Shown: positions 1 to 64,000 of the stretch, in pieces | How positions within the stretch are numbered: the first letter of the stretch is position 1 | Layout: each line of letters begins with the position of its first letter | Assembly (NCBI RefSeq): GCF_964275005.1 | Contig: NC_092685.1 | Span: forward strand, 35,612,018 to 35,676,017 | Source: Diadema setosum | Taxonomy: Eukaryota; Echinodermata; Echinoidea; Diadematoida; Diadematidae | Length of the DNA stretch: 64,000 nt | Direction: 5' to 3' | Position numbers and translations under genes: made by a program | Notes under the pieces: generated by a model | Told to the model about the DNA's origin: nothing | Seen by the model: the letters and a program-made list of their open reading frames with translations, nothing else | The model's database searches: none

Positions 1-60
1 CACTTGGTGTATGCATACATGTGTAACCTAATAGAAATTTTCTGGAAAGCTTTTTTTTTC

Positions 61-543
61 TTCTTTTTTTGCCTCACAGGTCAAAAGATCAAAGATCAAA
101 TGAAAGTGCTGAACTAACTTTTTCCTCCATATCTCGAAGTGGCTCAAGTTATCTTGAAACTTAGTACATATTATGCATGTTCTCCCTGAAAGTGATTATC
201 TTATGAATTTTAGGGTCAAGGGCCAGATGAAAATGGTAACAATTTACTATTCAATTCAGAAATTGCACTTTTTCTCCACACCTGTACCTTGAAAATTACT
301 CAATGCCTAGATGTATGAATGGGTCAAAGTCGAGTTAAAGTCCTTAAATCCCTAGATACATGCTCTCCTATTCATCCAATTAAACCTAGGTCAAGGAAGG
401 TGAACATTTAACACATTTGTGACAAACTTGTCATTTCAATATTTTGCCAATTTTGTGAAAATGTAATCATGTACTATCTAGACCTATTGGGAAAATCATG
501 CATTATGGCGGAGGCATACCAGTCGCCAAAGCGACATTTCTAG
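61..543 (-). repeat. Dispersed repeat, family A, copy 1
   Basis: The right end (about 498-543) is the reverse complement of the start of similar copies at 21711 and 24429, sharing a gcgacNggNatgcc-type core. The body carries gacc/ggtcaaag-rich stretches. No coding capacity is visible. It is probably a SINE or MITE relic; left boundary approximate. Confidence 0.6.
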
Positions 544-1099
544 TTGTTATTGTTTGTTTGTTTGTTTTCGTACATAATTTACAGATGGTCCCGAGTTGCT
601 CGCGTCATAGCATGTTTAAATGTAGGCCTGTACTATTTGACGTTGTCAACATCTAGACCATACCTTATGTCGATTTCTTCGCGAGCGAGCGAAGCGAGCG
701 AGCGCTTGAGAAAATTATGCACACATTTTCCTACAAGATAGAATACTGTTCATCTCTGTTACATGGCGGGCGTACGAACGTCATGCAATATGCCAAAATT
801 GATACAATCACATTTCTGCTTCCTCCATTTTTTTTCTCAAATTTCGGGGGGGGGGGGGGATGATTGTACAGGCCATCCCTCCTCCTCCATTTCAGGGGGG
901 GGGGGATTCATCCCCCCATCCCCCCCCCCCCGATTTACGCCGATGCTCTCATAGCAAATCACCAAGCAGTTTGTCCATATGATGAAAATAATTGTGGAAA
1001 TAATCAATATCTGCAATAATCCTCAGGATTGAAGGAGGAAGATGTATGTGCAACTTTAATGTGTGACTGGCAAAGTTAACAATGTTGCATCATAACTCA
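544..1099. other. Low-complexity intergenic DNA
   Basis: No gene is recognised. The stretch holds a short gcgagcgagcg palindromic run near 680-704 and three G or C homopolymer runs between about 846 and 931. The short open frames here are low-complexity. Confidence 0.5.
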
Positions 1100-2393
1100 A
1101 AACTTGACGGCTTGTGCCGAAAGGGTGGGTTGGGTGGTGGCGCGTCGCGTTAATGGGAACCCCACCCTTCGTCCAAAGCCCCCCCCCCCCCCCCCCGGTT
1201 TTGCCGAAAGGGTGCGTTGGTACTTTTTCTCATGTAATATTAAAGACGAGTTTTGAATTTGTATTTAACCTTCAAACAACCATTTCAAAGAGGCTATCGT
1301 CCGGATCGGTTTACACTCTATTACCACTTGGTCTACAGCCAGTTGGTCTAATAGACTGTTTGATATCAGTTGGTCTAATAACCATTTGGTCTGGTCATCA
1401 TTTCGTCCAATTATTGTTATTTGGGTTAATTACTATTTGGTCTGCAGTCAATTCGTCTAATAATAGCCATTTGGTCTATTTTTGGTCTAACACCAATTTA
1501 TATCATCAAGTACCGATTTGGTTTACTATGAGTTGGTCTAATTCCATTTCGTCTAATCATCAAATGGTCTAAGATAAAACCAAATTTGTCCAATATAAAT
1601 TTGGTATACACATCATTAATTTTGGTCCATTGCCCAGTTGGTCTAGCCTTAGCCTGTCTATCATTTAGTCTACACCCATTTAGTCTAATAACCATTGATC
1701 TTATTGCCATTTGGTCTAATAGCCAGCCTCCTAATCTAATCAGGTACCATTTGGTCCAATCATCGTTTCGTCTATATGACCAACTGGGTTATTATTATTA
1801 TTATTATTTTGTTTTTGTTTTTTTTTGGGGGGGGCCTTTTTCTACGACTACGGACTACCCTCTGACCCTTCATTGAGGGAGAAAAAAAATATGTTCATAC
1901 ACATGAAATAAGATTAGGGTAAAGTTTAGGGTCCCTCGCCCCTCCCCATGGTGCCAGGCCAGCACCCCCAGCAGTTGGACTATAGATAAGCCACTGATTA
2001 TCCACATGATCCATGCCCTGTAATGTAAAACAGAAACGGATATTAGACCAAATGGATATTGGACCAAATGAACATTGGACGAACTAAATATTAGATCCGG
2101 ACGATAGCCTCTTTGAAATGGTTGTTTGAAGGTTAAATATAAATTCAAAACTCGTCTTTTAATATTACATGAGAAAAAGTACCAACGCACCCTATTCGGC
2201 AAAACGGGGGGGGGGGGGGGGGGGCTTTGGACGAAGGGTGGGGTTCCAGTCAACGCGACGCGACCCAACGCTCCCAACGCACCCTTTCGGCAAAACCGGG
2301 GGGGGGGGGGGAGGCTTTGGACGAAGGGTGGTGTTCCCATTAACGCGACGCGCCACCACCCAACCCACCCTTTCGGCACAAGCCAAACTTGAC
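1100..2393. mobile_element. Foldback DNA transposon with 9-bp target duplication
   Basis: The element proper is 1109-2384. It starts GGCTTGTGCCGAAAGGG and ends with the exact reverse complement, and is flanked by the direct repeat AAACTTGAC (1100-1108 and 2385-2393). The left arm is about 1109-1306 and the right arm about 2095-2384. The right arm is longer because it holds an extra partial copy of the G-run plus ctttggacgaagggtg module. The centre is a degenerate TTGGTCTAAT tandem array. No transposase is present, so it is non-autonomous. A 9-bp duplication with long inverted repeats resembles Mutator-like or Drosophila FB-type elements; the superfamily is an inference. Confidence 0.85.
1316..1790 (+). 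repeat. Degenerate TTGGTCTAAT minisatellite inside the foldback
   Basis: More than twenty imperfect occurrences of ttggtcta or tttggtctaat, spaced roughly 12-25 bp, fill the centre of the foldback. The reverse-complement form (ggaccaaat, ttagacca) appears near 2041-2095, next to the other arm, so the repeat belongs to both arms. Confidence 0.75.
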
Positions 2394-2644
2394 TGAAGAA
2401 TATCCATAGAGGCATCCTCTATACTGTCCATTCTATGAGGAATCAGTCATTCCTCATCTTTACCGGATATCATTTCACGGTATGCCGCCTCAGTGCTAAA
2501 TATTGATCATATTCATACTCAAACACCTTTGTCGAGCTGTTTGTTTCAATGTTTTGACATTTTAACACATTCCCTCCGAGATGTTGTAATTCTCTATGAA
2601 TTGTACACATAACAATCCCAGTTCCCATATTTATAGGCAATAAG

Positions 2645-2875
2645 CTATACTGCTTTAGCATGATTGTGTAACCTACTGATCATCATTTTCTGAATCTTGA
2701 TTCTCTTCTTCACAGCTGAGTATACGTACATAAGGCAGATCAGGATAAGTAAGCACCACGCGGCCGTTCTGAGGAGTGACTCGTCCAGATCCTCCTGAGC
2801 GTCCTCTTGCCCCTGCCGCAGACAGACAGTCCGTGGCTGGCCTCTTCTCTCGCTGGAGAGCATCCTCACCGTCAA
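2645..2875 (-). CDS. Possible exon: small single-pass membrane protein
   Basis: This is a 76-codon open frame in a locally GC-richer patch. It has an acidic/Gln-rich N-terminal half, one hydrophobic segment (about residues 38-54, reading AAWCLLILICLMYVYSAV) and a following basic KKRIK. I do not recognise a family. The opposite strand offers a rival reading: a strong acceptor (ttctcttcttcacag, ending 2715) followed by an open frame to TGA at 2796-2798, which would be the last coding exon of a plus-strand gene starting left of the window. Only one can be right, and neither may be coding. Confidence 0.2.
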   Translation of the reverse strand: MTVRMLSSERRGQPRTVCLRQGQEDAQEDLDESLLRTAAWCLLILICLMYVYSAVKKRIKIQKMMISRLHNHAKAV

Positions 2876-3679
2876 CCAGTCGGTACCGCTTTCACTACAT
2901 CGAATGAACGACGTTCAGAGACAGATTTTCATGACATGAAAAGTTAAGAGGAAAGTGAAATAAATTGACTTAACAATAATGTCGTCGCTCAATATAACAT
3001 TTCTTTTTAATCAGGCAATAGCAAAGAACAGAGGAAAATACAGAAATCTGAATATCTATCACGCAAAACACAATTATTTGGGGGGCAAAAAAGACATCAT
3101 TGGATAGTACGCGTTGAGAGGAGTGCACAGTCTGTCTGTGGAAACTGGGCCCGTTCATATGTGAAAAGCAATGGTGGTCAACATCGTTCCCGCCATCAAG
3201 GTCCTAAACTTGACTGACGGAGAACAAATATCGGACGATGGCAGTAAAAGAATACGCAAACACTCCATGGTGTACTTGAGGCCAGTGTCACGGATATCAG
3301 TGTGACGGGAGGCAGACATCCTTGTCTACACAGCGGAGAGACGGGACAGCACTGGGTGTTTCAAGGAGAGAAAACAGAGACGTAAGATTCTCCTTGTAGA
3401 CAAGACAAGACGGAGATGAACTCATTTAGTAGTCATCACTATGCTGATGTGATACAAGTCAAGTCGCCATGCTTGTGTCACACATGCTATCAACGATTTT
3501 TTTTTGTTCTAAAACAGCAAAAACAGGGCAGATTGTTTTGCTAAGAATAATCAAACGTGAACGATTTCAGACTCTATAGTGTGGGCTTTTCAAAATAAGG
3601 CCCATACACTAGTAATTTGTGGTTTTGGCTTCAAAGCCTCCCTTGAATGATGTGATTCGGTACATACAACTGTATTTTG

Positions 3680-3790
3680 TGTGTTTGTGTGTTTGTGTGT
3701 GTGTGTGTGTATGCGTGTGTGTGTGTGTGTGTGTGTCTGTATGTGTGTACGTGTTAACGTGTGTGTGTGTGTATGTCTGTATGTGTTAAC
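3680..3790. repeat. (GT)n microsatellite, interrupted
   Basis: GT dinucleotides dominate about 110 bp, with interruptions such as tatgcg, ctgtatg and acgtgttaac. Confidence 0.9.
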
Positions 3791-6700
3791 AACTCTGATG
3801 TCTGTGTGTAAAATGAAACTTAATCTATTTAAATACTGCTTAGTGTTGTTTTTTTAATTTATTGATATTAAGCTAATGGTACATTTCTGGAAATGGGGAT
3901 ATAAAAACGATTTTGTACTGAATATGTAACGAAAAATGTCAAGAAAATGTCAAATTAGAAACAATCTTGATAATGTCCTCTCAGCACACTACATAATTTA
4001 ACCAGTATACATTGTCGGCACCGGTGATATAATTGTCCGGTGCCGATAATCGCTCATGATGTTCACGATTCAGTTCAACGTGTGCGCGTGTTAAGATGAA
4101 CACCTTGCTGTGTTCATTCTTACATGGATATTACCACTTTACGGCCACATCCTATCCTGCATTTTGTGCATGCCGTTGTATGTCAGCTCGTTGCGGAGTA
4201 CTTTGCTTAAAGTATGACAGAACTCTCTATGACACTTAGAATTAGAACAATAAACTTTGCTTAAATTCGAAATGTTTCATGTCATTAGTGAACATGTAAC
4301 ACTACGTATTCACATTGTTTCAAAGTATTTGCACATCACAGTCAAAGTTATGTGCACCCATTATTCCCAGATATTGATTGGTGTCTTTAGGAAAGTCGTC
4401 GATACTTTTCATAAGGTATGGCTTTTAACTGTTTCTGATAATAGATTTGAACACGTTTCTTTCGTAAGCGCTGTAACTTATGCTATATAAAAGTGATAAA
4501 GCTGAATGAATATGTCCTTTGTTCATTGCCTGCGTAGATTTAACCATTTTTTTTTTCTATGTAACCTTTTGAAATATTTGGTGAGATATATAATACGGCC
4601 GTCTTGGTAATCTGTTTTTCAATCATGGCATTCATGCTAATCTACAGCTCAGCTGTATGTCTGCGTTCTATGTAACGTAGTTTTCTGGCTTGTTATACAC
4701 GCTATACAGCTAACAAATTTATTCGCCATGTTCACCGTGCACGGAGTAAAAGCAGACGTAGAGATGCATCTAGCGTATACATGTTTTTGTTTTGGTTTTT
4801 TGCCAAGACGATATAAACGATAGCGTGTCGTGTTATTTGCAAGCAGTGTTGGAGATTCTGTGAAAAACATTGTGCGTGTTATGAATGTGGCCTTAACCGC
4901 ATAAAGACACATCAATAATTTATACATTAATAACAGAGGCAGGTTTTGGTCGCAGAGGACCATGAATTTTTTATTTCGAGACATCGCCATCGGCTGGGCG
5001 GGATTGTACGAAAGGAATTGCTCTGAAACGCGTCATTAATACGAAGGGGGCCGGAAATGTGATGATACGAGTTTGTCTTGACTTGTTTTGTTGTGTCTTC
5101 TTTTGGTCCAAATGGAACTATGAGCATGAATTACTGATATGGATAACTCTGATATTTCCTTCTTTTGTATTTTCTATTTTTAGATAGTATTTCGCTTTTA
5201 TTTTGCTTCTGTAGTTATGATATACTGGCAGACATTTTTGCCAGAAGGTTGTCCATCTCTTCGTTTGCTATCCTTCGCATTAATTCTTCTTTGCAGGCTG
5301 TAAAATAAAAGTATCTATTTGACCGTTGTAAAATCTTGGCACATTAGCGATTAATGAATTATAATAATTGACTTCTAAGATTGATCATACTTTTCAACTC
5401 CATCTTGTGCACATCCCAAGAATGAGTCACATACACAATCACGTTACACCTTGTACATGGATGGGATTCACAAAGCACTTCTGAGGTCTAGGCTATTGGT
5501 ATAGCGAGAAGAGTGAAAGGTCACGTTGAAAGTTTAAAATTACAGTCATATTATGTGCGATAACTGAAGAAGCTTTGATCATATACAGTGCAAATGAAAC
5601 GAATATGACGATTTCAGAGATCATAGATCAATATGAATGTGTCCATGTATAGTCTGATCATTATCCTGATTAGCCATTGATGGTAAGTAATGATGAATTA
5701 TGGAGGCATACTTTAATCCACACTACTACTGGAGCTTCCATGCATGTATTTGGTGCGTTGATCTTAATATCGACAGTGGGTTGTGTTTCGCCGATTACAG
5801 AAAATAACATCTTTCGCTTTTTGCCAGTAATGAATGCTGAGACATGCTTAAGCTATCAGTGAATACTGCGTGATTTGTTGAGCATGCAACAATAACGCCC
5901 ATTTGATTTTCGTCAGCGAGAATTGTCCCATTGGGATACTTTCAAATGAATAAAACTATGATGTAAAATATGTCGAAATTCTGTGGGAATGGAAAGTGTG
6001 AGATAGACATTGTTATTGTGTCGTTTTTAGATAATTGGAGTTACATTCGCATCAGTATTTACCATTGAATGGAACATTATGTGCGTTGTTTGCATTTAGA
6101 ACTTGTAAAATCGTTCATATTATGAATGTCTTATCATATTATGTGAGATGTCATTGGTCTATGTTGTGGATTACTTTTCTGACTATTTATGTCAACACAA
6201 CTTTCTATATGTAACAATTACGTGATGTACATGAATATACGTGTAATTCTTAATAATAGAAAAGGAAAATTTGCCTTCAAAGAAAATTACCATAGTAAGG
6301 ACTTCAAAAAGTTTTGAAGATTATCACACGTTGTCTGGTTATTATCTCGAAGTGCCAATGGTAGAATTGTACTGAATTTCATTGAATATGAACGGTGAAT
6401 TCTTCTCTCAAGTGCTCTCATGTTTTACGGACTCATTATACCTGTAATTTTTGAACACTGGCGGATTGGAAACCTTAAAGTGCAATTCCATTCCATTTTC
6501 AAGTTGGGTTGAAATAAGTCCATTTTCATCACACGAAGAGAATGGTGGAGGTTTCACCAAATCGGAACTTAAGTGAGAAAATTCGGAATTTAATTTTTTT
6601 TTCTATTACGATATGTTTTCACGCATCAGTGATATTAGTCACAAAAACATTCAAAGTGGCTGAGTGCTGAGGAGAATATGATTGTTATCACCTCACAAGT

Positions 6701-8043
6701 CAACAAGTCTCCCGTTGCGGTGAAAACAATCTTCCACTTCATTTCCTTTTCAACATGAGGTGAATAAGATTAAGATGTATCCTTCACATCAAACTATTGT
6801 AGTCTTGTAATCACTCAACAACAATGAGTTTCCGATTAGATGTGCAGTTTCTGAGTCACCGACCAAAAACATGATTTTGATTTTTTTTTTGTGTAGTACA
6901 AATCAAAGTCAGACTTGTGAGGTGATAAGATGTCTTCATCGCATTTCTCAATTTTCGAGTATACTCCGTGCAAAAGTTCTGAAAAGTGTCTCCTGCGTCT
7001 TGAATCATTGATTTTTTTTTTTATGTGATAATCTGGCAATGATAAAGTTTCGAGAGGCAGGGTTGCCAAAAACAGTGTGTCTTTATGATACGTTCGTGTC
7101 AAACCAACCCCACTTACTTTGCATACTTGATTACAATCATTATCAATGTTCGTTGAAATAATTAAAACTTGAATTCCGTAACTTTGTTATTCATGTCCAA
7201 CTTTGATGTAACTTCCATCTTTTTGATTGGGTTTGCTCTATTTAAGTCAACTTGAATATGGACTGTAGCACTGTACTTTAAATCCTTTGTCATGACCCAC
7301 AGAAACTGATGTTTGAACAGATCCACCTGTGATTCAAACGGACTTTGGAAGAAAACCGTGCCACGTGTTTAAGCTTGTTAAGCATCTTCATTAAACATTT
7401 TCATACTTCTTGTCATATGTGGAAAAAACAAAAGCAAAAGCGATGTGTCTTGTTTCATTGACTTGATACCCTTAGAACTCTGATAGGTCGTAATCGGCTA
7501 GATTAGTACTCGTTAGCTTAATTAAAAAAAAAAAAAATGTGATGAAAATAATTTTGCTGTGGGAAAGCGTCATTCCCGCGACTGTGAAAAGTGCGTCGAG
7601 CATTGCCATCATGTTCCTTTCTTCTCTTTTTGTGATTAAATTCCATTCTCTTATCCGAACGCGTTTTTACTACATTCTTAGTGCTGCTATCAATTTTTCA
7701 GTGTTGCTAAGCAATGGTACATGGGACGCATGGTGTACTTGTATAACAGATATTTTACAGCTCATTGTGTTTGTTCGTTTGGTTATTGATATTCCCGTCA
7801 AATTGCATGCCGACTCTGAAATCACACCAGCATTCAATATCTCTAGTATCTGTAGATGTCTGTCACTGCTGTCAGGAAAGAACTGTTTCCATGTAAGCAA
7901 AAAGAGCATTTCCGCGTGTTGAATGTGTATGTCAGCCTTTACTTTTTTATGGTTCTGTGTAACATTTTCTTGTCTATTTATGCTTTGAAATCATGATTTA
8001 GTGGATCCTTTTTGTCTATAGCGTCATGTTAACTTATCTTTAC

Positions 8044-8049
8044 AATAAA
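8044..8049 (+). terminator. Candidate polyadenylation signal
   Basis: A consensus AATAAA is followed about 30-45 bp later by T/G-rich sequence. It could end a plus-strand transcript running through 2.7-8.1 kb. The hexamer is common in AT-rich DNA, so support is weak. Confidence 0.25.
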
Positions 8050-8421
8050 GTTTGCAAAAAGAGCATGGTGCATTATAGTTTTGTTGTTTAGTATCAATAG
8101 AACACGGTATTTAGAAACGAACTGCTGGGTGATATGTCTCTTGACAGGCCCGTTACTAGGGGGTCGAGTCCCCCCCCCCCCCCTTTTTTTTTAAATGGTT
8201 GAGAGTCTGACTCTGAATGAATGGTTGAGAGAGATATCTTTAGAGCAGTGTGACCCAAACTCAACAATGACCGTACGCAGGAGAAGTAGGGGGAGAAACC
8301 GTCCTGCCCCCCCCCCCATTTTTCTTTGGACTCGGATATTAGATTTTGATATGATTTGATCAATAAATTGAGAAGATGGGTTTAGTCAACAATTGAACGT
8401 GTGATTTTTATGCAAATACGC

Positions 8422-8423
<2 letters not shown>

Positions 8424-8461
<38 letters not shown>
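8424..8461. repeat. (GT)n microsatellite
   Basis: An almost pure TG dinucleotide array of about 38 bp. Confidence 0.9.
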
Positions 8462-8464
<3 letters not shown>

Positions 8465-8552
8465 CACGAGTGAAAATACCAGATTATCTATCCACGAATC
8501 CAGAGCAATACAAAATGGCCGAATTGGATGGTTTAATCAGTGATGAGTTACA

Positions 8553-8948
8553 TTAAAGGGATGGTATAGTATTGGTGAAGATGAGGATTGGGCTTTTAAC
8601 TTTTCGTGAGATACCAAGAAACTGCGTATGAAATAGTACAGAGCAGACCATTCTAAAAGGAATTCAAAGTTTATTTGATGAAAATCGGTTTTGGAATGGC
8701 TGAAACATCCAAACACATGTTAAAACAAAGCAATCATGATAAAAGGTGGGTCCCAACTTTTATCACGATTGCTCGTTTTTTGGTATCTCGGCCATTTCAA
8801 AATTTTCATCAAATAAACGTTGAATTCCTTTTGGAATTACATGCTCTTTCATATTTCGTAATAATTTTTTTCATTATCTCATCAAAAAAAAAAAAAAATG
8901 TTAGAAATGAGAAGTTAGGTTTCAATCAAAACTATACGATCCCTTTAA
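8553..8948. mobile_element. TTAA-flanked MITE
   Basis: The sequence begins TTAA-AGGGATGGTATAGT and ends ACTATACGATCCCT-TTAA, giving near-perfect terminal inverted repeats inside TTAA target duplications. Inner segments are also inverted (ggaattcaaagtttatttgatgaaaa versus its complement near 8808-8840). No ORF of note. TTAA duplication is the hallmark of piggyBac mobilisation; assignment to that superfamily is inferred. Confidence 0.75.
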
Positions 8949-8954
8949 TTACGT

Positions 8955-9270
8955 TGCCTCCAGTCCAATAAGCCAGTTGGGAGATAGCTAATGTGCAATT
9001 GGGTACAAACGACCTTTCATTTTTTCTCAGTTGGTTAGGCACTTTACTCAATTCAAAGCGACATAATGCAGCAGCTTGTCCAACATTGCAATTTATGGAA
9101 CTCGTATTCAAACAAAGAATGAACCTGTGTAGATGAAGTGACCAGAATGGTTTGTCAATCAACACTTTGGGAAGCATCCATTTCATTGTGCTGTTTTGAA
9201 TATATTAACAAACTTTTTCTGTTAACATTGCCAAATACCAGCTTGCTGTCAGGTGGATGTACTGGCAGGC
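8955..9270 (-). repeat. Dispersed repeat, family B, copy 1
   Basis: Shares an ordered series of short blocks, reverse complemented, with copies at 13046 and 25075: ttctcagttggttaggcact, gaccagaatgg, aaataccagc and gtcaggtggatgt. Non-coding; probably a SINE or MITE relic. Confidence 0.6.
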
Positions 9271-9724
9271 ACTAGATATGGATTTCATGAATAATCATAA
9301 CATTACAGATGCTTATCTCAGTGAAATTAAAAACCAACCTGTCTCTCGGTACAATTGACCTTTTCCTGCTCATGCTCAAACTGGAACCCCGAACTGGCTT
9401 ATTTCTTAAAGAACTGTTCATTAACAACCTCTTTTGATTAAAGGAGAAATCCACCCTAAAACTTATGTGATTAGAAGCAGGAAGATGAACAAGTATTTGA
9501 TATACAGTTTATGTTTTGGCATAATTATTTTGCAGGATGAAAACTGTGAAAGTTATTTGATATTTTTTTTTTTTTAACTGTGATCAATTAGACATAAATT
9601 GGCAATTCTTTGATGTCACACACAAGCTCAACCCCATTTACTCTGTACTGTGAAATAAAAGCATTTTCCTTCAAGTAAATTTCCGGTCACACATTATCAA
9701 TCATTTTTCAATTCCATCCCTTAT

Positions 9725-9726
<2 letters not shown>

Positions 9727-9755
<29 letters not shown>
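9727..9755. repeat. Poly(A) tract
   Basis: An uninterrupted A run of nearly 30 bases, possibly the tail of an old retroposed sequence, though no parent is recognisable. Confidence 0.8.
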
Positions 9756-9758
<3 letters not shown>

Positions 9759-9851
9759 TTTCGTCATCAATAACAAAAGAGAAAGATTGTAATAGAACTT
9801 TAAGCTGCACACGGAGTTCCCAATTTAATATTTATGTATGTGCATTATTGA

Positions 9852-9854
<3 letters not shown>

Positions 9855-9885
<31 letters not shown>
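9855..9885. repeat. (CA)n microsatellite
   Basis: A pure CA dinucleotide array of about 30 bp. Confidence 0.9.
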
Positions 9886-9888
<3 letters not shown>

Positions 9889-12800
9889 AATCAGAATTTC
9901 ATTAACTGTCACTGTCCCGTTCCCCTCATTTTTCTGCTTCTAACCACACAAACTAATTTTCAGTGCAGACTTGCTCTTTAATTTCTAAAAGTAAACTCAA
10001 CGGAAACTGGACCATCGTGGACCAAATTACGGCGGACTAGAAAAGTCAGTGTCATCACCTATACCACCGCACGGCATAAAAGAAAACCATGTAAATGAAA
10101 GGAGGTTGAGTGTGTTCCTCCCCCTCTCATAACACTCATCAACGTGACTGAAGAAGAGAGGCAAATAACATTTCGGTATGGTACATGTATAGTACTTTAT
10201 TATTTAACATATATTTTTCACACTTATTGCACAAGCATTATTTTGCCACAGATGACAACAGAAATAATGATAATATATAAAAAAAAAATGATGGCATGAA
10301 TTTGAGGGATTGTGAAAACCAATGAAAATATATTATATTTATCAGTCAAAACGGCATCTACAATGGCCACCACAATATACTGCATATAATCATTTGAGTC
10401 TCATGGATGTTTTCAGACTTAATGCTGATATCAATATCTTTTTAAAGAGATGAAAGTTTGACACTTGGGTATGAAAAAAAAAATGGCTTTTAAAAAAAGT
10501 TAAACTATTTTGTGACTTCAAAACATCATTTTTGTTTAATCATTAATGAATGGTGAAAGTTCGTTGTATCTCATGAAACCCATTGTAATTCTGATTATGC
10601 AATTGATATAACTGCTTAACATGACCACTGTGTTTTAATATTACATGGTGCAGAAATCTGTACGAGTTTTCGTGCTCGATACCATCAAAAAGGATAGAGG
10701 TATTTACACATTTACGTATTGATATTTTTTTTTTCAAATATCCTCTCATTTGGCATCAGTGTATAATTTGAATGTAATGTAACACTGCATGTAACTGTAA
10801 TATTAAAATGTAATTGCATATCTTGCGTTCCCAGCAAACAGTATTCATGCAATCAAGAGAAATACATACAATGTATATTTCAAACTTCATCATGATCATG
10901 ATATGACATAGGTGTATCTTGTACCAGCAATGAACCCTGCAAGACTAGTAAATGTGGCTGAATGATTGCAACAATTATCATCTCTGCATGCAGCCATCTG
11001 CACACTGACAGTCAGTGGACAAAACATGCCTATCTTGATCACGTATCTCTTAATGTTTCGGTTATGCACAATGTTTTGGAAATTATGCTCATATCTATTA
11101 TATGGCCATGGTACATGTCGTAGCCATTTCGATGGCATAATCAGAATATAAGTTGAACTTCAGATTATAAGATGAGTTGCCCAGTTGAAAATGATTAGTT
11201 TAAGGCTATCAACCTAAAACATCTTGTTTTACATTGATACGGAAAGGTTACACACTTTTAATTGCTGTTGAAATAGGGTAATTTTACATCTTCACAGTCA
11301 TCTTGGCAACTAACATTTACTGCAAAGTGTCAGACTTCTTTATTAATGTCAAAATTTCTGTTCTTGTGGGATCTAATCCTACAAGACATTCTACCATCTT
11401 ATGTGTAGATTACGATTGAAGAGGCCATTTTGGATGCCTTCACTATCTTTTAGGAAACAAATAGAAATTTCACATATTTTTTTAGCAGACAAATCGAATA
11501 TCTCGAAGATACAATAGTTGCATCATCTAGATTTAGATTCAGCAGCATGGAAATAGGATAAACCATCAATAAACATTTGGCACACAGTAAACCCATCAGT
11601 AAACATTGGTGCACAGTAAGACACAGTTCAAATTCTGGCATGTAAAGTGAAATACATGGTGCTTATTTTGGTGGACCTGAAGATAATTGGACAGCATGAG
11701 ATATTTATGTGCACAAATATCTCTGTGCATAAAAGTGCATGAAGGTCTTTCACTTCACCTACCTTGGTAAATGTTATAGAAACTACCTTTGATTGGATTG
11801 AGGAAGTTCCTTGAATGGTTTACAGGTTTTCACCCTTTTTTTGTTGTTTTTTTTTTGCATGGACCACAACAAATTAAAAACACATTGTATCTGCTGGAGA
11901 CCATGTATGCTAACTTGCTAAGAGGTAAAAAAACATTGAGGCAGGCATGAATAACTTTTGCAGCCAAGAAATTTCATTTACCTATCAAACAGGGTGAAAG
12001 AAAGGTGAAGTTATTCAGTTTTCTATGGGGAGAGGTTGGGCTGTCAAGTATTTTAAAAATCACATTCATCAATATACAAACATTGAGGCTTACAATGACT
12101 CCTACTCATTGCTGGGAGCTAAATACATGTAGTGGTACATGTTAGCAGGTCTGAACTTTTGTGTCAACTTCATTTGGAAATAAAAGAAATGCATTTAGAA
12201 AATTTGTAAGCATTCACATGAAGGTTATGCTTGAACATCAAAAGGTGATTTGTATACGTGTCATGTTTCCAACAGACATTTGACAGACACACATTGTGCA
12301 CATAAGTGATTGGACAAAATTCATCAACTGTGAATGCAGTGTTTTTCAACAGAAGTAGAAGACATCAAGAGAGACAAATTATGACACGATGTCTACATTT
12401 TGCAAGGCATCCACATGGCTGTTTTTTTCTTAATCGCCACTTAAAATAGATACACAATCAAAACGGCTCAAACTTGTAAGCTAGGGAGGTGTTATACAAG
12501 AAGAAACCAAACTCCCGCTTTTGTACCCATGCTCCATACCGCAGAAAAGTTATGGGCTGTATCGCAAATGTGAACAAATTTCTTAGATAAAAGAGCACAT
12601 CTTTTGTAAATTGCAATAAAACCGATGTCCCTTTCAATATTTTTGGCTACAAAAAAAGTGCAAAGAACAGAACACGTCAACAAAAATCACTAAAAAAGAA
12701 TGATAATTGGACTTCTGTAACCGTTAAATGCTACAAAATACCCAGAAATATGTATTAGTCAAGTACTTAATCCAAAAGACTTATCATTCAGCGTTAAACT

Positions 12801-13045
12801 TGGTGAACAAAATTGTGCACAAATAATGTGGGCAAGATAATGTTAACTTTTTATGAGATACTGATATTCCTTTTTTGAGTCCTGAGGGATTGATAACAAG
12901 GAAGATTAACAAAAATGGAAGGATCTATGCCGAACAATATTACCACCAAGTTCCATACAGGATTTAAACATTTCCATTGGTTTGTTAATTGACTGAGATC
13001 TGTGATGTGATGATCATTCATGTGATTCTTATCTAAATGTGCTTA

Positions 13046-13300
13046 TCGGCACATCCACCTGACAAAAAAAGCCTGGTATTTGGCAATATCAAAAGAAAAG
13101 GGTCATTATTGACTATTCTGGTCACCTGGTCCAAACGCAAGTTCATTCTTTCTTTGAATTCCATAAAGTGTTACATCGGGCAAGCTAAATGCATCATGTA
13201 GCTTTGAAAATAAGTGAAGTGCCTATCCAACTGAGAAAAAAGAAATGCATTTGTACCAATGTGTACATGAGCTAATTACAAACTGGCTTATTGGAATAGT
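13046..13300 (+). repeat. Dispersed repeat, family B, copy 2
   Basis: Contains cacatccacctgac, ggtatttggcaatatc, ttctggtcacctggtcc, ccaactgagaaaa and catgagctaatta in the same order as the copy at 25075, and as the reverse complement of the copy at 8955. Confidence 0.65.
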
Positions 13301-14899
13301 GGCTTGGATCATGGAACATCAAAACCACTGGAATACTAAGTAGAGTATACAATTGTCATGCTATAAAATCTATGCATAAATCTGCACAAATTGAGAAGAG
13401 ATTCCACTCCTTCTCTAAAACACCTCCCAGATGTATGTAACACACCACCTACCACTGGCAGGTTGGCAGCTACGGCTAAAATGCATAGCAACCAACACAA
13501 ATTCTTTTAAGTACAAAATATACAAAAAGAGTGTATAAAATGGCATCTGACTTGCTACAGCCACCACATTGTAGAGCTGGCAGTGCAATTCTCCTGAATG
13601 CATTAGCCCCATTATTGCTGCAGCCAATGTCACATCCAATTGAACAGTTTACTAACAAATTCAAATTTTATGCATGCCTTTCTCAATACAGCAAGGTCGT
13701 TCCTGACATGCAAAAAAACTTGGCTCTCTAATATACAGTACCAGCATGCAATGCATGCACAAATGCATTGAGAATGTACACATGAACAGAATACTGTAGC
13801 TTGTCACTGGGTCCTCAGAGGAAAAAGTCCATAAAACTGAATACTTGCCTATACCACTGCACAGATAGCAGCACATTCCAGTCACTGTAAGAACTCCTGA
13901 AGCATACACAGCAATGAAACATTTCTCTTGGCAGGTCTGAGCATAAACAGCAAATCTGCCACCAAAGTATGATTGCACTCATGAAGTCATTTAGATTTTA
14001 AACATTATGAACAATGGTTCATCCTCTAGCACCTCAACTGCCTGAAACTACCCTTAACACTTTCACTCACCTGGCCAAGACCATCTTCTAAAAATCTTAC
14101 AGTCACTTTGCACATTTGCAGTGGCAACCAGTTAATTCAGTAATGCAAATACAGCTGTCATGAGAACTTGTCGTTGCATGTATGATTAAAGTGTGTACTA
14201 GAGAGCAAATGATCACAGTGTGCATCGTTTGCATTACTTCATATGTTCAGAACTTTGCAATGGTAAGTACAGCATGTAAAGGTGAAAACTTATTTTGTAA
14301 GTACACACAAAGGTCATTATTCAAGCATTCTAAAATTAATTTACAATCATTGACAAATTTAATGTGTAAGACCTCAGAGCCAAGTAAGATTTACTTATGA
14401 TGTGATCAAGTTAGAAATGATTATATTATAGACTTCTTCCCCAGTGTTCATCAATCCATTTTGCTCTCACACCTCTAATAAATAGATGTTTGTCTAACTG
14501 TTCCATGTTACATACTGCAGTTCTTTGGTCTACATTTAATAATTGTGTTGCACACATTGCAAAAAGTAGTTAATGGTACATGTAGGTGAGGAAAGCCCCT
14601 GGCAAGCACACGGAAAATATTTGATAAGAAAAATTAATCAATTCATATCAATTATCAAACTGGGACAAAAATGAAGGAAAGGACATACAGGGAGACCCCA
14701 GTATACCAAGGTCATCTGGACTGCCATTTTTTTTACACTGCCTCATTGTAAACATACTAAAAAAGTGAACAACTACATACAGGAATGGAAAATTGGGACC
14801 ACCGAATTCATGTCATCAAAAATAGTACTTTGCTGTTAAAATGAATTAGTTATTATGGGGTTTTCATGTAGTATAAGTGAGGCAACATTCATCAATTAG

Positions 14900-14928
14900 C
14901 AAAAAAAAAAAAAAAAAAAAAAAAAAAG
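14900..14928. repeat. Poly(A) tract
   Basis: An A run of about 28 bases with no recognisable retroposed body next to it. Confidence 0.75.
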
Positions 14929-16317
14929 GCCTCTTTTGGGCCTGTCTGTTCCCTTGTTCTATCTATAAGTGTACTACAATAAAACCAAACATAGATATGA
15001 TCACACATGATGAGAAAATGTAGGCTTTTAAGGTATATGGACAGGAGTTAAGAATGATGCCAAAAATTCTGTTTCTAAATGATATCACTCTGGTCTTGTT
15101 TCACTATGAAATGATTACATACCAGAAAATTTTGTTACTGGAAGTGTGTGTTGAGTTCTGCAAATGAAAGCTTTTAAAATTTTCCTGACATTTCTATGAC
15201 TGTTCTTGTATCTCAAATTAGGAACTACTGTTCCACAGAAGTATGACATCATGAAACAGAGAGTGACAATACAATCTAAAAACCTGTAAACATTTATAGC
15301 CGCTCGTAGTTATCATGCAATTTGTCATTTTTCTTGTCGCATAAGAAAATAGATCAATGTCAATCAAATGAAACAAAAATAAATGTGCTCTATCATAAGT
15401 AATGAATGCTTGTAATGATTATGATTTTTTTTTTCTTGTCACATGAGGAAAGAGGTATAAAATCGATGTTTTCTAATCACTAATAACAAATACACAGATG
15501 ACACATCAGTATTACAAGGTTAACATGCTTGCTGATATTTTTGATGACATAAAATACACTTGAGCTTTTCAAGGATGCCAACATTCAACTTTGTTGAGAA
15601 GAGCATTTGTGACTGCCCTACAGCAATTTCGTCTTTCAAATTATGAAATACTCCACCAATCAAACTATTTCACTCTGTAATCATGCATATACTGATTCTC
15701 TTCATTAAGATACCAACATGTTCCCCTACCCCTCTAGCTACAAACTCACTCGCTTTGGCAAAATCAACCACAGAAGTGTTGGAAAGGTTAGAAATGTTTA
15801 ATGACACTGTCTTTGTTCTGTTCATGTTGTTTTCTCTCACAGATAGTCATAGAAAATTTTACCTCACCCTTTCTTTCTGCTACCCTCTGTTCCCATGCCT
15901 ATTACAATTTTGACAATAAACTTCATTTCAAGAGAAACTGGCTATACCGGTACTTTCTTTTATGTATATGAATACACAAACTCCCACATACTTGCACCAT
16001 TCACTGTGAAGATTACTAAAAAAAAAAAAAAAAATGTTTCAAAAGTGAAGGTTGCACTTATCTGCTATGTGCACCTTGCTGGAATGTTACTCCTTTTTTC
16101 TGCTCTTGGAAAGTGTGACCTTGTACACCAAAGATGTATCAGAGGAATATACGGCGATACAGCTATGTATTTCAGATTGATAATTCAGCTTGGCATCCAC
16201 AAATATCTTGTCAACAATGCAATTACTTTAATACACACATAAATTCATGAAATCAATTGCACCATTATCATTGATGTTAAAAACGACCTCCTTCTCATTC
16301 TCATCCTTCATTGCCAC

Positions 16318-17967
16318 TCATTGCAACCAGCCCTGATGATTACTCAATGTCACTGGCTGACAGCGCACATTGTAGAAAGGGGAGCAGATCTGTTGGTAGA
16401 GGGGCACACGGTGGAATATGCCGATGTTGGCGTAGACAAGCTCAGAGCTGAAGTAATTGAAGAAAGGCCCTTCACAGCAAGAGCACCAGCGCACACTCTC
16501 CAGCATCTCTGTGAGGGGCAAGAGTGAAGGATAATTCTTACTGTGTGTCTAGCGGAAAGGGGAAGTATTCACATTAGGTTAAAAGAAAGATTAAGCACCA
16601 TTACTGTTACTTATGATTTGTTGTTGTTATCACTTTTATCATTACCATCATTTCAATAAAAAATGCATATATAGAAATACTTTACATAGTATATCACAGC
16701 ACTGACAAGTATGCTTACATGTAGGTTGATAATGTGCCTCTGTTGTTTACTGCTGTTAAAGGCAAAGGAAGATGTCAAATTTGAATAGAGCTGTATGCAC
16801 TTTTGAATCCCCATATAGGCATTGTGTTTGGGTTTGACATCATACTTAGATGCTGAGAATACTTACATCATATCTTTCCAACAGTGCAGTAAGGCAAACA
16901 AGCCAGGACAGATAAAACACCTGTACTTGATTTTAAAACTGTGTTCTATATTACCTTGTCACTACAACATCAGTACAGCAAAATGTCTTCTATTGGCACT
17001 AAAATTCAATAGAGTAGAGAATGGTGGCCATATCATATGGAGAAAGGATCTGGAGAACATCCTGCATTGCAGACTATAATAATTTACCTGACAGCTTGGT
17101 AGGTAGATCTCCTTCTTTCCAACAAACATTGCATCCAACAACACACCTGGCTGCCAGTTCCAGAAGGGGAGGCACACTCGTCTTTGGCTGAACAGTCATT
17201 TGTAGCCGCACAGGCTCATCCCATTCACTCAGTAGTTTTTCCTGGCTCACTGAGGGGCACAATGAATGCATTAATGCTTAGTACTTTTTGTTGTTATATT
17301 CAAAATTAAAGAGTGAAAGATTGGTTAAGGGTATAATCTATGCTATAATGACCTGGTTTGAGCAAGTCTTATGATTACACTTGCATACTGGTGTTACAAT
17401 GTGTATGGAAAACATTTTGAATGACTTGCTCTCTTTAACAGGACCAATCTTTGAAGACACTTTTTATATTCATCTTTTTTTTTCTTTTTTTTGCTCCCCT
17501 ATGACATTTGTCATATCTTATCAGCTGGATTGGGAGACATTGTCTCAGACAATATATTACAACAGCAATGTTTTTCATCTTCACATGTAGCAAAAAATGT
17601 ATAATTACATAATTTACTTCTGTTGTCTGTGCCTCATTCTTTTCTTGGTCTCTCATAATCACTTCATACTACATTTGTCTGCCTGCAAAGATCCCACTGT
17701 AGTACAGTGAACAAAACATTTTATTACTTTGATCTCATACACCATGAAACACTTCAACTGATAATCCACAAAGCTACAATGATTATATTCAAGAATCAGT
17801 GTATCAAAGTTACTCTTTCCTCCTTCATCATCAATTACCACTTACCACTAAATGTGTAAAGTTGTAGGTAGGAGAGAGAGGCAGGGAAGTATGTGAGTGG
17901 GTTGTTCCTGACATGAAGCTCCTTTAGGAGGTGCAGCCTTCCTATCTGGGTTGGCAGAGATGTTAAT
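16318..17967 (-). CDS. LRR gene exons 6-8: last LRR and C-terminal domain
   Basis: Exon 6 (17967-17846) encodes LTSLPTQIGRLHLLKELHVR, then NNPLTYFP. Exon 7 (17249-17088) encodes the PPLLELAARCVVGCNVCWKE segment. Exon 8 (16508-16318) encodes EMLESVRWCSCCEGPFFNYF and RVPLYQQICSPFYNVRC, and ends in TGA. The last two exons form the Cys-containing C-terminal domain typical of LRRC58/LRRC28-type proteins. Both are preceded by similar tgcccctca-type acceptors. Confidence 0.85.
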
Positions 17968-20900
17968 CTGGAAACAGAATTAGCAAAGACAAATTTTCTT
18001 CAGATCGAGCCAACTTCCCCTTCTTAATCAAACTTAAAGCGATTTTGAACAACTAATATCAAGATATTTTTTAATCTCGGTTCTGAACTCTTGTCGGGTT
18101 GTGGTACTGTAAGTCTGTGATGATTCATTCATAATGTGGGATATTTGATTTTATATTCCACATACTAAGAATGTTGCAATAGGATTGGTCCAGAGCTGAT
18201 CACATGATGAAGCGTAGTTTTGCCCATCACATCACCTGAGAAGAAAAGTTCGTTTTGTTTCGCTGATCTCCACACAGTCCACACAGTCCTAACGCAAGAT
18301 GAGTACACGCCAAATAAAAGTGCGTTGCACTGTGGACTACTGTACGAGCTGAAATTTTTGCGTACAGATATTTTCGCGAATTGCTACTTGGAGGACATTT
18401 TTGCGTGTTGTTAGTTTTGAGGTTGCGAGGGTCTAACTGAACTTATTTTAGTTTCAGGCAATGAGACAAACTATCATATCCTCGGCGATCTGAATGTGTA
18501 CGCTATCTTTCCTCAGCTGCGCTTCGGAAAGATAGCTACAACTGTACATCCAGATCGCCTCAGAAGTGATAGTTTGTCCCATCACCTTCACCAACGTTGA
18601 TTATTTGCTTATGCATGACTTGCATATCATCGCTGGGGTGACAAGACCTTATATCTCAAATTTTGGTAGAAATGACTTTTTTGGATTTATCGTCAGATAA
18701 TCAGATAAGTAATGTCCTGTCCAAATCCTAGCTGTCCTACCCCAAAAATGAAGCCACCACAGCATGTCAAAGGTAAGGCTATCCCATTTGATATAGTGCT
18801 TTGGCTGCCATGTTTTTTTACTCTCCTGAACATTTGACATTTTGTAGATACAAGGTCTTGTTGCCCCATCGGCAATATGTCTGTCACACATTTATGTTCT
18901 TTCTGGATGACAGAATGTTTCTGCTTCAACAGAAAACATCGCCCAGCTGGACCCACTAGACCTAGATGATTTTGAGGTAGACACATTATCAGTGTTGATG
19001 TGCATTTTGTGTGTAATGAGTACAGGATATGTGTCACTACTGGCTTTTATTACCTAGAGCGTAGCACCTATTGTCCCAAACATTAATCCTAATCAGGCCG
19101 GGGGGGGGGGGGGGGGGATCCACCCCCTCGACGTTTCGCGCAATAATTCTGCAACACAAGAAGATCTCGTTCCTGGAACAAAAAACAAAAAACAAAAAAA
19201 GACATTTCTGGTTTATGGCACTGGCCACATGTAGTTCCTTTTTAAGTGATCTGTTCGTCTTATACTTGCTGGATTTTGCGTCCTGCGGTTACCTGTTGTT
19301 GGACAGCCAGACTTTGTGGAGAGATGTGCAACGCGAGAGTGAGGGAGGAAGAAGTTCCAGTTCACAGGAGGATAAGTCCAGCTCCGTTAGACGAACCAGA
19401 CGACCAAATGCAAGAGGCAGTCTGTGTAGAGGGTTTTCACCTACCCAGGATAAAATACACAAGTCTAGTCTAGTCTAGTTCATCAAGAAAACATGGCCAG
19501 TATTGCACATAAAAATGTAACACAGCAAAGGCTGACATATGTTAAGAGTAATATTACTCCCCCTGCTTTCTGCAAGTGCTCTATCATTATGCCAAAAAGT
19601 GAAAATATGTTGAGTTTTCTTTATATTTTCTTCAGTTTTCCTCACGTGACATTATGACCTGTTAAGTAATTGTCTTTATCATCTAGCACTGGTGGCACAA
19701 AAACTTTAAAAATGCATAACTTTTGAATTGATTGTCCACTTTTTCTCACACTTTCACTGATGTGTTTCACTAATGGAAGGGCTGCAGCACCCCTTCCCCT
19801 CCTTTTTGGGGGGTTGGTAAAGTAATGGGGGGGGGGGGGAGAATGAAGAAGTAAACAAAATCACAATGTCAAGATTTTCTAAAGATTCAGTCCTTAAATT
19901 CTTCCCATTTAAACAAGGGGGTTACCACCGACCCTCCCTCCTCCCCTAACCTGCAGCCTCCTCTCCTCGAAAAGCATCCTGCGGCCTCTGCCATATTGCT
20001 GCATTCACACAATCCACGTGTATGCAGTCAAACCTGCCTTTAATAGCGGCCACCTGCAGTATACAGCCACTACAACCAATTCCCACCCCCCCCCCCCCCC
20101 CCCCCGGAAACTCATGTTAAAGACCCTGTCTATAGCAGCCATCTGACTATAACAGCCACTTTTCTGTATCCCTTGGGTTGCCACTATAGACAGAAATGAC
20201 TGTATTTGGGTTTCATACTTAACCTTTTTTGGGTACTTAACTTTTAGTTGTTAATTGTAATCCCATACTCTCATAACGTCTTTCAATTGAATCAGTTTGT
20301 GGTTAGTACACCATTATCTAAAAAGCTTGTCAGTTACCAACATGGCAAAATACCAGATTTTATCCATCAATTTGACAATTCCTACACAGTGTCAAAATTC
20401 ATTCTTCTCATTGAGAACATTAGTGGTAATCCATTCATATCTCACTGACTAGACTCTGATCATATAGCTATAACTCTTCCTCAGTGATCATATCTTTTTT
20501 GGGGGAAATTCTTCATGCTGGCAATGCATCCATTTCCAGGAAAAAAAAAAGAAGAAGTGAGAAGCATGATGGTTACATGTTATGACTGGTTTGATATACC
20601 AAATACTATGCTCAGTACAATGCCTACTGTCATCTCGCAAAGGGTGTCACTCATAAACTAAATGTGACCATGCATCACAAAACAAACAAAAAATTTGAGT
20701 TTTCCATAATTTCTGAAAGAGCTATTCTTCTCCTACATTATTCTTGAATTTGGGATCATAAATTGAATGGGAAAGTGGGTTTTCAGCAGTTTTTCTACAG
20801 CCCCTTTTTAGGTAGAGTAGTGTGATCAGGTTTTTCTTATAGGTCCCTTTTCATTTCTTTAAAATCTCTTTCCTTTAAACTCTAATAACTTTTTAAAGGA

Positions 20901-23900
20901 TAATGCTACTGCTTCGATAGTTGTCATTTATCATGGACAGAGTGTGTTAATAAAGCATGCTCAATTTCAGCTTAATCTGATAACCCCTTCATTGTTGTTG
21001 CTACAGTGGTTTACATCGTGTTTTTTTGTCCCACTCATGGCACAGGTAACACGGCTTAATGAAGATTAAGCGCTTGAATAGACCCTGTACTTCAGAGCCT
21101 CTTTTCTCAGTTCAAACTTTTCCAGAGTGTGTGCTTTCTTTCCAATGTCTATATAGGTTAGGAGAATCCATTTTAATTGAGTTACATATCATTTTAAAGC
21201 TTAAAGTCTGCTTTTTCAGAATCTGCCCTAAACTAAAAATCCATGTCTGGCGACTTTTGGTTGGTTTTGTGGTGCAGGGTCACAAATAGGTTAAGCTGCA
21301 ATGATAGGGGAAAATCCTGGCAGCTTACCTACATACAGCATTGTGAGATTAACAAGATTGCACAGTTCATCTGGCAGAGTAGTCAACAGGTTAGAGTGGG
21401 CACACAGCTCCTCTAGGTGGGCAAGCTGACCGATGCTGGGGGTCAGCTCCCGGAGGCGGTTGTTGGTCACATTAAGGACAGTCAGCTGGCCCAGGCATCC
21501 CAGGGTGGATGGTAGTTCCTGCAGGTGATTGTTTTTACAGTCCAATTCCTGCAAGCAGCTGAAGTTTCCTATACACTTCTGGAAAGACACAATGGTGACA
21601 ACAGAATATAGATTATGAAACTTAGAACTTGGAAGGCATACATTGTATGGTTCTATTATGTGCATCTGCTCTATGTTGCAATTTGATTTGGTAAAAAAAA
21701 AAAAAAAAAACTAGAAGTGTCGCTACGGCGACTGGTATGCCTCCGCCATGAATGCATGGTTCTCCTAATAGGTCTATAGTACAATATCTTTACAATGTGT
21801 GATGACAGTTTCACATAACTGGCAAAATATTAAAATGACAGGTTTGTCACAAATGTGCTGAATATTCACTTTCCTTGAACTAGGTTTAATTGGATGAACG
21901 ACCAAATTGTCAGAGTGCAAGTCAAAAAAAAAAAAAATGTATTTGGGGATTTGAGGATTTTTACTTGACTTTTGACCCTTTTATAAGTTTATGCACTGAG
22001 TAATTTTCAAGGTATGGAGAAAAAGTGTAATTACAGTTTAAATGGTAAAATATTAGTATTTAAACCTGGCCTTTGACTCTTGACCTTTTACCTCAAAGTT
22101 CCAAAGAGAATCACTGTTAGGTACAACATGCATGAATATGCTAATGAGTTTTATGATGATACCTTGAGTGTCTTTCAAGATATGGAGGAAGAAGTGAAAT
22201 TTAGCACTTTCACTTGACCTCTGACCTTTTGACCTTTGACCTTGAGCATGTGCACCTGAAAGTTGAAAGGCACAACTTCGTCCATTCATACATATACATG
22301 CCAAGTTTCATTAGGATACTTCACACAGTTTTTTAGTTACTCTGTCCACAAAATTGATTAAGGACAGATGGACGGAAGGACGGAAAGACGGACAGACGAC
22401 CCGAAAACATATTGCCTCCGGCACCACTTCGTGGAAATTTTTTGCGCTCAGCCGGGTAGGATGGATTTTGCGCGTTTTTAATTGCGCAAAATTAAGACAT
22501 TAACTACTGGAACATAAGGCATGTAAAAATATTCACATGCTTTTATTTTCACGCCAGCGTCTAGTTGCGCGAAATGCGCGAAAATTTCCACTCTTACAGT
22601 AATAATGATAATAATAATAATAACAACTATAATAATAATAATAATAATTATAATGAATGCTTTAGAAGGGAAAACCTACACAGACACACAAATAAATCTT
22701 GTTTACATCAATTTACCTAACGTAAGGATGGTTATGAACTAATAATTAATGAAAAGATTTATATTTGATGAAAGTATACATATGTGACCCTGCATCACAA
22801 AACCAACAAAAAGTCACCTAACATGGATTTTCAATTAAGGGTATGCTCTGAAAGAGCAGACTTTAAGTTTTAAAATGATGTATAACTCACTACAAATGGA
22901 CTTTCCTAACTTATCTAAATAATAGACAGAAAGTACACATCCTGGAAAATGTTTACTGAGAAAAGATTCTTTGAAGTTTAGGGTCTATTCAGGTGATTAA
23001 TCTCACCAAGCTGCAAAAAACATGATGTAAAATTCCATGGCAACCACAATGAAGGGAATATCAGACTAAGCTGCAATTTGGCACACTTTTAAAGCATTCT
23101 CTAATCATGGCCAATGCTAACTTTCCAAGCAGTAGTATTATCTTTTAAGAAGTTATTGAGTTGAAAGTGAATAGTGTATAAAGGGTTTTAAAGAAATGAT
23201 AAGGGTCCTAAATACATACCTACTCACACCATTCTGCTGAAACGTGTTGCAGAAAAATTGCTGAAAACACAGCTTCCAATTCGTTTAATGATCCCAAACT
23301 TTGGAATTATAAAAACTAAAGGTTGCTCTTTCAAAAGATATAAGAAAGTAAAGGTTGACTAGGTGGACCCATTTCACCTGTTTTGGGTCCTTGCCTAAAG
23401 TTGGCGCAGGCGACTTTTGTTGATTTTGTGATGCAAGGTCACATATGATATGGTACATATAGTAACAAAACGAATGGCTAACATGGCCTCTCAAGGACTT
23501 GTATTATCTAACACCAGTGCCATGAGACTTGTTGCAAATACGTCCTGCAATTTGATCAATCATCATAAAGTAAGCAGCTTGACAACCCCTCGCATTCATC
23601 ACTCTCAGATCAAGCAACAGGTCTCAAAGACAACATAGGACTGTAGTTATATTACACATGTTCAAAAGATAAACACCAGGCTATCACATCTTCATAAATA
23701 GGGTATAAACATAGCCTTCTAAAAACTTTGCTCCTTTGCATTCAGTCCAGCCAAACGGTGAATGATAAAGGAATATATCTTTGACTTAAAGAAAATTATT
23801 ATAAACAGACATATATTCCATGTCATGGACAAGAGCATGGATCTTACCGGTAACTCTTCAAGGCAATTGTACTGCAGAAAAAGCTGTTCTAGTCCTCCAA

Positions 23901-24290
23901 GGAGACCAATTTCTTCTGGGAGTGAGATGAGACGGTTGTTGGAAAGATTCAAGACGGTTAGCTGGCGTCCAAGGTAGCCTATGTGTTGAGGGCAGCTACG
24001 CAAATTCATGTAGCTGCAGGTTGACAAAACACAAAACAAAAACATTTTAATGTATGTAATTTCTAATATAATGAAAAAAAAAAAATAAGAGGAACAGCAT
24101 TCATAATGCGCCATCGATCTAGTGGCCTATTCTGAGGTGCAGAGGAACATATAGAGAGAATAACATACATGTACATTGTATAGTTGTACAGAAAGTTGAA
24201 GAACAAGGAAGAGATAAAAATACCCCATATTCATTCTATGACATGTTCCCACACGATGTCTTATTATGTTTCATACATTTGTATATATAC

Positions 24291-24344
<54 letters not shown>

Positions 24345-27300
24345 GCAAGATATACATCTGTATATTTTGTAGATCCCCAGATGATAAGTTCTGAATTCAT
24401 TTATAATTGTCTTCAATGCACGGAAAAACTAGAAATGTTGCTATGGCAACTGGAATGTCTCGCCATATCGCATGGTTCTCCTAATAGGTCTAGAGTATGT
24501 CTTGACAATGTGAGACAGCAGTTTCACATAATTGGCAAAAATATTGAAATGACACGTTTGTCACAAATATGTCGAGCGTTTACTTTCCTTGAACTAGATT
24601 TAATTGGATGAATGGCTAGATTGTTTCAGAGAGCAAGTATTTGGGAATTTGAGCATTTTCATTCGACCTTGGTCCCTTGCCCTGTAATCCCATGGCCCAC
24701 AATACTTCAAACAATCACTGGTAACATCCATTCTTATGACAATACTTTGAGCTATTTTCAAAATATGGGGGAAATGTGACATTTTTACATTTTCACTTGA
24801 CCTTTGACCCCAAGGCCAAAATCTTTCCCTACAGAACCACTGCACAGTAATGCATTCATTATACCTAGTTTGATAATAATTGATGCATTGAGTAATCTTC
24901 AAGTTATACAGAAAAAGTGTAATTTCAGTAAAATTTTAGCATTTTAACCTGACCTTTGACCCTTGATCTGTTACCCCCATAACCCCCAAATTCCCAAGAG
25001 AACCATTGTCTGGCAGTACATTTATGTATATGCAATCACTGCTTGCCAGCACATCATCTAACTGCAACAAACCTTGTATTTGGCAATATCAACAGAAAAA
25101 GTTTATTACTGTTGTATGCATTTGATGCAAAACAATGAAATGGCTGCTTCCCCCAAGTGTTAATTGACAGACCATTCTGGTCACCTGGTCCATTCTTTGC
25201 TTGAACAATAATTCAAATTGTTACATTGGACAAGCATATGCATTACAGTACCTTGTTTTGAAAATGAGAGAAATGCCTTAACCAACTGAGAAAAAAAGAA
25301 AGGTCACTTTGTACAAATGTGCACATGAGCTAATTATGAACTGGTTTACAAGCACATACTTACATACGCGTATGGGCAAATAGATAGACAGACAGATAAA
25401 AGATAAAAAATTGACAAACAATTTGAAAATAAAGTGTTTCTAATACTAAGGTTCTGCCATTGTGAGAAAGGAGGGGAGGGAAAGAGAGTTACACTTCTAT
25501 TTATAAACAAAGATAATCACCTGAGGTCGATTTCTAGTGGCTTCTCCTCACAAGCAGTCTCTACCATTACCAGTGCTGCTGCATCCCCAGTGCCATGGGC
25601 AGAGCAGATGGAGGACTTATTGGCCCTGCAACATGCCCCACATTGCTGATAACTGATGAATAGCCAATAAGAAAGAACAGACTTAACATCCATCAATATT
25701 TCTTTAACATTGCTATGAGGAGTTTGGAAAATTATGACTATTCTCTAAACCCATGCAGGTACGTGATGAAGCCAAGTAGTCAGTCTGTTAATGTTTCAAG
25801 AAAGGGTGAAAAAGCATGGAATTATAGTAATCCAACGACGTGCTACAAAGTGTTGATGAGTTCGAAACAAGACCAATATTATATCATTAGCATCATATTT
25901 CCCTGGATAAGAGCGACACAAAACTCATCAGATGACATCTTGGTGGATCAGGTCACAATAATGGTGGTAAAAGTGTGAGTCGCTTCCATTCAAAAATATT
26001 CTACTGACCTGCACTTCCTCTTAGCTGGCAACAGGCCACAATTCACACAAGACAAGGATGCCTGTGACCTGGGGATCTCTCGGCATGAGATGATAATATT
26101 CCTGCTTCCAGACCTGTGGTTGTCAAATTGCAAGTTGGAGGGGGCATGCTGTTGTCTACTCCGGTTCTGTATGTAGAAGGTATGGAATAACATAATCATG
26201 ATGGATACATACCAACAAGCCCAAACAACATCATGATTTTGAGAGAAAGCTATACATAGTATTTTGTGGCATGTATGAATTCCACTGAGGTACGCTGCTA
26301 TCAGTAGCTGTCCAAGCAGAAAACCTAGGATCTATGTAGCTCTGTAAGCGACAACATCTGGGGATGTCCACATCACAATGTTCTCTGTGAGGATTAGTAA
26401 CAGCCTTGCCAGAGTTGGCACAATTAAGCTTTCTGGCATAATTTTTGATGCTTCAGCATGTAGCATTATGCTAGGTATCATTTGGCTTATTCTTTGGCAT
26501 AATTCCAGCATTTTTGTCACAGAAAGACTTAATCATTTGATAAGGTTGCTGTTTGTTCTCTCTGCAGTTTTGGATTTATGTATTTATTTATTTGTTAAGT
26601 ATTATTATTATCATTATTATCATTATTACTACTACTATTACTACTACTATCATTATTATTACTATTATTACTACTAAGAATCAGTAGGCATTTTGTGTAC
26701 TGTGAGTGATAGCTTTTATTTCTGCTTGTTTGTCAGCCAATTTGTCAACAGAATTGACGGCCGCAAATGGGAATGATATCTTTTTTTTTTTTGGGGGGGG
26801 GGGTGGTTTTTTTTTTTTTCAGCCAATTTGTTGAGAGAATTGGCGGCAAAAAATTGAAGGCCTTTACTTTTTTCAGTGATATACGGCAAAGGGCCACAGT
26901 TTCTGATAGCTGTCTCTCAGAGTCGTAACTTATTTGGATGAGATCTTGGGGGTAGAAAGTTATATTCATTCATGATTAACCACATATTCATTCATTTTTC
27001 TTTCTTTTTTTTTGGCCATTTCAGTGCATCTACTGTACTAACAGATTCAACCAACAGAAATTTCATTATCACATGACAGTCAGAAATTGTCAGGTAACAG
27101 ACGAGTTGCCTCATTTGTGAACACAACACAGCTTCTGGAAAACACACTGAAGATACGAACAACATGTAATTAAAAATGAGAAATGGGAAAAGAAAATGGT
27201 AATATTCCATCAGGAACTCATTCCATCAAGAATCCATTGCCCTGATAAATCCCATTTTCTTTGCTAATTTTTCATCTATATCACATCATTTTTTGACAGT

Positions 27301-27709
27301 TTCCCTTTGTTTGCATTAATTGAAGATATGAACTCACAGCAATCCATTGTTTTGACCTCTTCCCAGAATGAGTGACAGGCGACACACAACCATGTCTATG
27401 CTTCTGCCGAAAGTGATCAAAGAGGAAGGATCTCCAGGTCCAGTGCGCCTCCTTCCGAGTGGAATGCCCACCACTCTTCCTGCTTACACTTAGTCCTCCA
27501 TGATCTGTATAAAGTATCTTCTCTCGGTTGTGCAGCAGCCCACAGATGAGGTAGCACAGGGTGAAGGAGAGAAGTCCCAGCACAAAGATGGCCAGCATGA
27601 AGGACTGAACATCATGAGCTGTGAGGAGGATATCAGTCAGGCTCAGGGTGGCGTAGTCCAACACAGTGCCAAGGACTGCCCTCATGGAATCAAGTCCCTT
27701 GCTTAACAT
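16318..27709 (-). CDS. Leucine-rich repeat protein gene, LRRC58/LRRC28-like C-terminus, eight exons
   Basis: Minus-strand gene. Proposed coding exons, 5' to 3': 27709-27338, 26166-26009, 25652-25521, 24013-23848, 21578-21329, 17967-17846, 17249-17088, 16508-16318 (TGA). All junctions have AG/GT borders and compatible phase except the 21329/17967 join. The protein, about 515 residues, has one N-terminal membrane segment, a Cys/His cluster (exons 2-3), plant-type SLPEEIG-like LRRs (exons 4-6) and a C-terminal domain. That domain carries PPLLELAAR, then DLP, then CSCC and finally RVPLYQQICSP. The order recalls the LELAAR...DLP...C-x-x-C...PLMHYLCSP arrangement of LRRC58, and more weakly LRRC28; this comparison is from memory. 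Linking the membrane exon to the LRR exons is inferred from phase only. No function is assigned. Confidence 0.75.
18461..18582. repeat. Imperfect hairpin MITE in LRR intron 6
   Basis: The outer arms gagacaaactatca and tgatagtttgtccc are inverted. The inner arms GCTATCTTTCC (18502-18512) and GGAAAGATAGC (18526-18536) are perfect. Between them lie inverted cggcgatctgaatgt and acatccagatcgcc. Probably a small palindromic MITE; no target duplication identified. Confidence 0.6.
20025..20206. repeat. Non-autonomous DNA-transposon-like repeat
   Basis: It begins cagtcaaacctgcctttaat and ends ccactatagacagaaatgac, with repeated cagccac and tatagcagccat motifs around a poly(C) run (20086-20105). The tatagcggccac-type ends look like weak inverted repeats. 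Similar sequences are common in invertebrate genomes (memory, not checked). Confidence 0.45.
20663..21284 (+). mobile_element. MITE family C, copy 1 (LRR intron 5)
   Basis: Terminal inverted repeats TGTGACCATGCATCACAAAA (left) and ttttgtggtgcagggtcaca (right). The body matches the copy at 22783-23443 in the opposite orientation over several hundred bases, for example cttgaatagaccct and cttaaagtctgct. No ORF. Confidence 0.7.
21329..24013 (-). CDS. LRR gene exons 4-5: leucine-rich repeats
   Basis: Exon 4 (24013-23848) encodes LTVLNLSNNRLISLPEEIG and LEQLFLQYNCLEELP. Exon 5 (21578-21329) encodes three further 23-residue repeats, including LQELDCKNNHLQELP, LTVLNVTNNRLREL and LEELCAHSNLLTTLP, and stops within the next repeat at LTMLYVG. 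The consensus LxxLxLxxNxLxxLPxxIGxL is of the plant/Shoc2-like type. Borders are tctttccag acceptor and GTAAG donors. The last exon-5 codon is split in phase 1, which does not fit exon 6. Confidence 0.85.
21711..22435 (+). repeat. Dispersed repeat, family A, copy 2
   Basis: It begins ctagaagtgtcgctacggcg after an A run and ends near ggcaccacttcgtgg. It contains repeated gacctttgacc motifs and a degenerate GGACGGA array at 22368-22400, and matches the copy at 24429 and the inverted copy at 61-543. Confidence 0.65.
22604..22652. repeat. (AAT)n microsatellite
   Basis: An ataataata array with a few interruptions. Confidence 0.85.
22783..23443 (-). mobile_element. MITE family C, copy 2 (LRR intron 4)
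   Basis: Ends TGTGACCCTGCATCACAAAA and ttttgtgatgcaaggtcaca are inverted repeats. The interior is the reverse complement of the copy at 20663-21284. With that copy it brackets exon 5 of the LRR gene. Confidence 0.7.
24290..24345. repeat. (TA)n microsatellite and T run
   Basis: TA repeats of about 38 bp are followed by an uninterrupted T run. Confidence 0.9.
24429..25030 (+). repeat. Dispersed repeat, family A, copy 3
   Basis: It begins ctagaaatgttgctatggca and shares the ggttctcctaataggtcta block and gacctttgacc motifs with the copy at 21711. End approximate. Confidence 0.65.
25075..25345 (+). repeat. Dispersed repeat, family B, copy 3
   Basis: Shares tatttggcaatatcaa, ttctggtcacctggtcc, caactgagaaaaa and catgagctaattatgaactgg with the copy at 13046. 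Confidence 0.65.
25521..26166 (-). CDS. LRR gene exons 2-3: cysteine/histidine cluster
   Basis: Exon 2 (26166-26009) ends in phase 2 with SCVNCGLLPAKRKC. Exon 3 (25652-25521) continues with CGACCRANKSSICSAHG and then LEID, leading into the first LRR. The Cys/His spacing (C-x2-CG, C-x4-C-x2-CC, C-x2-H) looks like a small metal-binding motif and recalls the Cys-rich tail of tRNA-dihydrouridine synthase DUS1L; that resemblance is from memory. An alternative exon-3 acceptor 7 bp downstream (exon start 25645) would break the frame. Confidence 0.6.
26598..26677. repeat. (ATT/ACT)n trinucleotide microsatellite
   Basis: Alternating attatt, actact and atc triplets over about 80 bp, in an intron of the LRR gene. 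Confidence 0.9.
26738..26850. repeat. Direct repeat flanking a T/G homopolymer block
   Basis: A cagccaatttgtNNacagaattgacggc-like unit (about 26736) recurs as cagccaatttgttgagagaattggcggc (about 26820). The two are separated by T12, a G run and T14. Confidence 0.6.
27338..27709 (-). CDS. LRR gene exon 1: membrane-segment N-terminus
   Basis: It starts MLSKGLDSMRAVLG and runs 124 codons to a strong donor (GCT then GTGAGT). A hydrophobic stretch at about residues 37-57 (SFMLAIFVLGLLSFTLCYLI) is followed by a basic, His/Arg-rich tail. Phase 0 matches exon 2. It may instead be a separate small membrane-protein gene, or the ATG may not be the true start; no upstream coding exon was found before the LTR element at 28055. 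Confidence 0.5.
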
Positions 27710-28054
27710 CGCGAGTCATCTTCCTTGCTCTGCCTCCTTGTACCCAGTATGCCTACTGTAAAATTTGCAAATATCACATATCTCACATTCAAAATAGTCA
27801 AGAGCCTCAGCAGAGCACTCATCAAATGATTGCAGGACACCCTCTAAAGGAGAAAGCAATGTAATGACCTAATGTATCACATGTCAATGCCCGATGGTCA
27901 TGGTGTATTGTAATCATGAACGATGAATACTTCATTGGTGTTGCAACAGGACATATTATATCAAACGGGGTTGTTATAAGAAGACTGACACTTGATGCTC
28001 CATGTTTAATTATATAATAAGGTCTAAATTGTGTACAGTGTATGGTGATGCAGT

Positions 28055-29190
28055 TGTAGCGGTTTCCAATATCTCTGTATTTTTACTGTCTGGCTGCTGT
28101 CAATTATGCTGTCTGACAACCCAGCATTCTGTCAATATCCACGAGAGCTTTCTTTGTGCGCCGGCACACGACAGGTGCGCACTACATTCTTCGCTTTTGT
28201 CATCGTGCCGAGGTACGCGTATTTCACATTCCAACAGTAGTCGCATTTTCATAAACACACCTCTTGTTTTGCTGTCACGGAAACAAGCTACCAATTAGTG
28301 GCGAGCTGCGCATCTCCATCAGCCAATTACCACTCTCAAAGCTCCTGTCCGTGACATGTTTTCTCCGACCACGCTGTTTCATTTTCCACGCTTCCTCACT
28401 TCACGATTAGCTTTCATCCCGAGAGCGCGTCCTAATCGTTGGAGTCACTCACGTCCGCATACTACGTCCGTATGTACTTCACACGTCTTCTCGCGCTGAC
28501 GATACCTCGCGCCGTGGACTGGCACTTCATACGGATTATACAATACGGATTATTACACTTTCCCGGATTTCGTACTTCGCGGCATTCGCTACTTTTCATC
28601 GCGACTCGCCCTTTCTTCAGGCTACACTCCAACCTGGGGATCTTAACATCGCTACATTCAACGCGACCGGCGCCTCGTTACATCGCTGCATTCAACGCGA
28701 TCTGAACGCGATCGGCGCCTCGTTACATCGTTGCATTCAACGCGATCTGCGTCCCATCACATCGCTAGCTGCTTCTGTCCTGCTAGCGCGTGGTCTGTGG
28801 TGTGCAGACTCTACCACAACCAGCTAGGGACCGTGCAGTTCTTCTATCCAGCGCTCCAGCTGTGGATCGACTCTACCCTCGCTTGTGCTAGCCGCGGCAC
28901 TCGGAGGATACTCCACGCTGCTGCTGGATATTTTGTACATACTTCTATGGGACACTGTCGTCTTCGGACACCCTTAGTGCATTCGGAGTTAGTCCATATT
29001 ATTTCGGGAAGTGCAATACAACCTACAAGGACACTTTACACCTTTTCTGGTGCCCTAGTGCATTCCACTACTGATACGGTCGCCTACCATTCCTGCTGGT
29101 GGTGCCTTCAGCTTCAAGTCCCGTTAGCCACTCGGTGAGTAATAATTTAGTTAGGTATTTCATTATAGGCCCGCACCACAAATATCTACA
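28055..29190 (+). repeat. 5' LTR
   Basis: TG...CA-type ends, 1136 bp. Contains an internal tandem motif (tacatcgctgcattcaacgc and variants, about 28650-28750). Confidence 0.92.
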
Positions 29191-29191
29191 T

Positions 29192-29209
29192 TGGTGACCC
29201 CGACGTGAT
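29192..29209 (+). promoter_or_regulatory. Primer-binding site
   Basis: TGGTGACCCCGACGTGAT begins one base after the 5' LTR, as expected for a tRNA primer site. The TGGTGACCCC start fits a tRNA 3' CCA complement. Which tRNA is used is not determined. Confidence 0.75.
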
Positions 29210-29277
29210 TGTTTAGGGCCAACTTCACGTCCCATCCTACATCTTTCACCGTTCATCCTCCTTCCTTCACTCCTACA

Positions 29278-30444
29278 ATGGCCGACGCCGACGAGGGTAA
29301 CGCCACCCCGGCTGCCACGACTCCCACGCCAGCGGTCACGGCGGTTAGCCTCAAGCTCCCCCCCTTCTGGCCCAACGACCCCGCCCTCTGGTTTGCGCAG
29401 GTAGAGGCGCAGTTTACTACCAGGAGCATTACTACTCAGCAGACGCGCTTCGCTTATGTAATCTCCTCCCTGCAACCGGAGATTGCGCAGGAAGTGAGGG
29501 AATTCATCATCTCCCCTCCAACCACCGACGCTTATGACAAGGTGAAGGCCGAGCTCATAAAGAGGACCACCGTATCGGAGCAGCGGCGGCTCCATCAGCT
29601 GCTCACGGCAGAGGAGTTGGGCGACCGCAAACCTTCACAACTCCTACGCCGCATGAAACAGCTGCTCGGCGACGCGACCTTAGAAGACAGCATCCTTAAG
29701 CAGCTGTTCCTACAACGCCTGCCACGTAACGTTCAGCAGATTTTGGCCTCCACGTCCACGGAAGTCACTATCGAGCAGGTTGCTGAACTAGCGGACAAGA
29801 TCATCGAGGTTGCCACGCCACTATCGGTCGCCACAGTGGCAGCGCCGCCGTCCATCCCCCAGTCTCTCCCCATCCCGTCGGCTACTCTCCCACCGACGTC
29901 TCCCAGTCCTCCGGCGGCAGATCCCGTAGCGCACCTCACAGCACAGGTCGCCATGCTGACGACGCAGGTGTACGCGATAGCCTCTCGTCTCGACGAGCGT
30001 GGGCGCCAGCGGTCCCGAGGCGGCAACCGCGGCCATGGAGGCGGGCCGCGCAGCTCGCCGCGGAAGCGAACTCCTTCCGAAATCCGACACGCTGGCAGCG
30101 AGTGCTACTTCCATTGGAAGTTTGGCGACGACGCCCGGCAGTGCTGCTCACCCTGCTCGAGGCGAAAAACCTCAGCCACTTCCAACGCACCAGGGAAACA
30201 GCCCAGCCAGACTTCAGCGGCAACGAGCCCCTCTGGCAGCGACACAACTGGTCGCCGATCTCCCACTTCGGATCGACAACACCGGGCTGTCGACTACGGC
30301 ACACTTTCCTCGACCGTCACCACTGCCGAAGTCAGCGCCCTCCCTCCTTCACCCCCCAACAAGACGAAGCCTCCGCCTGCACTGCACTTACAGGCGGTGA
30401 AGCCCCCCCGTCACCACTCTCGGAGAGCGCTCGTTCACACCTGA
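29278..30444 (+). CDS. gag: Gag-like polyprotein of the LTR element
   Basis: The frame opens at ATG 29278 (MADADEG) and runs about 388 codons to TGA at 30442-30444. Residues about 25-180 form a retrotransposon gag/capsid-like domain with LPPFWPNDPALWFAQVEAQF at its start, followed by a Pro/Ala-rich linker. A basic RGGNRGHGGG region and a Cys/His segment CYFHWKFGDDARQCCSPC (about residues 275-292) stand where a nucleic-acid-binding knuckle is expected. The C-terminal part holds a weak TAEVSALPP remnant of an aspartic protease, with the usual DTG not intact. This start was chosen because the 23 codons upstream lack an ATG. Confidence 0.8.
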   Translation: MADADEGNATPAATTPTPAVTAVSLKLPPFWPNDPALWFAQVEAQFTTRSITTQQTRFAYVISSLQPEIAQEVREFIISPPTTDAYDKVKAELIKRTTVSEQRRLHQLLTAEELGDRKPSQLLRRMKQLLGDATLEDSILKQLFLQRLPRNVQQILASTSTEVTIEQVAELADKIIEVATPLSVATVAAPPSIPQSLPIPSATLPPTSPSPPAADPVAHLTAQVAMLTTQVYAIASRLDERGRQRSRGGNRGHGGGPRSSPRKRTPSEIRHAGSECYFHWKFGDDARQCCSPCSRRKTSATSNAPGKQPSQTSAATSPSGSDTTGRRSPTSDRQHRAVDYGTLSSTVTTAEVSALPPSPPNKTKPPPALHLQAVKPPRHHSRRALVHT

Positions 30445-30847
30445 CTTTGGCCCGCGTCGCAATCTTCGACGCAAACGCAAGCGGAACACCACATCCCACG
30501 CTCCCGCTCGTCCACACAATTCCACGCGTGATCCCAAGCATCTCACTCTGGAGATCAACGCCAAAAGGGAGACAGCCACGACGAGCATTCCGCTCACCAC
30601 ACCGCGGCAGCAACCTACGCCTGTCCCCGCCAGGAGCACGGCGAGCAACCCGAGCGTCCCTCTCACCATACCGCGGCAGCAGCCTACACAACCGCAGCAG
30701 ACGACACTGCAGCAGCCTACACAACCGCAGCAGACGACACTGCGGCAGTCAACACCACTCCAGCAGCCAACACGAACGACACGCACTGGCGGTAAGCACG
30801 TACACTGGCCAGCCCATTACGTTCAATACAGATATTTCGACACGTGA
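30422..30847 (+). pseudogene. Protease/pol C-terminal remnant in shifted frame
   Basis: The frame one base ahead of gag is open from 30422 to TGA 30845-30847. It carries a short protease-like start (GERSFTPDFG), then a Pro/Gln/Thr-rich stretch with a tandem QPTQPQQTTL repeat, and ends GGKHVHWPAHYVQ. That tail resembles the extreme C-terminus of Ty3/gypsy pol. The shift relative to gag lies at or just before the C7 run at 30404-30410. Everything between the protease and the pol tail is absent, so this is a deletion derivative. Confidence 0.6.
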
Positions 30848-30934
30848 AATTCTCAACCCCTACTTCCTTCACATTTCTCACAATCGATCGCTTATCTTTA
30901 GTCTGCACTTCATTGACTCCTACACTAGCGATCT

Positions 30935-30948
30935 GGAAGGGGGCTAAA
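30935..30948 (+). promoter_or_regulatory. Polypurine tract
   Basis: GGAAGGGGGCTAAA lies directly upstream of the 3' LTR, the expected plus-strand priming site. Confidence 0.75.
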
Positions 30949-32084
30949 TGTAGCGGTTTCCAATATCTCTGTATTTTTACTGTCTGGCTGCTGTCAATTA
31001 TGCTGTCTGACAACCCAGCATTCTGTCAATATCCACGCGAGCTTTCTTTGTGCGCCGGCACACGACAGGTGCGCACTACATTCTTCGCTTTTGTCATCGT
31101 GCCGAGGTACGCGTATTTCACATTCCAACAGTAGTCGCATTTTCATAAACACACCTCTTGTTTTGCTGTCACGGAAACAAGCTACCAATTAGTGGCGAGC
31201 TGCGCATCTCCATCAGCCAATTACCACTCTCAAAGCTCCTGTCCGTGACATGTTTTCTCCGACCACGCTGTTTCATTTTCCACGCTTCCTCACTTCACGA
31301 TTAGCTTTCATCCCGAGAGCGCGTCCTAATCGTTGGAGTCACTCACGTCCGCATACTACGTCCGTATGTACTTCACACGTCTTCTCGCGCTGACGATACC
31401 TCGCGCCGTGGACTGGCACTTCATACGGATTATACAATACGGATTATTACACTTTCCCGGATTTCGTACTTCGCGGCATTCGCTACTTTTCATCGCGACT
31501 CGCCCTTTCTTCAGGCTACACTCCAACCTGGGGATCTTAACATCGCTACATTCAACGCGACCGGCGCCTCGTTACATCGCTGCATTCAACGCGATCTGAA
31601 CGCGATCGGCGCCTCGTTACATCGTTGCATTCAACGCGATCTGCGTCCCATCACATCGCTAGCTGCTTCTGTCCTGCTAGCGCGTGGTCTGTGGTGTGCA
31701 GACTCTACCACAACCAGCTAGGGACCGTGCAGTTCTTCTATCCAGCGCTCCAGCTGTGGATCGACTCTACCCTCGCTTGTGCTAGCCGCGGCACTCGGAG
31801 GATACTCCACGCTGCTGCTGGATATTTTGTACATACTTCTATGGGACACTGTCGTCTTCGGACACCCTTAGTGCATTCGGAGTTAGTCCATATTATTTCG
31901 GGAAGTGCAATACAACCTACAAGGACACTTTACACCTTTTCTGGTGCCCTAGTGCATTCCACTACTGATACGGTCGCCTACCATTCCTGCTGGTGGTGCC
32001 TTCAGCTTCAAGTCCCGTTAGCCACTCGGTGAGTAATAATTTAGTTAGGTATTTCATTATAGGCCCGCACCACAAATATCTACA
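30949..32084 (+). repeat. 3' LTR
   Basis: Same length and termini as the 5' LTR and apparently about 99.9 percent identical by eye. Followed by the target duplication CAGT. Confidence 0.92.
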
Positions 32085-32088
32085 CAGT

Positions 32089-33503
32089 GATCAATTCGAC
32101 AATCAATTGATTAACATGATTGGTCTCAAGTTAAGAATAAGATTGTACAGTTGGCGTTGTACTTTTTACTGGTAAGTTGTCGAAATAGATTAAACTTTAG
32201 ACGGTTCTACTTTCTATGACTTAGAAATTGCTAGGTCTGTAGACTCTCGTGTTCTAACGGTTAGACCTATTATTCTAGCATAGACATGATCAATACAATG
32301 CATGATGTAGCCCGACCAGACGCTGTTACGCTATGCGAAAACAGCGTCTGACGAGCGCAGCATGCAGCCTTAAAGTGAGGAACCTCAACACAACTAGCAC
32401 TACAAAACTTAGGAAAATGTATACTTTTCTCCTTTAAACAGAATACTTTACTCACGTTAAATGCATGTTTCTATTACAGAAGAATAGTTCGCCACACTGG
32501 GTCCATGGAGACCACTTGCGATAAGTCCGTGGAACAAATAAATGACACTTTCTGGCGCAATTCCTGACCGTCGGTACGTCGCGACGTACCATGTACAGCG
32601 CCTGGCTGTGTATAGTTAGGCCTGGCGTAAAAGATTGTGTACCGTGTGGACATGCTGGATATGATGATCAATTTCGGTAAGTTTCATTGCTTACATTTGA
32701 ATACAGATAGCATCAGATGTAGAGTAAATATTGAAAAGTATACTCGTTGAGTTTGAGGTGACAAAAATGATGTTAAGTATCAAAATTCAAACCAAAGCTA
32801 TCGTAATACGATTACGTCGCTCTCCTAGTGGTTGGTGGTCGCGCGCGTACAGCCCTGTCGCGACGTACCATGTACAGCGACTGGGCTGTGTATAGACTAG
32901 TTATGCATGATGATGCAGTCTGTGTCTAGCTAACGTTAGAACGTAACGTTAGATTCTAGCTGCCCATTGAACAGTACACAGTAAGTGATGCCCTTTCACT
33001 TAGCCCACTTGTCTACGCGAGAGAGGGTAAGGCAGCTGTGAATGCCGCAGAAGGTCTACGTCTAATGTTAGGCCTAGTCGGCCTATAAATATTTGTTTGG
33101 TTCCTCCCTCCCCCCCCCCCCCCCCACCGTATCTGTTTACACAGCATGAAATTCTACGGGTTGGACTAGGCTATAGTAGGCACCTACACTAGTACAGGCA
33201 CTGAGCACAAACGCTGCTATTTTACTGCTCACTAATAAGAATACCGCATATGAATACAAAAGCTAAAATCGTACCGAGCCGCCCGTCATTAATCGGCAAA
33301 GATAACCTCCAAGACAGTCAATGATGAATTATTCAATACACCTTGGCGAGCTCGAGTAGAACGCTGGATCATGTATACACACTACGCGCTACGGACCGGC
33401 GGGCGTACGAAAATTAGCTAGAAAGTAGCATACATGAAAGAGTGTTTGGTACATTTCTGAAGACTATTGCCAATTTGAAGAGGACACAGCAATGAGGGTG
33501 CTG
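32089..33503. other. Intergenic DNA, no gene recognised
   Basis: No ORF or known repeat can be supported. A poly(C) run occurs at about 33110-33125. The motif gcgacgtaccatgtacagcg occurs twice (about 32580 and 32861), hinting at an unrecognised repeat. Confidence 0.4.
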
Positions 33504-33783
33504 TTCGTTATTCCGAAGGTTCGATATTCCGAAGGTTCGTTATTCCGAAGGTTCGTTAATCCGAAACACGCAAATTCCTTATACCTAAGTTGGTTAGACT
33601 AAGAGGTTCGTTAATCCGAAAATGAAAAAGGGTTCGTTAATTCGAACATTTGTGGCGTTATTCCGAAAGTTCGTTATTCCGAAGATTTGTTCATCCGAAA
33701 ATGAAATTCGGAAAAACGAACCTTCGGAATAAGGAATCTTCGGACTGAAGAGCCTTCGGAATAACGAACCTTCGGAATAACGA
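33504..33783. mobile_element. Palindromic foldback of TTCGTTATTCCGAAGG units
   Basis: The left half repeats TTCGTTATTCCGAAGG-like units. The right half carries the reverse complement CCTTCGGAATAACGA, and the ends are inverted repeats. GCTG occurs on both sides (33500-33503 and 33784-33787), a possible 4-bp duplication. The unit is itself partly palindromic. Non-coding. Confidence 0.6.
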
Positions 33784-34034
33784 GCTGTAACCCAGCAATG
33801 ATAATGGTTCATGCTGTGCAGTGCGGGGCGGGGGTTCGATGCGCACCGTGATACTACCGTGCTTGCAGGTTGCACACAATCAAACAGTCAATAATATTCT
33901 GTGAAAGTGGAAGTATTGTTAGCGGTGCTGAAATTTTGTCGCACGTTTCGCGCAACCACAAACTAGCGCGAAAAAAAAAAAGCACGCGAATATTTTTGCT
34001 TGCCATTATGTTCCAACAGTTGATGTCTTGATTG

Positions 34035-34072
34035 CAACCACAGAACTCTTACAAGAGTTCTGTGATTGCAAC
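34035..34072. repeat. Short perfect hairpin
   Basis: cacagaactct-tac-aagagttctgtg has 11-bp arms and is bracketed by attgcaac-like direct repeats. Confidence 0.6.
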
Positions 34073-34417
34073 ACGCGAAACTCCTCTTACCCCGCCGAGC
34101 ACGAGTGCGAAAAATGTTTAGTCGCGAGAAAATATCCACTACAGTTGTTGATGCGATGGAGGACATCTGGATCTGGATCTGGATCTGGATGTGTACAATG
34201 CAGCCCGACTGGGCATAACCAAGATGTGAGTTCCAACTGGCTGTAATTATTCAAACAGTTGTCGCTTTTCTCATGTACAAAAGAATTCCAAATGTGCATC
34301 TGTGCCTTGATGACGGGGTTGATGCCGCTGTCTTGCTGAGCTACTGAAGTTGGCTAATATATTTTGCTTGTTTATCTACTATATGAAACGAAATCTCTCT
34401 TAATGATAAAGTACATT

Positions 34418-34714
34418 CAGGGGCCGCGGAAGCGGGGGGGGGGGGGGGGCTGGGGGGCTGCAGTCCCCCCCCCCCCCCCCCCCACACGCACACACACTTT
34501 TGGTTCGTCAGAAAAAAAAAAATCGAAAAAAAAAATCGAAAAAAAAATCACAACACTCATGAATTTCAATTCCCAAAGATTCCGCCCTTAGATTCTTCCC
34601 GACTAAAAAAAGCGGGGGGGGGGGGGGGGGGGGTCTTGACCTTGCCACCCCCCTCCCCCCGGTCCCGCAGCCCCACCCCCCCCCCCCACACTGAAAAACG
34701 TTCCGCGGCCCCTG
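34418..34714. mobile_element. Non-autonomous TIR element with G/C runs
   Basis: Starts CAGGGGCCGCGGAA and ends with its exact complement TTCCGCGGCCCCTG. Flanking ACATT (34413-34417 and 34715-34719) is a likely 5-bp target duplication. The interior holds four long G or C homopolymers. CAGGGGC ends resemble hAT elements, but an 8-bp duplication is not seen. Confidence 0.7.
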
Positions 34715-35181
34715 ACATTGAACAAAGGTCAATCCCTCCCAGATGTGCAAAAGTGTAAATCAGAGCTGCATGTATGATGTGAAGTGTTTAAAACTGTACC
34801 CTCCTTGAAAGCCGGTTTTATCACTTTTTCACTGTATAATTCCGACAAATAAAACTGATATGAAACAATCTTCAAGTATAATTCTTTGTTAACATATATA
34901 TCAGATTAGTGCCCGGGCATGTCCAGTCGAGTAATTTTCATTTTCATTTAATCATTTTTTGTGCAATTTCTATATCACCTAGCTATCTTTTAAAGTAGGG
35001 ATGGCGAAAAATATACCATCACAAAGACATAATCATCTTCCTTAGAAAATGGCTGATGATTATGCAATGGAGACATGAGTTAAATTAGGCCCTAATGTCT
35101 TCCTATATCTGCGCGGCAGAATTCGCAGTTTGCAATCCACAATGCTTTAAATAAGTTTCGAGTGGCGGCATCGAACCTGGC

Positions 35182-35641
35182 TTAAGGGTGCGTTCACATA
35201 GAAGTATACTATTCGGGTATTCGGGCTCGTTTTTCGAGGGCACGCGAATAGCTTGAATCGAACGATAGGATTTCCTCACACCGGTTCACATAGGAGGGCA
35301 CTATTCGAAAGTACCGAGTAGCTGCGAAAAGTATAGCAAAGTGGAAATCGAACTTGTTCGATTTTCTTGCAGCGTATACCGTCTCTCGTTTATGAAATAA
35401 TGACAATTTTGGTCTGGATTTGCCCTATAAGTTAGCAAAAATAAGCATGTAGACTGACATTCTGATGCAGTTTGGAAATTGTTAATAAGATTTGCTAGGA
35501 TGTAGGAGGAGGAAATCCTCACTGCATGGGATGGTGAGTTGACGGTGCGGGTGATGGTGTATTCGGGGCCCGAATAGCGAATACCGAATAGCGAATAGCG
35601 AATACCGAATACCGAATACTTCTATGTGAACGCAGCCTTAA
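35182..35641. mobile_element. TTAA-flanked MITE with GAATA-type repeats
   Basis: TTAA-GGGTGCGTTCACATAGAAGTAT at the left and the near-exact complement ATACTTCTATGTGAACGCAGCC-TTAA at the right. The right interior has a tandem cgaatagcgaataccgaata array. The TTAA target is piggyBac-like; no transposase. Confidence 0.8.
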
Positions 35642-36053
35642 CAAAGGAAATACCTGGTACAACAGTTACAGTCATGACTCCATTCTCTTGAACCTCCTTG
35701 GTACAATGGGAAAGACAGTGCTCGCATTTGAATTGAACGCACATGATCCAATGCGTGAAACTTGATTTGACGGAAACGAAACGAAGCCGAAGGTGGGAAA
35801 CAGAGTTCCCATAAATTAGATTGATCTGTGAATTGGATTCTGAATTTGAATGCCCGAATTAAGTTCGCGTGCGTGGGCTGTGTGAATTTGAATGCACATT
35901 CATAAATTGGGATGACAAAAGTTTGAAATTGACAGAGAAAACCTATACTGAATTATTTGAAGATACATAATGTATCGCCCTCCCAAATAAAAGGAGCTTC
36001 GATATTCAATTATCTGGTGCACACTTCGGGGTGAAATATCTGGAGAATTTCAG

Positions 36054-36057
<4 letters not shown>

Positions 36058-36124
<67 letters not shown>

Positions 36125-36144
36125 TATATATATATATATATAAA
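36058..36144. repeat. Poly(A) and (TA)n tract
   Basis: A run of As is followed by about 65 bp of TA repeats, interrupted by tatatgtata. It borders the Penelope-derived complex. Confidence 0.9.
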
Positions 36145-36331
36145 GACGATGAAGACAAACAAGTTGACATAATGCATTAGAATCCAACTTCATTTATTTG
36201 TAAACCAAATTTTCGACCCTTGCACGGATCTTCCTCAGGGTAACAGATCCGTGCAAGGGTCGAAAATTTGGTTTACAAATAAATGAAGTTGGATTCTAAT
36301 GCATTATGTCAACTTGTTTGTCTTCATCGTC
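36145..36331. repeat. Perfect 86-bp-arm hairpin, Penelope-type termini
   Basis: 36145-36230 and 36246-36331 are exact reverse complements around a 15-nt loop. Read on the minus strand, the loop and right flank give CTGAGGAAGATCC...GGGTCGAAA followed by ATTTG/CAAAT arms, a hammerhead-like layout often seen at Penelope-element ends. It looks like two truncated termini of a second Penelope-like family joined head to head. Confidence 0.75.
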
Positions 36332-36359
36332 TTCATGCTCTTATTCCAACACGCGGATA

Positions 36360-36367
36360 ATAATACC

Positions 36368-36415
<48 letters not shown>

Positions 36416-36610
36416 GAAAGAGTCTCAAGTACGCCATGGATCCAACGATGACAAAAAATTTTTATTACAAAATTTTCCATGGCATACTTGAGACTCTTTC
36501 TTCTAATAATTACAACATTCGAAGTCCAACACATGGAAAATTCCTATATATATATATATATATAATGGTATTATCTAGAAAATATAATACTTGTTTGTCT
36601 TCATCGTCTT

Positions 36611-36649
<39 letters not shown>

Positions 36650-36690
36650 TGGAATTTTCCACGTGTTGGACTTCGAATGTTGTAATTATT
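36360..36690. repeat. (TA)n tracts with fragments of Penelope 3' end
   Basis: Three TA arrays (about 36371-36410, 36546-36563, 36612-36648) separate pieces of the same 3' end seen at the palindrome edge. A 28-bp-arm hairpin (36412-36439 with 36477-36504, one mismatch) is built from the agaagaaagagtctcaagta end sequence. The element's 3' tail reads about aagtccaacacgtggaaaattcc followed by (TA)n, which suggests targeting of TA repeats. Confidence 0.65.
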
Positions 36691-36737
36691 AGAAGAAAGA
36701 GTCTCAAGTACGCCATGGATCCAACGATTACAAAAAA

Positions 36738-36785
36738 ATTTTATTACAAAATTTTCGGTCTGCCTCAGACCTTCGTCAGTGCAAA
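36738..36785 (-). ncRNA. Hammerhead-like motif, minus copy
   Basis: Exact mirror of the motif at 44211-44258: minus-strand CTGACGA, stem II with AGG loop, then GAAA. The same caveats apply (extra A, U-rich cleavage region). Confidence 0.5.
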
Positions 36786-37709
36786 GACAATGATGGACAA
36801 TGATAAACATGAATCATAACAACAATGCTATGCGCGTCATGCGCGTAGTGCGTTGCCCTGGAGCTGCGTTGTCAAGGAGAGCGCTGATACGTATAGGGGT
36901 ATGGTAGAAAGTGAAATCTCAATGAATACTGAACTCAGACTCAACAAAAGTTTCAAGTGCTTGTTTGAATCATAATATGCTATATATACTCTTTATAAAA
37001 ATACATTGCTTTATATACGTCCTTGTAATAATAGACTTTAGCGATTCTATTTTTTTCGTAGATAAACTTCGAAGAAAAGACGCATATAAAGCACTGATTA
37101 CAAATGGAGAAGAAATTAAAAGGAATGAGCTAATAATACAACTAGTTATTAGAGCGTCTGTTTACTGTAAAAATAAAAATTGTATATATATATATATATA
37201 TATTATACGGATGATCAAGACATCATATCAAAAAAATAGTGTTCAATACAAATATAATAAAATCTCAACATTAACTCAATAAAAATCTCAATGAAGACTA
37301 AACTCAAACTCAACAGTTCCGAGCGTATGTGTATATTATATGCATGCCAATGTATGCTATATATACTATATATAAATACATTACTTTATGTATACATCCA
37401 TGTAATATTTGACTTTTGTGACTCCAAAAAAGCATGTAAAGACGCCTATCAAGCATCAATCAAGCATCAATTACAAATGGAGAAAAACATGAAAAAATAA
37501 GCTCATAATAATCATAACCAAATATCGAAGCATCTCTTTACTGTAATGGTGAGAATATGATAAATTTGCGGATAATCAAGACATCATATTTAACATAAAA
37601 GGTAAGTGGTCAATGCGAAAGTAATAAAATCTTAACATTACCTTTTGTAAATAATGAAAAATATGCATATAATATAGGTCTAGTCTCAGATTCTTAGAGA
37701 TTCGTTTCT

Positions 37710-40202
37710 TCACATCTTGTAGAAAGAGAAACTGCTTAACCATCCAAGGTCCTTGTTGAGTCCCGTTTCAAAAGACCTGGTTTGGATGATGAATTTCATT
37801 TCAGCTAATTTTCTGGCTTCTCTGTCTTTGAAATTAGTGCCGATGATACAGAATTGCAGATCCCGAATTGAGTGGTTGCCCGAGTTGAAATGTTCGGCAA
37901 CTGGTAGTGATGACTTGTGCTGAATTGAACTTCTGTGATTGTTGAAACGAAGTCTGAACTTAGTACCTGTTTCCCCGATATACTTCGCGTTAGGGCATTT
38001 TGAGCATGAGATGCAGTAAACCACATTTGGGGTGTCACATGTGGCGTGAGGGGTAGAGACAGAGAAGCCAGGAGTTAGATCTACTTTTTCAGAGGTGAGC
38101 ATATGGGCACAGATTTGGCAACGGCTTTTGCCACATGGGCGGTTAGCTTTCTGTTTTTGTTTCTTTGAGATTGAGCTCTTTACCAATAATTCTCGTAGGT
38201 TTTTCGGTTGTTTTTGAGCGTTGATGGGGTGGTTCGAGAACGTGGCAGGGAGAGATTTGTCAAGAGATAGGTATTTCCACTCCTTGTTGATTTCGTTAAT
38301 CAACGCTTTTGTGGAGGGATGATACGTGGTTACAAGAGGTAGCCTGTCAGATGGTTTAGCAGTTTCGCTTTTACTCTTGAGTAACTCTTCACGCTTTTTT
38401 GATTTAGCTCTTTCTAGACTGCGGTTTATCATGTGGATAGGATATCCTCTTTGTAAGAAGAAGCCTCCTAGTGTGATCGCTTGTTTGTCAAATTCCTCGT
38501 CATCTGAGATGATTCTCCGGTATCTCAGAAACTGACTGTACACGACCGCTTCTTTGCAGTGTTTTGGATGGAAGCTTTCATGGCGAAGATAGGTGTGTTT
38601 GTCAGTGGGCTTGTGATACACACTTGTCGAAATCTTGTTTCCGTCAGATATTTTGAGTTTAACATCAAGGAAGGCAATCTCTGACTTTGACTTTGACATA
38701 GTGAATTGGATGCTTCGGTTGGCTTTTCCGAAGTCTTCGACAAACTTCATGAGCGACTCGTCTGAGTCTGTCCAAATTATGAAAATATCGTCGATGTATC
38801 TCAGATAGAGTAGAGGCTTCTTCTCACATTTGGATAGGAAACTTTGTTCTAGCTCACACATGAATATGTTTGCATACGAAGGGGCCATTTTCGTGCCCAT
38901 TGCAGTGCCATTGGTTTGGAGATAGAATTTGTCGTCAAACGTGAAGAAATTGTGCTTGAGAATGAACTCTGTTAACCTAGCAAGATCAGTTACAAGAGAT
39001 GCTTCTACGTCTTGCTTAGTAAGAAAATCTGACATGGCCTTGATTCCGTCTTTATGACCTATGTTAGTGTACAGAGAAGTGACATCCATCGTGACTAGAG
39101 TAAATGACTCGGGGAGTTTATCCTTTATGGACTCTATCTTGTTGAGAAAGTCAGTGGTGTCTTTGATGAAGCTGGGAATCGAGGGCAAGTATTTTTGTAG
39201 AGTTCTATCTACGTAAGCTGACATCATTTCTGTTAGAGAACCACAGTTTGATATTATGGGTCGGCCTGGTGGGATGATGTTATGTGATTTAGCTACGTCG
39301 ATTACCTGGTCACTGGAGATCTCGCCTTCTGGTTGTTCGAGGTGTGAGGCTACTTTCGCTTGTAGTTTGTGGATCTTCGGTAGAAGGTAGAGACGACTGG
39401 TTCTGGGATCGGTGGGGAGAAGGTTCCTGCTTTCAGTTTTCGGGATCGCCGATAGTGATGACAGGACTTCCTCTGCCTCTTTAGTGAATTGCTGAGAGGG
39501 ATCCGACGACAGGGGTGTGTAGAATCTTCCATCAGAGAGTTGCCGTTGTGCTTCCGCGATGTAGTTGTCTTTATCTTGAACAGTAACTGCTCCCCCTTTA
39601 TCTGCTGGTTTGATAACTATGTCGTCGTTGTTTTGGAGGGATTTGATGGCTCGTCGCTCACTTGCGCTCAAGTTGTCGGCTGTACATTTTTCGTCAATAG
39701 AGCGAAGGAATGTGTCAAGGTGCTGATTAACACTGTTGATGAAGGTGTCGATATACTGGTTTCGATTGCCAGGCGGTGTCCACTCTCTGCCTCCTTTGCG
39801 TTGGGATTTAGGATTAGCAGGCACTGCGTTCTCCGCTTTATGTGCATCATGTGAACTATCCCCATTGAAGTACTCACGGAGTCTCACCCGACGTTCCAAG
39901 TTCCGGACATGTTGACAGAGTTGGAGTTTATCAAGTTTCGTTGTGGGGCAGAAGGACAAACCGCGGTTTAGAATTTTCTCTTCAGCATCAGTGAGTGAAT
40001 AATGGGATAGATTCACCACCACGTTATGAGCTTCTGGCGTACTCTCCTCCGTTGAGTCTGCGGGCTTTTGCCTTCTGGTGTTGAGGATGGGTGAAGTGGA
40101 AATCAAATGATCGAGCTTTTGATTTTTCACTTTCATTCTATCACTCAATGTCTGCTTGTATCTTTTGTCCAGATACTTGAATGTCGATTCCACGCTTTCC
40201 TA
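37710..40202 (-). pseudogene. Penelope RT/GIY-YIG ORF, minus copy with premature TAG
   Basis: The open frame after the stop runs 827 codons and appears identical to the plus copy by eye. In-frame TAG at 40202-40200 replaces the CAG of the plus copy at 40798-40800, one base change. Upstream, the same frame stays open through about 40604. Domains downstream of the stop are complete: the N-terminal PLE region with KPADKGGAV, the RT palm with YIDD, a Cys/His linker and the C-terminal GIY-YIG nuclease. The product would need readthrough or internal initiation to be whole, so the copy is probably defective. Confidence 0.85.
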
Positions 40203-40388
40203 GGTGTAGTTCCGTTGTCTTAGTGTTTCCCGCAGTGCATGTATGGCCGCATCGATATCTGTAGTAAGCTTCTTTTGCTTGGCGTAGGCGCTTCGAAGAG
40301 CGTCGTTTCTCAACAGTTCAGAAGCCCGGCGGCATATTTGGCGAGATTGTCGTGAGTTAGAAGTCGATCCGAGAGGGTTTTTAACAGT

Positions 40389-40540
40389 AAATCCTTTGGG
40401 TAAGAGGTCCAGTTTTCTGCAACGCGACAGGAAATATATGTCCGATCTTGTTTGCGCAAATAATCCTTTGGGTAAGAGGTCCAGTTTTCTGCAACGCGAC
40501 AGGAAATATATGTCCGATCTTGTTTGCGCAAGTTTATCAT
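40389..40540. repeat. Palindrome centre with asymmetric 72-bp tandem duplication
   Basis: A unit beginning atcctttgggtaagaggtcc occurs at 40391 and again at 40463 on the left side, but only once, inverted, on the right (from 40541). The inner arms gtttgcgcaa (40522-40531) and ttgcgcaaac (40541-40550) flank a 9-nt spacer, gtttatcat. This is the head-to-head 5' junction of the two Penelope copies. Confidence 0.85.
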
Positions 40541-43290
40541 TTGCGCAAACAAGATCGGACATATATTTCCTGTCGCGTTGCAGAAAACTGGACCTCTTAC
40601 CCAAAGGATTTACTGTTAAAAACCCTCTCGGATCGACTTCTAACTCACGACAATCTCGCCAAATATGCCGCCGGGCTTCTGAACTGTTGAGAAACGACGC
40701 TCTTCGAAGCGCCTACGCCAAGCAAAAGAAGCTTACTACAGATATCGATGCGGCCATACATGCACTGCGGGAAACACTAAGACAACGGAACTACACCCAG
40801 GAAAGCGTGGAATCGACATTCAAGTATCTGGACAAAAGATACAAGCAGACATTGAGTGATAGAATGAAAGTGAAAAATCAAAAGCTCGATCATTTGATTT
40901 CCACTTCACCCATCCTCAACACCAGAAGGCAAAAGCCCGCAGACTCAACGGAGGAGAGTACGCCAGAAGCTCATAACGTGGTGGTGAATCTATCCCATTA
41001 TTCACTCACTGATGCTGAAGAGAAAATTCTAAACCGCGGTTTGTCCTTCTGCCCCACAACGAAACTTGATAAACTCCAACTCTGTCAACATGTCCGGAAC
41101 TTGGAACGTCGGGTGAGACTCCGTGAGTACTTCAATGGGGATAGTTCACATGATGCACATAAAGCGGAGAACGCAGTGCCTGCTAATCCTAAATCCCAAC
41201 GCAAAGGAGGCAGAGAGTGGACACCGCCTGGCAATCGAAACCAGTATATCGACACCTTCATCAACAGTGTTAATCAGCACCTTGACACATTCCTTCGCTC
41301 TATTGACGAAAAATGTACAGCCGACAACTTGAGCGCAAGTGAGCGACGAGCCATCAAATCCCTCCAAAACAACGACGACATAGTTATCAAACCAGCAGAT
41401 AAAGGGGGAGCAGTTACTGTTCAAGATAAAGACAACTACATCGCGGAAGCACAACGGCAACTCTCTGATGGAAGATTCTACACACCCCTGTCGTCGGATC
41501 CCTCTCAGCAATTCACTAAAGAGGCAGAGGAAGTCCTGTCATCACTATCGGCGATCCCGAAAACTGAAAGCAGGAACCTTCTCCCCACCGATCCCAGAAC
41601 CAGTCGTCTCTACCTTCTACCGAAGATCCACAAACTACAAGCGAAAGTAGCCTCACACCTCGAACAACCAGAAGGCGAGATCTCCAGTGACCAGGTAATC
41701 GACGTAGCTAAATCACATAACATCATCCCACCAGGCCGACCCATAATATCAAACTGTGGTTCTCTAACAGAAATGATGTCAGCTTACGTAGATAGAACTC
41801 TACAAAAATACTTGCCCTCGATTCCCAGCTTCATCAAAGACACCACTGACTTTCTCAACAAGATAGAGTCCATAAAGGATAAACTCCCCGAGTCATTTAC
41901 TCTAGTCACGATGGATGTCACTTCTCTGTACACTAACATAGGTCATAAAGACGGAATCAAGGCCATGTCAGATTTTCTTACTAAGCAAGACGTAGAAGCA
42001 TCTCTTGTAACTGATCTTGCTAGGTTAACAGAGTTCATTCTCAAGCACAATTTCTTCACGTTTGACGACAAATTCTATCTCCAAACCAATGGCACTGCAA
42101 TGGGCACGAAAATGGCCCCTTCGTATGCAAACATATTCATGTGTGAGCTAGAACAAAGTTTCCTATCCAAATGTGAGAAGAAGCCTCTACTCTATCTGAG
42201 ATACATCGACGATATTTTCATAATTTGGACAGACTCAGACGAGTCGCTCATGAAGTTTGTCGAAGACTTCGGAAAAGCCAACCGAAGCATCCAATTCACT
42301 ATGTCAAAGTCAAAGTCAGAGATTGCCTTCCTTGATGTTAAACTCAAAATATCTGACGGAAACAAGATTTCGACAAGTGTGTATCACAAGCCCACTGACA
42401 AACACACCTATCTTCGCCATGAAAGCTTCCATCCAAAACACTGCAAAGAAGCGGTCGTGTACAGTCAGTTTCTGAGATACCGGAGAATCATCTCAGATGA
42501 CGAGGAATTTGACAAACAAGCGATCACACTAGGAGGCTTCTTCTTACAAAGAGGATATCCTATCCACATGATAAACCGCAGTCTAGAAAGAGCTAAATCA
42601 AAAAAGCGTGAAGAGTTACTCAAGAGTAAAAGCGAAACTGCTAAACCATCTGACAGGCTACCTCTTGTAACCACGTATCATCCCTCCACAAAAGCGTTGA
42701 TTAACGAAATCAACAAGGAGTGGAAATACCTATCTCTTGACAAATCTCTCCCTGCCACGTTCTCGAACCACCCCATCAACGCTCAAAAACAACCGAAAAA
42801 CCTACGAGAATTATTGGTAAAGAGCTCAATCTCAAAGAAACAAAAACAGAAAGCTAACCGCCCATGTGGCAAAAGCCGTTGCCAAATCTGTGCCCATATG
42901 CTCACCTCTGAAAAAGTAGATCTAACTCCTGGCTTCTCTGTCTCTACCCCTCACGCCACATGTGACACCCCAAATGTGGTTTACTGCATCTCATGCTCAA
43001 AATGCCCTAACGCGAAGTATATCGGGGAAACAGGTACTAAGTTCAGACTTCGTTTCAACAATCACAGAAGTTCAATTCAGCACAAGTCATCACTACCAGT
43101 TGCCGAACATTTCAACTCGGGCAACCACTCAATTCGGGATCTGCAATTCTGTATCATCGGCACTAATTTCAAAGACAGAGAAGCCAGAAAATTAGCTGAA
43201 ATGAAATTCATCATCCAAACCAGGTCTTTTGAAACGGGACTCAACAAGGACCTTGGATGGTTAAGCAGTTTCTCTTTCTACAAGATGTGA
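40396..43290 (+). CDS. Penelope-like reverse transcriptase with GIY-YIG endonuclease
   Basis: A 964-codon frame. The first 49 or so codons read antisense through the left arm and the spacer, so the ATG at 40396 is probably fortuitous. Element-derived protein begins near 40541 and has no ATG before 40864. Domains: N-terminal PLE region with KPADKGGAVTVQ, RT fingers with RPIISNCGS, then TMDVTSLYTNI, TNGTAMGTKMAPSYAN and catalytic YIDD (about residues 603-606), a CGKSRCQICAH Cys/His linker (about 824) and a GIY-YIG nuclease with VVYCISC (about 861) and YIGETG (about 875). In PLEs the nuclease nicks the target and the RT copies the RNA in place. All visible motifs are intact, so activity is possible apart from the missing native start. 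Confidence 0.92.
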   Translation: MGKRSSFLQRDRKYMSDLVCANNPLGKRSSFLQRDRKYMSDLVCASLSFAQTRSDIYFLSRCRKLDLLPKGFTVKNPLGSTSNSRQSRQICRRASELLRNDALRSAYAKQKKLTTDIDAAIHALRETLRQRNYTQESVESTFKYLDKRYKQTLSDRMKVKNQKLDHLISTSPILNTRRQKPADSTEESTPEAHNVVVNLSHYSLTDAEEKILNRGLSFCPTTKLDKLQLCQHVRNLERRVRLREYFNGDSSHDAHKAENAVPANPKSQRKGGREWTPPGNRNQYIDTFINSVNQHLDTFLRSIDEKCTADNLSASERRAIKSLQNNDDIVIKPADKGGAVTVQDKDNYIAEAQRQLSDGRFYTPLSSDPSQQFTKEAEEVLSSLSAIPKTESRNLLPTDPRTSRLYLLPKIHKLQAKVASHLEQPEGEISSDQVIDVAKSHNIIPPGRPIISNCGSLTEMMSAYVDRTLQKYLPSIPSFIKDTTDFLNKIESIKDKLPESFTLVTMDVTSLYTNIGHKDGIKAMSDFLTKQDVEASLVTDLARLTEFILKHNFFTFDDKFYLQTNGTAMGTKMAPSYANIFMCELEQSFLSKCEKKPLLYLRYIDDIFIIWTDSDESLMKFVEDFGKANRSIQFTMSKSKSEIAFLDVKLKISDGNKISTSVYHKPTDKHTYLRHESFHPKHCKEAVVYSQFLRYRRIISDDEEFDKQAITLGGFFLQRGYPIHMINRSLERAKSKKREELLKSKSETAKPSDRLPLVTTYHPSTKALINEINKEWKYLSLDKSLPATFSNHPINAQKQPKNLRELLVKSSISKKQKQKANRPCGKSRCQICAHMLTSEKVDLTPGFSVSTPHATCDTPNVVYCISCSKCPNAKYIGETGTKFRLRFNNHRSSIQHKSSLPVAEHFNSGNHSIRDLQFCIIGTNFKDREARKLAEMKFIIQTRSFETGLNKDLGWLSSFSFYKM

Positions 43291-44210
43291 AGAAACGAAT
43301 CTCTAAGAATCTGAGACTAGACCTATATTATATGCATATTTTTCATTATTTACAAAAGGTAATGTTAAGATTTTATTACTTTCGCATTGACCACTTACCT
43401 TTTATGTTAAATATGATGTCTTGATTATCCGCAAATTTATCATATTCTCACCATTACAGTAAAGAGATGCTTCGATATTTGGTTATGATTATTATGAGCT
43501 TATTTTTTCATGTTTTTCTCCATTTGTAATTGATGCTTGATTGATGCTTGATAGGCGTCTTTACATGCTTTTTTGGAGTCACAAAAGTCAAATATTACAT
43601 GGATGTATACATAAAGTAATGTATTTATATATAGTATATATAGCATACATTGGCATGCATATAATATACACATACGCTCGGAACTGTTGAGTTTGAGTTT
43701 AGTCTTCATTGAGATTTTTATTGAGTTAATGTTGAGATTTTATTATATTTGTATTGAACACTATTTTTTTGATATGATGTCTTGATCATCCGTATAATAT
43801 ATATATATATATACAATTTTTATTTTTACAGTAAACAGACGCTCTAATAACTAGTTGTATTATTAGCTCATTCCTTTTAATTTCTTCTCCATTTGTAATC
43901 AGTGCTTTATATGCGTCTTTTCTTCGAAGTTTATCTACGAAAAAAATAGAATCGCTAAAGTCTATTAGTACAAGGACGTATATAAAGCAATGTATTTTTA
44001 TAAAGAGTATATATAGCATATTATGATTCAAACAAGCACTTGAAACTTTTGTTGAGTCTGAGTTCAGTATTCATTGAGATTTCACTTTCTACCATACCCC
44101 TATACGTATCAGCGCTCTCCTTGACAACGCAGCTCCAGGGCAACGCACTACGCGCATGACGCGCATAGCATTGTTGTTATGATTCATGTTTATCATTGTC
44201 CATCATTGTC
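43291..44210 (+). other. Penelope 3' UTR with diverged tandem blocks
   Basis: Mirror of 36786-37709. Two related blocks of about 370 bp share ctcaatga...actcaacag, a tatatac/acattNctttat core, ttacaaatggagaa, and gatNatcaagacatcatat endings. A short (TA)n lies within. The small frames here have no recognisable domain. Confidence 0.6.
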
Positions 44211-44258
44211 TTTGCACTGACGAAGGTCTGAGGCAGACCGAAAATTTTGTAATAAAAT
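44211..44258 (+). ncRNA. Hammerhead-like motif near Penelope 3' end
   Basis: CTGACGA (44217-44223) is followed by stem II GGTCTG-AGG-CAGACC (44225-44239), GAAA (44240-44243), an AATTTT/AAAATT stem III and tgtaa. The tgtaa can pair with ttgca upstream as a short stem I. The core matches the hammerhead layout except for an extra A before stem II and a U-rich, slipped cleavage site, so activity is doubtful. Hammerhead-type motifs are known from Penelope-like elements. The mirror copy is at 36738-36785 on the minus strand. Confidence 0.5.
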
Positions 44259-44303
44259 TTTTTTGTAATCGTTGGATCCATGGCGTACTTGAGACTCTTT
44301 CTT

Positions 44304-44305
<2 letters not shown>

Positions 44306-44358
<53 letters not shown>
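44306..44358. repeat. (TA)n microsatellite
   Basis: About 50 bp of pure TA directly abutting the 3' end of the right Penelope copy. Confidence 0.92.
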
Positions 44359-44362
<4 letters not shown>

Positions 44363-44439
44363 ACTTTTATTTATTTAAGCTGCGTTGCAGGAAAACAAAA
44401 TATTCGATTCTTTCATTGGTACGTGATTTAAAAAGAAAT

Positions 44440-45585
44440 GGGGGGGGGAGGGTCAATTCTGTTCAAACCAAATAGGTTCTATATGTCATAGAACCTCTTT
44501 GGTTCAAACCCCCTATCTGCGTTGAGAGGTCCGTGATATACTAGTAAATGCTTACAGTACGTGCACATGATAAACAGCACATCATCGCTGTGTTCCCCTT
44601 CAAATTGGCAATAGGCGTACGCCACATTCAGAAATGCCGTCTAATATCCAACTGACTCAGCCGGGCCGTTCATCACTTGCGCCCACCACTTGCACCCAGC
44701 CGCCACCCGGCCACTGCCCCCGGCCGGCCCGCCTCCGTATTGTACACCGCACCGGCCTGCCTTCGCCCAACACTTACGTGTGCCGAGGTGAATGATTGAA
44801 CTTGGTCTGCTCTCTTTTCATGCTCTGCTGAGCCTTGTTGAGGCAAAGTGCGTGTACAGAGGTGGTACCAGTCGACCAACGTCCATGAAACGACTGCGAA
44901 CATGAACTGGCATAAACTACCAAAGCCCCGTTAACCAGCTGGTCTGTAAATGGACTAATGCCAATGGTGTGTATCCTTGACCTTGCCTTGCACATTTGCC
45001 ATCCATCGCATCACAGTTCATGCCAGATGTACGATGTCATGTCCAATACTATAGTCTGTGTACATGAGCTTTGCTGCCTCTTCTGACTTCTCCAGCGCCA
45101 GTCCACTGGAAATGAATGGAAGGTTATCATTATGGTTATGAAGGCTGCCTATTGTGAAGGCATTTATTGTGAATGTCATCACGGTTTATTCTTACATTCA
45201 TTACCTATCTATTTATGTTAGAAGATCGAGTCAGTTTGTGTACTTTGATTACTAGATTCTGACAGTGAGTGACAGTGTTGTTGTATTCTTGTAATGTAAG
45301 GTACACCTGCAAGAAAATCATCATGCTATATAGGTCTAATTAGTTAAAAGTAAAACTCTGGACTGGTAACTTTAGTCTAAGTAAACTTATATCAACACTA
45401 AGCGGTTCTGCATTTAACGTTAGACATTTGCTGTTGACAGGTTGGTGACAGTCTACAGGCTTAAAACAGCATGGTCAGATGGCCTGGCAATATTATGGCT
45501 CTTCTACTGCCCTAGTCGAACTACTGACACGGTTCTCGTCTGCAAATTTCTACTAGTAGTAGCAGGTCACTTCAACAGCTTCAAC
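44440..45585 (+). promoter_or_regulatory. PEX6 upstream region
   Basis: No coding region is secure. The patch at 44680-44790 is GC-rich (ccggccggcccgcctcc) and may be the promoter core. On the minus strand at about 44770-44995 an open frame of 73 codons overlaps a consensus donor (CACAC then GTAAGT), which could be a divergent non-coding exon. gttgacag ending at about 45441 could be a 5' UTR acceptor. Confidence 0.3.
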
Positions 45586-63534
<17,949 letters not shown>

Positions 63535-63599
63535 TAAAGAGAAATTTGTCTGTTACTACTCTATTCTTTGTCTATGAGTATACTAGGGTTGTGATGATA

Positions 63600-64000
63600 T
63601 TAAAGGGAAGATAAACCCAAAGAACAATGTGGATTGAGTGAAAGCAGCAACATTAGTAGAACACATCAGTGAAAGTTTGAAGAAAATCGGACAATCGATG
63701 CAAAAGTTATGAATTTTTAAAGTTTTGGTGTTGGAACCGCTGGATGAGGAGACTGCTAGAGGTTATGACGTATGAGTGGACTACAATATCAAGAAAATAT
63801 AAAGAAAATACTACAAAAAACCATTTTTCATAAAAATTACAAATTCCATCAACTTGATATTGACATAAGTTAAGGGTAGCAATTATTCCCCCTGCTTTCT
63901 GAAAGCGGTTGGTCCACTGCTCTTTCATCATTCTAGAAAAGTGAATTTTTGTTGAATATCCTTTATATTTTCTTTGTATTGTTGTCCACTCATACGTCAT
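63600..64000. mobile_element. TTAA-type inverted-repeat MITE, cut by window end
   Basis: Begins TTAA-AGGGAAGATAAACCC. An inner arm atgacgtatgagtggactac (63767 on) is inverted at 63980-64000 (cactcatacgtcat), so the element continues past the window. A related fragment (ccccctgctttctgcaagtg) lies at about 19558-19640. Confidence 0.6.

What the first reader, a model, noticed from the sequence alone, without database searches (positions are those of the whole stretch)
36691..44305. 7.6-kb near-perfect palindrome of two head-to-head Penelope-like elements
Each arm is a full-length-looking PLE (RT plus GIY-YIG). Mirror coordinates sum to 81000 across the whole ORF, so the arms have no indels there. 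PLEs are known for tandem and inverted copies, but a head-to-head pair with almost no divergence suggests one event, such as template switching during reverse transcription or breakage-fusion, and not two insertions. The transcript of either strand would be a giant hairpin and a potential dsRNA/piRNA trigger. An inverted-duplication sequencing or assembly artefact is the main rival; the unequal arms argue against a simple one.
Basis: partly seen in the sequence, partly recalled or inferred. Interest (0 to 1): 0.8.

Follow-up and report, generated by a model that had tools for sequence, protein, structure and literature searches.

The report
Palindromic Penelope retrotransposon pair
Two nearly identical copies of a Penelope-like jumping gene sit head-to-head inside a TA repeat beside three tiny inserts of the same design, which suggests that this poorly understood element is copied into DNA from both cut ends at once.

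Summary
The palindrome is real in this sequence: arms 36691-40531 (-) and 40541-44305 (+) differ by 2 substitutions, a 4-nt TA length change and a 72-bp tandem copy in the left arm. Each arm carries RT and GIY-YIG but lacks the 5' pseudo-LTR, native start and ORF N-terminus; the left ORF has an in-frame stop. The start codon lies at the outer 3' end, as in known Penelope-like elements (PLEs). The outer ends differ: the left has a 43-nt 'tail', the right none, like the two RT start sites published for an anole PLE (PMC11167929). The TA repeat to the left holds three more head-to-head PLE inserts. All four have outward 3' ends in (TA)n, one end tailed and one not; in one, the arms share no sequence. 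That argues against fold-back, self-priming, breakage-fusion and inverted-read artefacts, and favours reverse transcription primed from both cut strands. Head-to-head PLE palindromes are known (PMC3846280); the new part is evidence on how they form. The host genome could not be searched, so assembly error remains open.

The parts
36691..40531 (-). Left arm of insert D: N-terminally truncated PLE (RT + GIY-YIG + 3' pseudo-LTR), outer end at 36691, with the 72-bp duplication at the inner end
40541..44305 (+). Right arm of insert D: same element; outer end TTTCTTCT without tail, then (TA)n. Agreement with the left arm's first copy starts at 40539
36648..36690 (-). 43-nt tail present only on the left arm (continues the ORF start to codon 23)
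40390..40531 (-). 72-bp tandem duplication at the inner (5') end of the left arm
40532..40540 (.). 9-nt central spacer GTTTATCAT
40537..43290 (+). Right-arm ORF without its N-terminus: RVT_1 (E 2.7e-16), Cys-rich motif, GIY-YIG (E 6.2e-05 on the C-terminal 147 aa)
37710..40199 (-). Left-arm ORF, open part; an in-frame stop lies just upstream
44210..44271 (+). Hammerhead-like motif CTGACGA..CGAAA; minimum-energy fold is a three-way junction (23 of 200 shuffles fold as well); not an Rfam hit
36725..36786 (-). The same hammerhead-like motif in the left arm
44280..44305 (+). ORF start (ATG) inside the 3' pseudo-LTR; the no-tail end lies 26 nt into it
36143..36369 (.). Insert A (family 2): head-to-head; left end without tail, right end with 35-nt tail (36335-36369)
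36411..36544 (.). Insert B (family 1, as D): head-to-head; left end without tail, right end with 40-nt tail (36505-36544)
36565..36612 (.). Insert C (family 2): left = last 10 nt of the tail (-), 14-nt filler, right = 23 nt ending at the no-tail site (+); the arms do not overlap
36073..36142 (.). (TA)n target tract, left of insert A (short interruption at 36117-36122)
36370..36410 (.). (TA)n tract between A and B
36545..36564 (.). (TA)n tract between B and C
36613..36647 (.). (TA)n tract between C and D
44306..44358 (.). (TA)n tract right of D

Best explanation
A GIY-YIG-encoding Penelope-like element inserted at a (TA)n microsatellite. The enzyme, probably a dimer, cut both strands and primed reverse transcription from both 3' ends: one cDNA started at the inner 'no-tail' site, the other about 40 nt further into the ORF start, at the 'tail' site. 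Both minus-sense cDNAs ran through the pseudo-LTR and the ORF, and their far ends were joined, giving two copies head to head with 3' ends outward. SHOWN from sequence: palindrome, outward 3' ends at (TA)n on both sides, tail on one side only, and the same plan in three smaller inserts of two families in the same TA tract. INFERRED: that these ends are RT start sites (by analogy with the anole PLE), two-strand priming, dimer, one event. UNDECIDED: how the inner ends were joined. The two cDNAs stop within about 9 nt of each other after ~3.8 kb, which points to a shared template stop, or to snap-back of one cDNA that then annealed to the other. The confidence given covers two-ended priming with either kind of join, so it includes the first rival below.
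For: Protein and layout: RVT_1 and GIY-YIG domains; ORF start inside the 3' pseudo-LTR, hammerhead-like motif beside it. Ends: 8 of 8 outer ends of the 4 inserts lie at (TA)n, one of them after a single extra T; 4 of 4 inserts have one end with and one without a tail; the ends fall within about 4 nt of two sites per family, the exact base being blurred where element and TA repeat agree. Insert C has non-overlapping arms (10 nt and 23 nt), so neither was copied from the other. The flanks are not mirrored. Literature: the purified anole PLE cuts and extends both strands, prefers AT-rich DNA, starts RT at two adjacent internal sites that bracket the tail, and is a predicted dimer (PMC11167929). 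The tails of D and A, from two families, share TCCAACACGYGGA, 12 of 13 letters; 3 of 5000 pairs of letter-shuffled tails do as well. Insert B has an A at one of these letters (11 of 13 against A).
Against: The nearly coincident inner ends of D (9-nt spacer) and A (13-nt spacer) are what fold-back would give; pure two-ended priming does not predict them without a shared stop. A 1:1 tail rule in 4 of 4 inserts would arise by chance 1 time in 16 if each end had a tail with probability one half. Insert C could be a deletion remnant of a longer insert. No target-site duplication can be read in a TA repeat. RNA folding of the tails gives no stem-loop better than shuffles (z 0.25 and 1.14; 120 and 179 of 200 shuffles fold as well), and the hammerhead-like motif is only weakly better (z -1.37, 23 of 200). 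There are no reads, no second haplotype and no other genomic copies: the genome search did not complete.
Confidence: 0.68

Rival explanations
1. Hybrid (a version of the best explanation, its odds included there): both strands primed, but one cDNA was short. The long cDNA snapped back at its 5' end, copied itself for ~3.8 kb, and the new strand annealed to the short tail-bearing cDNA on the other side.
For: Accounts for the nearly equal inner ends, the tight 9-nt loop with a 70-bp stem and the unequal outer ends.
Against: Needs one more step; does not apply to insert C, which has no overlap.
Confidence: 0.2
2. Self-priming of an antisense PLE transcript or of one cDNA (fold-back), as favoured for Adineta vaga palindromes in PMC3846280.
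For: Gives head-to-head order, equal inner ends and near identity.
Against: Predicts mirror-image outer ends; 4 of 4 inserts here are asymmetric at the tail, and insert C has no shared sequence.
Confidence: 0.06
3. Assembly or library artefact (inverted-read chimera or misjoin of two PLE loci).
For: Long palindromes are prone to artefacts; no reads were available; the host genome search did not complete.
Against: Fold-back reads give mirrored flanks, not seen. The two sides have RT-start-like junctions of different type, the arms differ in three ways, and three small inserts with the same plan lie alongside.
Confidence: 0.1
4. Two independent insertions in opposite orientation.
For: PLEs favour AT-rich targets, so the same tract can be hit twice.
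Against: No TA or recognisable host DNA between the arms, only 9 nt; 2 substitutions in ~3.77 kb.
Confidence: 0.04
5. Breakage-fusion or replication-based inverted duplication of one PLE.
For: Makes perfect inverted repeats.
Against: Would also duplicate flanking DNA; mirror similarity stops at the element ends and the outer ends differ.
Confidence: 0.02

Closest known systems
Poseidon from Anolis carolinensis (PAc), PMC11167929
   Same: RT plus C-terminal GIY-YIG; ORF start in the pseudo-LTR; hammerhead motif near the start; optional tail between two RT start sites; AT-rich targets; in vitro, both strands are cut and extended.
   Different: PAc is described in tandem arrays, and the parts I read (1 and 2 of 4) do not derive head-to-head pairs. 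Here the two ends fall ~26 and ~69 nt after the ATG; in PAc the commonest RT start is at 111-118. PAc's ribozyme cut site lies 26 bp after its start codon; here the motif lies before the ATG.
Penelope families of Adineta vaga, PMC3846280
   Same: Inverted pseudo-LTRs, head-to-head as the most frequent inverted arrangement, palindromes at the inverted junction, optional tail on one of the inverted pseudo-LTRs, simple AT-rich targets.
   Different: In the case described most fully there (Pen2a) the inverted part is a short pseudo-LTR; long tandem/inverted structures are mentioned for Pen3 and Pen4. Self-priming is the favoured reading there. Here both arms are ~3.8 kb with RT and GIY-YIG, and the ends argue for two primings.
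LINE-1 twin priming (recalled, not looked up)
   Same: Two priming events on the two target strands give an inverted junction inside one insert.
   Different: L1 twin priming gives a 5' inversion from one RNA, with one outer 3' end; here both outer ends look like 3' ends made at internal RT start sites.

Membership tests
Penelope-like element, EN-containing (Penelope/Poseidon type) | Reverse transcriptase domain | tested here: met
   RVT_1 E 2.7e-16 right arm, 2.4e-16 left arm
Penelope-like element, EN-containing (Penelope/Poseidon type) | C-terminal GIY-YIG endonuclease | tested here: met
   PF01541 E 6.2e-05, 23.7 bits over cutoff 22.6 on the C-terminal 147 aa, and 3.5e-05 on 93 aa. Not found on the whole protein, on a 217-aa stretch or in PHROGs
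Penelope-like element, EN-containing (Penelope/Poseidon type) | RT groups with PLE/TERT in a phylogeny | not tested
   No PLE or TERT reference set was aligned; the only solved chains matched are named retron-type reverse transcriptases, E 0.007-0.008
Penelope-like element, EN-containing (Penelope/Poseidon type) | Pseudo-LTR that includes the ORF start, with optional tail | tested here: met
   ATG 26 nt before the no-tail end; 43-nt tail on one side. A 5' pseudo-LTR is absent in both arms, so the repeat itself is not seen within one arm
Penelope-like element, EN-containing (Penelope/Poseidon type) | AT-rich target | tested here: met
   8 of 8 outer ends lie at (TA)n
PLE hammerhead ribozyme | CUGANGA core, stem II, GAAA, in a three-way junction | tested here: inconclusive
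   Motif at 3 places in the window; MFE fold of the one tested is a three-way junction, but 23 of 200 shuffles fold as well; no Rfam hammerhead match
Self-primed (fold-back) palindrome | Mirror-image outer ends | tested here: not met
   Tail on one side only in 4 of 4 inserts

The most novel reading that the evidence does not exclude
PLE integration is a concerted two-ended reaction: a dimer primes one cDNA at the no-tail site and the other at the tail site in every event, so the head-to-head pair is the primary product and the inverted pseudo-LTRs seen in other animals are the same product with one arm cut short. In addition, each ~3.8-kb arm runs from the start of the ORF once around the element and stops just inside the ORF again, which would fit a unit-length (perhaps circular) RNA template with a stop at the enzyme-binding region. 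How far inside the ORF it stops could not be measured, as no full-length copy was available.
Probability: 0.35. Interest if true: 0.75.

Novelty: new member of a known kind. Interest (0 to 1): 0.5.

Why it matters
How Penelope-like elements make their inverted and tandem structures is unsettled. The 2013 paper reads the palindromes as self-priming; the 2024 biochemistry shows both strands cut and extended but, in the parts I read, does not link this to inverted copies. One TA tract with four head-to-head inserts, all asymmetric at the tail and one with non-overlapping arms, separates these readings and gives a simple genome-wide test: score the tail at both outer ends of every inverted PLE pair.

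Tried and rejected
Rfam search for a hammerhead: none (for 30000-50000 at E up to 1; for two short stretches at E up to 10); hits to microRNA families at the centre only reflect the palindrome and lie below gathering scores. Structure prediction from a single sequence: mean pLDDT 31.7 and 35.9, unusable, so no fold search was run. Relatives of the protein in viral contigs and genome contigs: 15 and 51 pattern matches, none confirmed (records of the host itself may be left out there); two exact DNA patterns in viral contigs: none. RNA folding of the two tails: no better than shuffles. Other PLE RT copies in the window: none beyond the two arms; the only other tblastn matches at E up to 1 were two 22-aa ones at the palindrome centre (E 0.022 and 0.036). 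Breakage-fusion, independent insertions and fold-back were ranked low for the reasons given. That the missing N-terminal part is short is my recall of PLE N-termini and was not tested.
Full report
WHAT IS THERE. The mirror scan and repeat finder confirm a near-perfect palindrome. Each arm is about 3.77 kb, without counting the extra 72-bp unit. Between the arms there are 2 substitutions, one 4-nt TA length difference and one 72-bp tandem copy present only at the inner end of the left arm. The centre is a 9-nt spacer between 70-bp perfect arms. Beyond the element ends the mirror similarity is lost (left side down to 35500); the one non-TA inverted match outside (I3) is insert B, a further copy of the same element end.

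THE ELEMENT. Right of the centre the frame is open for 917 aa, to the stop at 43290. It contains a reverse transcriptase (RVT_1, E 2.7e-16), a Cys-rich motif (its typicality for PLEs is recalled) and a GIY-YIG domain (E 6.2e-05 on the C-terminal 147 aa and 3.5e-05 on 93 aa; not detected on the whole protein, on a 217-aa stretch, or in PHROGs). Upstream the frame runs on into the antisense of the other arm (stop to stop 1000 aa), so any ATG there is not the element's own start. The left-arm frame is interrupted by an in-frame stop. The element's start codon lies at the outer 3' end instead: ATG at 44280 and at 36716 (-), just past a hammerhead-like motif. That motif folds as a three-way junction, although 23 of 200 shuffles fold as well and no Rfam hammerhead model reports it. 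This is the pseudo-LTR layout of PLEs: the ORF start comes again after the ORF. The arms lack the 5' pseudo-LTR and the ORF N-terminus and are not full length.

THE OUTER ENDS. Both ends are identical up to TTTCTTCT, 26 nt after the start of the ATG. The right arm then meets (TA)n. The left arm continues for 43 nt and then meets (TA)n. In the anole PLE, RT starts at two adjacent internal sites and the stretch between them is the long-known optional tail; the enzyme cuts AT-rich DNA and extends both strands (PMC11167929, parts 1 and 2 of 4 read). The two ends of this palindrome look like one start at each site.

THREE MORE INSERTS. The TA tract left of the palindrome holds three short inserts separated by (TA)n. 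A (36143-36369) is a second PLE family: 92-nt arms, left end without tail, right end with a 35-nt tail. B (36411-36544) is the same family as the large pair: left end without tail, right end with a 40-nt tail; where its arms overlap each other and D there are a few differences. C (36565-36612) is family 2: the last 10 nt of the tail inverted, 14 nt of filler, then 23 nt ending at the no-tail site. Counting the large pair as D, 8 of 8 outer ends lie at (TA)n (one after a single extra T) and 4 of 4 inserts have exactly one tail. The 10-nt piece of C occurs once per strand in the window: in C and, inverted, at the tail end of A. The only other TA tract of 16 nt or more outside the cluster and the arms (24295-24328) has none of the four end motifs searched beside it. 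The tails of D and A share TCCAACACGYGGA (12 of 13 letters; 3 of 5000 pairs of letter-shuffled tails reach this); B has one further change there. The motif lies about 7-12 nt before the tail end and may correspond to the AC-rich site of the anole element; folding gave no support for a stem-loop (z 0.25 and 1.14).

MECHANISM. Fold-back of one cDNA, or self-priming of an antisense RNA as favoured in PMC3846280 (Discussion read, 10 passages), makes the second arm a copy of the first, so the outer ends should mirror each other. They do not in 4 of 4 cases, and in C the arms share no sequence. Breakage-fusion should mirror the flanks, and they are not mirrored. Priming from both cut strands, each at its own RT start site, predicts what is seen. 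What it does not predict by itself is that the inner ends coincide closely: a 9-nt spacer in D and a 13-nt spacer in A. This needs a shared template stop, or a snap-back and annealing step added to two-ended priming. The 72-bp repeat at the left inner end could be RT re-copying at a stop, part of such a snap-back, or a later change at the palindrome centre. If each end had a tail with probability one half, 4 of 4 one-each would occur 1 time in 16, so a strict one-each rule is only a suggestion here. C could be a deletion remnant.

ARTEFACT. A simple inverted-read chimera does not fit, because the two flanks carry their own, different RT-start-like junctions. A misjoin of two PLE loci is not excluded.

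AGE. Two substitutions in about 3.77 kb mean a recent event or arms kept alike by gene conversion; these cannot be separated here.

WHAT IS KNOWN. Papers were sought (20 of 462 listed; 20 of 28; 25 of 39; 20 of 94; 10 of 10; 1 of 1; 10 of 18; 7 of 7). PMC3846280 reports head-to-head as the most frequently observed inverted arrangement, a tail on one of the inverted pseudo-LTRs, and long tandem/inverted structures in Pen3 and Pen4. PMC8969392 (5 passages) mentions inverted pLTRs and short 3' extensions. In PMC12910113 the 12 of 19 passages shown do not bear on this. In these listings and passages I saw no paper that derives the inverted pairs from two-strand priming; Craig et al. 2021 was not held, and the older Penelope literature was not read. 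The locus is therefore a member of a known kind, with long arms that keep RT and GIY-YIG, and with evidence that bears on the mechanism.

SETTING. The right end of the palindrome lies about 1.3 kb upstream of the first ATG (~45.59 kb) of a 589-aa open frame that matches no Pfam family; AAA-ATPase stretches follow at 52-62 kb (3 of 4 stretches tested match Pfam AAA). I take this for one gene, PEX6-like by recall, so the host is probably an animal; the species is unknown.

Noticed in passing
28055-32084: Direct 1136-bp repeats 99.9% identical (28055-29190 and 30949-32084) around an ORF that looks gag-like by eye (29209-30444; no domain search was made): a young, apparently non-autonomous LTR retrotransposon.
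   Followed up: partly
43357-43717 and 43724-44082 (and mirrored in the left arm): The 3' region of each PLE arm holds two diverged (67%) tandem copies of a ~360-bp unit.
   Followed up: no
49548-49645: Short array of CCTAAT/CCTAAC-type units, telomere-like, between the 589-aa ORF and the AAA stretches.
   Followed up: no
60042-61199: Tandem array of a 158-bp unit, 7.4 copies, 97% matches, between two AAA stretches.
   Followed up: no
45424-62059: Probable gene with AAA-ATPase stretches, PEX6-like by recall.
   Followed up: partly
40461-40611: The palindrome centre matches microRNA precursor families in Rfam below gathering cut-off, only because it is a perfect hairpin.
   Followed up: yes
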